Below, piece after piece: positions 1 through 64,000 of a DNA stretch of 64,000 bases. The stretch covers positions 1-64,000 of the forward strand of contig JADLHM010000012.1 in assembly GCA_020848745.1 (NCBI GenBank), written 5' to 3'. Both the position numbers and the translations under genes were made by a program. Under the pieces are notes generated by a model, which saw only the letters and a list, made by a program, of their open reading frames with translations, did not search any database and had not been told where the DNA came from. How positions within the stretch are numbered: the first letter of the stretch is position 1; each line of letters starts with the position of its first letter. Source of the DNA: Deltaproteobacteria bacterium. GTDB lineage: Bacteria > Desulfobacterota > Binatia > UTPRO1.

Positions 1-2
1 CG

Positions 3-890
3 ACCCTCCTCGCCGGCCTGCTGCCGTGGACGCCGTTCGTTCTCGCCGCGCTCGCGACGGCGGTGCGCGACGGCGCGGCGCGACGCGATCCGCGGCTCGC
101 GTTCCCACTGGTCTGGTTCGCTGTCGTGTTCGTCTTCTACTCGCTCGCCGACGCGAAACGCAGCGTCTACCTCCTCGCGCTCTATCCCGCGGCGGCGCTC
201 GTGACCGCCTGGTGGTGGAGCGAGCTCGCGCGTGGCCGCGCGTCGACGGGTTGGCTCGACGGCACGCCGGCGCGCGTCGTTGTCGCCGTCCTCTGCGGTG
301 CGGCGCTCGTCCCGTTGTCGTCGACGCTCGCCGAAGGCATGGGCTTCGACCCGTTCGCCGCGATCGCGCCGCTGCTGGCACCGAAGGATCGCGCCAACCT
401 GCCCCTCGTGCGTGGCATCATCGACGGCCATCTCGCGCTCGTGCTGGTCGGGACGGCGGCGATGCTCGGGGCGCTCCTGTGGTGCGCGCGGGCGATGCGA
501 GGACGCGACCCCGCGGGCTTACTGCTCTCGTACACGGTGTTCGGGATTGCGCTCTGGACGCTGATCTTCACGGTCTTCCAACCCGAGCTCGCCCGCCTGC
601 GCACACTCGGACCGTTCGTCCGCAGGGCCGCGACGATGACCGAGGGCAAGCCGCTCGCTTTCTATCGCGGCAGCTTCGATTTCGGCGCCATGTTCTACGC
701 GCCCCCCGGCACCCGGCACTGGAAGCCTGGCCGACGCGCCGGGGTCGGGCCGACCTATCTCCTCATCTGGGACACCGAGCTCGCCGACCTCCCGGCGTCG
801 GAGCGGAGCAAGCTCGCCGTCCTCGAGACCAGCGACGGCACCGACCCGCGCGGCAGGCAACGACTCGTCCTCGTCCGCCGGGGCGGGTGA
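3..890 (+). CDS. PMT/ArnT-like membrane glycosyltransferase, 5' end missing
   Basis: The reading frame is open from the first bases of the window, so this is the 3' part of a longer gene. It begins within a hydrophobic helix (LLPWTPFVLAAL) and continues through several membrane segments. The motif AKRSVYLLALYPAAAL, a basic residue followed by a Y-L-L-x-L-Y-P helix, is characteristic of dolichyl-phosphate-mannose/ArnT-type (GT83/GT39) transferases. The final third is soluble, as in the periplasmic C-terminal domain of these enzymes. They move a sugar from a polyprenyl-phosphate carrier to lipid A or protein. The acceptor cannot be inferred, because the catalytic Asp loops lie in the missing N-terminal half. 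Confidence 0.75.
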   Translation, partial: TLLAGLLPWTPFVLAALATAVRDGAARRDPRLAFPLVWFAVVFVFYSLADAKRSVYLLALYPAAALVTAWWWSELARGRASTGWLDGTPARVVVAVLCGAALVPLSSTLAEGMGFDPFAAIAPLLAPKDRANLPLVRGIIDGHLALVLVGTAAMLGALLWCARAMRGRDPAGLLLSYTVFGIALWTLIFTVFQPELARLRTLGPFVRRAATMTEGKPLAFYRGSFDFGAMFYAPPGTRHWKPGRRAGVGPTYLLIWDTELADLPASERSKLAVLETSDGTDPRGRQRLVLVRRGG

Positions 891-900
891 CCGGCGCGGC

Positions 901-2154
901 TCAGAACGGATACTCGAGCCCGGTGAAGACGGCGACGCCCTGCTCGCCGAGGCCGATGTCGACGAAGCCCACGACCTGCGGACGTACGACGCCCCGGAAC
1001 CCGAGCCCGCCGACCGCGTGCAGGTCGTTGAAGGGCGATGCTCGCGACGACCGGAACACCTGGCCGAAATCGAAGAACGGCGCGAGCTCGAGCTCGGCGT
1101 TCACCCCGAAGACCTGCCGCTGATAGACGCGGGTACGAAGCTCGGCCGACGCGAAGAAGCTGTTCTTGTCGACGAAGCGCCCACTGCCGAACCCGCGCAG
1201 GCTGCGCCGGCCGCCGACGTCGTTCTGCTCGAAGAAGGGAACGTCGGCGTCGCTCTGCAGGTAGTTGATGCGGCCGTGCATGGCGAACACGAAGCGCTCG
1301 CGCAGCGGGATGAACTTCCGCACCTCCGCCGCGTACTTGATGGCCGTGAACGAGCTGCCGAGCAGGCGCGGAATGAACTCGGCGCTGAAGAGACCGAAGC
1401 CGCCCTGGCGCGGAATGTTGGTATCATCGCGGCTGTCGTAGACGAGGCCGATCTCCTGACCGACCATCGTCGCCCCGCCGAGCCCCGGCGTATCGGGGTG
1501 CTCGTCGCCAATGAACGGGAAGTCGTCGACGCCGCCCTTACCGACACGAAACACGCGGACGCGCGACTGATAGGTCAGTTCGAGCGTCGGTTGCAGCCGA
1601 TAGTTCAGCCGGACGAGCCCGATCGTCTCTTTCGCCGTATAGTTCGACTCGTCCTTCTCCGAGGAGCCGTTCCCGAATCCGAAGAAGCGCTCCGTCGAAT
1701 CGCGCTCGTACTCGAAGAGCGCCGAGAGCCGGAGGCGATCCTGCCAGAAGGCGTTGTCGCTGTAGATGAACTCGTAGTCTTCGTCGATGTTCTGCGACTT
1801 CCGCGCGACGATGCTCCACTTCTTGTCGCGCGACGGGAAGCCGAACAGGCGGAAGGCGGGGAAGACGCCGGTGATCTTGTTGTACCGAACGTCGGGCGCG
1901 AGGATGTACTTGATGATCTTCTGCTCGTCGAGGAACAACACGACGGCGAGCGCGCCGTACGTGTTGCCCTCGTTCGGATCCGTCAAGATCTCCGGCAACG
2001 GAATGTAGCTGCGTTCGAGCGCGTGCGCTGGCGTGGCGTCGATCCACCCGGCGATGGCGACGAGCGCGAGCAACGTGCTCGCCACGAATGCACGCACCGG
2101 CACGCGGATCGGATGCCTGCAATCACGGTCTTTTGCAACAAACCGCCGACGCAT
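901..2154 (-). CDS. Omp85/BamA-TamA family outer membrane beta-barrel protein
   Basis: A 417-residue protein with a long basic N-terminus and a hydrophobic leader ending in ATPAHA, a likely signal peptide. The body is rich in alternating beta-strand patterns and ends in GLEYPF, a C-terminal aromatic signature of outer membrane barrels. The motif GGRRSLRGFGSGRF matches the conserved (V/L)RGF loop of the Omp85 (surface antigen D15) barrel. There is little room for POTRA domains before the barrel, so it is not a complete BamA. It is closer to the short barrel-only surface antigen proteins. It runs convergent to the glycosyltransferase and is divergent from the next gene, with 60 bp between starts. 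An AAGGA lies just before the ATG. Confidence 0.8.
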   Translation of the reverse strand: MRRRFVAKDRDCRHPIRVPVRAFVASTLLALVAIAGWIDATPAHALERSYIPLPEILTDPNEGNTYGALAVVLFLDEQKIIKYILAPDVRYNKITGVFPAFRLFGFPSRDKKWSIVARKSQNIDEDYEFIYSDNAFWQDRLRLSALFEYERDSTERFFGFGNGSSEKDESNYTAKETIGLVRLNYRLQPTLELTYQSRVRVFRVGKGGVDDFPFIGDEHPDTPGLGGATMVGQEIGLVYDSRDDTNIPRQGGFGLFSAEFIPRLLGSSFTAIKYAAEVRKFIPLRERFVFAMHGRINYLQSDADVPFFEQNDVGGRRSLRGFGSGRFVDKNSFFASAELRTRVYQRQVFGVNAELELAPFFDFGQVFRSSRASPFNDLHAVGGLGFRGVVRPQVVGFVDIGLGEQGVAVFTGLEYPF

Positions 2155-2214
2155 CTTTCCTTGCCGCGGTTGGTGACGGCTGTTAGGCTCCGCGCCCTTC
2201 GGACGCCGGCTCGC

Positions 2215-3270
2215 ATGTCGCCCTCAGTCCCAGTCCCCGACGGCTCCGACGATCGCGTCCAGAGCTCCGAGCGCGGTGCGTGGTCGCCGGCGACGTCGTC
2301 GCCGTCCTCGACGCAATTCGCGCTCGCGGTGGTCGGCCTGTTGCTGCTCGCCGCGCTGATCTACCAGAGCGGGCCGCTGCAGCTCGCGCGTCATATCGCC
2401 GTACTCGGTTGGTGGGCGCCGCTCGTCTTCGTCCCGTATGCGGTCTCCTCGATCTTCGACGCCGCGGGTTGGCGCGTGACGTTCGTGCACTACCGCCCTC
2501 CGCTCTGGCTGCTCTACCTCGCGCGCTTGATCGGCGAAGCCATGAACAGCATCACGCCGACGGCCTATCTCGGCGGCGAGCCCGTGAAGGCGTTCGTGCT
2601 GCAGCGCTTCGGCGTCCCGCTCACGGAGGGTGCCGCTTCGGTCATCCTCGCGAAGACCGCGCTCACGATCGCGCAGATCGCGTTCGTGGTCGTCGGCGTC
2701 GCGCTTTTCATGATCCGACGCGACGTCGGCATGGTGACGGTATCGACCGTATTCGGGCTCACGCTGGCCGGTGTCGGCGTGACGTTCCTGCTCGTCGTGC
2801 TGCAGCGGCGCGGGCTCGTCGCGTTCGTGGCGCGCCTGATGCTGCGGATCTTCCCGCGGGCGCGGCTCGCCGCACGACTTGCGGCGGGCGCGCCGGCGGT
2901 CGACGCGCGTCTCCGCGCGTTCTACGGCGCGCGGCCGCAGGCGGCGACCGTGTCGGTCGCCTTCCACTTCGTCGGCTGGGTCACCGGAGCCGCTGAGGTA
3001 TTCGTGATCATGCACCTGATCGGGCACCCGGTATCGATCGGCGACGCGATCATCGTCGAGGCCCTCGCGCAGCCGACGCGGCTCGCGGGCGTCCTCATCC
3101 CGGGCACGCTCGGCGTACAGGAGGCGGGCGGGATGGTCATCTTCCGGATGCTCGGCCTACCCCCCGACCTCGGGCTCGCCATGATGCTGCTGAAGCGCGT
3201 CCGCGAGATCGGCTTCAACCTGTTGGGTGTCGCCCTCCTGACGCGGCTCCGCCCGGCGCCCGCCGCCTGA
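2215..3270 (+). CDS. Flippase-like LPG synthase TM-region (HpnL/AglD2-type) membrane protein
   Basis: A 351-residue polytopic protein with about eight hydrophobic segments. The conserved stretch EAMNSITPTAYLGGEPVKAF and the C-terminal IPGTLGVQEAGG are hallmarks of the UPF0104/COG0392 family (lysylphosphatidylglycerol synthase transmembrane region, HpnL, AglD). Members lacking the soluble aminoacyl-transferase domain, as here, are thought to flip or help transfer polyprenyl- or hopanoid-linked lipids; substrate unknown. The frame stays open far upstream, but that part is antisense to the barrel gene. The ATG at 2215 is the first start beyond it. A second, divergent member of this family lies at about 15.3 kb. 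Confidence 0.75.
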   Translation: MSPSVPVPDGSDDRVQSSERGAWSPATSSPSSTQFALAVVGLLLLAALIYQSGPLQLARHIAVLGWWAPLVFVPYAVSSIFDAAGWRVTFVHYRPPLWLLYLARLIGEAMNSITPTAYLGGEPVKAFVLQRFGVPLTEGAASVILAKTALTIAQIAFVVVGVALFMIRRDVGMVTVSTVFGLTLAGVGVTFLLVVLQRRGLVAFVARLMLRIFPRARLAARLAAGAPAVDARLRAFYGARPQAATVSVAFHFVGWVTGAAEVFVIMHLIGHPVSIGDAIIVEALAQPTRLAGVLIPGTLGVQEAGGMVIFRMLGLPPDLGLAMMLLKRVREIGFNLLGVALLTRLRPAPAA

Positions 3271-3281
3271 GCGCGCCCGGA

Positions 3282-5963
3282 TCACGGCATGAGGCGACTC
3301 GCCACGAACACGTCCGAGTTGCCGTTCCGCGCGTCCTCCCAGACGACGTAGCACCGCGTACCCGCGGTCGCGTCGATGGCGACCGCGGGCGCGGTCTGGG
3401 CGCTCGGCCCCGCCGCGCTGTCGTCGACGCGCTCGTCCGCGCCGAAGCTCGCGCCCGCATCGAGGCTGCTCTTGAAGTACACGTCGTTCGTGCCGCCCCG
3501 GTCGTCCTGCCAGGCGACGCAGATGGTGCGATCCGCCATCTTCATGTCGGGGTGCGATTGGGTGGTCGGCGTGTCGACGTCGGGGTCGAAGCCGATCTGC
3601 GAGTCGTCGAGCCGGCGGCTCGGCTGGAAGGCGGACGCGTTTCGTTTGGTCGCCTGGGTGAAGAAGATGTTGCTGTCCGATTCGCGTGCCCGAATGTCGG
3701 TCCACGCAACGCTCGCGAGCCCGCTCTTCGCATCGACCACGATGCTCGGCTCGGTGTTCAGCCGCTCGAGCGCTCCGAAGTCGTCGACCCGGACGTTCTT
3801 CCCGGGCCGCTTCTGGGTCAGCGACGCCCGGGTCGAATAGATGTCCCAGTTGTAGTTCCGGAAGTCCGCCCACGCCACGAAGAGGCGTCGATTGCGGATG
3901 GCGACGGTCGGCCGCCACCGATTGTCGAGCTTCACCGCGAGCGGATCGGGCACGGCGCCGCGCCGGACGCCGACGTCGTCGAGACGCGCGCTCGGACGAA
4001 AGGTCGTCCCGAGGTCCGTGCTGTACGCGAAGTACACGTGCTCGAACTGGACGCCGTCGGGTCCGGGATCGCGTTCGTCGATCCAGACCACGGCCGGATC
4101 ACCGCTCGGGTCGGCGACGACCTGCGGCGTCCACTTTCCGTAGCCGTCGGCGCCGCTGTCGACGCGCACGTCCGCGCCGAGCTTGGCACCCGCGAGGTCG
4201 AAGCGTGCGAGCATGATGCGCCCCGCGTCGTCGTCGCGGCCGTTCACGAACTCTTGCCACGTCACGTAGACGCGATCCTGCTTCGGCGCGACGGTGATCT
4301 GCGGAAAGAGCTCGACGACCGCTCCCGGCGCGCTGGCGCTGATCTTCACGTCGCCGCCGAAGGTCGCGCCGCCGTCGGAGCTGACCGCCATGTACACGTT
4401 CTCGTAGCCGTCGCGATCATCGTCCCACACCACGTAGAGGCGCCCGGCGCCGGCGGCCGCACGCGGATGCCGCTGGGTCGCGGGCGAGCCCTCGGTCGCG
4501 TTCACCTGAACGTTGACGCCGAATGCGGTCGGCACGCGCGGTCCCGGGTCGGCCGGTCCGAGCACCCGCGCTCCCGGCGTGTCGACGTCCGCGAAGACGA
4601 TGCTCTCGCGATAGCCGCCGCGGCACGCGCCGACCGTGAGGGTCGTCGGGCAGAGCACCGCGGAGCGCGGCTTCAGGAGATCGCCCGTCGCGGCGAGCTG
4701 CGTCCGGCGCTGGGCGCGCGTGAGCAGGGGATTTGCGATGCCGGGATCGTCGATCACCCAGGGCGCCATCGCGAGGAATCCGGTGTCGGGATTCTGGCCG
4801 ATCCAGGCGTTGCTCGCGGAGAGCGGACCCGGAGACGCGCTCGTGCGCTTGCCGAGGATGCTGCTCTGACCGTCGAAGGTGACGTCGATGAGATTGCCGA
4901 CCAGCGCGGGCGTGACGTTGTAGAGCAAGTTCGGGAAACGTTGCAGAGCGCCGAAGCCGCCTTCCTTCAGAACGTCGGGACCGTCGTCGGAATCACTGAA
5001 CGCCCAGGCGCTGAAGGCTTCCGATTGAATGAGGAGGTTGGCGCGCTTCGCATCCCACCGCTCGTTGACGTCCACCATCCACGCGTCCTTCGAGATCACC
5101 ACGCCGAGTCGGCCGAGCGGGGTGTCGAGAACGTCGAGATCGCGGACCGGCGAGGCCGCGAGTGACAGGAGGTCGAGCTCGAGCGGTACGAGGTACGACT
5201 TGTTGATGCTGCCGCGGAGGATGCCGCCCGTCTGGCTCGGCGCGGCGAGCACTCCGCCGACTCCGTCCGGCACCATCACTTCACCGTCGGGTCGAAAGAT
5301 CATCGTCGTGTTGTGCACCTCGGGCGACGTCGCCTCGTACGCGTAGGGCCGGAGCGGTTCGTCGGGATCGCGGAGCTGCCCGACGCGCGCCGGATCGTCA
5401 GCGGCCTCGATGCGGCGAGCCTCGGCGACGTTGACGCCGGCGCTCACGTACACCCCGTACGTCATCGCGATGTCGCGGTACGTCTCGTACACCACGCGAT
5501 AGTTCACGTCGGTGAGCGCGAGCAGCAATGCCTGGAACATCGCCAGGTTCTGGAACTTCGCCCGGTAGTAGTTGATCCGACTGCTGTACGTGTTGAGGAG
5601 CGCCAGGAAGGCGCCGCCGGTCGAGATGGAGCCGCGGGCCGGCGCGCCGCGCGACCCGGTCATCGCCGCCACCAGGCCGACGTCCTCGGGAAAGTTCACC
5701 AGGACGAGCGGCGGGGCATTCGGATCCGCGGGCTGGATGTGGCTCACGACGTCGTCGACACCCGCCTGGACGAAGTTCCCGCGATTGGGCAGGGCCGCGT
5801 CGACCAGCGCGAACATCTTGTCGCGAAACGCCTGGACGTTCACGACGTCCTCGACGCGGACCTCGTTGCCGACCGCGAAGACGCGCACGGGGACCGCACC
5901 GGCCGGATGTGCGGCGAAGAGGACGAGCAGGGAGCACACGACGGCGAAGGACCGGATGGACAT
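3282..5963 (-). CDS. Secreted nitrilase-fold protein fused to BNR/sialidase-like repeats; catalytic Cys replaced by Ser
   Basis: A GGAGGA lies 7 bases before the ATG at 5963, which gives an 893-residue protein with a clean signal peptide ending near HPAGA. Residues about 80-390 resemble the carbon-nitrogen hydrolase (nitrilase/vanin) fold. The Glu is in LVNFPED (E93) and the Lys in INKSYLVPLE (K255). At the nucleophile position the usual I-C-x-D reads GVVISKDAW, with Ser at residue 291. From about residue 470 on there are repeated Asp-box-like units (AVSSDGGATF, AYSTDLGTTF, KSSLDAGASF) alternating with VVWDDDRDG-type strands, as in BNR/sialidase propellers. Probably exported. Amidase activity is doubtful because of the Cys to Ser change; a binding or structural role is possible. 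Confidence 0.7.
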   Translation of the reverse strand: MSIRSFAVVCSLLVLFAAHPAGAVPVRVFAVGNEVRVEDVVNVQAFRDKMFALVDAALPNRGNFVQAGVDDVVSHIQPADPNAPPLVLVNFPEDVGLVAAMTGSRGAPARGSISTGGAFLALLNTYSSRINYYRAKFQNLAMFQALLLALTDVNYRVVYETYRDIAMTYGVYVSAGVNVAEARRIEAADDPARVGQLRDPDEPLRPYAYEATSPEVHNTTMIFRPDGEVMVPDGVGGVLAAPSQTGGILRGSINKSYLVPLELDLLSLAASPVRDLDVLDTPLGRLGVVISKDAWMVDVNERWDAKRANLLIQSEAFSAWAFSDSDDGPDVLKEGGFGALQRFPNLLYNVTPALVGNLIDVTFDGQSSILGKRTSASPGPLSASNAWIGQNPDTGFLAMAPWVIDDPGIANPLLTRAQRRTQLAATGDLLKPRSAVLCPTTLTVGACRGGYRESIVFADVDTPGARVLGPADPGPRVPTAFGVNVQVNATEGSPATQRHPRAAAGAGRLYVVWDDDRDGYENVYMAVSSDGGATFGGDVKISASAPGAVVELFPQITVAPKQDRVYVTWQEFVNGRDDDAGRIMLARFDLAGAKLGADVRVDSGADGYGKWTPQVVADPSGDPAVVWIDERDPGPDGVQFEHVYFAYSTDLGTTFRPSARLDDVGVRRGAVPDPLAVKLDNRWRPTVAIRNRRLFVAWADFRNYNWDIYSTRASLTQKRPGKNVRVDDFGALERLNTEPSIVVDAKSGLASVAWTDIRARESDSNIFFTQATKRNASAFQPSRRLDDSQIGFDPDVDTPTTQSHPDMKMADRTICVAWQDDRGGTNDVYFKSSLDAGASFGADERVDDSAAGPSAQTAPAVAIDATAGTRCYVVWEDARNGNSDVFVASRLMP

Positions 5964-6120
5964 GGGGAGTTCCTCCAAACCGTCGTTCTCGCACAGGCCT
6001 TCGACCCTGCAAAGGGAAAATCCGGACCGCGCGGACGCCATGGCCCGCACGTCACCCCCCGGGGATACCGTCCGCCGGCCCCGTTCACGTCGGTGCGACC
6101 TCTGTGGTACGGTCGTCGCG

Positions 6121-6402
6121 ATGGGTCTCGAGAAGAGCGTGACCGAGAAGATCCTCCACGTTCTGCGCCCCTACGCGTCGAACTGGAACGGCACGCTCGG
6201 TCGCGGCGATCTCGTGATCCCGCAGCGCGAGATCCCGCGCGTCATCCACGAGATCCTCGACGCGGTCCACGAGCTCACGGAGGTCCATCGCGAAGCGCCC
6301 GAGGGCGAGATCTTCCAGGCGTTGATGGAGACGCGTCGCCTGCCGTCGATCCAGGATCAGCTGACCGCGCTTCGCAAGCGTTTTCTCATCGTCTCGCGGT
6401 GA
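6121..6402 (+). CDS. Small hypothetical protein, 93 aa
   Basis: The frame is open well upstream, but the first ATG outside the divergent secreted-protein gene is at 6121 (MGLEKSVTEKILHVLRPY). The protein is soluble, charged and predicted largely helical, with Leu/Val heptad-like spacing (IHEILDAVHELTEVHREA). I do not recognise a family. Its 3' end overlaps the opposite-strand HExxH gene by 17 bp. No convincing Shine-Dalgarno sequence precedes it. Codon use matches the surrounding high-GC genes, which is the main reason for accepting it. Confidence 0.5.
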   Translation: MGLEKSVTEKILHVLRPYASNWNGTLGRGDLVIPQREIPRVIHEILDAVHELTEVHREAPEGEIFQALMETRRLPSIQDQLTALRKRFLIVSR

Positions 6403-8047
6403 AGCGCGCCTCGTCGACGGCCCAGCACGCGCAGAGCGCGGCGGCCCGCTCGTCGAGCTCCGCGAACATGTCCGCATCGACCAGGCCCGTCGCGAAACAG
6501 TCGCTGGCGAACCACGTGCTGCGCACGAGGAAAGCGCGCGCGTCCGCCACCTCGCTGAAGCGAAGGTACTGGAGCTCGAAAAGATAGCGCACGAGCATCC
6601 GCAGGAGCTCCGCCGGCGGGTGAACGAACCGCAGCGTGCGGATGTTGTGGCGGACGTACGTCTCGATCTCGGTCCGGTCGAGGAAGCGCTGCGCGAGTAC
6701 GTTGGCCTGCCAATCCGCAATGCGCGTAAGGAAGAGGCGCACGAGCGCTTCGCCGGGTGTGAGCCCACCGATGCTGAGGTCGGAGAGATCGACCGCCGTG
6801 AGCGCGCGCAGCGCGGGCGACATCGCCGCGACCACACGCGTGAACGCTTCGGCCAGGACGCCGCGCCGGGCGGCGAACGCGCGCTCTCCGGCGACACACG
6901 GCACCCACCCCGCGTCCACCGCGAGATGCGCCCACTCGTGCACGGTGCGGGCTCCGAGCATCGCCCGTGCATACGGCAGATCCGGACCCGAGAGCCGCTC
7001 CATGCCCGGCTCGTCGAGATCGTACGCGATCAGGCCGCGCTCGCGGTGGAGATAGCTGTAGCCGCGCTGCTCCATCTCGGCCGCCGGAGGCGGCAACGCG
7101 GCGGGATCGACGAGCGCCGCATGAAAGGCGCGCGTGTGGCGCGCGACGAGCCGCAGATCGTCGCGAACGGCCGCCACGCCCGCGGCGTCACCGCGCTCCA
7201 ACGCCTCGCGCAGCGCGCCGATGCGCTCGGGATGGGCGGGGTCCCACACGATGCGGCCGTTCCCGCCGGTGACCAGGAGCGGCGGCGCGTCGCGCGCGAG
7301 CCAGTCGCCGAGCTCCGCGATCACCCGCGCCGGATCGGCCCGCCAGGCGGCGCGGTAGCCATCGAGCGCGCGGCGTGCCGCCGCGGACCATGCGTCGACG
7401 AGCGATCGCGGCTCGCCTTCGAGTGCCCGCGGAACGAGGATGCCGGTCCCCGGGATCGCACGATGTGGCGCTCCCGGAACCGGAGGCGCGAGCGTCTCGT
7501 GGCGCAGCCGTCGCAGCCAGGGGAGGGCGCGCGCCACCGCGCGCAGGCCGTCGGCATCGGGGCGGCGCGAACGAGCCGCCGCCGCGGCGAACGCCGCGCA
7601 CTCCTCGTCCGAACGTTCGAGCCACCAGACCGCGTTGTGCAAGGCCGCCAACGTGGCCTCGCCCGCGAGCGCCATGCGGTCCCCGTGCGCCAGCACGTAC
7701 GCGCCGAGCTCCGGATGCGACACGCGCGGATCGAAGTCGCACGCGTAGACCGTCCAGGCGCTCGTGTTGAGGATCTGCGCATAGGGGCGAACGCCGTCCT
7801 CGCGCAGCACGACGGCCACGTGCCGTATGCGCGGCGGCATCCAGGTGCGCGTCCGGCGCGCGAGATCGGCGCTCCGTTTCCAGTACAGCTGGAAGGATCG
7901 GTCGAAGAGCGCTCCCTGCTCTCGCGACCACGCGCCGCGCGACCGCAGCCCGGCGGCGAGCTCGGCGCTCATCCCCGCCGGGCCGAGGTGCTCGATCGGG
8001 ATCAGGAAGACACGCGGGTCGGCGAAATAGTAGTCGGCGAGCGTCAT
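6386..8047 (-). CDS. Uncharacterised protein with HExxH metallopeptidase-like motif
   Basis: A 553-residue soluble protein with no signal peptide or membrane segment. Its most informative feature is TVHEWAHLAVDAGW near residue 370, an HExxH zinc motif in a helix. About 30 residues later comes EAFTRVVAAM, whose Glu could be a third metal ligand as in gluzincins. The N-terminal half (MTLADYYFADPRVFLIPIEH) matches no family I know. Motif and length fit a zinc peptidase-like enzyme, but an inactive relative cannot be excluded. It stands alone, convergent to the small gene at 6121 and co-directional with the DUF1501 gene 55 bp upstream. Confidence 0.6.
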   Translation of the reverse strand: MTLADYYFADPRVFLIPIEHLGPAGMSAELAAGLRSRGAWSREQGALFDRSFQLYWKRSADLARRTRTWMPPRIRHVAVVLREDGVRPYAQILNTSAWTVYACDFDPRVSHPELGAYVLAHGDRMALAGEATLAALHNAVWWLERSDEECAAFAAAAARSRRPDADGLRAVARALPWLRRLRHETLAPPVPGAPHRAIPGTGILVPRALEGEPRSLVDAWSAAARRALDGYRAAWRADPARVIAELGDWLARDAPPLLVTGGNGRIVWDPAHPERIGALREALERGDAAGVAAVRDDLRLVARHTRAFHAALVDPAALPPPAAEMEQRGYSYLHRERGLIAYDLDEPGMERLSGPDLPYARAMLGARTVHEWAHLAVDAGWVPCVAGERAFAARRGVLAEAFTRVVAAMSPALRALTAVDLSDLSIGGLTPGEALVRLFLTRIADWQANVLAQRFLDRTEIETYVRHNIRTLRFVHPPAELLRMLVRYLFELQYLRFSEVADARAFLVRSTWFASDCFATGLVDADMFAELDERAAALCACWAVDEARFTARR

Positions 8048-8102
8048 CGAGTGCCGCTGCCGTCTCGTTCCGCCGACGGTCTTCTGCGCCCCTTGTATTC
8101 TC

Positions 8103-9581
8103 TTAGACGAATCCCAGGTCGAAGTTCGCGCTCCGCCAATAGTGTGCCGGGTCGGAGAGGGCTTCGATGCTGTTGTCCAACGGCAGCAACCCTTGCACCG
8201 TTCCCTGCGGCAGGTTCACCCAGTGCTTCAAGACCGTGCCGTAGACGTCACGGAAGTCGGTCGACCGGAACGGATTCGCATCCTGCGTATATTCGGTGTT
8301 CCCCTCGTTATCGAGGGCGAGCTCGTTGATGTTGGGGTGGTTTCCGTACACGCCGCCATTCACCGAACCTCCGATCACGAACATCGGACCCTGCGAACCG
8401 TGATCGGTTCCGTTGTCGTTCTGGGGGATGCGGCGACTGAACTCGCTCCACACGAGCACACAGACCCGATTGATGACGCCCATCTGCGCCAGGTCGTCGT
8501 AGAAGACCTTCAGGGCGGCTCCGAGCTCGGCATGCAGACCGAAGTGCTGACCGTTCTGTTCCGCGCCCCCCTGATCGGAATGCGTGTCGTACCCGCCGTT
8601 GCTCACCTGGAAGAAGCGCGCGTTGACGTTCGTCACGCCCTGCTCGACGCCGTTGATGACGCGCGCCACCTCGCGAAGGTCACGCGCCAGGCTGCGGCCG
8701 ACGTCGGTATACAACTGTTCGAATGGCGCGCGCGCCGGGTCGTTATTGTAGAGGTCGCTGAGCGACTGATACGCCGCCGCGCTCTCGAGCGTCGCGTTGC
8801 CGGTGTTGCCGATGTAGATCGCCGACGGCTGCGCGCCGGCGATCCCAGAGAGGTTGAGCTGTCGGAACGCCCATGCCTTCTTGCCGATATCGAGGAGCGG
8901 GTCGCCGATGTCGCCGGGATAGTCGCCGTCGAACGGGAACTCGAACCCGTCGAGATCTCGCACGGCGAGTACGCTGGTCCCCGTCTGACGAAACTCGCCG
9001 ACGACGGAGTCACTGATGTTGACGGCCGGAATCTGACTCCCGTTGTACTGTGATGCCAGGTGGCGGCCCACCCACCCCGTACCCCCCAGAGACCCGAGCG
9101 CGAGACCGGCTTGCCAGATCGTGCGCGACTCGTCGTGGGAGAGACTGTACTCGGGGTAGCCGCAGCCCTGGATCACCGCGACCTTGCCGAGATCGTAGAG
9201 CGCCTTGAGCCCTCCCGCGCCCGCCCCGTTGTCGAAGAATCCCGCCGGAACGTCGAAGCCCGGATGGATGCCGAGCTGGGCGCCCGTCCCGGGGTCGGTG
9301 CCGATCAAACTGCCGGTGAGCTCGGCGGGCGTGATGTTGATGTTGCCGCGGGCGTCGTTGTAGTCGTCGCGCAGCGTCCCACTCCCGTTGGCCGCAGGAA
9401 TCACGGTATTGAGACCGTCGTTGCCACCGTCGAGAAAGATCACCACAAAATAGCGATTGTTGTCTTCGAGCGCCGCGAACGCGTCCCGCACCCATCCGTT
9501 GCCGAGAAGCCGCGGAACGAACAGACTCCCTGCCGTGGCGAGACCGGTCCGCTTGATGAACTGTCGTCGTGTAATGGCCAT
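8103..9581 (-). CDS. DUF1501 protein with Tat signal
   Basis: The start at 9581 is fixed by a GGGAGGAG about 8 bases upstream and by the signal that follows. MAITRRQFIKRTGLATAG is a twin-arginine leader. The body carries DUF1501 landmarks: LDGGNDGLNTVIP, the GYPEYSLSHDESRTIW segment, a YDTHSDQ motif and LVWSEFSRR near the C-terminus. DUF1501 proteins belong to the alkaline phosphatase/sulfatase-like superfamily and are exported folded; their substrate is not established. The DUF1800 gene lies immediately upstream on the same strand, 19 bp away. That pairing is recurrent in Planctomycetes, Myxobacteria and related groups. Confidence 0.88.
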   Translation of the reverse strand: MAITRRQFIKRTGLATAGSLFVPRLLGNGWVRDAFAALEDNNRYFVVIFLDGGNDGLNTVIPAANGSGTLRDDYNDARGNINITPAELTGSLIGTDPGTGAQLGIHPGFDVPAGFFDNGAGAGGLKALYDLGKVAVIQGCGYPEYSLSHDESRTIWQAGLALGSLGGTGWVGRHLASQYNGSQIPAVNISDSVVGEFRQTGTSVLAVRDLDGFEFPFDGDYPGDIGDPLLDIGKKAWAFRQLNLSGIAGAQPSAIYIGNTGNATLESAAAYQSLSDLYNNDPARAPFEQLYTDVGRSLARDLREVARVINGVEQGVTNVNARFFQVSNGGYDTHSDQGGAEQNGQHFGLHAELGAALKVFYDDLAQMGVINRVCVLVWSEFSRRIPQNDNGTDHGSQGPMFVIGGSVNGGVYGNHPNINELALDNEGNTEYTQDANPFRSTDFRDVYGTVLKHWVNLPQGTVQGLLPLDNSIEALSDPAHYWRSANFDLGFV

Positions 9582-9600
9582 GGATCGTCTCCTCCCGCCG

Positions 9601-11091
9601 CTATTGCAGCTGGAACGCAGGCGTTTGCATGAGCAAGGCAAAGAGCCCGTGCAGCTTGCTGTTCCGCGTCTCGTAGTCGTTCAGGTCGAGGGCCGGGTTC
9701 ACCCCATCGTCGGTGAGGTAGGTTATCAACGTCGCCTCCTCGGCCGCGGTGAGGTCGCCGGTGATTCCCAGAACATCCGTGGCGGCGGTCAGGATGTCGT
9801 TCGGATCGCTGAGATCCAGGTCCATGAGCTTGTCGGGACGGAAGCTCGTGCCACCGCCGCCCCGCGCTGAGGTCAGGTCCCGGGCAAAACCGTAGCGCGC
9901 CAGCATGGTCGAGCTGCTGACCCACCCCGTCTCCCAGTCCCAACCGAATACGCTCGGCGGGTCGAACAGCACCTGCCCCATGTTCGACAACTGATCCAGC
10001 ACGCGATTGTAGCTACCGCCGTCGACGTACTGCTCCTTCCCTTTCAGCTTCATCTTCAAGAGGCGCAGCGACGTCACCACGTAGTCGATCGGCCAGCGGA
10101 CGGATTTCGGTGTCGCGGCGCCGACCGGCGGAACCGCGGTGAGATAGAAGTCGTCGTGCACGAAGATCTCGTGCAACAGGGCGGCCACGTCGAAGCTCGT
10201 GTCGAAGCCCGATGCCGTCACGACCGCGTCGATGTACGGCTGATCCGGGCTCGGGTGCGCAAAGTACTCGATCAGCCGCCGCGCAATGCGCCGCGCGACC
10301 GTGTTCTTACCCTGACTGTCCTTGTGCTCCAGGATGATGTCGACGACCGTGTCGATCTCCGCTTCGCCTTCCCCGCTCGCGGCGAAATCGCGCCCACCGC
10401 CACCGAACCCGCCGGTGTGCTCGAAGATCCGCTTGTTGCCCGCGGGCGACGGCGCGCCGATCGGCAACCCGCGATCCGGCCACTCGTCACTGAAGTCATG
10501 CTCGTAGTCTCTGAGATATGCTTCCTTGTCGTAGTCCCACCCCGTGAACGCGCGCGCGATCTGCGCGACGTCCTCCTGCAGGTAGTTGTCCGCTCCGGCC
10601 GAGTCCTTCACTCCGAGGGTGAAGAGCTCCATCAACTCGCGCGCGTAGTTCTCGTTCGGAATCTCCTCGTAATTCCTGACCGTATCGAGGAACTCCATCA
10701 TGGCCGGGTCCTTGTTGACGGCCTTCACCAGGGTTCTGAAGTTTCCCTTGCAGTTCAGGCGGAACAATCGATTCTGCGACGCCATGCGCTTCGTCTCGAA
10801 AACCTTGGAGATGCCCGTCGCGAAGTGATCGTGCCAGAACAGCACGAGCTTCTCCTGCAGCGGGCTCTTCACTTTGAGCATGTACTTGATCCATTTGTCA
10901 TGGAGGTCGGCGTGCTCCCTCCCTCCAGGCTTGAACCCCGAAGGTTTGAAGCCGAGGAGCGCCGTGACCGCGGCGCCGCGCGTCGGATGGGCGTCCAGGA
11001 AGGACTGTGCTCCCGCCTGCGACGTGCCGAAGCCCGTGCGCCGCAGCAGATGCCGTGCGTGCGCCAGCGTGAGAGGTGTGCCGTCTGCCAT
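9601..11091 (-). CDS. DUF1800 family protein
   Basis: A 496-residue protein preceded by AAGGAGAT, which supports the ATG at 11091. It has the DUF1800 signature: HLLRRTGFGTS at the N-terminus, LVLFWHDHFATG, PNENYARELMELFTLG and AFTGWDY. The family's function is unknown. It nearly always sits next to a DUF1501 gene, as here, and the two are thought to act together at or beyond the cytoplasmic membrane. No signal peptide is visible, unlike some homologues that carry one. It lies in the middle of a three-gene run with the cytochrome-like protein upstream (38 bp gap) and DUF1501 downstream. Confidence 0.88.
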   Translation of the reverse strand: MADGTPLTLAHARHLLRRTGFGTSQAGAQSFLDAHPTRGAAVTALLGFKPSGFKPGGREHADLHDKWIKYMLKVKSPLQEKLVLFWHDHFATGISKVFETKRMASQNRLFRLNCKGNFRTLVKAVNKDPAMMEFLDTVRNYEEIPNENYARELMELFTLGVKDSAGADNYLQEDVAQIARAFTGWDYDKEAYLRDYEHDFSDEWPDRGLPIGAPSPAGNKRIFEHTGGFGGGGRDFAASGEGEAEIDTVVDIILEHKDSQGKNTVARRIARRLIEYFAHPSPDQPYIDAVVTASGFDTSFDVAALLHEIFVHDDFYLTAVPPVGAATPKSVRWPIDYVVTSLRLLKMKLKGKEQYVDGGSYNRVLDQLSNMGQVLFDPPSVFGWDWETGWVSSSTMLARYGFARDLTSARGGGGTSFRPDKLMDLDLSDPNDILTAATDVLGITGDLTAAEEATLITYLTDDGVNPALDLNDYETRNSKLHGLFALLMQTPAFQLQ

Positions 11092-11129
11092 CGTCTCGAT
11101 CTCCTTTTCGACTCAGCTCATCGGTCGAG

Positions 11130-12134
11130 TCAGTCCGTTCCCGCGACCCACCCGGTCTCGGGAGCGCCCGCCTGGATCCACAACGTGATGACGTTGATCA
11201 GCGTCGCGTCGAGCTTCGGGCGGTCCTTCGGCATGCGATCGCCGAATCCCGGACCCGGAAAGTCGCCGTTCAGCTTGTACAGGATGTAGCTCGTCGCAGG
11301 ATCACCGGTATTGGCGTCGACTTGCGTGATCCGCTTCCAGCCGAGTGCGTCGGCGTCCGCGTTCGTCGGGGTCCGATTGATCAGGTTTCCCGGAAAGGCG
11401 CTTGCCTCGAGGAGCAGGTTCCCGGCGCTGGAGAACGAGTTCGAGTCGTGACAGCCGCTCACCGCGCAGCTCTGGTTGAAGACCTGCCGTTGCACGCGAT
11501 CGTAGGTGCCGGCGAAGAGCACACCGGGGTCGCAGCCGCCGACGGGCGGGTCGCACACCAGGTCGATCTTGTCCTTGTCGACGAGTATCGTCCCCATGCC
11601 CGCGGCGGGGGTCGACTCGGTCACTACCCGGATCTGCTTCTTGCCGCGCTTGCACTTGTCGCCCTTCAACGGACCCTTGATCGGCACGAAGAAGTTGGTC
11701 GCTGTCGTGCAGGCATCGCCGGCGTTGTTGGGATACGGCGCGATGTCGCTGTCGATGCGGGTTTGCAGCGCCTGGAACTCGGGGTCGAACTTGGGAGTGC
11801 CGTCGTCCACCGCGTGCTCGACGGTGACGAGGCGTACACCGTTCAGCGAGCAGGCGGTCGGGTTGAACGAGCTGTTGACGCATACCGAGACCTGGAAGTT
11901 GCAGAGGCCGTTCACGGTCCCATCGAGGTCGCAGGGCTCGCCGTCGGCGCAGCGGATGCTGCGCGGCTTGGTCGCCGGCGTGTTCACGGCGGCGTCGAAC
12001 GCGGCGAGACAGTCGACCCGGCTGCTACCGCCGCCACCGACGACGATCGCGTGGGCCGAAACCCCTTCGAGATCCATGGCCGCGCAGACGACCAGCGCCA
12101 TTGCGAGCACTCGAGGGGACATGTGGACCGACAT
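11130..12134 (-). CDS. Secreted protein with C-terminal cytochrome-c-like domain (CX4CH)
   Basis: TAGGAGGTG 5 bases before the ATG at 12134 fixes the start and gives a 334-residue protein. A signal peptide ends near GVSAHA. The N-terminal 200 residues contain many Cys and no known family. The C-terminal ~110 residues follow the pattern of c-type-like domains common in deltaproteobacteria and Planctomycetes: FNQSCAVSGCHDS, then TSYILYKLNG, GDRMPKDRPKL and ITLWIQAGAP. The heme motif is CX4CH rather than CX2CH, and the Met of DRMP would be the distal ligand. It is first in the run with DUF1800 and DUF1501, so the three may form an exported assembly. Heme binding is unproven. Confidence 0.7.
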   Translation of the reverse strand: MSVHMSPRVLAMALVVCAAMDLEGVSAHAIVVGGGGSSRVDCLAAFDAAVNTPATKPRSIRCADGEPCDLDGTVNGLCNFQVSVCVNSSFNPTACSLNGVRLVTVEHAVDDGTPKFDPEFQALQTRIDSDIAPYPNNAGDACTTATNFFVPIKGPLKGDKCKRGKKQIRVVTESTPAAGMGTILVDKDKIDLVCDPPVGGCDPGVLFAGTYDRVQRQVFNQSCAVSGCHDSNSFSSAGNLLLEASAFPGNLINRTPTNADADALGWKRITQVDANTGDPATSYILYKLNGDFPGPGFGDRMPKDRPKLDATLINVITLWIQAGAPETGWVAGTD

Positions 12135-12318
12135 GGAACACCTCCTACCGCGCGACACACCCCGCTTCCGGGAACCAACGAGACGGAACGGCACCGGCTC
12201 ACGGCACTGTGAGGGGTCGCGCGGAAGCTATCACGGCGGGCCAGTCGTCAGTCAAGGAGAACCACCACGGTCCGTCTCACGAGTTGACCCCTCGCCACAC
12301 CTCGCCTAGCTCTACGCG

Positions 12319-13497
12319 ATGCCGTCGAAGGGCGAGATCGCGATCGCGGGGCTCGGCCAGACTCGGCAGGGCAAGGTCTACGGCCGCAGCCACATGGGCC
12401 TCGCCGTCGAGGCGGTCGAGCTCGCGCTCGCGGACGCCGGCCTCGCGCGCGCCGACCTCGACGGCCTGCTGCTCAACCCGGGCATCGCCTGGGGCAACGC
12501 GGCGATGGGATCGTTCATGCTGCAGCAAGCGCTCGGTCTGCGCGACCTGAAGCTGCAAAGCACCATGAACCTCGGGGGTGCGACGGCGGGCGCCATGATC
12601 CAGCACGCCGCCCTCGCGATCGCGGCGGGCCTGTGCACGACGGTCGCGTGTGTCTTCTCGGATCGGCCCCTGAAAGCCCCGCAGGAACAGCACGCGCGCG
12701 CGGGGAAGCGCGAGGGTTCGGCGGCCTCCTACGCCTTCGCCCGCGGGCTCGACGCGGTGTACGGCCAGTTCGGCATCAACGCCATGTACGCGCTGGTCGC
12801 CCGCCGCCACATGCACGTCTACGGCACGACCCAGGACCACCTCGGCGCGGTCGCGGTCGCGCAGCGGCGCTGGGCGAACCGCAATCCGGCGGCACAGCTC
12901 CACGCCGTGCCCCTGACCCTCGCGGACTACCACGCATCGCGTTGGATCGTGGAGCCGTTCCACATCCTCGATTGTTGCCTGGTATCGAACGGCGGTGTCG
13001 CCGTCATCGTGACGTCCGCCGAGCGCGCGCGCTCGCTCCGGAAGCCGCCCGTCTACGTGTGGGGCATGGGCCAGGGTCATCCCGGCGGCGACCCCTCCGA
13101 AACCCTCGTGTCGGGCGCGCCGCTCGCGCGCACGACGGCATTCGCCATGGCGGGGATCGACGCACGCGATGTCCGGATCGCCGAGCTCTACGACTGCTAT
13201 ACGTTCACGGTGCTCGTGACGCTCGAGGACTACGGCTTCTGCGCGAAGGGCGAAGCAGGTGATTTCGTGGCCGCGGGCCATACCGCCCCGGGCGGGAGCC
13301 TGCCGGTGAACACCGGCGGCGGCCAGCTCTCCTCGGCCTACATGTGGGGCATGACGCCGCTCGCCGAGGGCATCGTCCAGGCGCGCGGCGAAGCCGGCGA
13401 TCGTCAGGTCCCGCGTCACGACGTCGTGCTGGTGAGCGGCAACGGCGGCCTCCTCTCGACGCACACGACGCTCGTCCTGAGCCCGCTCCCGTCATGA
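12319..13497 (+). CDS. Thiolase-fold protein (SCP-x/lipid-transfer thiolase type)
   Basis: A 392-residue protein starting IAIAGLGQTRQGKVYGRSH, typical of the non-canonical thiolases related to sterol carrier protein x. It keeps the hinge region (MNLGGATAGAMIQHAALAI), the YDCYTFTVLVTLEDYGFC region and the C-terminal PVNTGGGQLSSAYMWG. The usual catalytic Cys position is occupied by the LGGAT stretch, so classical condensation or thiolysis by that Cys is doubtful. Such proteins work with a small zinc-ribbon/OB partner in side-chain cleavage of steroids or aldol reactions of acyl-CoA. That partner is encoded next, with the stop and start overlapping by 4 bases. Confidence 0.8.
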   Translation: MPSKGEIAIAGLGQTRQGKVYGRSHMGLAVEAVELALADAGLARADLDGLLLNPGIAWGNAAMGSFMLQQALGLRDLKLQSTMNLGGATAGAMIQHAALAIAAGLCTTVACVFSDRPLKAPQEQHARAGKREGSAASYAFARGLDAVYGQFGINAMYALVARRHMHVYGTTQDHLGAVAVAQRRWANRNPAAQLHAVPLTLADYHASRWIVEPFHILDCCLVSNGGVAVIVTSAERARSLRKPPVYVWGMGQGHPGGDPSETLVSGAPLARTTAFAMAGIDARDVRIAELYDCYTFTVLVTLEDYGFCAKGEAGDFVAAGHTAPGGSLPVNTGGGQLSSAYMWGMTPLAEGIVQARGEAGDRQVPRHDVVLVSGNGGLLSTHTTLVLSPLPS

Positions 13498-13913
13498 GCG
13501 CCGGTCCCACGATCCCGCGACCCCTGCCCGAGCACGAGGGCGACCTCGCCCCGTTCCTCGCGGCGGCCAGGGAGCATCGCCTGGTGGTGCAGCGCTGCGA
13601 CGGGTGCGGCATGCTGCGGTTCCCGCCTCGCGAGCTCTGTAGCGGCTGTCTCTCGACGGCGGCGTCGTGGAGGGAGGTCTCCGGGCGCGGCGAGATCTTC
13701 AGCTTCAACGTGATGCACCAGGTCTATCATCCGGCCTTCGCGCGCGAGGTGCCCTACGCGGTGGTCGTCATAAAGCTCGCGGAGGGTCCGAAGATCACCT
13801 CCAACCTCGTCAACTACCCCGTCGACCGGATCCGCATCGGCATGCCGGTCGAGGTGGTGTTCGAGGACGTCTCCGCGGACGTGACGCTCCCGAAGTTCCG
13901 CGGCCGCGCCTGA
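13494..13913 (+). CDS. Zinc-ribbon/OB-fold protein (DUF35/ChsH2-like)
   Basis: A 139-residue protein whose ATG overlaps the thiolase stop in an ATGA, which implies translational coupling. A rubredoxin-like zinc ribbon, CDGCGMLRFPPRELCSGC, is followed by an OB-fold with FSFNVMHQVYHPAF and a C-terminal VVFEDVSADVTLPKF. This is the DUF35_N plus DUF35 architecture. Family members form complexes with thiolase-like or MaoC-like proteins and help bind acyl-CoA substrates. The frame remains open upstream of 13494, inside the thiolase gene, but the overlap start is the natural one. Confidence 0.85.
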   Translation: MSAGPTIPRPLPEHEGDLAPFLAAAREHRLVVQRCDGCGMLRFPPRELCSGCLSTAASWREVSGRGEIFSFNVMHQVYHPAFAREVPYAVVVIKLAEGPKITSNLVNYPVDRIRIGMPVEVVFEDVSADVTLPKFRGRA

Positions 13914-13950
13914 ACGACGCGCCCGCTCCGCCGCGGAAGCGCCAGGGTCG

Positions 13951-14316
13951 TCAGTTCCCCCCGTACTCGTCGCTCGCCGTCGCCACGTAGTGCTCGAGCA
14001 TGCGCTGCTCGGCGGCGCGATAGGCGAGAAGCCGCATCATCTCCTGCGCCTGGGGTACGAGCGGCACGGTGGCGAGGAGCCCGACGACATCGGCCGGCGA
14101 GAGCTTCTCGATCGCCTCTTCCATGCCGACGATCGCCTCCTCGGGAAGCTCACGGATCTCGAGCGCCTTCAGCGCTTCGAGCAGCATGGAGAACCGTTCC
14201 TCGAAGCGCCGCCGAGCCTGGTCCTTGTCGGCGTTGGTACACGTCACGGAGAGCTTCTTCGCCGCCTTGTCGAAGAGGCGATCGAAGGCGCGGAGCAGGG
14301 CGTCGCGTCCGGTCAT
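13951..14316 (-). CDS. Hypothetical helical protein, 121 aa
   Basis: A soluble, charged protein predicted almost entirely alpha-helical (MLLEALKALEIRELPEEAIVGMEEAIEKL). It has no signal peptide, no metal motif and one internal Cys. I do not recognise the family. It sits directly downstream of a lipoprotein gene on the same strand with an 11 bp gap, so the two are probably co-transcribed. Confidence 0.6.
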   Translation of the reverse strand: MTGRDALLRAFDRLFDKAAKKLSVTCTNADKDQARRRFEERFSMLLEALKALEIRELPEEAIVGMEEAIEKLSPADVVGLLATVPLVPQAQEMMRLLAYRAAEQRMLEHYVATASDEYGGN

Positions 14317-14327
14317 GGTCGTCTCGG

Positions 14328-15203
14328 TCAGAACTCGACCAGGAACCCCTCGCTCTCACCGCTCTCGACGTCGACGAGCGTGGCGCGGGCGCGGGCGTAG
14401 CTGCCGGTCGGGAAGTAGACGAAGCCCTCCGCGTGATCCCCGGGCGCGAGCGTCCCGCTCGGCAAACCGCGTTTGCGCAGCGTCTCTTCGATGGCGCCCG
14501 CGGACGGACCCGCGATCCCGGGGTCGAGGTCGGCGGCGGCGGCGCGCGCGATCTTCTGCGCGGCCTCGCGAACGTCCACCTGGCGGACCTTCTCGGTACC
14601 GCCGCGCGGACGGAGCTCGATCGCCGCGGGGTCGAGCGTGTAGGTGATCTTGCTGCCGTTCTGCACCGTGACCTTCACCGCGAGCACGCCGCCCGCCGCG
14701 AGGTCCTCGCCGAAGTCGAGCTTCGTCTCGAGCGCGAGCTGCGGCTGGATCTTGAACTTCACGCCGCCCTCGGCGGTGCCGCCCGACTGCTCGTCGGCGT
14801 AGGCAACGTCGCTCGCCGCATGATCCGCGATCCCCGTGAAGGCGAGGTAGAAACCGCGGGTGAAGGTGAGGTCCTGACTCAAGAGCTGATCCTGCTCGGC
14901 CTCGAGCCGAACCTCGGTCGGCTCGCAGGTGATGTGCACCACCCCGTCGGCGCCCGAGGGCCGCCCGGACTCGCGCTCGGTCTTGTTGCCGCGCAGCACG
15001 CCGGTTCTCCCGAGCGCGGCGGGCTCGAAGGTCGTCACGGTGTAGCCGAGCGTCTTCATGCTCTGGAACGCGTAGCGGTTGGCCTGATCGCACGTAAGGT
15101 TGCTCCGTTGCACGGCATACTGCGAGTGCATCGGGGTGCAGGCGGCCGCCGTCGTCAGCGACGCCGCCACGGCGGCGACCAGAGCCCAGCGCATGGTCGG
15201 CAT
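14328..15203 (-). CDS. Predicted lipoprotein, 291 aa
   Basis: The N-terminus MRWALVAAVAASLTTAAAC is a lipoprotein signal with Cys22 as the likely lipidated residue, so the product is membrane-anchored. After it come CDQANRYAFQSMKTLGY and a Gly/Ala-rich body without a recognised domain. The start may be at 15203 or at the second ATG at 15194; neither has a good Shine-Dalgarno sequence. The gene precedes the 121-residue hypothetical. The segment EAAQKIARAAAADLDPGIAG and the closing GFVYFPTGSYARARATLVD suggest a beta-sandwich-like C-terminal region, but this is only an impression. Confidence 0.65.
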   Translation of the reverse strand: MPTMRWALVAAVAASLTTAAACTPMHSQYAVQRSNLTCDQANRYAFQSMKTLGYTVTTFEPAALGRTGVLRGNKTERESGRPSGADGVVHITCEPTEVRLEAEQDQLLSQDLTFTRGFYLAFTGIADHAASDVAYADEQSGGTAEGGVKFKIQPQLALETKLDFGEDLAAGGVLAVKVTVQNGSKITYTLDPAAIELRPRGGTEKVRQVDVREAAQKIARAAAADLDPGIAGPSAGAIEETLRKRGLPSGTLAPGDHAEGFVYFPTGSYARARATLVDVESGESEGFLVEF

Positions 15204-15313
15204 CTACGAGCCCGCGTCACCGCAAGTCAACCGGACGCGGTTGTCTGGCGGAAGAGCGGCCGTTATGGTCCGGCCGCGTGCGCGCGAGCGGCTCCCGCGA
15301 TCACCGTCACGGC

Positions 15314-16195
15314 GTGAAGCGCCTCGTCCCGTGGATCGTCACGGCCGTCATCTTCGCGCTGATCTTCCGCCGCGTCCCGATCGCGCGGGTCGTCGACGCG
15401 CTCCGGAGCGTCGACGTGCTCGCCTACCTGGCGATCATGCTGCCGTACTCGATCGTGTATCTGCTCATCGACACGTTCTGCCTGACGCGCGTGATCAACT
15501 GGTTCAACACGACGATCGCCTACCGTGACGTGCTGCCGATCCGCGCCACGACCTATCTCCTGACGCTCCTCAACTCGCCGCTCGGCCAGGGCAGCATCGC
15601 GCTCTACTTGAACCGCCGCGATGGCATCCCATTGCTCGAGGTCGCGAGCTCCGTGCTCTTCATGATGTTCGTCGAGCTCTACCAGCTCGTTTTCTTCTCG
15701 AGCCTCGGCGCCGCAATCGCGCCCCGCCGGATCGATGGCCTCTGCTGGGTGTACGTCGCGCTCTACGTCTACTTCGGGGCGCACGTCGCGTTCTTCCGTC
15801 TCGCGGGCGACCGCCTCACGCAGGACAAGGCGGCCGGCATGCTGCGGAGCTTTCGCCTGGCGCACCTCCGCCACTACCTGCTGCTCGTCCTCTTCAAGGC
15901 ACCGAACTTCCTGATGGCGACGATCGTCTACTACTATGCACTCCAGTGCTTCGGCCTGCACCTGTCCTATCTCGAGCTGCTGGTGTTCCTGCCGGTGATC
16001 TTCCTGTCCGCGGCGCTGCCGATCGGGGTCGCGCACCTCGGCGCGCCGCAGTACTTCTGGCTGCACTTCTTCGGCGATCAGGCGCCGGAGGCAAGCCTTC
16101 TCGCCTTCAGTCTGACGGCCCATGTGACGTTCATGGTGATGAACGCGACGCTCGGGGTTCCCTTCTTGCCGCGAGCGACCCGCGAGCTGTCGTGA
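15314..16195 (+). CDS. Polytopic membrane protein, LPG-synthase-TM-like
   Basis: About eight transmembrane segments in 293 residues, starting KRLVPWIVTAVIFALIF. The layout (an N-terminal pair of helices, LLNSPLGQGSIALYLNRRDG, then ELLVFLPVIFLSAALPIGVAHLGAP) resembles divergent UPF0104/lysylphosphatidylglycerol synthase TM proteins such as the gene at 2215. A lipid or polyprenyl-phosphate role is inferred only from that resemblance. GTG at 15314 places the first helix at the N-terminus; an earlier GTG at 15278 would add 12 charged residues. Neither start has a clear ribosome site. The 3' end overlaps the opposite-strand phosphatidyltransferase by 65 bp. Confidence 0.6.
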   Translation: MKRLVPWIVTAVIFALIFRRVPIARVVDALRSVDVLAYLAIMLPYSIVYLLIDTFCLTRVINWFNTTIAYRDVLPIRATTYLLTLLNSPLGQGSIALYLNRRDGIPLLEVASSVLFMMFVELYQLVFFSSLGAAIAPRRIDGLCWVYVALYVYFGAHVAFFRLAGDRLTQDKAAGMLRSFRLAHLRHYLLLVLFKAPNFLMATIVYYYALQCFGLHLSYLELLVFLPVIFLSAALPIGVAHLGAPQYFWLHFFGDQAPEASLLAFSLTAHVTFMVMNATLGVPFLPRATRELS

Positions 16196-16721
16196 AGAGC
16201 CCGGTCGCCCGTTCGAGCACTGCCGCGCCGTTCACGGCGGCGACCGCGAACGCGGCCGCGTAGATCGCGGCGTCGACCGCCGCGTGGTCGAGCGCCACGG
16301 CGGCCGTCGCCGCGCCAACGATCACGTAGTTCAGCACGCCGCCGACCGCGCCCGAGCGGCTCCCGATGAGCTCGAGGGCCGCGACCGAGCCGGCCCGCCG
16401 CCACCCGTCGAGCACGTAGAGCGTGAAGGCCAGCATCGCGGCCCCCGGCAGGATCCACGGCACGCGCCACTCGGCGGCGAGCACGAGAAACGCGGGGAAG
16501 AGCAGCAGCGCGTCGGCCCCGTGGTCGAAGAGGCGACCGCGACGCGACGCCGTGTCCGCGGAGCGCGCGAGCGCGCCGTCGACGTAGTCGGTAGCCGCCG
16601 CGGCGACGTAGATGGCGAAGGGCATCCACCCGACGTCCGCGCGCGCTCGACCGAGCTCCCACGCGAGCACCGGCGCGAGGACCACCCGGAGCGCCGTGCA
16701 CACGTCGGCGGCGTGCCTCAC
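16131..16721 (-). CDS. CDP-alcohol phosphatidyltransferase family protein
   Basis: A 196-residue membrane protein with the complete family motif D-x2-D-G-x2-A-R-x8-G-x3-D-x3-D, seen here as DYVDGALARS followed by GRLFDHGAD. These residues bind the metal and CDP. The enzyme would transfer a phosphatidyl or related group from a CDP-lipid to an alcohol; the acceptor cannot be told from sequence. It starts with GTG, which overlaps the stop of the Smr gene by 4 bases, so the two are coupled. The last ~25 residues are Arg/Ser-rich and extend over the neighbour, so they may not be conserved. Confidence 0.8.
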   Translation of the reverse strand: MRHAADVCTALRVVLAPVLAWELGRARADVGWMPFAIYVAAAATDYVDGALARSADTASRRGRLFDHGADALLLFPAFLVLAAEWRVPWILPGAAMLAFTLYVLDGWRRAGSVAALELIGSRSGAVGGVLNYVIVGAATAAVALDHAAVDAAIYAAAFAVAAVNGAAVLERATGLFTTARGSLAARREPRASRSSP

Positions 16722-17485
16722 TCGCGCTTCGCTCCCTCGAAAACCGTGATCGGCTCCTTCGGACCACGCTGGCGGCGCAGGAGCACGTAGAGCGCGCCGG
16801 TGCCGCCATCGGCCGGACGCGCCGACGCGAATGCGAGGGTCGCGCGCCCGATCCGCCCACGCGCAAGCCAGCTCTTCAACCGCTCCTTGAGCACGGGGAC
16901 GTTGTCCTTCGAGTTCCGGCCGCGACCGTGCACGATCAACACGACGCGCTTGCCCTCGGCGACCGAGCGCATGACGAACCGTTCGACCTCGACGCGCGCC
17001 GCCGCCGCCGACATTCCGTGGAGGTCGATCATCGCCTGATAGGCGAACTCGCCGCGCCGCAGGCGCTTCAAGATCCGCGCGTCGAAACCGACGACGGCGC
17101 CCTCCACATACTCGGTCGAGTCACTGAGGTCGAAGCTGCTCGTGCCCTTCACGAGCTCGACGAGCGCACCGAACGCCTCGGCGTCCTCGTCGATCGTCGC
17201 GCGTGTCGTGAGCGTGGTCGGCGCGGGAGCATCCACGCGCCCGTCGGCTCGAAGCCGTCGGACGTCGGCCATGGCGGCGGCAAAGGACGTGGCGTCGTCC
17301 TCGTCGGCAGGGGACGCGGACGCGGGAACGACCGGAGGGCGGGGCGGCGAGGGCATGCGACGCTCGGGCGGCGCTGCGGAGCGCGGGCGCACCAGCGTGC
17401 CAAGCCTCTCGAACGGCGCGTGGAAGGGCTTCGTGGTCGTCTTGGCGGGAGCCGGTGGCGGCGGGTGCCGGCGACGTCGCGACAT
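16718..17485 (-). CDS. Smr domain protein
   Basis: A 255-residue protein. The first ~110 residues are Pro/Arg-rich and low complexity (SRRRRHPPPPAPAKTTTKP). The C-terminus is a complete Smr domain: MIDLHGMSAAAARVEVERF, VVLIVHGRGRNS and ADGGTGALYVLLRRQ. Smr domains cut or bind branched or structured nucleic acid and occur at the end of MutS2 (present at 25841) or as stand-alone proteins like this one. The start MSRRRR at 17485 leaves 92 bp to the divergent DUF4126 gene. A longer N-terminus would run into that gene's promoter region. Confidence 0.82.
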   Translation of the reverse strand: MSRRRRHPPPPAPAKTTTKPFHAPFERLGTLVRPRSAAPPERRMPSPPRPPVVPASASPADEDDATSFAAAMADVRRLRADGRVDAPAPTTLTTRATIDEDAEAFGALVELVKGTSSFDLSDSTEYVEGAVVGFDARILKRLRRGEFAYQAMIDLHGMSAAAARVEVERFVMRSVAEGKRVVLIVHGRGRNSKDNVPVLKERLKSWLARGRIGRATLAFASARPADGGTGALYVLLRRQRGPKEPITVFEGAKRE

Positions 17486-17577
17486 GGTAGGCCTGCCGGA
17501 GCGGAGGATAGGGGGTCGGCCACCGACCTGCAACGGGATCGCGACGCCGCCCCGCGACGCACGTTGGGAGCGCACCC

Positions 17578-18249
17578 ATGAACGACACGATCGCCGCCCT
17601 CGGGCTCGCGCTCGGCACCGCTTTCACGGCCGGGCTGAACCTCTACGCGACCGTCGCCGCGCTCGGTCTCGCCGCCCAGGCCGGCGCCATCCAACTGCCG
17701 CCGGACCTCCAGGTGCTCGCGCACCCGGGGGTGATCACGCTCGCCCTGGTGCTCTACGTCGTCGAGTTCTTCGCCGACAAGGTCCCCTACGTCGACAGCG
17801 CGTGGGATGCCGTACACACGTTCATCCGCGTGCCGGCCGGAGCGATCCTCGCGGCACGGGCGTTCGGTCCGGTGAGCCCGCCCCTCGAGCTCGCCGCCGT
17901 CCTGGCGGGAGGCAGCATGGCGTTGGCGGCGCACGCGACCAAAGCGACGACCCGCCTCGCGCTGAACGCGAGCCCCGAGCCCTTCAGCAACTGGGTCGCG
18001 AGCGTCGCCGAGGACGCGACCGCGCTCGTCGGCGTGTGGCTCGTGTTCAACCACCCCCTCCTGATGCTCGGGTTCCTCGCGGCGTTCGTGATCGGGGTCG
18101 CGTGGATGGCGCCGAAGGTCTGGCGAGGCCTACGGAGTCTCTTCCGCCGCCTCGGCGGTCGCGACGACGGTTCGGGAGCATCGCGGCAGAGCCGCGCTCC
18201 CGAGGGCACGGGGGAGGCACCCTCGGGAGCGTCCAGCAAGGAGGGGTAG
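17578..18249 (+). CDS. DUF4126 membrane protein
   Basis: A 223-residue protein with four or five hydrophobic segments. It begins GLALGTAFTAGLNLYATVAAL, the signature of DUF4126, followed by YVVEFFADKVPYVDSAWD. The family's function is unknown. TTGGGAG precedes the ATG. The last ~30 codons (DDGSGASRQSRAPEGTGEAP) are unlike the rest and coincide with a strong palindromic element at 18173-18202, so the native C-terminus may have been extended by an inserted repeat. It converges on the XRE regulator with a 2 bp gap. Confidence 0.8.
   Translation: MNDTIAALGLALGTAFTAGLNLYATVAALGLAAQAGAIQLPPDLQVLAHPGVITLALVLYVVEFFADKVPYVDSAWDAVHTFIRVPAGAILAARAFGPVSPPLELAAVLAGGSMALAAHATKATTRLALNASPEPFSNWVASVAEDATALVGVWLVFNHPLLMLGFLAAFVIGVAWMAPKVWRGLRSLFRRLGGRDDGSGASRQSRAPEGTGEAPSGASSKEG
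18173..18202. repeat. GC-rich interrupted palindrome at the 3' end of the DUF4126 gene
   Basis: Two nested arm pairs, CGGGAG/CTCCCG and CGCGGC/GCCGCG, enclose AGA with a 3-base bulge. A second pair, CCGAGGG/CCCTCGG, follows directly. A related core reading GCGGCTCTGCTGCG lies about 50 bp further on, in the end of the XRE gene. The position between convergent genes fits a bidirectional terminator or a REP-like palindromic unit. Confidence 0.5.
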
Positions 18250-18251
18250 GG

Positions 18252-18515
18252 TTACTGGTGCGGCTCTGCTGCGACCATCGCCTCGGAGGTCAGGCGATCG
18301 CCGTTGATCGGTGCACTGGTCTCGCGGCGGGGATTGCCGCGACGCGCGAGGGCTTCGATCGCGCGGCGCGCGAGCTTGCTCGGCTTGGCGTGGCCGTTCT
18401 CCCAGCGGTTCACGGTGGAGAAGGTGACGGCAACGGCGTGGGCGAACTCCTCCTGGGTCATGCCCAGCCGGATCCTGAGCTCTCGGATGCTCCGGTGCAC
18501 GTTTTCGTCGGTCAT
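18252..18515 (-). CDS. XRE-family transcriptional regulator, 87 aa
   Basis: AAGGAGA upstream of the ATG at 18515 supports this start. The protein is essentially one Cro/CI-type helix-turn-helix: IRELRIRLGMTQEEFAHAVAV, then FSTVNRWENGHAKPSKLARRAIE. The C-terminal ~25 residues are disordered. No ligand domain is present. Targets are unknown. The 227 bp upstream, to the mrp start, contain no gene, so autoregulation there is possible. Confidence 0.85.
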   Translation of the reverse strand: MTDENVHRSIRELRIRLGMTQEEFAHAVAVTFSTVNRWENGHAKPSKLARRAIEALARRGNPRRETSAPINGDRLTSEAMVAAEPHQ

Positions 18516-18742
18516 GGGGGGTCTCCTTCGTGGTTTCTCGTATAGTGGCACGCAGCGGCGCGGCTATAGGCGTGTTCAGCAAGGGTCGGACCATCGGGTC
18601 CGCTCGGCTAAGCGCCTGAGATCACGCGCTTTTCATCGCGTGTGCCGTGTGCCAGCGCGATGCTGACACAGCCGCGGGTGCCAGGAGCGCCCGGCGCTGC
18701 GGAAAATTCCCCGGCCTGCCCCCACGTGCTATGCGTGCTCGG

Positions 18743-19807
18743 ATGCCCACCCCACAGGAGTTGCTCGAGGTGCTTCGTCGCGTGAAGTACCCGGGCTTCA
18801 ACCGCGACATCGTGTCGTTCGGCATGGTGCGGGACATCCAGGTCGGCTCGCGGAACGTCACGATCGAGCTCTCGACGACCTCGGAGAACGCGGAAGCGAT
18901 GGACGCCATTCGGCACGAGGTCGCGCACCTCGTACGGGAGGCAACCGGGTTGGCGGTCGAGATCGTCGTCGAGACGACGCGTCTCGCCACGCCGCCGCCG
19001 TCGGCACCGCGCCCGAAGCCACAGATCCCCGGGGTCGGCGCGATCGTCGCGGTCGCGTCCGGCAAGGGCGGCGTCGGGAAATCCACGGTTGCGGCGAACC
19101 TCGCGTGCGCGCTCGCGGCCAAGGGACTGCGCACCGGCCTCCTCGACGCCGACGTCTACGGTCCGAGCGTCGCCACGATGCTCGGAATCGAGGGAGCGCC
19201 ACCGGTTCGGGAGGACCGTCGCATCGTCCCCGCCGAGCGCCACGGGATCCGCGCGATCTCGATGGGCATGTTCCTCGGCGAACGCACCCCGGTCATCTGG
19301 CGGGGCCCGATGGTGACCAAGCTGATCACCGAGTTCTTCCGGAACGTCGTCTGGGGAGAGCTCGACTACCTGATCCTGGACCTGCCGCCCGGCACCGGCG
19401 ACGCGCAGCTCGCCGTCGCGCAGCAGGTGCCGCTCGCGGGCGGGGTCGTCGTGACCACGCCGCAGGACGTTGCGCTCCTCGACGTTCGCCGCGGCATCAC
19501 GATGTTCGAGCAGCTGCAAGCGCCGGTTCTCGGCGTCGTCGAGAACATGAGCTACCACCTCTGCGGCGGCTGCGGCGCGCGCGCCGAGATCTTCGGACAC
19601 GGCGGCGGCGAGAGGATGGCGCGTCAGTTCGGCGTGCCGTTCCTCGGCGAAATCCCGCTCGTGCGCGCGATCCGCCTGGCGGGCGACGCGGGAACGCCGA
19701 TCGTCGTCGCCGATCCGGCTCATCCGCAGAGCCGAGCCTTCGGCGAGATCGCCGGAGCGGTCGATGCCCAGGTCCGCGAGCGCGCGGCGGGCATCGTCAC
19801 GCACTGA
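18743..19807 (+). CDS. mrp: Mrp/ApbC-type Fe-S cluster carrier ATPase
   Basis: A 354-residue protein. An N-terminal MIP18/DUF59 domain (MPTPQELLEVLRRVKYPGF) is followed by a MinD-like P-loop ATPase with the deviant Walker A VASGKGGVGKST at about residues 104-115, then DADVYGPS and LILDLPPGTGD. The CxxC of the family (LCGGCG, near residue 274) would bridge a 4Fe-4S cluster between subunits. Mrp proteins load clusters onto apo-enzymes in the cytoplasm. ATG 18743 begins the domain cleanly; in-frame ATG at 18731 would add only four residues. The Nudix gene follows after 13 bp. Confidence 0.9.
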   Translation: MPTPQELLEVLRRVKYPGFNRDIVSFGMVRDIQVGSRNVTIELSTTSENAEAMDAIRHEVAHLVREATGLAVEIVVETTRLATPPPSAPRPKPQIPGVGAIVAVASGKGGVGKSTVAANLACALAAKGLRTGLLDADVYGPSVATMLGIEGAPPVREDRRIVPAERHGIRAISMGMFLGERTPVIWRGPMVTKLITEFFRNVVWGELDYLILDLPPGTGDAQLAVAQQVPLAGGVVVTTPQDVALLDVRRGITMFEQLQAPVLGVVENMSYHLCGGCGARAEIFGHGGGERMARQFGVPFLGEIPLVRAIRLAGDAGTPIVVADPAHPQSRAFGEIAGAVDAQVRERAAGIVTH

Positions 19808-19820
19808 GCCTCTCCCCGTC

Positions 19821-20264
19821 GTGACCCCGCCGATCCGCCAGATCCGCCCCGGTGTGTCGGCGGTGATCTTCGACGAGCACGGCCGCATCCTCCTGCAACA
19901 GCGGACCGACAACGGCCTCTGGGGCTTGCCCGGCGGCGCCGTCGAGTTCGGTGAATCGGTCCTCGAGGCGCTGCGCCGTGAGGTCGACGAGGAGACCGGG
20001 CTCACGATCGAGGTCGAGCGTCTGGTCGGCGTCTACTCCCACCCCGATCACCACCAGATCATCACATACGCCGACGGCGGCGTGTTTCACTTCGTTACCA
20101 CCTGTTTCGCGTGTCGGCCGACCGGCGGCACGCTCACGCTCGGCGACGAGACGTCCGGGCTCGCGTGGTTCGGTCCACTCGCATGGCCTTCGAGCCTCAT
20201 GCCCGTCCATCGGGTGCGCATCGACGACGCCTTGGCGCGGGCCGCCTCGCCTTTCGTCCGCTGA
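19821..20264 (+). CDS. Nudix hydrolase
   Basis: A 147-residue protein with an intact Nudix box: GGAVEFGESVLEALRR followed by EVDEETGL, giving the G-x5-E-x7-R-E-x2-E-E-x-G metal-binding pattern. The flanking sheet (RPGVSAVIFDEHGRILLQQR and TYADGGVFHFVTTCF) is typical of small MutT/ADP-ribose-type enzymes. The substrate is not predictable. GTG at 19821 is chosen because it falls just after the mrp stop; an upstream start would lie within mrp. It converges on an acyltransferase, 1 bp away. Confidence 0.85.
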   Translation: MTPPIRQIRPGVSAVIFDEHGRILLQQRTDNGLWGLPGGAVEFGESVLEALRREVDEETGLTIEVERLVGVYSHPDHHQIITYADGGVFHFVTTCFACRPTGGTLTLGDETSGLAWFGPLAWPSSLMPVHRVRIDDALARAASPFVR

Positions 20265-20265
20265 C

Positions 20266-20895
20266 CTATCTCGGAGCCTGCGGATTCACGTCGGCCCGCA
20301 GCTCGCCGATCCGCCGCATGAGCTCGCCGGCGAGCCGCGCCTGCTCCTCGCGCGAGCGCGCGGCTCCGCGCGGGATGGCGAGCGGCTCCCCGTACGCGAT
20401 GCGCACCGGATGGGGTCGCGGCAGACGCGCGTCGCGGGGAAAGGCCTCGAAAGCTCCCCGCACGCCCACGGGAACGATCGGCACCCCCGCGCGCGCCGCG
20501 ATCGCGACGACGCCGGGCTGCGCCGGCAGCAGCGCCCCGTCCCGCGTGATGGCGCCTTCCGGGAAGACGCCGACGATCTCGCCGCGCTCGAGGGTCGCGA
20601 GCAGCTGGCGCACGGCGGAGAGCTCGATCGCCCCGTCGCGGATCGGAATCACGCCGAGGTGCCGATAGAGCCCCGAAAGCCCCGTCTGATCGTAGAACTC
20701 GCGGCTCAGGACGAAGCGGATCGGACGCTCGACGAAGCGCGCGACGAAGACCCAGTCGAGCAGCGACGAGTGGTTCCCCGCCACGATGAACGGGCCCTCG
20801 GGCAGCGCGTCGTGCCCGGTCGCACGCAGCGAGAAGTACGCGTCGGCGACGGGCGAGAGGATGCGCTTGATGGCGAAGTAGAGCGCATCCGGCAT
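20266..20895 (-). CDS. PlsC-type lysophospholipid acyltransferase
   Basis: A 209-residue protein with the acyltransferase motifs in order: NHSSLLDW (the NHx4D catalytic pair), the substrate-binding VIPIRDGA and GVFPEGAITRDG, and VPIVPVGV. This is the 1-acyl-glycerol-3-phosphate acyltransferase family, which esterifies the sn-2 position of lysophospholipids at the inner membrane face. There is a short N-terminal amphipathic region but no clear transmembrane helix. It is divergent from the AMP-ligase gene by 37 bp. A second, longer paralogue lies at 24091. Confidence 0.87.
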   Translation of the reverse strand: MPDALYFAIKRILSPVADAYFSLRATGHDALPEGPFIVAGNHSSLLDWVFVARFVERPIRFVLSREFYDQTGLSGLYRHLGVIPIRDGAIELSAVRQLLATLERGEIVGVFPEGAITRDGALLPAQPGVVAIAARAGVPIVPVGVRGAFEAFPRDARLPRPHPVRIAYGEPLAIPRGAARSREEQARLAGELMRRIGELRADVNPQAPR

Positions 20896-20932
20896 GGCGT
20901 GCGTTTCCTAGCACGGATGCTACAAGCCCCGC

Positions 20933-22264
20933 ATGGAGCAGCTCACCGTCGGCGAATACTTCGACCGCGCTGCGCTCGGGATGGGCGAGCGCGAGGCGGT
21001 GGTATTCGTCGATGCGCACGTGCGTTGGCGCTATCGCGATCTGCACGCCCACGTGACCCAGGTGGCGAAGGGCCTCATGGGCCTCGGCGTCGACGCGGGG
21101 GACCACGTGGCGCTGTTCGCGAGCAACCGCGTCGAATGGGTGCTGGTGCAGCTCGCGGCCGCCAAGGTCGGAGCGGTGCTCGTACCGATCGATCCCGCGG
21201 CCGGGGCCGAAGACCTGGCACACGTCCTCGCGCACTCCGACGCCGCGACGCTCTTCCTGGTCGACCGCGTCGACGAGGTGAGCCTCTACGACGTGCTGCT
21301 CGAGGCTTGCCCGGATCTCGCAAAGGCCCGCCCCGGCCATCTCTCCAGTCGCCGCTTTCCGATCCTGAAGCGCGTCGCGCTCCTCGGCAACGCCGACCGC
21401 CTCCCGGGCACGATCACGTGGTCGGAGGTGCTCGCCGGCGGCGCCGGCATCACGAGCCACCTGCTGCGCCGCCGCCAGGACTCCGTCGAGCCCGCCGACG
21501 TCGCGATCATCCAGTACACGTCAGCGACGACGGGCGCGGCCAAAGGCGTCGAGCTCACCCATCTGAACCTGGTCAACGAAGCGATCGCCGTCGGCGACTG
21601 CATGCGGCTCGGCCGCAGCGACCGGCTCTGCGTGCCCGTGTCGTTCGCGCGGCCGTTCGGCAGCGTCATCGGGACCCTCGGAGCGCTCGGAAGGGGCGCG
21701 GCGATGGTCGTGCCCGCGGAGCATTTCGACGCCGGGAAGATGCTCGCAACGCTCGCCGTTGAGCACTGCACCGCGCTGAATGCCGAGCCGCGCCTGCTCG
21801 GCTCGGCGCTCCGCCACCCCGCTGCCATCCGCCTTGACTTCAGGTCGCTCCGCACGGGGGTGATCGCGGGCGCCGAGGCATCCGTCGGCCTCGTACCCGA
21901 GGTCGCCGCCCGCCTGCACCTGCCCGACGTGACGGTCGCCTACGGACAGACCGAAACGACGGCGGTCGTGACCCAGACGCGCACCAACGACCCGATGGAT
22001 CTGCGCGCGACGACGGCCGGCCGGTCGCTCCCCGACGTCGAGGTCAAGATCGTGGATCCGGCGAGCGGGGTGGAAATTGCCGCCGGCGGCGAAGGCGAGC
22101 TCTGCTGCCGCGGCTTCCCGGTGATGCGCGGCTACTACAAGATGCCCGAGCTCACGGCGACGACGATCGGCGGCAACGGCTGGCTCCGCACCGGAGACCT
22201 CGCGGTCATGGACCGCTTCGGCTACTGCACGATCACCGGACGGCGGCCGCTCAGATCTTCATGA
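20933..22264 (+). pseudogene. AMP-dependent acyl-CoA synthetase, C-terminal domain missing
   Basis: The 443-residue product covers the N-terminal domain of an ANL-superfamily ligase: the P-loop YTSATTGAAKGVELTH, YGQTETTAVV and GNGWLRTGDLAVMDRFGY. It stops about eight residues after GYCTITGR, the hinge. The mobile C-terminal domain of about 110 residues with the catalytic Lys is absent. The usual continuation (a basic, Gly-rich loop) is replaced by RPLRSS and a stop. The P-loop also has Ala where Gly is usual. Family members activate fatty or aryl acids through an acyl-AMP; without the C-terminal domain, thioester formation is unlikely. It meets the broken GST gene end to end. Confidence 0.75.
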
Positions 22265-22681
22265 GACCGCGTCGCGGCGCCGCCGTGCCGAAGGTAGCGA
22301 TCGACGATCTCCTGATCGGCCGGGACACCCCAGACGAAGGGATCGATCGACCTCGCCCATCCGCGTGTCGGCGAACTCCTCGAGCCAACGCGCACGGGCA
22401 CGCGCCACCGCGCCCGACGGCCGAACCGGCAGCTCGGGGTGGCGGTCGTCGAGGTATTCGCAGATCACCGTCGAGTCCGTGAGGGTGATCTGGTCGTCCG
22501 TGAGAACGGGGATCCGACGTATCGGGCTCGCGTCGTTCCCCATGAAGGGAATGATCGGGTCGATCTCGTAGGGGATGCCCTTGAGATCGAGGACGACGAG
22601 AACCTTGCGGACGTACGGCGAAACGTAGCTCCCGACGACTCGTACGGATTCGCGCGTGCCGACTTTAGTAGCCGGCCGCAC
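22259..22681 (-). pseudogene. Glutathione S-transferase, frameshifted and truncated
   Basis: The first ~100 codons give a clear GST N-terminal (thioredoxin-fold) domain: SYVSPYVRKVLVVLDLKGIP, RRIPVLTDDQITLTDSTVIC and EYLDDRHPELPV, then WLEEFADTRMGEV. After that the frame becomes Arg/Ser-rich (RSLRLGCPGRSGDRRSLPSA), unlike any GST helix. A shift of one base at about 22340 instead gives DPFVWGVPADQEIVDRYLRH, which is plausible as GST, before the sequence runs into the ligase gene. The helical C-terminal domain is therefore broken and then missing. Start not certain; the domain proper begins near 22640. Confidence 0.65.
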
Positions 22682-22714
22682 TCCCCGAAGGGAGCCCTCG
22701 AGGCGACAGGCCCT

Positions 22715-22870
22715 CTAGGGGAGCTGCGCGCCGCGGAAGTTGCCGGTGAGCCGTACGCGACCGCTATTGACGAGATGGGCCACGACGCTCACCTGCTCGG
22801 CCTCGGAATCGGTCACCTCCGCGACGGCTTCGATCAGATCGAGGAGCGTGAGCTGCGACTGCGTATCCAT
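22715..22870 (-). CDS. Small hypothetical protein, 51 aa
   Basis: An AGGAGG 6 bases upstream marks the ATG at 22870. The product reads QLTLLDLIEAVAEVTDSEAE and then VVAHLVNSGRVRLTGNFRG. It has an even mix of helix and short strand, and no Cys or membrane segment. I do not know the family. It lies between the sensor kinase and the GST remnant on the same strand. A regulatory or adaptor role is possible from its size only. Confidence 0.6.
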   Translation of the reverse strand: MDTQSQLTLLDLIEAVAEVTDSEAEQVSVVAHLVNSGRVRLTGNFRGAQLP

Positions 22871-23029
22871 GGCGGCCTCCTGACGTCCGTCGCTGCGGGC
22901 GGGCGTACCAATCGTTCGCGGTTCCGTTGACGACGTGTGCAACGTACGTGCCGACCTCGACTTCGCCGGGTGGAAGCAGGGTTACGATCGTGAAGCCGGG
23001 AGTGGGCATGACGAAAGCGTGGCGCTCTG

Positions 23030-23986
23030 TCAGGCGGCGGCCGACGAGCGCGCCACCTCCAGTGCAAAGTTGCCAATTTGCGTCTGCGCGACCGGCAAAC
23101 GAAGTGACACGCGTGTTCCCTTGGCAGGCGCGCTCTCGACCTCGAGGGTGCCGCCGAGGAGCTCGCTGAAGCGGTGCGCCAACGTGAGGCCGAGGCCCAT
23201 ACCCCCGAAGGGCCGGGTGATCGAGCCTTCGACCTGCCGGAAGTCTTCGAAGATGACCGACTGCTCGGCCAAGCTCATGCCCACACCCGTGTCGCTCACC
23301 CTGATCTCGATCCCGGCGGGCCCGGTGTCGGCCGAGAGGAGGATCTCGCCGTGGATCGTGAACTTGGCGGCGTTCGACAGCAGATTCAGCAGGGTCTGCC
23401 TGAGTTTCCCGCGATCCGTCTCGATGACCGGCACCCGCGGGTCGACTTCCCAGGCGAAGCGGATCGGCTTGTCGTCGATCAGCCGTCCGACCCAGGGTTC
23501 GATCTCCTCGAAGAGCTCGCCCAAGGACACGGTTCCCCGCCGGAGCATGGTCTCGCCGGCGACGACCGAGGAGTACTCGAGGAGGTTGTTGACCGAGCAC
23601 GTGAGGGTGACTGCGTTCGCCAGGATGCGCCCGTTCATCTCGGCCCGCTCGGCCTCACGGAGACCCTCGATCGAATCGAGGACCTCGGCGTAGCCGAGGA
23701 TGGCGTTCAGTGGCGTCCGCAGCTCGTGCGAGACGTTCGCCAACATCTCGTTCTTGAGGCGGCGCGCTTCGCTACGCACGACCCGTTCGCGGTCGAGCCC
23801 GTGGAGCGAGCACACCCCGAGACTCGCCGCCACGGCGAGGGCGACGAGCACGCAAGCCGTCTGGAAGGGAGAGGCGAACGATTGGCAGACGAGGATGCCC
23901 GCCGCCGCTACGGCGACGGCGATCAGTTGCACGAGGACGAGGACGCGGCGGCGGGACATCTCGACGGTCGCTGGAGCAACCGCCAT
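23030..23986 (-). CDS. Membrane sensor histidine kinase
   Basis: 318 residues. Two transmembrane helices lie at about 14-58, separated by only a short loop, so little or nothing is exposed outside. The kinase core follows: the HisKA box EMLANVSHELRTPLNAILGY with the phospho-acceptor His, the N box LLNLLSNAAKFT, G1 RVSDTGVGM and G2 GGMGLGLTLA. All catalytic motifs are intact. No response regulator gene is adjacent, so it is an orphan in this window. The lack of a sensor domain suggests it senses a membrane or intracellular signal or another protein. Confidence 0.9.
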   Translation of the reverse strand: MAVAPATVEMSRRRVLVLVQLIAVAVAAAGILVCQSFASPFQTACVLVALAVAASLGVCSLHGLDRERVVRSEARRLKNEMLANVSHELRTPLNAILGYAEVLDSIEGLREAERAEMNGRILANAVTLTCSVNNLLEYSSVVAGETMLRRGTVSLGELFEEIEPWVGRLIDDKPIRFAWEVDPRVPVIETDRGKLRQTLLNLLSNAAKFTIHGEILLSADTGPAGIEIRVSDTGVGMSLAEQSVIFEDFRQVEGSITRPFGGMGLGLTLAHRFSELLGGTLEVESAPAKGTRVSLRLPVAQTQIGNFALEVARSSAAA

Positions 23987-24048
23987 GCCGCCGGAAATCC
24001 TAAGGAACTACGACGAGTTGCCGATACGCTTTGCCAGGGCGCAGTGCC

Positions 24049-24090
24049 GAGTGCGCGCACTCTGTGCCAGGGAGCTTACCCTCCTGGCAC
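24049..24090. repeat. Two inverted repeats between acyltransferase and sensor kinase
   Basis: A perfect 14-base palindrome (24049-24062, half-site GAGTGCG) is followed by arms GTGCCAGG (24064-24071) and CCTGGCAC (24083-24090). The second hairpin begins at the stop codon of the acyltransferase gene. No T-run follows on either strand, so this is more likely an operator or a processing/attenuation structure than an intrinsic terminator. Confidence 0.45.
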
Positions 24091-24936
24091 TCAGAAGATC
24101 GAGTCGCGCTCCCCGAGGAGCCCGCGTACCATGCCCTGCACGCAGCGGCGCACCCGCTCGGCGAGGGCCCGGATCGCAGTCGCGTCGAGGCGACCCGGCG
24201 ACACCTGGTCGAGGACGATCGGCCTCCCGAAACGAATCCGCCATTTGCTCGGCAGCGGGATGAGGCCGAGCGGACCAAGGAAGGGAAAGAACGGCGTGAC
24301 CGGCAGATAGGGCGCCCCGAAAAGGTTTCCGATGGCCTTCAACCGTCCGACGAGCGGGTAGATTTCCTCGGCGCCGACCACGGCCACCGGCACGATCGGC
24401 GCGCCGAAGCGCAGGGCGAGCCGCACGCAGCCCCCGCTGAAGGGCTGCAGCACGTAGCGCTCGGAGTAGAGCTTCGAAAGTCCGGATACGCCCTCGGGAA
24501 AGAGCCCGATCAGCTCCCCCTTGGCGAGCAGCCGGGCGGCGTTTTCGCGGCTCGCCACGACCCCTCCGGCCTTGCGGTAGAAGTCGGGGACCCAGGGCAG
24601 ATTCTCGACGAAGCGATCGTAGAGGAAACGTGCCGCCCGCGGGTGGCTGGCCTCCTCGAGCGCGTACGCGATCATGGTGGCGTCGAAGGGCAACGCGCCG
24701 GAGTGGTTCGCCACCAGGATCACGGGACCGCTACGCGGAACGTTGCGTGCCCCGCGGGCCTCGACGCGCCAGTAGTTCTCGTAGAGCAGCCGGAAGAGGG
24801 GCAGCACGCGGGCGCGGAACTCGGGATCGAGCCCGAACTCGTCGGGGACAGGGCGGCGAGCGCCCGGCTTCGAGGTTCGGCGTCGAACCATGCGCGGCGA
24901 CGCTTGCGCCGCGAGCTTCCGCTTCCCTTCGACCAC
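24091..24936 (-). CDS. PlsC/DGAT-like acyltransferase, 281 aa
   Basis: GGAGGTGA lies 6 bases before a GTG at 24936, one of the best ribosome sites in the window. The catalytic pair is in ANHSGALPFDATM (NHx5D spacing as in the TMEM68/DGAT-like branch), followed by GLFPEGVSGLSK and PIVPVAVVGAEE. A Lys/Arg-rich N-terminus (residues 1-30) could bind membrane. The substrate is probably a lysophospholipid or diacylglycerol. It is larger than, and clearly diverged from, the PlsC at 20266. The histidine kinase gene lies downstream after about 100 bp containing hairpins. Confidence 0.85.
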   Translation of the reverse strand: MVEGKRKLAAQASPRMVRRRTSKPGARRPVPDEFGLDPEFRARVLPLFRLLYENYWRVEARGARNVPRSGPVILVANHSGALPFDATMIAYALEEASHPRAARFLYDRFVENLPWVPDFYRKAGGVVASRENAARLLAKGELIGLFPEGVSGLSKLYSERYVLQPFSGGCVRLALRFGAPIVPVAVVGAEEIYPLVGRLKAIGNLFGAPYLPVTPFFPFLGPLGLIPLPSKWRIRFGRPIVLDQVSPGRLDATAIRALAERVRRCVQGMVRGLLGERDSIF

Positions 24937-25008
24937 CTCGAATCACCTCCGCTGCAGGCGGCTGGAAGTAGCAACGCGCCCCGAAAGTGACAAGACGCGC
25001 GACCCCGA

Positions 25009-25782
25009 TCAGGCGAAGCGCCGCATTACGCGACGGAAGAAGCGCGGCGCCGCCGCCTTCAGGACGGCCCCGATTGCGTAGGTCGCCGGCACCGTGACCT
25101 CCGGGAGGTCGCGAGTCACCGCCCGTACCACGGCCGCGGCCACGCGCTCGGGCGGGATGGCACGCGCCCGTGCGCCGGGGGGAAACGCGACAAAGGATGC
25201 GTGGTCGAAAAACGGAGTGTCGATGATGCCGGGGTTGACCAACGTGACGCCGACACCCGTGCCGTCGAGCTCGAGGGCGAGGCTCTCGCTGAAACCGGCC
25301 AGGGCGAACTTCGAGGCGCAGTAGATCGTGTGGTTGCGGGAGCCGATCCTGCCGGCGATCGAGGCCACGTTCACCATGTAGCCGCGTCGGCGCGCGAGCA
25401 TTCCGGGAAGCACCTCGCGCGTGAAATGCAGCGCCGCGTGCAGGTTGGTCTCGAAGACGGCCGCAACGTCCTCCGGACCGCTCTCGAGGAACCCGAGGTA
25501 ACGTCCGACGCCGGCGTTGTTCACCAGGAGGTCGACCGGTCCGAGGCTGGTGCCGACGGCCTCGACCGTCGCCGCGATCTGCCCGGGATCGCGAACGTCA
25601 CACGCGAAGGGCGCCGCACCGCCGCCGATCTCGGCCGCCAGCATCGCCAGCCGATCGGCGCGACGGGCGACGAGCGCGACCCGCGCCCCCGCCGCGGCGA
25701 GCGAGCGGGCGACGCTCGCGCCGATGCCGCTCGACGCTCCGGTGACGAGCGCGGTCGCGCCGGCGATCTCCACCAGCGGCAT
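25009..25782 (-). CDS. Short-chain dehydrogenase/reductase
   Basis: A 257-residue classical SDR. The cofactor loop is LVTGASSGIGASVARSL, with a basic pattern (VARRADRL) after the second strand that favours NADP(H). NNAGVGRYLG and the catalytic Ser-Tyr-Lys (VASIAGRIGSR, then YCASK) follow. The C-terminus is hydrophobic and basic (KAAAPRFFRRVMRR), which may associate with membrane as in lipid or sterol SDRs. The frame continues upstream into the divergent mutS2 gene; the ATG at 25782, 58 bp from that gene, is the sensible start. Confidence 0.87.
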   Translation of the reverse strand: MPLVEIAGATALVTGASSGIGASVARSLAAAGARVALVARRADRLAMLAAEIGGGAAPFACDVRDPGQIAATVEAVGTSLGPVDLLVNNAGVGRYLGFLESGPEDVAAVFETNLHAALHFTREVLPGMLARRRGYMVNVASIAGRIGSRNHTIYCASKFALAGFSESLALELDGTGVGVTLVNPGIIDTPFFDHASFVAFPPGARARAIPPERVAAAVVRAVTRDLPEVTVPATYAIGAVLKAAAPRFFRRVMRRFA

Positions 25783-25840
25783 TCTGTCCCGGCGAAAGGC
25801 GATTTGCCACCGCGGGAGGCCTCCAGTAGCACCGGGCGCG

Positions 25841-28174
25841 ATGCGCGCGCGCGACCTCGACGTGCTCGGCTTTCCGAAGATCCTGGAGGCTCTCGCCGCA
25901 CTGGCGGTCTCGACGCCGGGCGCCGAGATCTGCCGACTGCTGGCGCCGCTCCCGGAGCGGGCCGTGGCCGAGCAGGCGCTCGCGCGCCAGTGGGGCTTCT
26001 TCCGTCTACTCGAAGTGGCGGGTCCCCTCCCGCTCGCCTTCTTCCCGGACATCCGTGAATCGCTGGCGCTCGCGCGCCGCGAGGGCGCGGTGCTGCCGGT
26101 AGACCGCCTGGTCGAGATTCGAACCGTCCTGCGCCAGGTCGAGACCCTGCGCCGCTTCCTCGCGGGCAAGGTAGCCAGCCATCCCGTGCTCGCCGACCTC
26201 CCCCGTCGCCTGCGAGCCCTCCCCGAGCTCGAAGCGGCGCTTTCCCGTATGCTCGACGACGCGGGCCTCCTCCGCGATGACGCGAGTCCGCGCCTCGGCG
26301 AACTCCGGGCCGCGACCCGCGATCTCCGCCAGGACCTCGAGGAGCGTCTCGGTCGTCTGGTGGCGAAAGGCGGCGAGGCGAGCGGCATCGCCGACCGCTA
26401 CGTCACGATCCGTAACAACCGGTTCGTGGTGCCGATCCGGGCCTCGACGGCGGCGCGCACCCCCGGCGTCGTGCAGGACCGATCGGCCTCGGGCGAGACC
26501 CTCTTCGTCGAGCCGATGTTCGCGATCGATCTCAATAACCGCCTGCTGTTGCTTCGCAAGGAAGAAGAGCAGGAGGAGCAGCGACTCCTCCTGCTGCTGA
26601 CCGCCCAGGTCGGCGCCGTCCGGGACGAGATCGGGCGCGCCGCCGCCGCCCTTGCCGACGTCGATGCTCTCCACGCCGGCGTCTTGCTCGCACGCCGCCT
26701 GCGGGCGACGAGTCCGGCGTTCGGGGACGGCACGATCGACCTCCGCCGCGCCCGCCATCCGGAGCTCGTGGTCGGCGGTCAAGCCGTCGTACCCATCGAC
26801 ATCCGCCTGGAGCGCGGCAAGCGCGCCCTCGTCGTGAGCGGCCCGAACACCGGTGGCAAGACCGTGGCGCTCAAGACGCTCGGCTTGCTGACGCTCATGG
26901 CGCGAGCGGGGATCCTCATCCCCGCCGACGAGGGCAGCGTCGTCCCTTGGGTGGAAGGCGTCTTCACGGATCTAGCCGACGACCAGAGCATCGAGCGCAA
27001 CCTCTCGACGTTCTCGTCGCACGTACTGAACCTGGTCGACGTATTCACGCGTCTGGCGCCCCCCGCGCTCGTGCTCCTCGACGAGCCCGGGGGCGGCACG
27101 GATCCCGAGGAAGGCGCCGCGCTCGCAGTCGCCCTCGTCGATCGGCTGATCGCGCGCGGCGTCCTGGTCGGCGCGGCGACGCACTACGCGCTGGTGAAGC
27201 TCTACGCCTTGAACGAACCGCGTGCGGAGGTGGTGGCGGTGGACGTCGACCCGGTGAGCTTCACGCCGCGTTATCGACTCGTCTACGGATCCGTCGGCGA
27301 AAGTCTGGGCCTCGCCATGGCACGCCGTCTCCGCCTCCCCGTGGACGTGATCGACGCGGCCGACGCCGGACGCGCGACCGCGGTGCGCGTCCTCGCCGAC
27401 GCGATCGCGAAGCTCGAGGAAAGCCGGCGGCGGCACGAAAACGAGCGCGCGGCCCTCGAGGAGGAGCGCCGTGCGCTCGCCGAGCTCGAATCGCGACACG
27501 CGGCGCTCGTGGCGGAGCTCACCGACCGCCGACGGCAGCGCTGGGCGAGCGAGCTCGACGAAGCGCGGGCCTTCGTGCGCGCGCTCAAGGCCGAGGGTCG
27601 CGCGGTGCTGGAAGCGGTGCGCCGGCGCGGCCCGGAGGCGAGCCGGACACTCGCGGAGTTCGGTCGCAAGGCCGCGGCGGCGATCAGCGACCGTGCCGGC
27701 GCGACGCAGACGCCGGAGCCGGACGACGAGCCGCCCGCGCTCGGCGACAACGTCGAGGTCCGGGGCACCAGCATTCGCGGCGAGCTCTTCGAGATCCAGG
27801 GAGAGACGGGGCGTCTTCGAAGCGGCGGGCTCACCTTCCAGGCTCCCATCGCGAACCTCCGCCGGCGCCTGCCGGATGCGCCGCCTGCCGGCGTAACACC
27901 GCGGCCGCACCGACCGGCCGCGACCGACGAGCCAGCGAGCGAGCTGCATCTCGTCGGCATGCGGGTGCGCGAGGCGCTCGGCCGTCTCGAGCATTTCCTC
28001 GACCAAGCGCAGGGTGCCGGACTCCCCTCGGTGCGCATCGTGCACGGACTTGGAACGGGCGCCCTCAAGCGCGCGGTGACGGAGTTCCTCGCGCGCACCG
28101 CCTATGCGACCGCGTTCCAGGACGCCGAGCCGAGCGCCGGCGGTCCCGGCGTCACCGTGGCGTCGTTGCTGTGA
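25841..28174 (+). CDS. mutS2: MutS2 family endonuclease/ATPase
   Basis: 777 residues, the normal MutS2 length. MutS core and clamp domains lie at about 1-320, with no mismatch-recognition domain. The ATPase follows: Walker A SGPNTGGKTVALKTLG near residue 334, Walker B LVLLDEPGGGTDPEEG and a switch His in GAATHYALVK. A long coiled coil (about 520-620, Glu/Arg-rich) and a C-terminal Smr domain with RIVHGLGTGALKRAV complete it. The Smr DLRG motif is changed to LHLVGMR. MutS2 acts on recombination intermediates or stalled ribosomes rather than mismatch repair. The start follows from domain alignment; earlier in-frame codons overlap the divergent SDR. Confidence 0.92.
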   Translation: MRARDLDVLGFPKILEALAALAVSTPGAEICRLLAPLPERAVAEQALARQWGFFRLLEVAGPLPLAFFPDIRESLALARREGAVLPVDRLVEIRTVLRQVETLRRFLAGKVASHPVLADLPRRLRALPELEAALSRMLDDAGLLRDDASPRLGELRAATRDLRQDLEERLGRLVAKGGEASGIADRYVTIRNNRFVVPIRASTAARTPGVVQDRSASGETLFVEPMFAIDLNNRLLLLRKEEEQEEQRLLLLLTAQVGAVRDEIGRAAAALADVDALHAGVLLARRLRATSPAFGDGTIDLRRARHPELVVGGQAVVPIDIRLERGKRALVVSGPNTGGKTVALKTLGLLTLMARAGILIPADEGSVVPWVEGVFTDLADDQSIERNLSTFSSHVLNLVDVFTRLAPPALVLLDEPGGGTDPEEGAALAVALVDRLIARGVLVGAATHYALVKLYALNEPRAEVVAVDVDPVSFTPRYRLVYGSVGESLGLAMARRLRLPVDVIDAADAGRATAVRVLADAIAKLEESRRRHENERAALEEERRALAELESRHAALVAELTDRRRQRWASELDEARAFVRALKAEGRAVLEAVRRRGPEASRTLAEFGRKAAAAISDRAGATQTPEPDDEPPALGDNVEVRGTSIRGELFEIQGETGRLRSGGLTFQAPIANLRRRLPDAPPAGVTPRPHRPAATDEPASELHLVGMRVREALGRLEHFLDQAQGAGLPSVRIVHGLGTGALKRAVTEFLARTAYATAFQDAEPSAGGPGVTVASLL

Positions 28175-28197
28175 TGCATGGCGCAGACTCCTGTCAG

Positions 28198-28832
28198 CTA
28201 GCCGCGCACCGCACCTACGAGGACGATCGGTCCGGTCGGCACGGCCGACCCGCCGACGGGCTCGATCGAGACCGCGAACGCCGTGATCTCGTCCGGTGCG
28301 GCGAGAGTCGGGACGCTCATCGCGACGCCGCGCCGGGGATCGACCTTGATGAGGCCGGCCGGCTCCGGCGGCTTGCTGCCGCGAATGGCCCACAGCTCGT
28401 AGGTCGCGCCCTCGGGGGCGGAAGCGACTCCGGTCAGCACGAGGCCCGCGTTGCCGGAGCCCGCATCGAGAAGTACGCGACCCGTGCCGGCGCGTCCTCC
28501 CTGCGGTGCGAGCGCAGCGCTCATCACCCGCGGCCCGCCCACGAGGCGCAGGATCTCCGTCTGCGCCTCGAGCGCGTCACGGACGCCGGCGATCGTACGC
28601 GCCTGCTCGTCGAGCCGGGCCGCCAGCATCTGGTTCTGGCGCGTGAGCGCGGCCACCTCCCCGTTGCGTGTCCCGGTGCGCCGAATCTCCGACGCGAGGA
28701 GACCCGCCATCACGAGGGCGACCGCCGCCGCGGCACCGATGAGGCCGGCGCGGCGTATGCTTCCGCCAGCGCTTCGAGCGCGACGTCGTCGAAATCGTCG
28801 TTCGTCCGGCCCATCGTCGGTTCAGTCTCCAT
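28198..28832 (-). pseudogene. Anti-sigma-K (RskA)-like factor, apparent frameshift
   Basis: The C-terminal ~150 residues form an RskA-type periplasmic domain (ATYELWAIRGSKPPEPAGL, TAFAVSIEPVGGS) after a coiled segment. The membrane helix just before it (RRAGLIGAAAAVALVMAGLL) lies in a frame with no start codon upstream, because a TGA closes it at 28822. The expected N-terminus, METEPTMGRTNDDFDDVALE starting at 28832, is in another frame and ends at about 28710. Joining them needs one shift at about 28755-28790. Without it only a GTG at 28713, inside the helix, could start the domain. It may be a real mutation or a sequencing error. The domain would have bound an ECF sigma factor. Confidence 0.6.
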
Positions 28833-28890
28833 GACCCTCGCGTCCGAGAAGCGCGCGCAGCCGTTGCACACCGTCGCGAATCCGCGTTTT
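28822..28890 (-). pseudogene. 3' tail of an ECF sigma factor gene
   Basis: The frame ending at the TGA at 28822 reads KTRIRDGVQRLRALLGREGH, the exact style of the C-terminal end of region 4 in ECF sigma factors that pair with RskA-like anti-sigma factors. It overlaps the anti-sigma ATG by 11 bases, the normal coupled order. A TGA closes the frame about 15 bases before this stretch, and only degenerate similarity (SKIRVSIER in another frame) is seen upstream. The rest of the sigma gene appears deleted or decayed. Confidence 0.55.
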
Positions 28891-28997
28891 GTCGCTCGAT
28901 GCTCACGCGGATCTTCGAGCGTTCTCCGTCGACAGCGCGGCCGGCGGATTGCCTCGCGCACCAATCCGAGGCCTGCTGCCGACGCGTAGGAGGACGC

Positions 28998-29264
28998 ATG
29001 GCCGCCCCAGTGTTCGATCTCGACGCCTACGTCAGCCGGTCGCGAGCGGTGGACCTGCAGTCGATCCCCTGGGATCAGGTGCCACGGCATTCCTTCGCCG
29101 CCGCCCGCAAGGTCGACGCAACGATCCGGACGCGCCCCGGCTTCGCGGACGTCCCACTCCTCGAGGCATGGATCAGTCGCGCAACATCACGCCGCGGAAC
29201 TCCGCCCAATGGTGGCCGAGGTGCTCGAGCTCGTCCTTTTCGATCGCCTCGCGCGCGGCCTTGA
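28998..29264 (+). pseudogene. 5' fragment of an unidentified gene with strong ribosome site
   Basis: TAGGAGG 5 bases before an ATG is followed by a convincing coding start: PVFDLDAYVSRSRAVDLQSI, then PWDQVPRHSF. After about 58 codons it runs into the antisense of the hemerythrin gene and becomes Arg/Gly/Pro-rich (TSRRGTPPNGGRGARARP), which is shadow sequence. This is best read as the first ~58 codons of a longer gene cut off by a rearrangement at about 29170. I do not recognise the N-terminus. It borders the sigma-factor remnant. Confidence 0.45.
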
Positions 29265-29619
29265 ACATCACCTCCTCCTCGCGGGCGAGATGGCGGCGCG
29301 TGACGTCGAGGAGCGCACGGATCTGCTCGCGGAGCGCGTTCGGGTCCTCGAGGCGGAACATCGCGCGGATCTGCTGGTCCATGAGCTCGTGCTCGTGGCG
29401 AAGGCATTTCAGGGGACCGAGCGACCCGATGTGCTTCTCGTAGGGCTGGAACAGCGTCTCGTCCTCGATGCGCGCGTGTCCGAGGAGGGTGATCGCGAGC
29501 GGCTCGCAGGCCGCACGGAGTTCCGTCGCCGTCTGGTAGCGCTCGAGCACTTCCTCGAGCTGCTCCACCAGCAGATGCACGACCCCGTGCTCACCGAGCA
29601 GTGCCTGCGTCACGTCCAT
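29173..29619 (-). CDS. Hemerythrin HHE-domain protein
   Basis: A 148-residue all-helical protein with the HHE cation-binding pattern: LLGEHGVVHLL, HARIEDETLFQPYEKH, CLRHEHELMDQQI and RRHLAREEEVMFKAA. These His and Glu residues can hold a di-iron centre for oxygen, NO or iron sensing. AAAGGG precedes the ATG at 29619. It follows hsp33 on the same strand, 19 bp after that gene's stop, which fits a shared redox-stress operon with Hsp33. Confidence 0.87.
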   Translation of the reverse strand: MDVTQALLGEHGVVHLLVEQLEEVLERYQTATELRAACEPLAITLLGHARIEDETLFQPYEKHIGSLGPLKCLRHEHELMDQQIRAMFRLEDPNALREQIRALLDVTRRHLAREEEVMFKAAREAIEKDELEHLGHHWAEFRGVMLRD

Positions 29620-29638
29620 GGTCGTCGCCCTTTCCGGC

Positions 29639-30532
29639 TCACGCCGAGCCTTCGGCATCTCGTATCAACATCGTCAGCTCCGAGGCGTCGACCGTATACC
29701 GCTCGGCGCAGAACTCGCACCGCACATCCGCCTTGCCTTCGTTCTGGACCATGTCCTCGATCTCTCCGGCGCCGAGAAGCAGGAGCGCGCCGAGCACGCG
29801 CTCGCGGGTGCACGAGCAGGCGAAGCGGACAGGCGCATCGGCAATGCGCCGGACCTCGAGGCCGGCGAGCACGGCAGCGAGAATATCGTCCGGTCCGGCG
29901 CCGTTGCGGATCAGCGAGGTCACGTGCGGCAAGGCGGCAACGTTGCGCTCGACGAGCTCCGTCAGGTCCGGTGCAGCCCCGTGCAGGATCTGCACCAGGA
30001 AGCCGCCCGCGGCGCCGACCGTGCCGTCGACGTTCACGAACACGCCGAGCGCCGTCGCCGACGGCATTTGCTCCGACGTGACCAGGTAGTGCGCGATGTC
30101 CTCGGCGATCTCGCCGGACACGAGTTTCATGACGCTCCGGTACGGCTCTTTGTTCCAGGGCTGCGTCCGCATGACGCAGAGCAGACCCTCGCCGATCGCG
30201 CCGGCGACGTCGAGCTTGCCGTTCCTCGACGGAAGATGCGTCCCGGGGCGGGAAACGTAGCCGCGCACGCGGCCGTCGCCATTGGTCGTCACCATGACGC
30301 GCCGGAGCGGGCCGTCGCCCACGAGCTCGATCGAGAGTCCTTCCTCGTCCTTCATCGTCGCGCCGAGAAGGAGCCCGGCGGTGAGGGTCCGGCCGAGGGC
30401 CGCCGTTGCCGTCGGATAGGTACCGTGACGGAGGCGAGCCTCCTCCACGACGTCGGTCGTGATCGCGGCCATCGCGCGGATCGTCTCGCCTGCCGCGCTC
30501 GCGCGCAGGAGAATGGCGCCGTTGCCGCTCAT
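29639..30532 (-). CDS. hslO: Hsp33 redox-regulated holdase chaperone
   Basis: 297 residues, normal for Hsp33. The N-terminal folded domain includes GRTLTAGLLLGATMKDEEG and FVNVDGTVGAAGGFLVQ. The C-terminal redox switch has two Cys pairs, FACSCTRERV and VRCEFCAERY, which bind zinc when reduced and form disulfides under oxidative stress to unlock chaperone activity in the cytoplasm. The ATG overlaps the stop of the DsbD-N-like gene by 4 bases. The first Cys pair is CxC, as in the canonical family. Confidence 0.93.
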   Translation of the reverse strand: MSGNGAILLRASAAGETIRAMAAITTDVVEEARLRHGTYPTATAALGRTLTAGLLLGATMKDEEGLSIELVGDGPLRRVMVTTNGDGRVRGYVSRPGTHLPSRNGKLDVAGAIGEGLLCVMRTQPWNKEPYRSVMKLVSGEIAEDIAHYLVTSEQMPSATALGVFVNVDGTVGAAGGFLVQILHGAAPDLTELVERNVAALPHVTSLIRNGAGPDDILAAVLAGLEVRRIADAPVRFACSCTRERVLGALLLLGAGEIEDMVQNEGKADVRCEFCAERYTVDASELTMLIRDAEGSA

Positions 30533-31005
30533 TTGGCCCCTTTCGCGGCGCGCGTCGCGTCGAAAGGCACCGCCAATGTGCGCGGCGGCAGGCACGTCTC
30601 CTCGTTGCACGCCTGATAGCCGAGCGTGGCATCGAAGTGCCCAGGCGGCACCCCTGCCACGCGCACGCCGATCGTGAAGGTACCCTCGTAGAGCCTGAGG
30701 GCGGTTCCCGGCGCGAAGCCGAGCCCGTGAATCACGGGCTCCGGATAGCGGATGCTCTGTACCGTCACACCGGACGGCGGCGTGATCTCGAGCGTCGTCG
30801 GAATCAAGTACGGGCGGTCGGGGTCGTTGGAGTTCACATGCCAACCCTTCTCGATCGTGACGGTGAGCGCGAGCTCCGACGGGCTCGTGCCGCTTCCGCC
30901 GGTCGTCACGCGCCAGGCGGCATCGAGGGTCGGACCCCCGGCGGCGACCGGCGACCACCACGTGACGACGCCGAGCACCGCCGCACCCAGCACCGGGCCG
31001 ATCAC
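30529..31005 (-). CDS. DsbD N-terminal (alpha)-like periplasmic protein
   Basis: A signal-type leader (VLGAAVLGVVTWWSPVAAGG) is followed by an immunoglobulin-like domain with the DsbD-alpha/DUF (PF11412) landmarks GWHVNSNDPDRPYLIPT and GYQACNEETCLPPRT. The two Cys of ACNEETC are the redox pair that would take electrons from a membrane DsbD/CcdA. No membrane or thioredoxin domain follows, so it is a stand-alone alpha domain. GTG at 31005 has GGAG 8 bases upstream and is preferred over ATG 31080, which lacks one. Translationally coupled to hsp33, in keeping with a thiol-redox operon. Confidence 0.75.
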   Translation of the reverse strand: MIGPVLGAAVLGVVTWWSPVAAGGPTLDAAWRVTTGGSGTSPSELALTVTIEKGWHVNSNDPDRPYLIPTTLEITPPSGVTVQSIRYPEPVIHGLGFAPGTALRLYEGTFTIGVRVAGVPPGHFDATLGYQACNEETCLPPRTLAVPFDATRAAKGAK

Positions 31006-31080
31006 GCGCAGAACTCCGCGAGCCCGCGGACGAAGGTTGCTTGCGGCGGGTAGCGCATCCGGATACAGCCTCGCGCCCAT

Positions 31081-31662
31081 ATGCGGATCACGCGAACGCT
31101 CCTGGTCGCCTTGCTCGCCTGGCTCGTCTCGACGACGTCGGCGTCCGCGGATGGTTCGTGCCTCGAATTGCGCGAGTGGGGCGTACGCGCGGGCGGCGGC
31201 ATCAACTCGTCGAGCCTGATTCAGTACTACGCCATCCATCCGTACTGGGGCCTTTCGCTGTGGGATCCTGCTTCGAGGTGGTTCGAGAAGTACGGCATCC
31301 GAGCATTGTGGATGATCGAGCCTTGGGCCGCGTACGTCAACGACGACAACGGGAGGCACAAGACCGACAGCTTCGAGATCGGCATGAACGCCCTCTTCGT
31401 CCGCTTGGTGTTCGGCGAGGCGACGCTGCGGCCGTTCATCGAAGCCGGGGAGGGCGCCGTGTACACCGACCTCCGCAAGCAGGATCTCGGGACGCGGCTG
31501 CAATTCACGTCGACCATCGGCGGCGGGCTCGAGTACGAGGTGCGCCCCGGAGTGGCGGTCGGCCTGCAGGCTCGATTCCGGCACATGTCGAACGCCGGCA
31601 TGGCGAGCAGCAACCCCGGCATCAACACGGTGTACGGACTGATCGGTCTCACCTTCCGCTGA
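31081..31662 (+). CDS. pagL: PagL-type lipid A 3-O-deacylase
   Basis: A signal peptide (LLVALLAWLVSTTSASA) is followed by a beta-barrel-like body of 193 residues in total. The motif ARFRHMSNAGMASSNPGIN contains the His-Ser catalytic pair and NPGxN of PagL. The C-terminus ends in aromatic/basic TFR, as in outer membrane barrels. The enzyme removes the 3-O acyl chain of lipid A in the outer membrane. It is the only gene here pointing to LPS remodelling, and it confirms a diderm envelope. The start abuts the divergent DsbD-like region. Confidence 0.85.
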   Translation: MRITRTLLVALLAWLVSTTSASADGSCLELREWGVRAGGGINSSSLIQYYAIHPYWGLSLWDPASRWFEKYGIRALWMIEPWAAYVNDDNGRHKTDSFEIGMNALFVRLVFGEATLRPFIEAGEGAVYTDLRKQDLGTRLQFTSTIGGGLEYEVRPGVAVGLQARFRHMSNAGMASSNPGINTVYGLIGLTFR

Positions 31663-31669
31663 CGCGGGC

Positions 31670-32845
<1,176 letters not shown>

Positions 32846-32941
32846 CGTCCCGAAACCATATCCGGGACCCGGCCGCGACGGAACACGCACGACGGCCGCA
32901 CCCCGAAGACTCGCATCCCAACCGGCACCTATGAAACCTGG

Positions 32942-34768
32942 CTACTCGACGGTGACGCTCTTCGCGAGGTTGCGCGGCATGTCGACGTCGCTGCCACGGT
33001 AGACCGCGATGAAATAGGCCAGGAGTTGGAGCGGGATGGTCAGGAGGAGCGGCAGCAGGCAGGGATTGCTGGTCGGCACCTGGATGACCTCCCAGGCGAT
33101 GTCCTCCAGCTCCGGCGACGGCGCGTCGGTGATCACGATGATCCGGCCGCCCCGGGACTCGACCTCCTTCATGTTCGACAAGGTCTTGCCGTAGACGGCG
33201 TCCTTCGGTAGCAGAACGACCACCGGGAGTGACTCGTTGATGAGCGCGATCGGACCGTGCTTCATCTCGCCGGCGGCATAGCCCTCGGCATGGATGTAGG
33301 AGATCTCCTTCAGCTTGAGCGCGCCTTCGAGAGCGATTGGATAGTTGATGCCGCGCCCGAGGTAGAGAACGCTCCTGGCGTCACCGTACTTCTTGGCGAT
33401 CTTCTCGATGGCCCGCTCGCGCTCGAGGCACTCCTCGATCCGCTTCGGCAGGTTCACGAGGTCGGAGATCAGCGCATGCGCCGCCTCATGGTCGATCAGC
33501 TTTCGGCGCCGCGCCAGATAGAGGCCGAGCAGGTAGAACACCGTCAGCTGCGTGGTGAAGGCCTTGGTGCTGGCAACGGAGATCTCGGGACCTGCGTGGG
33601 TGTAGATGACGGCGTCGGCGCGACGGGCGATGCTCGAGTCGACGACGTTGCAGATGGCGAGCACCTTGGCGCCGCGCTCCCGCGCGGCCTCGACCGCGGC
33701 GAGCGTGTCGGCGGTCTCGCCCGACTGGGACACGACGATCAGTACGGTTCCCGGCTCGACGACCGGGTCGCGGTAGCGGAACTCGCTTCCGTAGTCGACC
33801 TCGGCGGGGATGCGCGTGATCTGCTCGAGGAAGTACTTGCCGACGAGGCACGCATGCCACGCCGTGCCGCACGCAACGAGCACGATCCGCTTGGCGTTCG
33901 CGAGCCACGGCGCGGCGGCGATCTCGTCGAGGCTGACGTCCGCCTCCTCTTGGAGCAGACGGCCGCGCATCGTGTCGATGATGGCCTGGGGTTGCTCGTG
34001 GATCTCCTTGAGAAGGAAGTGGCGATACCCGCCCTTTTGCGCGGTGACGGGATCCCAGGCGACCGTGCGAGGCTCGCGCACCACCGGCTCGCCGGCGAAC
34101 GTCGTCACCGTCACCGCGTCCCGGGTCACCTCCGCCATCTCGCCGTCCTCGAGGAACAACACCTTGCGCGTATGGTCGAGGATCGCGGGAATGTCCGACG
34201 CGACGAAATTCTCGTTGTCGCCGAGACCGATCACGATCGGCGTCGCGCTCTTGGCGGCGACCAGGCGATCGGGACAGTCCTCGTGCATCACGACGATCGA
34301 GAACGAGCCGTGGAGCTGCGCGATGGCCTTGCGCGAGGCGGCGACGAAATCGAGCCCGTCCTGAACGCACTCGTCGATGAGGTGAGAAATGACCTCGGTG
34401 TCGGTCTCGGAGCTGAAGCGCCGTCCGCGCGACTGCAGCGCGGCCCGCAGCTCCAGGTAGTTCTCGATGATGCCGTTGTGGATGACGACGATCCGTCCGG
34501 CGCGATGGGGGTGCGCGTTCTGCTCGGACGGGCGTCCGTGGGTCGCCCAGCGCGTGTGGCCGATGCCGACGCTGCCCGTGATCGGATCCTCGCGTAGAAG
34601 GTTCTCGAGATTCGAGAGCTTTCCGAGCGCACGACGCACCGCGATCTGGCCATTGTGGAACGTGGCGACGCCGGCCGAATCGTAACCGCGATACTCGAGC
34701 CGCTTCAGACCCTGGACCAGGATGAACGCGGCATCACGGTTCCCGACGTATCCGATGATCCCACACAT
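32942..34768 (-). CDS. glmS: Glutamine-fructose-6-phosphate aminotransferase
   Basis: 608 residues, full length. Met-Cys at the N-terminus (MCGIIGYVGNRDAA) exposes the glutaminase nucleophile Cys. It is followed by the amidotransferase domain (GHTRWATHGRPSEQNAHPH) and two SIS sugar-isomerase domains (VSQSGETADTLAAVE, KELSYIHAEGYAAGE-like segment, and the closing PRNLAKSVTVE). It makes glucosamine-6-phosphate, the first step of UDP-GlcNAc for peptidoglycan and LPS. Its ATG overlaps the glmU stop by one base (TGATG), so glmU and glmS are translationally coupled. Confidence 0.97.
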   Translation of the reverse strand: MCGIIGYVGNRDAAFILVQGLKRLEYRGYDSAGVATFHNGQIAVRRALGKLSNLENLLREDPITGSVGIGHTRWATHGRPSEQNAHPHRAGRIVVIHNGIIENYLELRAALQSRGRRFSSETDTEVISHLIDECVQDGLDFVAASRKAIAQLHGSFSIVVMHEDCPDRLVAAKSATPIVIGLGDNENFVASDIPAILDHTRKVLFLEDGEMAEVTRDAVTVTTFAGEPVVREPRTVAWDPVTAQKGGYRHFLLKEIHEQPQAIIDTMRGRLLQEEADVSLDEIAAAPWLANAKRIVLVACGTAWHACLVGKYFLEQITRIPAEVDYGSEFRYRDPVVEPGTVLIVVSQSGETADTLAAVEAARERGAKVLAICNVVDSSIARRADAVIYTHAGPEISVASTKAFTTQLTVFYLLGLYLARRRKLIDHEAAHALISDLVNLPKRIEECLERERAIEKIAKKYGDARSVLYLGRGINYPIALEGALKLKEISYIHAEGYAAGEMKHGPIALINESLPVVVLLPKDAVYGKTLSNMKEVESRGGRIIVITDAPSPELEDIAWEVIQVPTSNPCLLPLLLTIPLQLLAYFIAVYRGSDVDMPRNLAKSVTVE

Positions 34769-36318
34769 CAGCGTTTTCCTCGGCGACCGCCCTGGGCGCG
34801 TGCCGCGCCTCTCGCGGCGACCACCTTGCGCTTCGGCGTGCGCTTCTTGGCGCGAACGGTCTTGCGCGGTGCCGGCGTCACGGCGGACGGCGCGGGTTCG
34901 TTCACCACCCCGGCGCGCTTGCGGGCGACCCAGCCGGCGATCGTGCGCTGCGGCACGCGGCTCACGACCAGATGGCCACCCGCGGGCACGTCGACGGTGA
35001 CGGTCGTCCCGGCGCCGACGTACGCATCGTCACCGACCGTAACGGGCGCCACCAGCTGGGTGTCGCTGCCGATCTGCACCCGATCCCCGATCACGGTGCG
35101 ATGCTTCGCGAACCCGTCGTAGTTGCAGGTAATCGTCCCGGCGCCGATGTTGGTTCCGGCGCCGATCTCGCAGTCGCCGAGATAGGTCAGATGATTCGCC
35201 TTGGTGCCGCGGCCGATCTTCGCCTTCTTGGTTTCGACGAAGTTGCCGATGTGGACGCCCGCGGCGAGCACGCTTCCGGGCCGGATGTGCGCGAAGGGCC
35301 CGACGATGGCTCCCGGGCCGACTTCGCACTCCGTCATGACCACACCGAGTCGCAGGTGGACGCCGTCACCGAGGCTCGCGTCGCGGAGCACCGCGGTCCC
35401 GTCGATCACGCAACTCCGACCGACCGCCGTACGACCGAGGAGCTGCACGTTCGGACCGATCTCGGTGTCGCTGCCGATGGTGACGTCCTCCTCGAGGTAG
35501 GCGGTCGCGGGATCGCGAAAGGTGACGCCGGCCCGCATCCATCTCTCGACGAGGTCGCGACGCGCGCGCTGCTCCAGGACTGCCATGTCCTCGCGCGAGT
35601 TGATCCCGGCCACTTCTCCCGCGTCCGGCACGGACCGCGTCTCGACGACCTCACCCGCTTCGACCGCCATCGCCACGATGTCCGTAAGGTAGTATTCGCG
35701 CTGGACGTTGTCGGCCCGCAGACGCGCGAGCGCCCGCCAGAGGAAGCCGGCGCGCGCGCAATAGATGCCCGGGTTGATCTCGCGGATGGCGCGATCCGCT
35801 GGCTCGAGGTCCCGTTCCTCGACGATACCGCGGAGCCGGCCATTCGGTCCGCGCACGATCCGACCATAGCCTGTCGGATCCTCAGCTTCGCTCGTCAAGA
35901 GCGAAAGGGTCGCACCGGAGGCCCGGTGCTGTTCGACGAGGGCTCCCAGCGTGGCCGCCTTCAGGCCGGGAACGTCGCCGTAGAGGATCAGGACGTCGCC
36001 GTCGAATCCCGCGAAGACCGCTTCGGCGGCCCGCACCGCGTCGCCGGTGCCGCGTTGCTCGATCTGCCGGGGATACGACGTCGTACCACCGGCGATCGGC
36101 TGGCGCGCGAGATGGGCGGCGCAAACCCGCTCCACCTCAGCCGCCTCATGGCCGACGACGACAGCGAGCCGGGTCGGCACGAGAGCGGCCGCCGTCTCCA
36201 CGACGGAGACGACGAACGGCTTCCCGGCGATCGTATGCAAGACCTTTGCCCGGTCGGATCGCATGCGGGTACCGCGCCCCGCAGCGAGGATGATGATACC
36301 CAATTGCTTGGCGGCCAT
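34768..36318 (-). CDS. glmU: Bifunctional GlmU: GlcN-1-P acetyltransferase / UDP-GlcNAc pyrophosphorylase
   Basis: 516 residues. The pyrophosphorylase domain begins IIILAAGRGTRMRSDRAKVL, then ILYGDVPG. The left-handed beta-helix acetyltransferase follows, with isoleucine-patch hexapeptides and the active-site region GNFVETKKAKIGRGTKANHL. Together these convert glucosamine-1-phosphate to UDP-GlcNAc. The last ~45 residues form a Lys/Arg/Ala-rich tail (KKRTPKRKVVAARGAARAQ) not seen in most GlmU. ATG 36318 is the first start that begins the domain. It is followed directly by glmS, completing the pathway end to end. Confidence 0.95.
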   Translation of the reverse strand: MAAKQLGIIILAAGRGTRMRSDRAKVLHTIAGKPFVVSVVETAAALVPTRLAVVVGHEAAEVERVCAAHLARQPIAGGTTSYPRQIEQRGTGDAVRAAEAVFAGFDGDVLILYGDVPGLKAATLGALVEQHRASGATLSLLTSEAEDPTGYGRIVRGPNGRLRGIVEERDLEPADRAIREINPGIYCARAGFLWRALARLRADNVQREYYLTDIVAMAVEAGEVVETRSVPDAGEVAGINSREDMAVLEQRARRDLVERWMRAGVTFRDPATAYLEEDVTIGSDTEIGPNVQLLGRTAVGRSCVIDGTAVLRDASLGDGVHLRLGVVMTECEVGPGAIVGPFAHIRPGSVLAAGVHIGNFVETKKAKIGRGTKANHLTYLGDCEIGAGTNIGAGTITCNYDGFAKHRTVIGDRVQIGSDTQLVAPVTVGDDAYVGAGTTVTVDVPAGGHLVVSRVPQRTIAGWVARKRAGVVNEPAPSAVTPAPRKTVRAKKRTPKRKVVAARGAARAQGGRRGKR

Positions 36319-36382
36319 GTGCAGAGGTTGGTTGTACACCGCGTCCGGAGGGTTTCCCACCTCCAAAACGCCGTGCGAGGGC

Positions 36383-36862
36383 TCAGTTTTCGTCGAGGCG
36401 CCGGTATTTTCCGCGGAAGAACAGGAGCGGGTCGCCCTCGGACGCCTCGAGATGCTCGATCTCGCCGAGATAGATCGTGTGGTCCCCGGCGTCGTGCGCC
36501 GCTACCACCCGACACTCGACCACGCCCAGCACGCCGTCGAGGATAGGCGCTCCGGTCCCACCGGTGCGGTGCGAGACGTCCCCGAACTTGTCTCCGCCCG
36601 AGACGGCGAAGCGACGCGATAGGTCCTCGTGACCGTGCCCGAGGATGTTCACCGCGAAGATCCCGGCGCGCTCGAAAGCCGGATGGCTCTCCGCGCGCTT
36701 GTCGACACAAACCAGGAGGAGAGGGGGCTCGAGGGAAACCGAACAGAGGGCGTTCGCCGTCAGGCCGTACGGCTTCCCGTCGACGTCCCGCGTCGTGATG
36801 ACCGCGACACCCGTCGCGAAATGTCCCATGACGCGACGAAGCTCCGTGCGATCGATCTTCAT
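36383..36862 (-). CDS. Flavin reductase-like FMN-binding protein
   Basis: 159 residues with the split-barrel flavin reductase signature: MGHFATGVAVITTRDVDGKP, YGLTANALCSVSLEPPLLLV and FAVNILG. Members reduce FMN with NAD(P)H, often for a two-component monooxygenase, or bind flavin in other enzymes. No oxygenase partner gene is near. It is transcribed toward glmU, 64 bp away, and divergent from the LD-transpeptidase gene with 65 bp between starts. Confidence 0.88.
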   Translation of the reverse strand: MKIDRTELRRVMGHFATGVAVITTRDVDGKPYGLTANALCSVSLEPPLLLVCVDKRAESHPAFERAGIFAVNILGHGHEDLSRRFAVSGGDKFGDVSHRTGGTGAPILDGVLGVVECRVVAAHDAGDHTIYLGEIEHLEASEGDPLLFFRGKYRRLDEN

Positions 36863-36927
36863 CCGTAGCGACGTGGCGCCGGTGCTTGCCCTCGTGCAGA
36901 TCTTATTGCAAATTGCGCGCGTTGGCC

Positions 36928-37533
36928 ATGTTGCGGAAGGTGGTGGCAGCTGCGGTCGGGGTGGTCGTCGTCAGCATGCTGGCCGCGTGCGCCCTCCTGA
37001 CGCCGCCGCCGAAGGCCGATCCGGTCACCCTTCCCACTCCGACCCCCAGTCCGAGCGCTACACCGGCGTTCGCCTGGACCCGGGGCAGTGAATACGCAGT
37101 CGTCGTCCGCAAGGAAGAGCGCACGCTCACGGTCTACCACCGCACGACACAAGTGAAAGTCTATCCGATCGTCCTCGGCATCGCGTCCTACGGGCCCAAG
37201 GTCTATCAGGGCGACCTTCGGACGCCCGAAGGCGTCTACCGCATCAGCTCGAAGCGGCCACACGCGCGCTGGAGTCGCTTTCTGTTGCTCAGCTATCCGA
37301 ACGACGACGATCGCAGCCGCTATGCGATGGCGTTGAGCGAAGGACGGGTCCCGATCATCGACGGTCGCGCGCCAGGTATCGGCGGCGCGGTGGGCATCCA
37401 CGGCACCGACCGCGAGGACTCGAACGTCCGCGGCGACGATTGGACGTTCGGATGCGTTTCGCTCCTGAACCAGCACGTCGCAGAGCTCTACGACATGGTC
37501 CCGATCGGCACCCCGGTGCTGATCGGGAAGTAG
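36928..37533 (+). CDS. Lipoprotein L,D-transpeptidase (YkuD)
   Basis: The N-terminus MLRKVVAAAVGVVVVSMLAAC is a lipoprotein signal with Cys21. A Pro/Thr-rich linker (PTPTPSPSATP) leads to the YkuD domain with the active site spread over GIHGTDREDS and DDWTFGCVSLLN: His, then Gly-Cys with Cys as nucleophile. The enzyme would cross-link peptidoglycan 3-3 or attach lipoprotein to it in the periplasm. ATG 36928 gives the signal directly. A second LD-transpeptidase lies at 47344. Confidence 0.88.
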   Translation: MLRKVVAAAVGVVVVSMLAACALLTPPPKADPVTLPTPTPSPSATPAFAWTRGSEYAVVVRKEERTLTVYHRTTQVKVYPIVLGIASYGPKVYQGDLRTPEGVYRISSKRPHARWSRFLLLSYPNDDDRSRYAMALSEGRVPIIDGRAPGIGGAVGIHGTDREDSNVRGDDWTFGCVSLLNQHVAELYDMVPIGTPVLIGK

Positions 37534-37543
37534 GCCGACTGCT

Positions 37544-37768
37544 TCAGCCCCCGTTCATCACGGCGTCGATGTGCCGTTCGAGCTCCGGCAGCCAAGCGGC
37601 GACGCTTTGCCGCTCGGGCACGACGATCTCGAGCTTCTCATTCGGCAAGAGCCGCACGGATCCCGGATCGCGCTTGGTAAGCGGAATGACGACCGCTTCG
37701 CGTGAGATGCCTCGCCGGTCGAGCACGCCGAAGATCTCCTCGATCTCCGGCAATCGTATGACGGCCAC
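37544..37768 (-). CDS. Small hypothetical protein, 74 aa
   Basis: AAAGGAGAA 6 bases before a GTG supports the start. The product (IRLPEIEEIFGVLDRRGISR, then VVIPLTKRDPGSVRLLPNEK) looks like a compact alpha/beta protein without Cys or membrane segment. No family is recognised. It lies 63 bp after the Nudix gene and probably ends the five-gene operon that begins with the SDR at 40240. It converges with the LD-transpeptidase gene. Confidence 0.6.
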   Translation of the reverse strand: MAVIRLPEIEEIFGVLDRRGISREAVVIPLTKRDPGSVRLLPNEKLEIVVPERQSVAAWLPELERHIDAVMNGG

Positions 37769-37831
37769 GCGGTTCTCCTTTCCGGGTACGCGCCTTGCTC
37801 GTGCAGTCGTTGCGCTACGATCGAAGAACGG

Positions 37832-38386
37832 TCAGGTCCGCAGTGCCAGCCAGTGGAACGCCACCACGACGAGCGCATGGGTGATGTCGCCCGCGCGTAT
37901 CAGCTCGGGAATACTGGCAAGGGGTACGAGCACAACCTCCGTCTCTTCCGTCGTATCGAACCGCGTTTGGTGTCGCCGTTCCACGTCCCATGCCACGAAC
38001 GAGTGACACGTATTGCTCTGGATCGCCGGATTCGGATGGATGGCACCGAGCGGCTCGACGCAGTCCGAGTCGTAGCCGCTCTCCTCGATCATCTCCCGGC
38101 GTGCCGCGACGAGCGGTGACGGATCCTCGGCGTCGACCATTCCGCCCGGTATCTCGAGCGTGCAGTCGCCAATACCGTGACGGAACTGCCGCACGAGAAC
38201 GACCTCCCGCGCCGCGGTGACAGGGATGATGTTCACCCAGTCGGTCGACTCGAGAACGTGGAAGTCGTGCTCGGCGTCGTCGCGAGAGAACCGTGAGCGG
38301 TCACGCCGGATCGTGAAGATACGGCAGGTGTACGCGATCTCGCTCGCGAGACGCTCCCAGGTGTGCAGCGGCCTGCGCACGATCAA
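37832..38386 (-). CDS. ADP-ribose pyrophosphatase-type Nudix hydrolase
   Basis: 184 residues with the layout of ADP-ribose/nucleotide-sugar hydrolases: WVNIIPVTAAREVVLVRQFR, a Nudix box GGMVDAEDPSPLVAARREM followed by IEESGY, and NPAIQSNTCHSFVAWDV, where a Pro downstream of the box is characteristic. It would cleave ADP-ribose to AMP and ribose-5-phosphate. The start chosen is TTG at 38386, which overlaps the stop of the CoA-binding gene in a TTGA; the next candidate is GTG 38380. No ATG is available near the beginning of the fold. Confidence 0.85.
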   Translation of the reverse strand: MIVRRPLHTWERLASEIAYTCRIFTIRRDRSRFSRDDAEHDFHVLESTDWVNIIPVTAAREVVLVRQFRHGIGDCTLEIPGGMVDAEDPSPLVAARREMIEESGYDSDCVEPLGAIHPNPAIQSNTCHSFVAWDVERRHQTRFDTTEETEVVLVPLASIPELIRAGDITHALVVVAFHWLALRT

Positions 38387-38805
38387 TCGGCCGACACGAG
38401 CCGGCGGTACTCGACGACCGGACAGCGGTCCATCATGACGGTGAGCCCGGCAGCTCGCGCGCGCGCCGCGGCTTCTTCGTGGACGACGCCGAGCTGCAAC
38501 CACAGGATGCGCGCCGCGATCGCGATGGCGTCGTCCACGATCGCGGGCACGAGCTCGGAGCGGCGGAAGACGTCGACCATCGTCACCGGCTCCTCGATGT
38601 GCCGCAAGGAGCCGTAGCAGCGCAGCCCGAGAATCTGGCGCGCCTGGGGGTTCACGGGGATCACCGTGTGGCCCATGGTCTGAAGCGCTCGCGCGACCTT
38701 GTGACTGTCGCGCGTGGGATCCGGCGAACAGCCGACCACGGCGACGGTCATGGGCTCCGTCAGGATCTCGCGGATCTCGTGATCCGAAAGGTTGTCGGAG
38801 CTCAT
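38383..38805 (-). CDS. CoA-binding (YccU-type Rossmann) protein
   Basis: 140 residues with VAVVGCSPDPTRDSHKVARA, GHTVIPVNPQARQILGLRCY, and ILWLQLGVVHEEAAARARAA followed by MMDRCPVVEY. This is the CoA_binding_2 family, a Rossmann fold binding CoA or a nucleotide; its physiological role is unknown, although related proteins deliver acyl-CoA signals. It sits between a phosphatase and a Nudix hydrolase with overlapping stop and start, so it belongs to the same operon. Confidence 0.85.
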   Translation of the reverse strand: MSSDNLSDHEIREILTEPMTVAVVGCSPDPTRDSHKVARALQTMGHTVIPVNPQARQILGLRCYGSLRHIEEPVTMVDVFRRSELVPAIVDDAIAIAARILWLQLGVVHEEAAARARAAGLTVMMDRCPVVEYRRLVSAD

Positions 38806-38817
38806 CTCGGCTGCCCC

Positions 38818-39306
38818 TCACGCCCCGAGGGGAGGCGCCAGACGATCGAGGGCTTTCGCGAGACAGCGGCGGATCTGATCGCGGCATGCGCGATAGAAAT
38901 CCTCGTCGCGGCCAGCGGGGTCCTCGACGTCGCCCGCTTCTCCTGCGGCTTCCGCCAGCGTGAGCACATCCTTGCCGTCCGATTCGGGGAAGGCAGTCAA
39001 CATGTCCTTCTGCTCGGTCGTCATGGTGACGATGATGTCGGCCTCGAGCAACCGATCGCGGTGACGTTTGAGGTCACACGCCGTCGCCTCGGACGAGATC
39101 TCGATCGAGTCCTCTCGCAAAACGAGTCTGGCATCCATAGACACCAGGCTCGAATCCCGTGCGTAGGGAGCGATTCCGCCCGACGCGACGACCACGTCAT
39201 CCCGTCCGCGCTCCGTCAACATCTTCCTCAGCAGCGCCTCGGCGATGATGCTCCGGCTGACATTGGCGTGGCAGACGATCAGGATGCGACGCCGGACGTC
39301 CGGCAG
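38818..39306 (-). CDS. Low-molecular-weight protein tyrosine phosphatase, CTG start likely
   Basis: The frame from 39306 gives LPDVRRRILIVCHANVSRSI, whose C-x5-R-S phosphate loop is the LMW-PTP active site; DVEDPAGRDEDF supplies the general-acid Asp. 162 residues is close to the family length. No ATG, GTG or TTG exists between the preceding in-frame TGA and the active-site Cys. The first in-frame ATG (39222) lies after the P-loop. CTG at 39306, directly after the SDR stop and with GAGG 9 bases upstream, is the most reasonable start. It may dephosphorylate tyrosine kinases of polysaccharide export, or arsenate. Co-transcribed with the SDR. Confidence 0.75.
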   Translation of the reverse strand: MPDVRRRILIVCHANVSRSIIAEALLRKMLTERGRDDVVVASGGIAPYARDSSLVSMDARLVLREDSIEISSEATACDLKRHRDRLLEADIIVTMTTEQKDMLTAFPESDGKDVLTLAEAAGEAGDVEDPAGRDEDFYRACRDQIRRCLAKALDRLAPPLGA

Positions 39307-39307
39307 A

Positions 39308-40240
39308 TCAGAGACCCTCGGCGAAGACGTCGTTCATCGTCTCCTTGCGGGTGGCGCCTTTCGCGAGCTCCGCCTTGAGCGCGGTGCCGAGCTCGGACGC
39401 CTCCCACTCGCCGCCCTTCTTGGCCTTACCGACCGAGTGCCAACCCTGCATCAGCCAGACGGTGCCGCCGCCGACCCGGAAGATCTCGCCGTGCACGCCC
39501 GCAGCGTCGTCGCTCGCAAGCCAGGCGACCAGCGGCGCGACGTTCGCCGGACTGAACACGTCGAACTGGCCTGCCGGCACCTCCTGTCCCATGAGAGCCG
39601 CCGTCGCCGGCGTCGCTTCCACCGTGAGGCGCGTCCGCGCCACGGGCGCGATCGCGTTCACGGTCACGCCGTACTTCGCCATCTCCTTGTCGATGATGAC
39701 GGAGAACGCCGCGATCGCGGCCTTGGCCGCGCCGTAGTTGCTCTGGCTCGGGTTGCCGAGGAGGCCGGAATCGGAGGCCGTGTTGATGATGCGGCCGTTC
39801 AGGATGTTGCCGGCCTTGTGCTGCTCGCGCCAGTAGACGCAGGCATGGCGTGTACATGCGAACGTGCCCTTCAGATGCACGGCGATGACCGAATCCCAGT
39901 CGTCCTCGGACATGTTGAAGATCATGCGGTCGCGAAGGATGCCCGCGTTGTTCACGACGGCGTTCAGCTTTCCGAAGGTGTCGACGGCGCACTCGACGAT
40001 GCGCTGCGCACCTTTGAAGTCGCTGACGCTGTCGCCGTTGGCGACCGCCTCGCCGCCGCCCTTCTTGATCTCGTTCACGACCTCTTGCGCCGGCCCGGTG
40101 CTGGCTCCGCTACCGTCGAAGCCGCCGCCGAGATCGTTCACGACGACCTTGGCGCCGAGCTTCGCCATGAGGAGCGCCTCCTCGCGGCCGATGCCGCGAC
40201 CCGCACCCGTGACTACGACAACTTTGCCGTCGAGAAGCAT
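39308..40240 (-). CDS. SDR of the MFE-2/3-hydroxyacyl-CoA dehydrogenase type
   Basis: 310 residues starting with AAGGAGG and an ATG. It shows VVVVTGAGRGIGREEALLMA, then VVVNDLGGGFDGSG, an Asp-containing insertion typical of the dehydrogenase part of peroxisomal multifunctional enzyme type 2. The catalytic Ser-Tyr-Lys follow in NTASDSGLLGNPSQSNYGAAK. The C-terminal ~50 residues (VWLMQGWHSVGKAKKG) extend beyond a standard SDR. Probably oxidises a 3-hydroxyacyl-CoA with NAD in fatty acid or steroid side-chain degradation. It heads the five-gene minus-strand operon. Confidence 0.87.
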   Translation of the reverse strand: MLLDGKVVVVTGAGRGIGREEALLMAKLGAKVVVNDLGGGFDGSGASTGPAQEVVNEIKKGGGEAVANGDSVSDFKGAQRIVECAVDTFGKLNAVVNNAGILRDRMIFNMSEDDWDSVIAVHLKGTFACTRHACVYWREQHKAGNILNGRIINTASDSGLLGNPSQSNYGAAKAAIAAFSVIIDKEMAKYGVTVNAIAPVARTRLTVEATPATAALMGQEVPAGQFDVFSPANVAPLVAWLASDDAAGVHGEIFRVGGGTVWLMQGWHSVGKAKKGGEWEASELGTALKAELAKGATRKETMNDVFAEGL

Positions 40241-40448
40241 GAAGAGAACCTCCTTGGGGGGTACCCCAGAGAACGACTTTGGTGGGATTTTCGAGTGCGT
40301 TTCGTGTGCCCCACGACCCTGGGGTTGTCAAGTTACAGCCGCTCGTCCTTGTCATGGAAAACCGCGTGTGGCACGGTTCCACCGGTGTGCGCCGCGGGGG
40401 TCGCACCACACCCATGACGGCCGCGCCGGCGGCGTTGCGGAGCGCGTC

Positions 40449-40814
40449 ATGACGCGAAAGGAATTCCGCCGACTCGTGACCGAGGTTCTCGCAACGCTCC
40501 CTCCCGACATCGCTTCTCGCATCGAGAACGTGGAGGTCGTCGTCGAGGACGAGCCCACCGACGCGCAGATCCGCGGTGCGGGCCTCGATCCGCGCGAAGA
40601 GACGCTTTTCGGGCTCTACGAAGGCGTCCCCTTGCACGAGCGCGGCCACGACTACGCGGCACTGCCGGACAAGATCTCGATCTTCTACCTGCCGATCATC
40701 GAATCATGCGATTCGACGGCGGAGATCCGCGACGAGATCCGTACGACGGTCCTCCACGAGGTGGCGCATTTCTTCGGCATCGACGACGACGACCTCGACG
40801 AGTGGGGCTACTGA
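40449..40814 (+). CDS. Zincin-like metallopeptidase family protein (DUF1025)
   Basis: A 121-residue protein ending in RTTVLHEVAHFFGIDDDDLD, an HExxHxxGxxxxD zinc motif. The region before it (FGLYEGVPLHERGHDYAALP, then ISIFYLPIIE) is typical of PF06262, a family of minimal zincins with unknown substrate. ATG 40449 is the first start beyond the antisense SDR region. Its stop is 6 bp before glpD, so it may lead that operon. Confidence 0.82.
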   Translation: MTRKEFRRLVTEVLATLPPDIASRIENVEVVVEDEPTDAQIRGAGLDPREETLFGLYEGVPLHERGHDYAALPDKISIFYLPIIESCDSTAEIRDEIRTTVLHEVAHFFGIDDDDLDEWGY

Positions 40815-40820
40815 AGCCGC

Positions 40821-42473
40821 ATGTCGGGATTCGATCCGGCCTGCCGCGTGCGCAACCTCGCCCGCCTCGCGGACGAGACCTTCGATCTGCTCGTCATCGG
40901 CGGCGGCATCACCGGCGCCGGCGTCGCCCGCGAGGCGGCGCTGCGCGGTCTGAGCGTCGCGCTGGTCGAAGCGCGCGACTTCGCCTCGGGAACCAGCAGC
41001 CGCTCGTCGAAGCTGATCCACGGCGGTCTGCGGTACCTCGAGCAAGGCGAGATCGCGCTCGTCCGCGAGGCTGCAACGGAACGCAAGTCGCTCCGTCGGA
41101 TCGCGCCGCACCGAACGGCGGTCGCGTCCATGCTGTTGCCTGTGCACGGTCGGACGAGCGCGGGGCTCTACAAGCTGCGGGTCGGCCTGGCTCTCTACGA
41201 GAAGCTTGCGGCGGTCGCCGCGTCCGAGCGCCACGAGGTGCTCGGACGGGACGACACCCTCGCTGCCGAGCCCCATCTCGCGGGCGAGCGACTCCAGGGA
41301 GCGATCCGCTATCCGGAGTACCAGACCGACGATGCGCGGCTCGTGCTCGACACCCTGAAATCTGCGCATCACGCGGGCGCCGTCGTGGGGAACTACCTCC
41401 GAGTGACGCAGCTCGGGGCCGCCGGGGCTCCGCGCGTGGTCGACCTCCGCGACGAAGAGAGCGGCGTCACCTTCGCCGTCCGCGCGCACGCGGTGGTGAA
41501 CGCGGCCGGACCGTGGGTGGACGACGTCCGGCGGCTGGATCGGCCCGAGGACGCGCCGAGCCTGCACCTCACGAAGGGCATCCACGTCGTGTTTCGCCCT
41601 TCCGATCTGCCGGCGCGGCATTGCGTCGTCATGCGGGCGCGTGACGGACGCCCCGTCTTCGTCGTGCCCCGCCGCGATCACGTGTATGTCGGAACGACGG
41701 ACACGGACTACGTCGGTCCGCTCGACGAGCCGCAGGCCACCGTCGACGACGTCGCGTATCTCCAGGAAGCGCTCGAGCGAACCTTCCAAGGCATCGCGGC
41801 GAGCCGCGACCGCGCGATCGGTGCCTGGGCAGGATTGCGGCCGCTCGTGCAGGAACCCGGAAAGAAGCCCTCGGAGATCTCGCGCAAGGACGAGATCGTC
41901 GTCAGCACGACCGGGGTCGTGACGATTGCCGGCGGGAAGCTCACGGCCTACCGGCGAATGGCCGAGCGCGTGGTCGAAACCGTCGCGCCGCTGATCGGCC
42001 GCAGTCTCGCGGCCTCGCGTAGCGCGGAGGAGACGCTGCCCGGCGGGGACCTGCACGGAGCACTCGATCTCGAGTCGTTCGCGGCGCTGCCGCTGGTGCG
42101 AGCCGCGCTCGGCGCGCTCCCGGCGGAAACCGGAGCGCGCTTGATCGCGACGTACGGCGGCGACGCGCTCGATCTCGTGGCGACGGCGGATGGTCCGGAC
42201 ACGTGGTCCCCGGTCGCCACCGGCGTTCCACTATGCGCGGCGGAGGTCCGGTACTCCGTTCGCCACGAGATGGCTCTCACTCTCGTCGACATCCTCGAAC
42301 GCCGGACGCGGTTGTCCTACTTCGCGACCGACACCGCGCGCGGCGCGGCGCCCGCGGTCGCGGCGATCGCCGCGCGAGAGCTCGGCTGGAACGCCGACCG
42401 CGTCCATCGCGAAGTGGCCGCCTTCACGCGTCAGTGCGACGCACGACTCGCGTGGCGGAATATCGCCGTCTGA
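40821..42473 (+). CDS. glpD: FAD-dependent glycerol-3-phosphate dehydrogenase
   Basis: 550 residues. An N-terminal FAD Rossmann motif (LLVIGGGITGAGVAREAALR) is followed by the signature SGTSSRSSKLIHGGLRYLEQ and the C-terminal DAO_C domain with GGKLTAYRRMAERV. It oxidises glycerol-3-phosphate to DHAP, passing electrons to quinone at the inner membrane. It heads a tight operon with an FAD oxidase of the alkyl-DHAP-synthase type, glycerol kinase and a HAD phosphatase, all of which handle the same three-carbon pool. Confidence 0.94.
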   Translation: MSGFDPACRVRNLARLADETFDLLVIGGGITGAGVAREAALRGLSVALVEARDFASGTSSRSSKLIHGGLRYLEQGEIALVREAATERKSLRRIAPHRTAVASMLLPVHGRTSAGLYKLRVGLALYEKLAAVAASERHEVLGRDDTLAAEPHLAGERLQGAIRYPEYQTDDARLVLDTLKSAHHAGAVVGNYLRVTQLGAAGAPRVVDLRDEESGVTFAVRAHAVVNAAGPWVDDVRRLDRPEDAPSLHLTKGIHVVFRPSDLPARHCVVMRARDGRPVFVVPRRDHVYVGTTDTDYVGPLDEPQATVDDVAYLQEALERTFQGIAASRDRAIGAWAGLRPLVQEPGKKPSEISRKDEIVVSTTGVVTIAGGKLTAYRRMAERVVETVAPLIGRSLAASRSAEETLPGGDLHGALDLESFAALPLVRAALGALPAETGARLIATYGGDALDLVATADGPDTWSPVATGVPLCAAEVRYSVRHEMALTLVDILERRTRLSYFATDTARGAAPAVAAIAARELGWNADRVHREVAAFTRQCDARLAWRNIAV

Positions 42474-42489
42474 CAAGGAGAATGATTCG

Positions 42490-43914
42490 ATGCGCACCGC
42501 CGAACGCATTCGCTACGACCTGCACGATCTTCTCGACCCCGCGCGCGTGGTCGACGATCCCGCAACCCTCGCACGTGCCCGTCGGGACACCTGGGTCATC
42601 TCGGTCTGGCGGAGCCTGCAAAACGCGCCGATCGCGAACCCCGTGTGCGTCGTTCGCCCGACAGCGACCGCCGAGGTGAGCGCCGTGCTCCGGTACGCGA
42701 CCCGCGAGCGCGTGGCGGTCGTTCCTTTCGGCGCCGGTTCCGGCGTATGCGGCGCGGTCCTGGCACCGGAGCACTCGATCGTCGTGGATCTCGGAGCGAT
42801 GCGGACGTTGAAGCACATCGACGGAACCGCCCTGCTGGCGACCGTCGAACCCGGGCTTCTCGGTTCGGAGTTCGAGCAGAGTTTGAACGACGCGGGGTAC
42901 TCGATGGGCCACTTCCCGCAATCGATCGCCTTGTCGTCGGTCGGTGGCTGGGTCGCGACCCGCGCCGCAGGTCAGTTCTCGACCAAGTACGGCAACATCG
43001 AGGACATGCTGGTCGCGTTCGAGGCGGTGCTGCCCGACGGTGAGGTGGTGCGCACGCGCGCCGTACCGCGGACAGCCGGGGGGCAAGACCTGCGACACCT
43101 CTTCCTCGGCGCCGAGGGCACGACGGGCATCCTGACCGAGCTGACGTACGAGATTCACCCGCTGGCGCCGTCGACCGAGAAGGTGGCGATCGCGTTCCCA
43201 TCGATGAGCGTGGGCCTCGAGGCGCTTCGCCGTGTGATGCGCTCGGGGTGGCGCCCGGCCGTCCTGCGGCTCTACGACGAGATCGAGGCGGGCCGATCCT
43301 TCGCGGGCGCGGCCAATGACGGCGAAAGCCTGCTGCTGGTCCTGACCGAGGGCCCACCCGAGCTCACCCGCGTGGAACTCGACGGCGCGATCCGCGTCGC
43401 CGGTGATGTGGGCGGTCGGGTCGTCGGCGCCGCGCCGGTCGACAGCTGGCTCCATCATCGCAACGCGGTTCCGGGGTTCGAGTACTTCCTCAACCAAGGC
43501 ATGGTCGTCGACACGATCGAGGTGGCATCGACCTGGGACCGGATCGACCGCCTCTACGCCGGCGTTCTGGCGGGAATGCGCGCCGTCCCAGGAATCCTCG
43601 TCGCGTCGGGCCACAGCTCTCACAGCTACGCGACGGGTACCAACATCTACTTCACCTTCGCCGGAAGGCCGGACCGACCCGAGGATCTCGAGGATCTCTA
43701 CTTCCGCATCTGGAACGCCGCGATGGAGGCGACCCTCGCGGCCGGCGGGACCATCTCGCATCACCACGGCATCGGCCGAGTTCGCCGAGAATGGCTTCCA
43801 CGCGAGCTCGGGTCGGCGTATCCGCTGCTGACGAAGATCCGCCAGGCTCTGGATCCGCTCGGGATCATGAACCCGGGAGCACTGCTCCCCGACCCCACGA
43901 GCCGCCGCGCTTGA
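42490..43914 (+). CDS. FAD-binding oxidase, alkyldihydroxyacetone-phosphate synthase-like
   Basis: AAGGAG 9 bases before ATG 42490 sets the start; 474 residues. The type-4 FAD domain shows CVVRPTATAEVSAVLRYATR, VPFGAGSGVCGAVLAPEH and the GGWVATRAAGQFSTKYGNIE loop that contacts the flavin. The C-terminus has TISHHHGIGRVRREWLPREL, the H-H-H-G motif of alkyl-DHAP synthase that exchanges the acyl group of acyl-DHAP for a fatty alcohol in ether lipid synthesis. D-lactate or glycolate oxidases share the fold but seldom this motif. The position between glpD and glpK supports a DHAP-linked role. Substrate not proven. Confidence 0.82.
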   Translation: MRTAERIRYDLHDLLDPARVVDDPATLARARRDTWVISVWRSLQNAPIANPVCVVRPTATAEVSAVLRYATRERVAVVPFGAGSGVCGAVLAPEHSIVVDLGAMRTLKHIDGTALLATVEPGLLGSEFEQSLNDAGYSMGHFPQSIALSSVGGWVATRAAGQFSTKYGNIEDMLVAFEAVLPDGEVVRTRAVPRTAGGQDLRHLFLGAEGTTGILTELTYEIHPLAPSTEKVAIAFPSMSVGLEALRRVMRSGWRPAVLRLYDEIEAGRSFAGAANDGESLLLVLTEGPPELTRVELDGAIRVAGDVGGRVVGAAPVDSWLHHRNAVPGFEYFLNQGMVVDTIEVASTWDRIDRLYAGVLAGMRAVPGILVASGHSSHSYATGTNIYFTFAGRPDRPEDLEDLYFRIWNAAMEATLAAGGTISHHHGIGRVRREWLPRELGSAYPLLTKIRQALDPLGIMNPGALLPDPTSRRA

Positions 43915-45371
43915 GCTCGCACGTCCTCGCCATCGATGAGGGCGGCAGCGGCGTCCGCGCCTACATCTTCGACCACGACGGGCGTGAGGTCGCGACGGCC
44001 CATTCGGAGATCTCGCTCCTTTGTCCCCGACCGGGTTGGGTCGAGCACGACCCGCTCGAACTCTGGACCCGCTCGCTCGAAGTAGCGCGCGCCGCCCTGA
44101 AGCGCGCTGGGATACCGGCCACGGAGATCGCGGGGCTCGGCATCTGCAACCAGCGTGCTTCCGCGCTGGTATGGGACGCCGACACCGGAAAGCCGATCTA
44201 TCCCGCCATCGGCTGGCAGGATCTCCGGACCGTCGAGTACTGCAACGATCTCGGACGGCGCGGCTACATCTTGAGCCCGCTGCAATCCGCGTCCAAGTTC
44301 TCGTGGGTCCTGGAGAACGTCCCGGGCGCGCGGGCGCGCGCCGATGCCGGACGCCTTCGGTTCGGCACGGTCGATACCTGGCTCACGTGGCAGTTGTCGG
44401 GCGGAACGTCTCACGTCACCGACGACTCGAACGCCTCGTGCACGGGGGTCTACGATTTCCTGACCGGCGGCTGGGACGCGGCGTTGCTCGAGAGCCTGCA
44501 CCTGCCGCACGCGAGCTTTCCGGCGATCGTTTCGACGAGCGCGATCGCCGGAGTCACCGACACGAACCTGTTCGGCGCCCCGATCCCGCTTGCCGCGCGT
44601 GCAGGAGATCAGCAAGCCGCAATGTTCGGACAGCTCCGCATCCAGCCCGGGATGATGAAGATCACCTATGGAACGGCGGCGATGATGGACCTCAACGTCG
44701 GCCCGTCCATTCGCTTGTCCCCGAACGGCTGCTTCCCGCTCGTGCTGTGGGAGCTCGATGGCGCACGATCGTATTGTCTCGAAGGAAGCGCCGTGACCGT
44801 CGGGGCCGCCATGCAGTGGCTCCGGGACGGGCTCGGCATCCTCTCGGACGTGGCGGACTCGGAGGCGATCGCGAGGAGCGTCGAGGACAGTGGTGGCGTC
44901 TGGTGTATTCCGGCGTTCCAAGGGCTCGGCACGCCCTACCTCGATCCCGGAGCACGTGCGGTGATCGGCGGACTATCGCGTGCAACCGGCCGCGCCCAGA
45001 TCATCCGAGCGGTACTCGAGGGCATCGCCTTCCGTTGCGGGGAGGTGATCGAGGCGTTGCGCGCGGATGCTCCGGAATCCACCCTCGACGTCGTGCGCGT
45101 CGACGGCGGCGCCGCGAGGAACGACTTCCTCATGCAGTGTCAGGCTGACGTGACCGGCGTACCGGTCGAACGGCCGGTCGTGTTCGACGCCGCGTGTCTC
45201 GGCGCCGCCTACCTCGCGGGCTTGGCGACCGGGTTCTGGCGGGACGTCGCCGAGCTCGACCGCATGTGGCGTCGCGACAAGTCGTTCGAGCCGCGCTGGA
45301 GCTCGGAGGAGCGCACGGAGCGCATGGCGCGGTGGAAGCGCATCGTAGAGCTCGGCCGCCGACAACCGTGA
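43911..45371 (+). CDS. glpK: FGGY carbohydrate kinase, probable glycerol kinase
   Basis: 486 residues from TTG 43911, which overlaps the previous stop (TTGA). FGGY kinase motifs include HVLAIDEGGSGVRAYIFDHD (the phosphate-1 loop, with Gly-Ser replacing the usual Thr-Thr/Ser), AIGWQDLRTVEYC, DTWLTWQLSGG, RAGDQQAAMFGQLRIQPG, ITYGTAAMMDL and DGGAARNDFLMQ. GDQQAA(M/L)FGQ favours glycerol kinase over xylulokinase. It would feed glycerol-3-phosphate to glpD. The altered phosphate-1 loop (DEGGSG rather than DQGTTS) leaves some doubt about the sugar. Confidence 0.85.
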   Translation: MSSHVLAIDEGGSGVRAYIFDHDGREVATAHSEISLLCPRPGWVEHDPLELWTRSLEVARAALKRAGIPATEIAGLGICNQRASALVWDADTGKPIYPAIGWQDLRTVEYCNDLGRRGYILSPLQSASKFSWVLENVPGARARADAGRLRFGTVDTWLTWQLSGGTSHVTDDSNASCTGVYDFLTGGWDAALLESLHLPHASFPAIVSTSAIAGVTDTNLFGAPIPLAARAGDQQAAMFGQLRIQPGMMKITYGTAAMMDLNVGPSIRLSPNGCFPLVLWELDGARSYCLEGSAVTVGAAMQWLRDGLGILSDVADSEAIARSVEDSGGVWCIPAFQGLGTPYLDPGARAVIGGLSRATGRAQIIRAVLEGIAFRCGEVIEALRADAPESTLDVVRVDGGAARNDFLMQCQADVTGVPVERPVVFDAACLGAAYLAGLATGFWRDVAELDRMWRRDKSFEPRWSSEERTERMARWKRIVELGRRQP

Positions 45372-46015
45372 CCCCAACCGACACGTTGCCCCGCGGCAGC
45401 GCGGTTCGACTTGTGATTCTCGACTGCGACGGTGTCCTGTTCGACTCGTTCGAAGCAAACGTCGCGTTCTACGATTCCGTCCTGAAGGATCTCGGCCACC
45501 GCCCGCTCGTCGGCATGGCCCGCGATCTGTGTCAGCGCATGTCGGGTCCGCAGCTCTGGGCGCACCTTTTCTCCGACGATGATGCCATGCTCGCACGCGC
45601 CAAAGCGGCGGCCTCGCACGCGGATTACTCGCCTTTCTATGAACTGATGCGTCCTACGCCCGCGCTCGACGGCACGTTGGCTCGTCTGGCGCGTCATTGT
45701 CGCGTGGCGATGGCGACGAACCGGGGGCGTACCGTCGGAGAGGTCGTGCGTCGCTTCGGTCTCGATCGCTTTCTGTCGGCCTGGCTCGGCATCCTCGACG
45801 TACCGCGCGCGAAGCCGGCCCCCGATCTTCTCTTGGCAAATCTCGATCGGGCCCAGGTCCCGGCATCCGCCGCGGTCTACGTTGGCGACACGTCGATAGA
45901 CCGCGACGCGGCCGCGGCCGCGGGTGTTCCGTACGTCGGCGTCGGCTCGTGCAGCGGCACGGCACGCGCCATCGCAGAGCTTCGCGAACTCCCGGATCTA
46001 CTCGCGATCCCCTGA
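45368..46015 (+). CDS. HAD-superfamily hydrolase
   Basis: 215 residues; GTG 45368 overlaps the glpK stop by 4 bases. The HAD motifs are complete: LVILDCDGVLFDSFEANV (the nucleophile Asp and acid Asp), VAMATNRGRTVGEVV, KPAPDLL and YVGDTSIDRDAAAAAG. The helical cap fits the phosphoglycolate/beta-phosphoglucomutase-like subfamily. From its operon it might hydrolyse glycerol-3-phosphate or a damaged triose phosphate, but this is inferred from position only. It ends 7 bp from the convergent carboxypeptidase gene. Confidence 0.85.
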   Translation: MTPTDTLPRGSAVRLVILDCDGVLFDSFEANVAFYDSVLKDLGHRPLVGMARDLCQRMSGPQLWAHLFSDDDAMLARAKAAASHADYSPFYELMRPTPALDGTLARLARHCRVAMATNRGRTVGEVVRRFGLDRFLSAWLGILDVPRAKPAPDLLLANLDRAQVPASAAVYVGDTSIDRDAAAAAGVPYVGVGSCSGTARAIAELRELPDLLAIP

Positions 46016-46022
46016 GAGGCCG

Positions 46023-47183
46023 TCAGCGCTGCACGACACGGGTCGGCAAATCGACCTGCGCCGCCATCGTTCGCGCCGCCGATTCCGCCTGTCGGCGGTC
46101 CTTGTAGGGCCCAACCTCCACGCGATACCGGACGCGACGCCGCCGACCTCGACCGTCGGCGAGGCGATCGACCGACACGTCGAATCCTCGTCGGCCGAGG
46201 GCGCGACCCAGACGCTCCGCACGATCCTGGCGATCGAAGGTCCCGACGTGGATAGCGTACTGAGGCAATCGTACGGCCTTTGCGCTCGCCGTCGACGCGC
46301 GTCGTTCGCTCTGCGGAGCACGATTCACCGCTTGCTGCGTCTTGGATCGTCGATCCGCGTCGGGCGGCATCTCGTCGCCAAAGCCGAACTCGAGCAGCCG
46401 ACGGGCATCGCCCCAGAGGTCTCGCGATCCCATCAGCGCAACGATGATCTCGCGGCCGCCGTAGCTGCCGGCCCCGACGAAGCATTTCTTCGCCGCGATG
46501 GTATAGCCCGTCTTCCCAATCACGGGGATGCGATAGTTCTCGAGAAGCCGGTTGTGGCTCCGCAGAGCGATACGACGCGTGCTGTTCTCGACGCCGACGA
46601 CGACTGCTTTGGTCCCGAGGATCTCCCGGAACCTCGGGACGGCGAGCGCATAGCGAAAGATCGTCGACAGGTCCCGGACGGTCGAATAATGCCCGTCCTG
46701 CGTAAGCCCGTGAGGATTCGCAAAGCGCGTCCTCCTAGCACCGAGCAGCCGGGCTCGAGCCGTCATGCGGGCGCCGAAGGCGTCGACTGACGGCGCGAGA
46801 TGCTCGGCGATCGCGATGCTCGCATCGTTCGCCGAGTTCAGGAGGATCGCATAGACGAGATCCTCGAGCAGAAGACGTTGCCCCGGGCGGAGGTTGACCT
46901 TGCTCGGTGCCACCATGCACGCCTCGGGACTCGCTTCGACCCGGTCCCGCAGACGACCGCTCTCCAACGCCAAGATCGCCGTCATGACCTTGGTCGTGCT
47001 CGCCGGAGGGAGCTGCTCGTCGGGATCCTGCGCCCAGAGCACGCTTCCCGTTCGCGCATCGACGATGATCGCCGACTTCGCCGTCACGCGCGGCGCGTCC
47101 GCCGCATTCGATGCCGCCGGTCGCACCTGCACGAGCATTGCCGCAACCGCCGCCACCCACACCCACCGACTACCGGTTTGCAT
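46023..47183 (-). CDS. D-alanyl-D-alanine carboxypeptidase with SPOR domain
   Basis: Signal peptide (residues 1-27, ending SNAADA), then the S11 peptidase fold. The active site comprises LPPASTTKVMTAI (SxxK), LLNSANDASIAI (SxN) and VIGKTGYTIAAKKCF (KTG). The C-terminal ~80 residues after a Lys/Arg linker form a SPOR domain (YAIHVGTFDRQDRAERLGRA, then YRVEVGPYKDRRQAES), which binds glycan strands at the septum. PBP5-type enzymes trim the pentapeptide; SPOR fusion points to division-site work. GGGAGG lies 10 bases before ATG 47183. Confidence 0.9.
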   Translation of the reverse strand: MQTGSRWVWVAAVAAMLVQVRPAASNAADAPRVTAKSAIIVDARTGSVLWAQDPDEQLPPASTTKVMTAILALESGRLRDRVEASPEACMVAPSKVNLRPGQRLLLEDLVYAILLNSANDASIAIAEHLAPSVDAFGARMTARARLLGARRTRFANPHGLTQDGHYSTVRDLSTIFRYALAVPRFREILGTKAVVVGVENSTRRIALRSHNRLLENYRIPVIGKTGYTIAAKKCFVGAGSYGGREIIVALMGSRDLWGDARRLLEFGFGDEMPPDADRRSKTQQAVNRAPQSERRASTASAKAVRLPQYAIHVGTFDRQDRAERLGRALGRRGFDVSVDRLADGRGRRRRVRYRVEVGPYKDRRQAESAARTMAAQVDLPTRVVQR

Positions 47184-47343
47184 CGCGATTTGCCTCCCGA
47201 CCTTCGCACCCTGCCGCGAAGGCAGTATTTCACAGGTCATTCCGTCTCGACAAGAAACGCGCCTTGCTCCAGAGTACCGGCCGACCAGCCGCGGACGTCG
47301 TCAGAATCGCGGCGCGGTGGCTGTCGTTTCGAGGAGCGTTGGA

Positions 47344-48351
47344 ATGGGGATTGGGGTTACGAGGCGTGTCGCGGTGGTCAGTGGGGTCTGTGCTGTCCTG
47401 TGGCTCGGATCGCTCCTGACGTTCGTCGCGACGTCGACGAACGCATCGAGATGGACCGAGGAAGACTTCGCCACCCGGAACCCGACTCGTTACCCGGTCA
47501 GCGGATCGCCCGGAGCGGGTGGCACAAGCATCGTCGGTGCCCTCGAGACTTACGTCGTGGAGGAGGGCGACACCTTGCTCGACGTTGGTCGCCATTTCGA
47601 CCTCGGATACAACGAGATGACGTCCGCGAATCCCGGCGTGGACCCTTGGATGCCATCGCCGAAAGAAGTGCTGGTGATCCCTACGGAGTTCGTGCTGCCG
47701 GACGCCCGTCCTGCGGGTGTCATCGTGAACATTCCGGAGATGCGGCTCTACCATTTCCGCGGCGGAACCCTGGTGACCTATCCCGTCGGACTCGGTCGCG
47801 ACGATTGGCGAACGCCGGAGGGAACGTTCAAGATCCGAGGCAAGACCGAGAGCCCCACCTGGGTCATCCCGGAATCGATCCGCGCCGAGCACATCCGTGA
47901 GCGCAACGATCCCCGAACGTTTATCGCGGGCGGCGACCCCGAGAACCCGCTCGGCCAGTATCGTCTGGAATTGACGCTCCCGCTCTACGCACTCCACGGG
48001 TCGAACATGCCCTGGGGTGTCGGCATGCAAGTCAGCCATGGATGCATCCGACTCTACAACGAGGACATCGCGATCCTCTTTCGGGAGGTGACGGTTGGGA
48101 GTCCCGGGGAGTTCCTCTACCAACCCGTCAAGCTGGGCAGTCGCGACGGCGAGATCTTCGTCGAGGTCCACCCGGACATCTACGGGCTCCGAGGCAACCT
48201 GGAAGACGAAGCGAACCGGATCATTGCGCAGCGTGGTTGGATCGATCGCGTCGATCCGGTGCGTCTACACCGCTCGATCCGAGATCAGACTGGTGTTCCC
48301 ACGTCTGTCTCGTACCGGGGAAGACCGGAAACGGCCGCGCCCCAACATTGA
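47344..48351 (+). CDS. LysM L,D-transpeptidase
   Basis: GAGGAG precedes the ATG at 47344. 335 residues: a membrane anchor or signal (VAVVSGVCAVLWLGSLLTFV), a LysM domain (YVVEEGDTLLDVGRHFDLGY, then MTSANPGVDPWMP) and a YkuD domain with ALHGSNMPWGVGMQVSHGCI followed by RLYNEDI, holding the His and Cys of the active site. This ErfK/YbiS-like enzyme attaches proteins to, or cross-links, meso-DAP peptidoglycan. The extended C-terminus after position 48200 (EVHPDIYGLRGNLEDEANRI) is commonly seen in the ErfK group. Confidence 0.9.
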   Translation: MGIGVTRRVAVVSGVCAVLWLGSLLTFVATSTNASRWTEEDFATRNPTRYPVSGSPGAGGTSIVGALETYVVEEGDTLLDVGRHFDLGYNEMTSANPGVDPWMPSPKEVLVIPTEFVLPDARPAGVIVNIPEMRLYHFRGGTLVTYPVGLGRDDWRTPEGTFKIRGKTESPTWVIPESIRAEHIRERNDPRTFIAGGDPENPLGQYRLELTLPLYALHGSNMPWGVGMQVSHGCIRLYNEDIAILFREVTVGSPGEFLYQPVKLGSRDGEIFVEVHPDIYGLRGNLEDEANRIIAQRGWIDRVDPVRLHRSIRDQTGVPTSVSYRGRPETAAPQH

Positions 48352-48370
48352 AGCCCGGCCGCTCAACACC

Positions 48371-48775
48371 TCACGCTATAGCGTTCTGCAAAGCACCTTC
48401 GTAGTGAACCTCGCTGCGCTGCGAGGCGCGAACCGCGACGGCCCGGCGCCAGCGATCGAGGCCGGAACGCAGATAGTCGGCGTTCATCTCCAGAACGTCG
48501 CAGATGTTCTCGAAGGCAAAGAGCCACGAGCGATCGTTCGACGAGAACCATTCCTTTGCCTCGAGGAAGCATGCCTGCTCACGCGGGTCGCAAGCCGCTG
48601 CGTGCTTTCGGTAGCTGTCGACAGCGTCTTCGAGGACCGCCAGCATCAGACGACGCTCACCCTCTACCGCCCGACCCCGGCGAAAAGCGGCAAAATATTG
48701 ATTCGGCAACAGAATATCCGGCTCGAACAGCCCAGCACCGGTGCCACCCTCTGACTTTTTACCCCTTGCTTGCAT
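48371..48775 (-). CDS. Small uncharacterised protein, paralogue A
   Basis: 134 residues from an ATG at 48775 preceded by AAGGG. The core EPDILLPNQYFAAFRRG, EGERRLMLAVLEDAVDSYRK and LFAFENICDVLEMNADYLRS is strongly similar to the protein at 51258, so the two are paralogues. Predicted helical, with a possible helix-turn-helix-like end (ICDVLEMNADYLRSGLDRWR), so DNA binding is possible. No known family is recognised. It lies downstream of the S24-like gene, separated by two palindromes and a sigma-54-like sequence. Confidence 0.75.
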   Translation of the reverse strand: MQARGKKSEGGTGAGLFEPDILLPNQYFAAFRRGRAVEGERRLMLAVLEDAVDSYRKHAAACDPREQACFLEAKEWFSSNDRSWLFAFENICDVLEMNADYLRSGLDRWRRAVAVRASQRSEVHYEGALQNAIA

Positions 48776-48795
48776 GACCCTTGTCTCCCCTCGAA

Positions 48796-48812
48796 TTGCC
48801 GCGTTGCGGCAA
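48796..48812. promoter_or_regulatory. Perfect 7+3+7 palindrome before paralogue A
   Basis: Arms TTGCCGC and GCGGCAA flank GTT, 21-37 bp before the start codon. It overlaps the downstream half of a sigma-54-like promoter, a position suited to an operator. Confidence 0.5.
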
Positions 48813-48822
48813 ATTACTAGCC
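48807..48822 (-). promoter_or_regulatory. Sigma-54-like promoter candidate of paralogue A
   Basis: On the minus strand the sequence reads GGGCTAGTAATTTGCC, with GG and GC separated by 10 bases and 8 of 12 informative consensus positions matched (TGGCACG-N4-TTGCW). The predicted start of transcription leaves a leader of about 22 bases before the ATG at 48775. Confidence 0.3.
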
Positions 48823-48860
48823 CGTGGGAGAGGGCGTATGAAATGAAAAAGCTTACGATC

Positions 48861-48883
48861 GACAATTAGCAGGGCTAATTGTC
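48861..48883. promoter_or_regulatory. Perfect 10+3+10 inverted repeat over the stop of the S24-like gene
   Basis: Arms GACAATTAGC and GCTAATTGTC enclose AGG and overlap the TAG stop at 48875. On the minus strand a run of five T follows about 8-12 bases later. It could be a weak terminator or, because of its AT-rich perfect symmetry, an operator. Confidence 0.5.
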
Positions 48884-49471
48884 AAGTACGCTGATCTGAA
48901 GCTGTTTACGGACCATTTCCGCCTCATTGCGAAGCGCTCTTCGGAGACGGGGATTGCGCGTCGTGGCTCGGGTCGCTTCGAGCATGCTCAGCTGACTACG
49001 CAGAATCCCTTGTCGGCTAGGAGAGCGAGCGGTCGCGAGAGTGAGAGCATCGTCACCTGAAGGTGGCGCGCCGCAGCGCGGTGGAAATCCCTTACGCCTG
49101 ATGATCCCGACGAAGGTTCCCACGATGTCGCAAGGCGGTTCCATCTCCCGAAGAGCGGAGCCACACTGAAGCGTGGGGCGGCCGGCGACCCTGGCGAGGA
49201 CCAGACCTTCCGGCTCAGGCACGCGCGCGACGTCCACCAGGAGGTAGTCCCCTCGTTGCAGACCGGCACTGCTGAGTGCTTCGCCCTGGACGAGGAACGC
49301 GCGGACGCTCGGGGCGCGATCGGACGCCGTAGTACCGCGTGCAGGCGACAGTCGGACTTCCTCGAGCCCGTCATTGGCGACTAAGACACCTTCGAGCGGA
49401 AGTCGGCGAATTGCTCCCGGTCTGGTCGTCACTCGCACGAAACTAGGTTCCCAGCTTGCGGCTTCGCTCAT
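48875..49471 (-). CDS. S24/LexA-like domain protein lacking the catalytic Ser
   Basis: 198 residues; AGGAGA lies 9 bases upstream of ATG 49471. The middle (FLVQGEALSSAGLQRGDYLL, then VDVARVPEPEGLVLARVAG) matches the S24/S26 protease fold of LexA and UmuD, where the usual G-(D/E)-S-M nucleophile loop is GEAL. Ser is replaced by Ala66 and no clear catalytic Lys follows. There is no N-terminal helix-turn-helix; a helical tail (QLSMLEATRATTRNPRLRRA) follows. It may be a dead sensor/binding module. It sits between gshA and the small paralogue A on one strand. Identification rests on this motif alone. Confidence 0.55.
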   Translation of the reverse strand: MSEAASWEPSFVRVTTRPGAIRRLPLEGVLVANDGLEEVRLSPARGTTASDRAPSVRAFLVQGEALSSAGLQRGDYLLVDVARVPEPEGLVLARVAGRPTLQCGSALREMEPPCDIVGTFVGIIRRKGFPPRCGAPPSGDDALTLATARSPSRQGILRSQLSMLEATRATTRNPRLRRALRNEAEMVRKQLQISVLDN

Positions 49472-49532
49472 TGTCGTGGTTCTCCTACGCTCGACGACAC
49501 TTTAGCGACGGTCCTCGACGTGGCTAGCGCAT

Positions 49533-49547
49533 CGTCAGCGGCTGACG
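49533..49547. promoter_or_regulatory. Perfect 7+1+7 palindrome upstream of the S24-like gene
   Basis: Arms CGTCAGC and GCTGACG around one base, 62-76 bp before the start codon, in the short gap after gshA. A TGATGCG/GATGCG direct repetition flanks it. A dyad in this position is a typical place for a dimeric repressor to bind. Confidence 0.45.
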
Positions 49548-49581
49548 CATCACCGACGCGTCGGCATGGCCGTGGAGGAAC

Positions 49582-50961
49582 CTACTGCGGGAGCCGGTAC
49601 GTTGTGTGCTCGATGAGGCGTGTGACGTCGCGATTCCACGGACCTTCCCAGAGCTCCGCAAGCATCCGTCCGAGAGACTTCCCGTGACGCACCAGCTCTT
49701 CGAGCCGGTCTAGATAGATCCGCTCGTCCTCGCCCTTGGCATCCAACTTGTTCTGTCGGCGCAAGCCCGCTGCGCCGATGGTGACGAGCTCGCGACCCAG
49801 GTCGGCGAGGGCGATCCTCCTGATCCGCGCGTAGAGGCCCTCGCGGTGCGCGTCGCGATAGATCGCCAGCCGCTCCTCCCAGGTCCACGAGCGCACGAGA
49901 TCCCACGCCCCTTCCAGCGAGTCCCGCTCGTAGAGTATCCCCTTGAGCAACGCCGGCAACGCCAGCATCAGTTCCGGCGGCTGGCTGTCCGCGCTCCGCA
50001 CCTCGAGGTATCGCTTCAGCCGAACCTCGGGAAAGAGCGTCGTCAGGTGGAGCGCCCAGTCCTCGAGAGTGGCGCGCTCGCTTCCCATGCCGTTCCGCAC
50101 GTAGTCGCGAAACGTCTGATGCGTCTCCACGTACTCTCCGTTTCGGATGATGAAATACATCGGCACGTCGAGCGCCCATTCGACGTAGTCGTCGATACTC
50201 GCCTCGGGTGAGAATGCGAACCGCATCAGTCCCGAACGCGCGTTGTCAGTATCGGTCCATATGTGACCCCGCAGGGTCATGAAGCCGTTCGTCCTCCCCT
50301 CGGAAAGGGACGAGTTCGCGAACATCGCGGAGATCAAGGGGACGAGCCCCATTGCCACCCGGAATTTTCGCATCGCATCGCGTTCGTCGCCGAAGTCGAA
50401 ATTCGCCTGCACCGTAGCCGTTTGCTTCATCATCTTCTGACCCAGAGTTCCGACGCGCGTCATGTACGGACCCATGATCTCGTACCGCCGTTTGGGCACC
50501 CATTCGATCGCCTCGACCCGGCTGACCGGTTGAATACCGAGGCCGAGGAAAACGATCCCGAGCTCGGCGCCGACCGTGACGATCTCTTTGATGTGCTCGA
50601 TCAGCTCCGCGTGGGCGCAGTGAATACTCGAGCACTGCTCACCACTGAGCTCCAGCTGTCCGCCGGGCTCGACCGTGATGTTCGCATCGCGACCCGTGAG
50701 AGCGATGAGCCGACCACGCTCGCGTTTCGGGATCCACCCGAACCGCTCGGCGAGGCGCTCGAGCACGGTCTCGATGCCGCGCTTTCCGCTGAAGGGGGCT
50801 GCCCAGCCATTCTCCTGAAGGACCCCGACCTTCTCGTACTCCGTGCCGACACGCCAGTCGGCTTCGGGCTTCGCGCCGCTCGCCACATAGCGAATCAACT
50901 GCTCGACGTCTTCGATCGGTTGCTGCGCTGCTGGGTCGCTCCCCGTCGTGAACTCCGACAT
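49582..50961 (-). CDS. gshA: Glutamate-cysteine ligase (plant/proteobacterial GCS2 type)
   Basis: 459 residues with family landmarks RVGTEYEKVGVLQENGWAAP, ITVEPGGQLELSGEQCSSIH and ATVQANFDFGDERDAMRKFR, and GRTNGFMTLRGHIWTDTDN. This plant-type ligase makes gamma-glutamylcysteine from glutamate, cysteine and ATP, the first step of glutathione synthesis. No gshB is next to it. Intact; the N-terminal start at 50961 gives MSEFTTGSDPAAQQPIED. A glutathione-using GST remnant occurs elsewhere in the window. Confidence 0.93.
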   Translation of the reverse strand: MSEFTTGSDPAAQQPIEDVEQLIRYVASGAKPEADWRVGTEYEKVGVLQENGWAAPFSGKRGIETVLERLAERFGWIPKRERGRLIALTGRDANITVEPGGQLELSGEQCSSIHCAHAELIEHIKEIVTVGAELGIVFLGLGIQPVSRVEAIEWVPKRRYEIMGPYMTRVGTLGQKMMKQTATVQANFDFGDERDAMRKFRVAMGLVPLISAMFANSSLSEGRTNGFMTLRGHIWTDTDNARSGLMRFAFSPEASIDDYVEWALDVPMYFIIRNGEYVETHQTFRDYVRNGMGSERATLEDWALHLTTLFPEVRLKRYLEVRSADSQPPELMLALPALLKGILYERDSLEGAWDLVRSWTWEERLAIYRDAHREGLYARIRRIALADLGRELVTIGAAGLRRQNKLDAKGEDERIYLDRLEELVRHGKSLGRMLAELWEGPWNRDVTRLIEHTTYRLPQ

Positions 50962-51180
50962 CGGACGGCGGAAGCTACCAGATCGCCGGGTCGTAGCAAC
51001 GCGTGTACGGCGTGTCTTGGTTGCGGAATAGCCCGGCCCGGAAGCCTCACCGGCTGTCGTGTTTCACCGCATAACGGTCTCGTTTCGATCCAATCTAGGC
51101 CGCCGAGCGACGGCCCATCCGATCAAACCTCCGACATGCGATCGCCGCTACATCGGGATGTTAGCGCGTACGAACCCTGG

Positions 51181-51196
51181 TGGCATGCCAACTGCT
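51181..51196 (+). promoter_or_regulatory. Sigma-54-like promoter of paralogue B
   Basis: TGGCATGCCAACTGCT matches 10 of 12 informative positions of the TGGCACG-N4-TTGCW consensus, with the invariant GG and GC correctly 10 bases apart. It lies 62 bp before the start codon at 51258. Confidence 0.5.
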
Positions 51197-51257
51197 CTCT
51201 CCCGGGCCAGGTTGGGTACACAGCAGCCGGCGTCGCTCAACCGGGGAGGATCGATCG

Positions 51258-51707
51258 ATGGAATTGCGTAGCGCAGTGACGGAAGAGCGAACCGCAACTC
51301 CTCTCGAGCCCGACACGCTCGTCCCGGCTCAATACTTCGATCGGGTCGGCTCGGACGGGGCCTTTCAACCCGAGAAGCGACTCATGCTCGCGGTGCTGGA
51401 GGAAGCGATCGCAACTTTCCAGCGCCACGTGATGTCGGACAACAGGCGCAGCCAACGGTTGGTCGAAGAGGTCGAAAGCTGGACGTCCGGTGCCGAAGCG
51501 GACTGGCCGTTCTCGTTCGAGAACGTATGCGCGGCTTTGAACCTCGAGCCTGAGTACCTTCGTACGGGTATGGCGCGTTGGAAGGCGGCCGAGCTGCACC
51601 GCATCCGACAAGGCAAGCCGACGCTCTACCGCTTTCCGTTTCGCCGCGTGAACGGTCGCCGACACAGCATCACGGGGCCGCGTGAGTACCTGAAGAAATC
51701 GGCCTAG
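51258..51707 (+). CDS. Small uncharacterised protein, paralogue B
   Basis: 149 residues; GGGGAGGA precedes ATG 51258. Core segments EPDTLVPAQYFDRVGSDGAF, EKRLMLAVLEEAIATFQRH and FSFENVCAALNLEPEYLRTG align with the protein at 48371 (same order, same spacing). The extra C-terminus (FPFRRVNGRRHSITGPREYL) is basic. The last helices resemble a helix-turn-helix-like unit. Function unknown. It is encoded opposite to gshA and paralogue A and has its own sigma-54-like promoter. The 296 bp before it contain no other gene. Confidence 0.75.
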   Translation: MELRSAVTEERTATPLEPDTLVPAQYFDRVGSDGAFQPEKRLMLAVLEEAIATFQRHVMSDNRRSQRLVEEVESWTSGAEADWPFSFENVCAALNLEPEYLRTGMARWKAAELHRIRQGKPTLYRFPFRRVNGRRHSITGPREYLKKSA

Positions 51708-51775
51708 TCAGCGATCCAAGAAGACTGGCCCGAAAAGTCGTCGTACGACGGACGACCTCGCCAAGGCTTCCGGTT

Positions 51776-52030
51776 TCAGTGTCCGAGCGGTGCGGAACTC
51801 GTCGCGTCGTCGAAGAAGACCTCTCCGTCGAAGATCAGCGCCTCGACGACGTTGTTCAGGCGATCAAGGGGAGTCCCGTCCAGCTTGTAGTGCCGGACGC
51901 CCCGCTTCATCGCATCCGACAGCTCCACGAGCAGGAACATCGTCTCGTACGAGCTGCGGAAATCGAGATGCATGTCGCTGAGCAGAGCGGGGCGGGAGTT
52001 CGCGGAAGCGGTGGTGGGTTCGCCGAACAT
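51776..52030 (-). CDS. Small hypothetical protein, 84 aa
   Basis: GAGGAGA about 9 bases before ATG 52030 supports the start. The sequence (SYETMFLLVELSDAMKRGVR, HYKLDGTPLDRLNNVVEALI, FDGEVFFD) suggests a small helical/strand protein. No family is recognised. A sigma-54-like sequence lies at 52081-52096. It converges with paralogue B. Confidence 0.6.
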   Translation of the reverse strand: MFGEPTTASANSRPALLSDMHLDFRSSYETMFLLVELSDAMKRGVRHYKLDGTPLDRLNNVVEALIFDGEVFFDDATSSAPLGH

Positions 52031-52378
52031 GCGTCGGTATCTCCTCTCGACAACGCGGAGTGTGACTACGACGCATGGTGACCAAGTTCCGTGCCATCGG
52101 GCCCCCTTTCTGGTTCGAATCTTCTCGGGAGCGCGGAGCACTGCGGTGGCGACAGCGAACGACGGTGGCCGTCGACGGTGAATCTGCTTGCGATCCAACT
52201 GGTTGCGACTTTTCCCGCCAGCGGGGAAACCCGCATTTTCTAGGGTCGCCGCATTGAGAGTTGCCTGCGCGCGCGCAGCGTCGTTCTCGGAGGATCGCAC
52301 GCCCCTAGAATCGTGCGCACACGCCCGATTCCTCAAAAGACTGCGGCTGCACCCGATCGCGAGATGAAGGAACCGATG
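52031..52378. other. Intergenic stretch with a GC hairpin and a sigma-54-like sequence
   Basis: No coding region is supported in these 348 bases. There is a sigma-54-like element at 52081-52096. There is also a hairpin at about 52211-52229 whose arms TTTCCCGC and GCGGGGAAA pair with one bulge, about 150 bp downstream of the secreted-protein gene that ends at 52379. It might act as that gene's terminator. A TTCGAATC at about 52113 looks like a tRNA T-loop but no stem forms. Confidence 0.4.
52081..52096 (-). promoter_or_regulatory. Sigma-54-like promoter candidate of the 84-aa gene
   Basis: On the minus strand TGGCACGGAACTTGGT matches TGGCACG perfectly and TTG of the -12 element, but the usually invariant C is G. 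It lies about 50 bp before the start codon at 52030. Confidence 0.35.
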
Positions 52379-52912
52379 CTACTTGCGCAAGCGGCGGTGG
52401 AAGTCTCGTTCCATCCGCTCGTTCAATTGCTCGGCGTGATCCGCGAGGCGTTCCACGGCATCTGCGGCACGCTCGGCGTGCTCGGCCGCCGCCATCGCGC
52501 GATCCGCGGCGCGCTCGGATCGTCTGGCTGGATCGATCGCGAGGTACGCTTCTTCGATTCGCGCCCGATCCGCCGGCGCGATCGGACGATCGAAGAGGCG
52601 AAGGCTGACCTGCGGACGACCGAGGATGAAGGCCCGCGTGAACGCGACCTCGCGGTCGAAACGCAGATAGTAGAGGCGAAGCTCGTACGCATCGAGCGGT
52701 CGTGTGCTGTCGACCTCCACCTCCTCGACCCAGTCGGGATACCCGCGTAGCTCCACGAAGGAGCGGAGCTCTGGGTTCATTCGGAGCTGGCGTTCGAAGC
52801 CTTGCTCTCCTATGGGCCGACCGGGACCGATGGGTGTCGCGGCCGCGAAACAGGGCGCTGCCAATCCCAACGTCAGTAACGTAGCGATGACCGTCCTCAT
52901 ATCCCTTCGCAT
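52379..52912 (-). CDS. Secreted coiled-coil protein, 177 aa
   Basis: GGAGGG 6 bases before ATG 52912. A signal peptide (TVIATLLTLGLAAPCFAAAT) is followed by PELRSFVELRGYPDWVEEVE, ELRLYYLRFDREVAFTRAFI and an Ala/Glu/Arg-rich coiled coil (AMAAAEHAERAADAVERLAD) to the end. The middle region looks beta-rich. Location is probably periplasmic. No family is recognised. A weaker sigma-54-like sequence (52970-52985 on the minus strand, 8 of 12 positions) lies 58 bp upstream. Confidence 0.65.
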   Translation of the reverse strand: MRRDMRTVIATLLTLGLAAPCFAAATPIGPGRPIGEQGFERQLRMNPELRSFVELRGYPDWVEEVEVDSTRPLDAYELRLYYLRFDREVAFTRAFILGRPQVSLRLFDRPIAPADRARIEEAYLAIDPARRSERAADRAMAAAEHAERAADAVERLADHAEQLNERMERDFHRRLRK

Positions 52913-53101
52913 GTGCACCCTCCTCGGTTTCGCTCCCTGGCAACCTACACCAGCAGCCCTGGACGTGTCAGCAGCCGAAATGCCGCCCTTGCGGTGCATC
53001 CGTCGCATTGGCTACAGTTCTCGACCACCCGTGATGGGGGCTCCTCCAACGTCGCCTCTTTCCGTTTCGCCAGAGAGCCCTATGTCCGACGATCGCAACG
53101 C

Positions 53102-54418
53102 ATGAGTACGGGCTATCTGCTTCTAGCGGCTCTGCTCGTACTCTTGAACGCGTTCTTCGTCGCCGCCGAGTTCGCAATAGTCAAAGTTCGCTCGACACGG
53201 GTGCAAGAGCTCGTTCGCGAGGGCGTCCGCGGCTCGGTCGCGGTCGAGAACGCGATCAAGGACCTTGACGCGTACCTGTCGGCCACGCAACTCGGCATCA
53301 CTTTGGCGAGTTTGGGACTGGGGTGGATAGGCGAGCCTGCATTCGCCAGCATCGTCGGCCCTTTGTTCGCTTCCTTCGGTATATGGTCGGAGAAAGTCAT
53401 CCACAGCATCTCGCTGACCATAGCGTTCGCCGTCATCACATTCCTGCACATCGTGCTCGGCGAGCTCGCCCCCAAGTCGCTCGCGATCCGCCGGCCGGAA
53501 GAAACGTCGCTGCTGGTCGCGCCTCCGTTGCGACTCTTCTATCGTCTTTTCTACCCGGCATTATGGTTCTTGAACGCGTCGTCCGGCTTCTTTCTCCAGC
53601 TCCTGCGCATCACGCCGGCCACCGAAACGGAGCTGGCGCACTCGGAAGAAGAGCTCCGGCTGCTGCTCGCCGAGTCGCATCGCACGGGAACACTGTCCGC
53701 TTCGAAGCGGAAGCTTCTGGAGAACGTCTTCGACTATACACGTCGATCGGCCAAACACATCATGGTTCCCCGAGCCGACATCGTGTACCTGAGCTTGCGT
53801 CGATCGCTCACCCAGAATCTCGACACGATCCGTCAGACGCAGCACACCAGATATCCGCTCTGCGACGACGACATCGATCACGTCGTCGGCATGATTCACG
53901 CCAAGGATCTCTTTCAACCCGTCGAAGGCTTGCGAGACAGCTCGGATCTTCTGAAGCTGAAGCGCGACATCTTGTTCGTTCCGGAAAGTCGACCACTCGA
54001 GTCGCTCCAGCGCGATTTCCAGCAGCGCCGGGTACACATGGCTGTCGTCGTCGACGAGTACGGCGGCACCTCGGGTCTAGTGACCCTCGAGGACATTCTC
54101 GAAGAGATCGTGGGCGAGATCCAAGACGAGTTCGACACAGAAACCCCCCGTATGGAGGCGACCCCGGACGGCTATGTCGTCGACGGCCTGGTCCTTCTAG
54201 ACGAGATCGCTGCCCGCCTGGGGTTCACCCTACCCGACCAGGAGAGCTCCACGCTCGGCGGCTACATGATCGCTCGGCTGGGGCGTATCGCGCGACTCGG
54301 CGATTGGGTGTCGCTCGACGGCTACACGGCCAAGGTCATCGAAATGAAGGGGCGCCGTGTGAGCAAGCTGTTGCTCACCAAGCAAGAGCAACCGGTGTCA
54401 GGCGCGTCCATGGACTGA
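53102..54418 (+). CDS. CNNM/CorC-HlyC family membrane protein
   Basis: 438 residues: three or four transmembrane helices of DUF21 (LLLAALLVLLNAFFVAAEFA, AFAVITFLHIVLGELAPKSL), then two CBS motifs (MVPRADIVYLSL, VVVDEYGGTSGLVTLEDIL) and the CorC_HlyC domain (VDGLVLLDEIAARLGFTLPD). Family members are implicated in Mg2+/Co2+ efflux, and the CBS pair binds a nucleotide. ATG 53102 is chosen as the first residue before the first helix; the upstream frame overlaps the divergent secreted-protein promoter. Confidence 0.9.
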   Translation: MSTGYLLLAALLVLLNAFFVAAEFAIVKVRSTRVQELVREGVRGSVAVENAIKDLDAYLSATQLGITLASLGLGWIGEPAFASIVGPLFASFGIWSEKVIHSISLTIAFAVITFLHIVLGELAPKSLAIRRPEETSLLVAPPLRLFYRLFYPALWFLNASSGFFLQLLRITPATETELAHSEEELRLLLAESHRTGTLSASKRKLLENVFDYTRRSAKHIMVPRADIVYLSLRRSLTQNLDTIRQTQHTRYPLCDDDIDHVVGMIHAKDLFQPVEGLRDSSDLLKLKRDILFVPESRPLESLQRDFQQRRVHMAVVVDEYGGTSGLVTLEDILEEIVGEIQDEFDTETPRMEATPDGYVVDGLVLLDEIAARLGFTLPDQESSTLGGYMIARLGRIARLGDWVSLDGYTAKVIEMKGRRVSKLLLTKQEQPVSGASMD

Positions 54419-54423
54419 CTTCA

Positions 54424-55242
54424 CTACGCTCCGAGGGCACCCAGGAGAAGCTCGACGCGCTTTCTGGTTCTCCGTAGCACCCGCGTGAGCTTTTGACGCT
54501 CGTCCCCCTCCAGGCATTCCACCTTGAAGTCACGGAGCTTCCTGTTGATTCGACGCGCCGCAGCCATCACCTCACGCGCACGAGAGGTCGTCCGATCGGG
54601 ACGACGTGATTCGCGAAACTTGTGGACCGAGATGTTGACCAGCTTCACGCGCCGCCAGAGCTTCAGCATCTCCGTTTCCGACTCTTGGCGCGCGATCGTC
54701 ATGAGGATCTCGCGAGACACTGCGGGATAACGATGCAGCTCCGCTTTCACTTCGGCGGGAAGGTGCGTCAACACGAGCGTGTTGGAGACATACGGGCGGC
54801 TCTTGTGCAGCAGTTGCGCGAGCGCCTGATGGGTGTATCCGTACCGAGCGACCATGGCCCCGAGACCTTCGGCTTCCTCGAGGGCGGTCAGGTCCTCCCG
54901 CTGCAGGTTCTCTATCAAGGCGATCTCGTTCGCGTCGTCGTCGCGGACGATCGCAGGCACTACCGTCAATCCAGCCGCCTTGGCTGCACGGTACCGACGC
55001 TCACCGGCCATGATGAGGTACCGGTCACCCTCACGCTTCACGATGATCGGCTGGAGGATCCCTCGTTGCCGAACGGAGGCGGTGAGCTCTTCGAGCGCCT
55101 CTGGGTCGATGAACCGACGAGGCTGCTGCGGGTTCGGTTGCAGATCGTCGATTGGTATCGCCGCGAGGAGAACCTTCTGGCGACCAGCGAATTGACCTGC
55201 AGCGAAGGCGACACCTCGCGCTGCTCCAGCGTTTGCTTCCAC
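54424..55242 (-). CDS. parB: ParB/Spo0J chromosome partition protein
   Basis: AAAGGAGG 5 bases before GTG 55242 gives 272 residues. The ParB N-terminal CTPase domain shows PNPQQPRRFIDPEALEELTA, IIVKREGDRYLIMAGERRYR and ALIENLQREDLTALEEA, followed by the helix-turn-helix HQALAQLLHKSRPYVSNTL. A longer start (ATG 55314) lacks a ribosome site. It loads onto parS near the origin, and its position 3.3 kb from dnaA fits. No ParA gene is adjacent, which is unusual. The C-terminal dimerisation part (ARRINRKLRDFKVECLEGD) is present. Confidence 0.88.
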   Translation of the reverse strand: MEANAGAARGVAFAAGQFAGRQKVLLAAIPIDDLQPNPQQPRRFIDPEALEELTASVRQRGILQPIIVKREGDRYLIMAGERRYRAAKAAGLTVVPAIVRDDDANEIALIENLQREDLTALEEAEGLGAMVARYGYTHQALAQLLHKSRPYVSNTLVLTHLPAEVKAELHRYPAVSREILMTIARQESETEMLKLWRRVKLVNISVHKFRESRRPDRTTSRAREVMAAARRINRKLRDFKVECLEGDERQKLTRVLRRTRKRVELLLGALGA

Positions 55243-55355
55243 CGCGACCTCCTTTCCCAACCACCACGCGAACACAGGAATCAGGAGCTTCGGAGCGTCG
55301 GTCTCGAGGACCATAGCCCAAAAGCGGCCACGAACCCAAGCTGTTTTTGAGCCTC

Positions 55356-55395
55356 CCAAAAACAACGAGGGGCGGAACAACCGTCCCGCCCCTCG
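55356..55395 (-). terminator. Rho-independent terminator after atpE
   Basis: Arms CGAGGGGCGG (55366-55375) and CCGCCCCTCG (55386-55395) with a 10-base loop form a 10-bp GC stem, followed on the minus strand by GTTTTTGG. It stands 38 bases after the atpE stop and separates the ATP synthase operon from parB. Confidence 0.85.
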
Positions 55396-55433
55396 CCCGA
55401 ACGTCGCTCTAACGAGCGACCCTTCCGCGTTTC

Positions 55434-55751
55434 TTACCCGATCTTTCCCTGCAAGAAGAATGCGATCACCAGCGCGTAAAGACACAGAGCCTCCATCAAC
55501 GCCAGGCCGATGATCATCGGCACGAAGATGCGATCGGCCGAGTTGGGGTTCCGACCGATGCTCTCCATTGCGGCCGCAGTCGCACGACCCTGACCGAGAC
55601 CCACACCGAGCGCAGCGATGCCGATGCCAAGACCGGCGCCGAGAGCGATCAGGCCACTCGCATCCGCCGCCGTGCCCTCCGCGGCGAAGCTCGGGCTCGC
55701 AACGACGATCATCCCCAGTACGAGAACCACGATACGAACGATGTATGACAT
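55434..55751 (-). CDS. atpE: F0 ATP synthase subunit c
   Basis: AGGAGGG before ATG 55751; 105 residues. Two helices of the rotor ring: ALGAGLGIGIAALGVGLGQG and VPMIIGLALMEALCLYALVI, with the polar loop RATAAAMESIGRNPNS. The carboxylate is Glu in LMEALCLY; the lack of the E-S-T/Y sodium ligands points to proton specificity. A hydrophobic leader (IVRIVVLVLGMIVVASPSFA) before the first helix resembles a cleaved signal peptide, as in some deltaproteobacterial and Thermus c subunits. Part of the hemL-atpZ-atpI-atpB-atpE run. Confidence 0.95.
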   Translation of the reverse strand: MSYIVRIVVLVLGMIVVASPSFAAEGTAADASGLIALGAGLGIGIAALGVGLGQGRATAAAMESIGRNPNSADRIFVPMIIGLALMEALCLYALVIAFFLQGKIG

Positions 55752-55850
55752 CCTACCCTCCTGTTTGGGATTCGCCGGCCGTGCTCCCCTCATCCTTCTC
55801 TTTCCTCTTCCCCGTGCAGGACCGATCGAATCGAATGAACCGTGAAGTCC

Positions 55851-56543
55851 TCAGTGATCGTGACTGATCGCGAGCCCGACGTAGACCATTGTCAGCAGAG
55901 TGAAGACCAGCGCTTGGACCAGCGAAACGAACGTTCCGAGAACATAGAAGACCACCGGGATCAGTACTTTCGTGAGGTCAGTGAAGATTCCCAACAGCAG
56001 ATGGTCCGCGAACATGTTGCCGTAAAGACGAATCGCCAGCGAGGCGGGACGGAACAGATGGCTGAACATCTCCACCACGATCATCAGCGGCGCCAGAAGC
56101 AGCAACGGACCAACGAACTGTTTGAGGTACGCCACGCCATGCGCGCGCAGGCCGTAGTAGTTGTACGCCACGAAAGCGACGACACCCAGCGCGAGCGTAA
56201 CGTTAAAGTTGTCGGTCGGAGGCGTGAAGCCGGGGATCAGACCGATCAGGTTGGATGCCAGAATGAACACGAAGAGGCTGGCGAAGAGCGGAACGTACTT
56301 CGGGCCGTCGTGGCCGATCACACTTTCGGCGAGATTCGTGATGAACTCCGTGATCACCTCGGCCAGGTTCCGGGCCGAGAACCCCTGGTCTGGCACGACG
56401 ACATCCGTCGCCGAAACCAATTGCTGACGCGCTCGGAGCGCGAAAAGCAGCAAACCGACCATGACCAGCAATGCCGTCGCGGTATGAGGCTCGAGCAGCG
56501 CCAGTCCAGGAACGTGTTGCACCCAAGCAAAGCCGTGCTCCAT
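55851..56543 (-). CDS. atpB: F0 ATP synthase subunit a
   Basis: 230 residues with five or six helices. It keeps the essential Arg in the stator helix (RPASLAIRLYGNMFADHLLL) and the Gln/His-rich C-terminal helix. FVFILASNLIGLIPGFTPPT is the conserved loop. It forms the proton half-channels against the c ring. The preceding gene (atpI) ends 1 bp away. atpE follows after 99 bp. Confidence 0.95.
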   Translation of the reverse strand: MEHGFAWVQHVPGLALLEPHTATALLVMVGLLLFALRARQQLVSATDVVVPDQGFSARNLAEVITEFITNLAESVIGHDGPKYVPLFASLFVFILASNLIGLIPGFTPPTDNFNVTLALGVVAFVAYNYYGLRAHGVAYLKQFVGPLLLLAPLMIVVEMFSHLFRPASLAIRLYGNMFADHLLLGIFTDLTKVLIPVVFYVLGTFVSLVQALVFTLLTMVYVGLAISHDH

Positions 56544-56544
56544 C

Positions 56545-56916
56545 TCACGCGTCTCCAGTTTGCATCGAGGGTATTCCGAGGCACGCGTCGATCACGATAG
56601 CGAGGGGAAGCATCGTGACGCCGACGGCGAACGACACTCCGTCGACGACGCTTCTCGGAAGTACAAGGGCACCCGCCGGGATCAGCACCAACAAGACGGA
56701 CTTCGCGCACGCCAACGGCACGATGTGGGACTTCGCCACTCGACGGACGAGCATCGCAGAGCCCAACTCCTTGATGACGACGAAATCCAGCCACGCAGCC
56801 AGGCCCCCGATGAGGATTCCCATCGGCGTGACGAATCCGACGGACTGAGCCAGAACGGTGACCAGTACGCTCAGCAGCAGTACCAATCCCTGGATGCGTT
56901 TGAGTCGGAAGTTCAT
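56545..56916 (-). CDS. atpI: ATP synthase subunit I-like protein
   Basis: 123 residues with four hydrophobic segments (VLLLSVLVTVLAQSVGFVTP, GILIGGLAAWLDFVVIKE). Position directly before atpB and size match AtpI, an assembly factor of the c ring. Sequence similarity across AtpI proteins is low, so the name rests on context. The ATG overlaps the atpZ stop by 4 bases. Confidence 0.75.
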   Translation of the reverse strand: MNFRLKRIQGLVLLLSVLVTVLAQSVGFVTPMGILIGGLAAWLDFVVIKELGSAMLVRRVAKSHIVPLACAKSVLLVLIPAGALVLPRSVVDGVSFAVGVTMLPLAIVIDACLGIPSMQTGDA

Positions 56917-57134
56917 CGAGTTCGTTGCAGGCGCTGCAGAATCTGGACCATCCGGTAGAAGCCGACCACGGTACTCGCGATGGTCATCGCGATCACCAGC
57001 CACGGCGCGGTCAAGAGCCAGGCGTCTAGCGCACTGCCGAGAAAAACTCCAGCCGCTATGGACCCGATGAACTCGAACGCGACCGCGAAATATTTTGCAT
57101 AACGGAAGAAGGACGAGTCCGCGGGGGCCTTCAT
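56913..57134 (-). CDS. atpZ: AtpZ/AtpI-type small membrane protein
   Basis: 73 residues with two transmembrane helices: RYAKYFAVAFEFIGSIAAGV and LVIAMTIASTVVGFYRMVQI. AtpZ proteins sit before atpI and form a Mg/Ca-transport or assembly complex with it. The ATG overlaps the hemL stop by 4 bases and its own stop overlaps the atpI start, so hemL, atpZ and atpI are translationally coupled. Confidence 0.75.
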   Translation of the reverse strand: MKAPADSSFFRYAKYFAVAFEFIGSIAAGVFLGSALDAWLLTAPWLVIAMTIASTVVGFYRMVQILQRLQRTR

Positions 57135-58426
57135 CGGATGCCGCGGAGTGCCTCTCGCGCCGCTGCGACCAATGCCTCGAGGTCCGATTCCGTGTGCGCT
57201 AGCGAGACGAAAGCCGCTTCGAATGGGGAAGGCGGAAGATAGAAACCCCGCTCCAGCATGGCAAAGAAGAATTTTCGAAAGGCCTCTCGATCGGCACCTT
57301 CGACCTCCGAAAGCGACCTCGGAGCTTCGATTCCGAAGAAAATCGTGAACATGGAGCGGACGCCTTGCACGCACCCCACGATGCTCGAACGTCGGAGCTC
57401 ATCCGAAAGCTCGGAAGCGACCCAAGCGCCCATCCTTTCGAGCCTCTCGTACGCCGGTCCGTCGAGTAGGGAAAGCGTAGCAGCGCCGGCCGCCATCGTG
57501 ACGGGGTTCCCGGAGAGCGTCCCTGCCTGGTAGACGGGACCGAGGGGTGCCAGCAGCTCCATGACGTCGGCGCGACCGCCAAACGCCCCAACCGGAAGAC
57601 CGCCGCCGATGATCTTGCCTAGACAAGTCAGATCCGGTCGGACGCCGAACATCTCCTGCGCGCCACCGCGTCCTATCCGAAAGCCCGAGATGACTTCGTC
57701 GAAGATCAACAGCGCACCGGCGTCGGTGGTGATCTGCCTGAGACGCTGCAAGAACCCGTCGGCTGGGGGCACTACTCCCATGTTCGCGGCGATCGGCTCG
57801 ACGATGACCGCCGCCACCTCGTCGCCGTAGGCGGTAAGATATGCGGCGGCTTCCTCGGAGTTGTACGTTGCAACCAGCGTATTCGCGGCGATCGCCTCCG
57901 GAACTCCGGCGCTGTCGGGAACGCCGAACGTCAGCGCCCCGGATCCCGCACGAGTCAGTAACCCGTCGGAGTGGCCATGATAGCAGCCCGCAAACTTGAG
58001 GATCTTCGGGCGCCCTGTGTATGCTCGCGCGACGCGTACAGCGGACATCGTCGCTTCGGTGCCGGAATTGACCATACGTAAGCGCTCGATGGACGGCATG
58101 GCTTCGACGATCGCACGTCCCAGTACGATCTCCGAAGGCGTCGGCGCTCCGTACCCGAGACCATTGCTCGCCGCGCAATGCACGGCGCCTACTACCGCGG
58201 GATTCGCGTGGCCGGCTATGGCAGCACCCCAGGACCCGACGAAGTCGCGATACGTTCGGCCGTCGGCATCGGTGACGGTGGCGCCGCTTGCTCGGGTGAT
58301 GAAGAGCGGACGGCCCCGCACGTTTCGCCAGGCACGCACGGGACTGTTCACGCCGCCCGGAAACAAACGGGACGCTTCGTCGTAGAGCTTCGTCGAGAGC
58401 GTCATCGGACGATTGGCGGGTACCAT
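57131..58426 (-). CDS. hemL: Glutamate-1-semialdehyde 2,1-aminomutase
   Basis: 431 residues. PLP-dependent class III fold with ASRLFPGGVNSPVRAWRNV, GYGAPTPSEIVLGRAIVEAM, LIFDEVISGFRIG and the Schiff-base Lys in CLGKIIGGGLPVGAFGG. It converts glutamate-1-semialdehyde to 5-aminolevulinate for haem and corrin synthesis by the C5 route. The start 58426 has only a weak ribosome site; ATG 58405 is an alternative. The stop overlaps atpZ. It lies near the origin, divergent from dnaA. Confidence 0.93.
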   Translation of the reverse strand: MVPANRPMTLSTKLYDEASRLFPGGVNSPVRAWRNVRGRPLFITRASGATVTDADGRTYRDFVGSWGAAIAGHANPAVVGAVHCAASNGLGYGAPTPSEIVLGRAIVEAMPSIERLRMVNSGTEATMSAVRVARAYTGRPKILKFAGCYHGHSDGLLTRAGSGALTFGVPDSAGVPEAIAANTLVATYNSEEAAAYLTAYGDEVAAVIVEPIAANMGVVPPADGFLQRLRQITTDAGALLIFDEVISGFRIGRGGAQEMFGVRPDLTCLGKIIGGGLPVGAFGGRADVMELLAPLGPVYQAGTLSGNPVTMAAGAATLSLLDGPAYERLERMGAWVASELSDELRRSSIVGCVQGVRSMFTIFFGIEAPRSLSEVEGADREAFRKFFFAMLERGFYLPPSPFEAAFVSLAHTESDLEALVAAAREALRGIR

Positions 58427-58591
58427 CGCGCCACCAAGGGGTCAACGTGCGGTCATCGCGATCATCATCGGCACGTTTCTGCTTGCGTGCCCAGATCAAA
58501 GGGTCTACACCCGCCTTCTTGCTCGTTGCTCTGGTTCGTTCATGTGATGCGATGTTGATCGACCTATGAAGCGACATTGGCGTCGGCTGCC

Positions 58592-59938
58592 ATGAGCCGC
58601 CCAGCACCCGTCGAGACCTCGCCCGAACTCGCGTGGCAGCGAGCTCGCGAGTTGCTGCTCACCAAGTTCGGACCCGAAGCCTATCAAGCAGGCGTCGAGG
58701 GCCTCCGCTTCGCCGGAATGGACGGTGACGAGCTTCGTCTCGTCGCACCCACCGCCTCGGTAGCGAGCTGGATGAGCCTCCATCACCCCGGAAGCCTCGA
58801 GGAGGCCATGCTCGCCGCCGGACGTGCGTGTCGTATCAGCGTCCTCGCCGCACCCCGCGCCCAAGGAGAACTGTTCCCGGGCGAGACACCCGTCGGACGC
58901 CGGCGTCCGATCCGGGTGGGCGCCCTTGTACCACGGTACACGTTTTCCACCTTCGTCGTGGGAGCGAGCAACCAGTTCGCCAACGCAGCCTGCAAAGCCG
59001 TCGCTGCGCAACCGGGACATCACTACAACCCGCTGTTCCTCTACGGAGGGGTAGGCCTGGGCAAGACGCATCTCGCAAACGCGATCGGACACGCCACCCT
59101 CGAGATGAACCCCGAGGCCAGGGTCGCGTACCTCAGCGCCGAAGCCTTCATGACGCAACTGATAACGGCACTCCGGCGCGACCGCATGGAAGAGTTCAAA
59201 TCGACCTTCCGGAGAATCGACGTCCTCATCATCGACGATGTTCAGTTCCTCGCGAACCGAGAGCGTACCCAGGAGGAGTTCTTCCACACGTTCAACGCTC
59301 TGCACGAAGCTCACCGACAGATCATCCTGACTTCCGATACGGTGCCGAAAGACATACCCGGGCTCGAGGAGCGTCTCAGGAATCGCTTCGAATGGGGTCT
59401 CATCGCCGACTTGCAGCCTCCAGACATGGAAACCCGGGTCGCGATCCTCGAGAAGAAAGCGGAAATCGACGGTCTGGACCTTCCGCGCGAGGTCGCCATC
59501 TACTTGGCTTCCAAGATCGACTCCAACGTGCGCGAGCTCGAAGGATGTCTGACGAGGCTGTCGGCATTCGCTTCTTTGTCCAAGACCGCAATCACGGTCG
59601 ACTTCGCTCGTCACGTCCTGCACGACTTGCTTCGCAGCCGCACTACGCTGAGCATCGAGGCGATCCAGCAGACCGTGTGCGAACACTACGGCATTCGGCT
59701 CGGTGACCTGCTTTCCAAGAAGCGCAGCAGAAACATCGCGTTTCCCCGTCAGGTCGCCATGTACCTAGCGCGAAAGCTCACGGCGAACTCGTTTCCCACC
59801 ATCGGAGCGCGCTTCGACGGTAGAGATCACTCCACCGTCATTCACGCCGTGAACACCATCGACCGTCGCCTCAAGAACGACGAACGTCTCCGAACGGCTC
59901 TCGATGAGCTCGAACGATTGACACAACGTAAGGGATGA
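58592..59938 (+). CDS. dnaA: Chromosomal replication initiator DnaA
   Basis: 448 residues. Domain I (ARELLLTKFGPEAYQAGVEG), a short domain II, the AAA+ core with Walker A LYGGVGLGKTHLANAI near residue 152 and Walker B LIIDDVQFLAN, and domain IV with GARFDGRDHSTVIHAVNTID, the DnaA-box contact helix. Start: ATG 58592, or TTG 58577 (15 bases earlier); neither has a strong ribosome site. It binds oriC and unwinds it in the ATP form. It is followed by the dnaA-dnaN intergenic origin candidate, and hemL is divergent. Confidence 0.97.
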   Translation: MSRPAPVETSPELAWQRARELLLTKFGPEAYQAGVEGLRFAGMDGDELRLVAPTASVASWMSLHHPGSLEEAMLAAGRACRISVLAAPRAQGELFPGETPVGRRRPIRVGALVPRYTFSTFVVGASNQFANAACKAVAAQPGHHYNPLFLYGGVGLGKTHLANAIGHATLEMNPEARVAYLSAEAFMTQLITALRRDRMEEFKSTFRRIDVLIIDDVQFLANRERTQEEFFHTFNALHEAHRQIILTSDTVPKDIPGLEERLRNRFEWGLIADLQPPDMETRVAILEKKAEIDGLDLPREVAIYLASKIDSNVRELEGCLTRLSAFASLSKTAITVDFARHVLHDLLRSRTTLSIEAIQQTVCEHYGIRLGDLLSKKRSRNIAFPRQVAMYLARKLTANSFPTIGARFDGRDHSTVIHAVNTIDRRLKNDERLRTALDELERLTQRKG

Positions 59939-60193
59939 GATCGCACCCTGTGGATGATCGTTGGATCGCTTGGGGACGTCTTCTGCACCGTCTGTTGATG
60001 CCGGTGGTCGCCTCGCGCATCCCACTGGATTGCCAGTCCTCGGATCCACATACTGAATCCCACAAGAATGCGGCGTTCCGGGACCTTGCGAGTTTCTTCC
60101 ACCGCCGGGAGGTGCCTACTACTACTAGTTCTTCTAATTTTACTTCTCTAAGAGCAGTACGCTAGAAAGGCGCGTTACCGAGGACATTCGAAC
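59939..60193. other. Probable replication origin, dnaA-dnaN intergenic region
   Basis: 255 bases without a gene, in the classical bacterial position between dnaA and dnaN. A DnaA-box-like TGTGGATGA is at 59949 (one mismatch to TGTGGATAA) and a two-mismatch inverse GGATCCACA at 60042. At 60116-60128 the run CTACTACTACTAG, preceded by a GC block and followed by AT-rich sequence to about 60150, resembles the DnaA-trio unwinding element next to boxes in Bacillus-type origins. No perfect TTATCCACA is present, so box assignment is tentative. Confidence 0.6.
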
Positions 60194-61309
60194 ATGGATC
60201 TACGGGTCGAGAAGGGTGACTTTCTGCAGGGGCTCTACTTGACGCAGGGAGTCGTCGAGAAACGCAATACGTTGCCCATCCTCGCGAACGTCCTGATCGA
60301 GGCAACGGGTGCCGAGATCCAGCTCACCGCAACCGATCTCGAAGTCGGTGTCCGTCGTTCCTGCAAGGGAAAAGTCGCTCAGCCCGGTTCGATCACACTC
60401 AATGCTCGCAAGTTGTACGAGATCGTGCGGGAGCTTCCGAGCGATGAAGTCGTCCTACGTGCGGGTAGTGGTGGTGTCGAAGTAACAGGCGGACGAGCCC
60501 GATACAGGATGCTCTCGATCGATCCCAAGGACTTCCCTAGCATTCCGGCAGCGACCCCCGCGGCGAAGAAGGGAACGGTGATGATGCGTCTTGCCAGTGA
60601 CGCACTGGCCGAGATGATCGAAAAGACCTTGTTCGCCGTATCGACCGACGAGACGCGGCTCAGTCTGGGTGGGGTATTCATCGAGACCATCGAGAAGAGT
60701 CATGTCCGGATGGTCGCCACGGACGGTCATCGACTGGCATTGGTCGAACGCGAGGAGGCCGGGGCCGAGATTCGGCCGGGGGTTATCCTGCCGCGCAAGG
60801 GTCTGGTCGAGGCCCGCAGGCTGCTCGAAGGTTCCGAAGGAGAGTTGAGCTTTTCGATCGGTGGTAATCTGGCTCGAATCGAACGTGATGGAGTCGAGCT
60901 CTTCATGCGCCTGATCGAAGGAGAGTTTCCGGACTACCGGCAAGTCATCCCGAAAGAGAGCAAGCGTCACGTGCGCGTAAACTCGCAGGAGCTTCTCGGC
61001 GCACTCCGTCGTGTTGCGATCCTGTCGAGCGAGCGGGCTCGCGGAGTCAAGCTTCGTCTCGAGAACGGCCTTCTCGAGGTTGCGACGACGAACCCAGACA
61101 TTGGTGAAGCGCGTGAAGAGATCGAAGCAGACTACGCCGGAGACGAGTTCGCGATCGGATTCAACGCTCGCTACTTGCTCGATGTACTGTCGCTGGGCGG
61201 CGTAGCCGGCACGATCGAGATAGGGCTTACCGACGAGGTCAGCCCAGGCATCCTGCGTATGCAGGAAGATGAGAGCTACTCGTACGTCGTGATGCCGATG
61301 CGGCTCTAA
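60194..61309 (+). CDS. dnaN: DNA polymerase III beta sliding clamp
   Basis: 371 residues, full length, with the three clamp domains; N-terminus MDLRVEKGDFLQGLYLTQGV, central MLSIDPKDFPSIP-like loop, C-terminal SYSYVVMPMRL. It encircles DNA and tethers polymerase III and repair factors. GAGGA lies 9 bases upstream. It follows the origin region and precedes gyrB, with 125 bp between, and no recF intervenes. A small hairpin (AAAGCG/CGCTTT, 61323-61338) follows the stop. Confidence 0.97.
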   Translation: MDLRVEKGDFLQGLYLTQGVVEKRNTLPILANVLIEATGAEIQLTATDLEVGVRRSCKGKVAQPGSITLNARKLYEIVRELPSDEVVLRAGSGGVEVTGGRARYRMLSIDPKDFPSIPAATPAAKKGTVMMRLASDALAEMIEKTLFAVSTDETRLSLGGVFIETIEKSHVRMVATDGHRLALVEREEAGAEIRPGVILPRKGLVEARRLLEGSEGELSFSIGGNLARIERDGVELFMRLIEGEFPDYRQVIPKESKRHVRVNSQELLGALRRVAILSSERARGVKLRLENGLLEVATTNPDIGEAREEIEADYAGDEFAIGFNARYLLDVLSLGGVAGTIEIGLTDEVSPGILRMQEDESYSYVVMPMRL

Positions 61310-61425
61310 GCCCACGATGTAGAAAGCGGAATCGCTTTACGCTTCAGTATCCGCTTGCTAGGTTTCGGAACTAGAGAAGCGGGGTGGTGGAGAGCCGTGG
61401 GTCGGCTCCGTCGCGCCAGCACTGA

Positions 61426-63864
<2,439 letters not shown>

Positions 63865-63971
63865 TTCGTGCACCGGTGTATCGACGCAATCGTCGGAGCA
63901 CCGTGAGCATATCCGACGCCTGGCGGGAATCCGCCGTCGATTGAGAGCCATTCGGGTGAGGGAAGAGAGCG

Positions 63972-64000
63972 ATGGAGTCGACGCTCAAGCAGAACAAGAT
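63972..64000 (+). CDS. 5' end of an unidentified gene, cut by the window edge
   Basis: GGAAGAGAG precedes ATG 63972 and the frame MESTLKQNK stays open to the last base. The position after gyrB often holds gyrA, but nine residues cannot decide. Confidence 0.35.

Follow-up and report, generated by a model that had tools for sequence, protein, structure and literature searches.

The window, i.e., the whole 64,000-nucleotide stretch of Binatia DNA that was analysed, carries two genes for small paralogous proteins, hereafter A and B. Paralogue A (48371..48775, minus strand; 134 aa) was assigned to the A-clade of the family described below by shared sequence blocks, a paralogue search, and its clade, with no match in any library. 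Paralogue B (51258..51707, plus strand; 149 aa, with the basic tail RFPFRRVNGRRHSI) was assigned to the B-clade on the same three grounds. Between them, as a preliminary description of this DNA had stated, lie a gene for an S24/LexA-like protein (48875..49471, minus strand) and gshA (49582..50961, minus strand), which encodes a glutamate-cysteine ligase (PF04107, GCS2 domain, E = 1e-61; TIGR01436, 456.6 bits, slightly below the cut-off of 463.15). On the other side of A, and convergent to it, is an L,D-transpeptidase gene (LDT; 47344..48351, plus strand) with YkuD and LysM domains. Glutathione synthase (GSH-S_ATP) is encoded in 18 of 19 genomes, the source genome among them. No RNA family was found in the region with Rfam.

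A family of small helical proteins

A and B share three ordered blocks, exactly as first described: EPDILLP, RLMLAVLEDA, and FAFENIC in A, and EPDTLVP, RLMLAVLEEA, and FSFENVC in B. A sequence search with B retrieves A at 81.6 bits (E = 1.4e-22), together with seven more paralogues from the same genome, so the likeness between the two is not due to chance. The source genome thus holds nine copies, A and B included. The family is present in all Binatia genomes sampled (118/118, with 1 to 21 copies each) and is rare in the phylum outside this class: in a draw across the phylum, 14 of 198 carried it, seven of those 14 being non-Binatia.

The inability to place these proteins in a known family also holds: Pfam, NCBIfam, PHROGs, PADLOC, and the PDB gave no match that could be accepted. 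Comparison of 101 members with Pfam, NCBIfam, PHROGs, and PADLOC yielded only scattered sub-threshold matches, and the family profile matched no PDB sequence. A mobile or phage origin was discarded, relatives being absent from the viral contigs, plasmids, and phages searched.

The family tree supports three clades (A, B, and C), with A and B in separate orthologous groups that are both old and differ in their partners. C-clade copies have iscS and an Rrf2 gene as neighbours; in the source genome, the C47 paralogue sits behind hscBA. This setting recalls the isc operons controlled by Rrf2/IscR, although the small proteins, having no match to Rrf2, fall outside that family and are extra to the isc genes.

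The AlphaFold model has a confident core, in which helices 88-94 and 99-133 are joined by a four-residue turn; this arrangement, at 88-112, may be a helix-turn-helix (HTH), the fold that structure prediction was proposed to look for. The A model matches no solved fold at E < 0.6 (best E = 0.64). Neither A nor B matches a known HTH family above the cut-off, or any PDB sequence. HTH models (HTH_29, PadR, HTH_Crp_2, and HTH_23) account for most of the weak and scattered matches of family members. Over residues 86-111, the family profile aligns to the sigma region 4 HTH with a score of 21.1, versus at most 20.3 in 150 column shuffles, at an hhalign probability of 12.7%. The segment concerned, FxNICxxLGxxPxYLRxGLxRW, can be compared with the sigma-70 region 4/LuxR-type HTH (PF08281), but the similarity does not extend beyond it and lies below any membership threshold. 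Only the small-protein family has the conserved N-terminal blocks and the invariant residues W76 and C92.

The A locus: neighbours, S24-like gene, and dyad element

A-clade genes recur in a block that reads gshA > (S24) > A >< LDT. A survey of neighbourhoods, which the preliminary description had recommended to look for co-occurrence with the S24-like gene, gave gshA and the LDT gene as those of A, with the S24-like gene recurring between gshA and A. Among the A-clade loci with flanks available, 18 of 26 have gshA upstream and the LDT gene convergent, versus 0 of 27 other family members; the remaining 8/26 have neither. In all linked loci (18/18), gshA and A share the same orientation. The block is kept in families f1, f4, f6, f8, and f14, with the S24-like gene, an MFS gene, and B varying nearby. 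The link between A and gshA, which had been thought possibly coincidental, is not so for A.

The S24-like protein (198 aa) was characterized by profiles, alignment, and structure search as a LexA-C-terminal-domain/UmuD-like protein with no DNA-binding domain. In the window, it scores 16.2 bits against Pfam S24, below the cut-off of 23.3; syntenic orthologues pass PF00717 clearly (85.9 and 73.6 bits) and cover the full length of that profile. The orthologue profile retrieves solved LexA from the PDB (E = 2.4e-18), as well as UmuD, and Foldseek assigns the window model to the LexA C-domain and UmuD' (probability 1.00, E about 1e-3). The S24 beta fold is, hence, recognized at 48875-49471 by both sequence and structure. 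Unlike LexA and UmuD, the window protein has a C-terminal helical pair and no N-terminal winged helix (Pfam recognizes no domain ahead of the S24 part), and its gene adjoins gshA and A, not a polymerase gene.

The catalytic dyad is gone, with Ser replaced by Ala (G-E-A-L) and Lys by Gln (T-L-Q-C), which leaves the protein without a nucleophile, as had been noticed before, and also without a general base. The Ser is likewise lost in genome G003 and in families f4 and f14. Both residues are retained at loci L124, L146, and L048, and the copies in genomes G004 and G037 still show a cleavage region like that of LexA (LGT-AAG), together with Ser in the GxSM motif and Lys in TVKR. Several families have the gene between gshA and A; in f1, f4, and f14, it immediately precedes A and runs in the same direction. 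It is missing from the same-genus sister species (G002) and from the f6 genome G016, in both of which A persists. Being dead here and absent from the sister species, it is accessory; its history is one of LexA-like ancestry, then decay. A separate strong S24/LexA-type match occurs elsewhere in the source genome (G000:C54), and the S24 and A-family profiles have no sequence relation. A literature search on S24 proteins gave no result.

In Acinetobacter, UmuDAb binds DNA itself, assisted by DdrR, a genus-specific corepressor (PMC11332147). The likeness is in layout only, both cases having the gene of an S24-type protein beside that of a small, lineage-restricted protein, which in Acinetobacter has a part in regulation. 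However, the S24-like protein here has no DNA-binding domain and is dispensable, and the small protein forms a large family.

All three perfect palindromes reported at the outset (before the S24-like gene, at its stop, and before A) are there. The one at the S24 stop is alone in being exceptional, and it belongs to a conserved, A-specific element. The arms of the other two measure 7 bp and, since 29 inverted repeats of at least 7 bp occur within the same 3.5 kb, these two do not exceed what chance would give in this single sequence. One of these, TTGCCGC-N3-GCGGCAA (48796..48812), just 5' of the ribosome-binding site of A, nevertheless recurs in close relatives (family f1).

The A-specific element, TWAG-N5-CTWA-N15-TTTTTCAT (36 nt; 48843..48878, minus strand), was recognized by its conservation among Binatia. 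The perfect dyad GACAATTAGC-N3-GCTAATTGTC (48861..48883; 10-bp arms, 3-nt spacer) overlaps the S24 stop and is, as a candidate site, probably the operator of A. Its core, TTAG-N5-CTAA, occurs once in the 64 kb versus 0.04 expected, and the longer core, AATTAGC-N3-GCTAATT, is a single site in the genome when up to 2 mismatches are allowed. A search of 58 Binatia genomes found the element pattern 12 times, and its reversed control not once. The exact 36-nt element occupies ten places in nine genomes (families f1, f3, and f8), all preceding an A-clade gene, and is absent from many A-clade genes (f4, f6). The element is retained where the S24-like gene is gone (G002) or gshA is unlinked (L046, L069), and the dyad symmetry survives sequence change in G004 (TAAG/CTTA). 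A wider dyad regulon was rejected, given the single longer core and the gshA upstream regions, which hold no TWAG-N5-CTWA dyad. Nor is the dyad likely to be a terminator, because its stems are A+T-rich and just 4-5 bp in most species.

Paralogue B and its predicted sigma-54 promoter

The orthologous group of B is distinct from that of A, with other neighbours and a conserved predicted sigma-54 promoter of its own. Promoter scoring placed a -24/-12 promoter, TGGCATGCCAACTGCT, before the gene (51181..51196, plus strand), with GG/GC at the two positions and a consensus context. Strong promoters of this type (score of at least 7.8 of 9.6) precede 16 of 21 B-type genes, versus 2.9% of random stretches, and sigma-54 is encoded in 19/19 genomes, the source genome (rpoN) included. 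Two direct repeats of GTCNNGTTTC, 21 nt apart (51056..51087, plus strand) and conserved in family f1, are possible enhancer-binding sites. B adjoins gshA in f1 only; in f4, f6, f8, and f14, it and A are 41-60 kb apart. With its own promoter and this distribution, the idea of A and B as one circuit around the S24-like gene and gshA is unsupported. Readings of A and B as one unit or as a tandem duplication were also rejected, given these distances and their separate clades.

Putative regulators of Binatia

Starting from the family and its spread, its clades and linkages, the dyad element, the B promoter, and the history of the S24-like gene, the explanation preferred here is held with a little less than even confidence. 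It regards A and B as members of a near-Binatia-restricted family of small helical, probably HTH regulators with group-specific loci and signals, A autoregulating via its candidate dyad and B acting separately. The family would have split into orthologous groups before the Binatia radiation, each tending to keep to one locus with a control signal of its own. A would bind DNA, most simply as a dimer at the dyad before its own gene, and may tune a thiol-related function tied to gshA. The S24-like protein may once have been an accessory input or partner; some relatives still have it with both catalytic residues, and here it has decayed. B would be expressed through the action of sigma-54 and an enhancer-binding protein at its promoter, outside the circuit of A. 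Counting against this explanation are the model without a solved-fold match, the low hhalign probability for an HTH, the A-clade loci that lack gshA and the LDT gene, the many A-clade genes that lack the exact element, and the LDT, which has no obvious thiol role. A bolder version, quite improbable, would have regulators expanded across the class, each orthologous group wired to one locus (gshA, iscS/Rrf2, or hscBA) and to a control signal of its own, with a split repressor at gshA, in which a LexA half that has no DNA-binding domain acts in trans, the protease half has died repeatedly, and the DNA-binding half is kept along with its operator.

The family could also be one of small helical adaptors or modulators of the encoded neighbours (GshA, IscS/HscBA) that do not bind DNA, an unrelated regulator binding the A dyad. 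The lack of HTH matches above any cut-off, the A model without a solved-fold match, and the several copies inside or beside enzyme gene clusters are consistent with this. It is plausible but somewhat unlikely in view of residues 86-111, with their HTH-like pattern and profile alignment, the HTH models that dominate the weak member matches, and the other contexts of B and several further copies. Inherited gene order, without a functional tie, might likewise account for the linkage of A to gshA and the LDT gene, A being a general regulator that acts elsewhere in the chromosome. The LDT gene, as it is convergent, is not co-transcribed with A; the upstream element of A makes shared regulation with gshA unnecessary, and the dyad is missing from gshA upstream regions. 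This appears unlikely, however, as the block is kept while the S24-like gene, the MFS gene, and B vary, and gshA and A are co-oriented wherever they are linked.

Another possibility is a split LexA, i.e., a DNA-damage switch with A as the DNA-binding half and the S24-like protein as the dimerising, cleavable half in trans, locked or being lost in the window. The S24-like gene directly upstream of A on the same strand (f1, f4, and f14), the cleavage region, Ser, and Lys kept in G004 and G037, and the layout analogue UmuDAb-DdrR (PMC11332147) speak for it. It is very improbable, since A persists without the S24-like gene in G002 and G016, the copies in the window, G003, f4, and f14 have no Ser, the two profiles are unrelated, and the genome has another strong S24/LexA-type protein.

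The family, thus, looks like a set of putative new gene regulators of Binatia, an uncultured class known mainly from metagenomes. As it occurs in every sampled Binatia genome and is unnamed in the libraries, annotation misses as many as about 20 probable regulators in a genome. The A group (36-nt element) and the B group (sigma-54 promoter) bring ready test sites for the question of whether this is a regulator family. The A locus also constitutes a natural series, in which LexA-like genes go from intact to catalytically dead to deleted beside a constant partner, and which would lend itself to a study of switch loss.

Distribution and clades of the family

The four genes named in the preliminary description are present at their places: A (48371-48775, minus strand), the LexA-like S24 gene (48875-49471, minus), gshA (49582-50961, minus) and B (51258-51707, plus). 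A and B are indeed paralogues sharing the blocks ascribed to them (E = 1.4e-22), and the 4.88 Mb genome that contains the window carries seven further copies. The family occurs in all 38 genomes from a first search of relatives and in 118/118 Binatia genomes, with 1-21 copies per genome. An even draw from the phylum yielded it in 14 of 198 genomes; seven of these are Binatia, and the remaining carriers have one or two matches apiece, often weak, which shows the family to be largely restricted to Binatia. Gene calls in relatives come from a simple script that may overlook small genes. The loci drawn from contig searches and those from genome sets overlap, and the counts cited refer to non-redundant members, among which related sequences still enter separately.

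The family could not be placed, as had been reported: 101 members, in which L43, W76 and C92 are invariant, give no more than isolated hits below threshold in Pfam, NCBIfam, PHROGs and PADLOC. Its profile has no match among PDB sequences, and searches of viral contigs, plasmids and phages turned up no relatives. The AlphaFold model has a confident core and helices at residues 36-57, 64-78, 88-94 and 99-133. The pattern FxNICxxLGxxPxYLRxGLxRW lies across helix 88-94, the turn of four residues after it and helix 99-133. Aligned with the helix-turn-helix of sigma region 4, the profile scores 21.1 where the best of 150 column-shuffled controls reaches 20.3, but the probability is only 12.7%; a solved-fold search with the model gave no match (best E = 0.64). 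A helix-turn-helix is the leading but unproven fold.

A tree of 116 non-redundant members comprises three main groups, the A-, B- and C-clades, and the window's A and B fall in the first and second, respectively. Judging from these separate positions, the two split before the class Binatia radiated, and their adjacency does not stem from tandem duplication. They lie 2-3 kb apart in the window's own family, f1, and 41-60 kb apart, in varying relative orientation, in families f4, f6, f8 and f14. Most B-clade members have a basic tail, RFPFRRVNGRRHSI, and the neighbours of C-clade genes are largely iscS, a gene for an Rrf2 regulator and one for a lipid A acyltransferase.

The A locus

The neighbourhood survey gave A recurrent partners: among A-clade loci with enough flank, 18/26 have gshA upstream on the same strand and a convergent YkuD/LysM L,D-transpeptidase gene downstream, versus 0/27 other family members. 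The S24 gene also recurs between gshA and A, in f1, f4, f8 (where an MFS gene separates it from A) and f14. Its orthologues are of LexA/UmuD type, lack a DNA-binding domain and have extra C-terminal helices. The LexA-like cleavage region, Ser and Lys are retained at loci L124 and L146 (genomes G004 and G037), and Ser and Lys at L048; Ser is gone from the copies of genome G003, f4 and f14. The window's copy lacks the nucleophile, as described, with Ala at the Ser position and Gln at the Lys position. LexA ancestry and loss of catalysis are both shown for this gene. It is absent from G002, of the same genus, in which the gshA-A gap is 214 nt, and the f6 genome G016 leaves no room for it; another, much stronger S24/LexA-type match lies elsewhere in the window's own genome. 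Together with the catalytic losses, these observations mark S24 as an accessory gene, one that decays whereas gshA and A persist. The C-terminal part of the window's S24 gene (48881-49015, minus strand) encodes an extra pair of helices, modelled with confidence at residues 153-197; this pair, with its pattern NPRLRRALRNEA, is common to most S24 orthologues and has no counterpart in LexA.

The palindrome noted at the S24 stop belongs to a conserved 36-nt element preceding A, TWAG-N5-CTWA followed by 15 nt and TTTTTCAT. A loose pattern (gap 12-20) matches 12 places in 58 genomes, and its reversed control none. Ten of the 12, spread over nine genomes from f1, f3 and f8, are exactly 36 nt long, and each stands before an A-clade gene; the two of other length (34 and 41) do not precede an A-clade gene. 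One f8 genome has two A-clade copies (G017:C230 and G017:C339), each with a complete element. The dyad reads TAAG/CTTA in G004 versus TTAG/CTAA or TAAG/CTAA elsewhere, so its symmetry can outlast base change. The element persists at the locus that has lost S24 (G002) and at those without linkage to gshA (L046, L069). A search in front of gshA did not find it, and its exact form is missing from the A-clade genes of f4 and f6. The simplest reading is a candidate operator of A's own gene, operator and promoter calls here being based solely on sequence conservation.

Promoters and neighbours of B and other paralogues

Upstream of B lies a -24/-12 promoter of the sigma-54 type, TGGCATGCCAACTGCT (51181-51196). 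Promoter scores reach at least 7.8 of 9.6 in 16/21 B-type genes, against 2.9% of random 300-mers, and sigma-54 is encoded in 19/19 genomes checked. In f1, a GTNNNRTTTC repeat pair (spacing 21-23 nt), about 100-130 bp farther upstream, would fit sites for an enhancer-binding protein. Two more paralogues of the window's genome (G000:C150, locus L151; G000:C55, L153) adjoin sigma-54 activator genes of NtrC type, and several non-B paralogues likewise have -24/-12-like sites. In f1, f6 and f8 the surroundings of B include a ParB-type gene and F0 ATPase genes; gshA adjoins B in f1 and not outside. Next after B, and convergent with it, is a small protein (51776-52336, minus strand) conserved in f1, with no match in Pfam or NCBIfam.

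Family members also occur within or beside Fe-S assembly genes (L149, L140, L079, L085, L138): the window's genome has one behind hscB-hscA (L149:8800-9240, G000:C47), and the C-clade members among these loci stand beside iscS and the Rrf2 regulator. About 55-90 nt upstream of C-clade genes (L062, L067, L070, L097, L034 and others) is a conserved leader, CTCTTCTCTTTCGAGTGCGGCATGA then GCAGGCCGCACYC, in which GAGTGCGGC can pair with GCCGCACTC; it is a third conserved control element and may be an RNA hairpin. Another paralogue (L150:6260-6688, G000:C147) is flanked by surE on one side and, on the other, by an IHF/HU-type gene that comes after a pheT-like one; these three genes are encoded on the other strand.

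Proposed roles

The nearest known arrangement to S24 plus A is that of Acinetobacter, where the S24 repressor UmuDAb is paired with DdrR, a corepressor specific to the genus (PMC11332147), the likeness being in layout only. Within the wider superfamily, SipA lost the Ser-Lys dyad and gained another role (PMC12984324). Placement beside gshA, iscS/Rrf2 and hscBA points to a thiol/Fe-S theme for the family, a placement not seen at about a third of A-clade loci, nor in many other members. A would be a regulator that binds DNA at its own dyad, and it may also act on a glutathione-connected function (glutathione synthase is present), with S24 as a former input or partner; B would be a sigma-54-induced relative of A with a different task.
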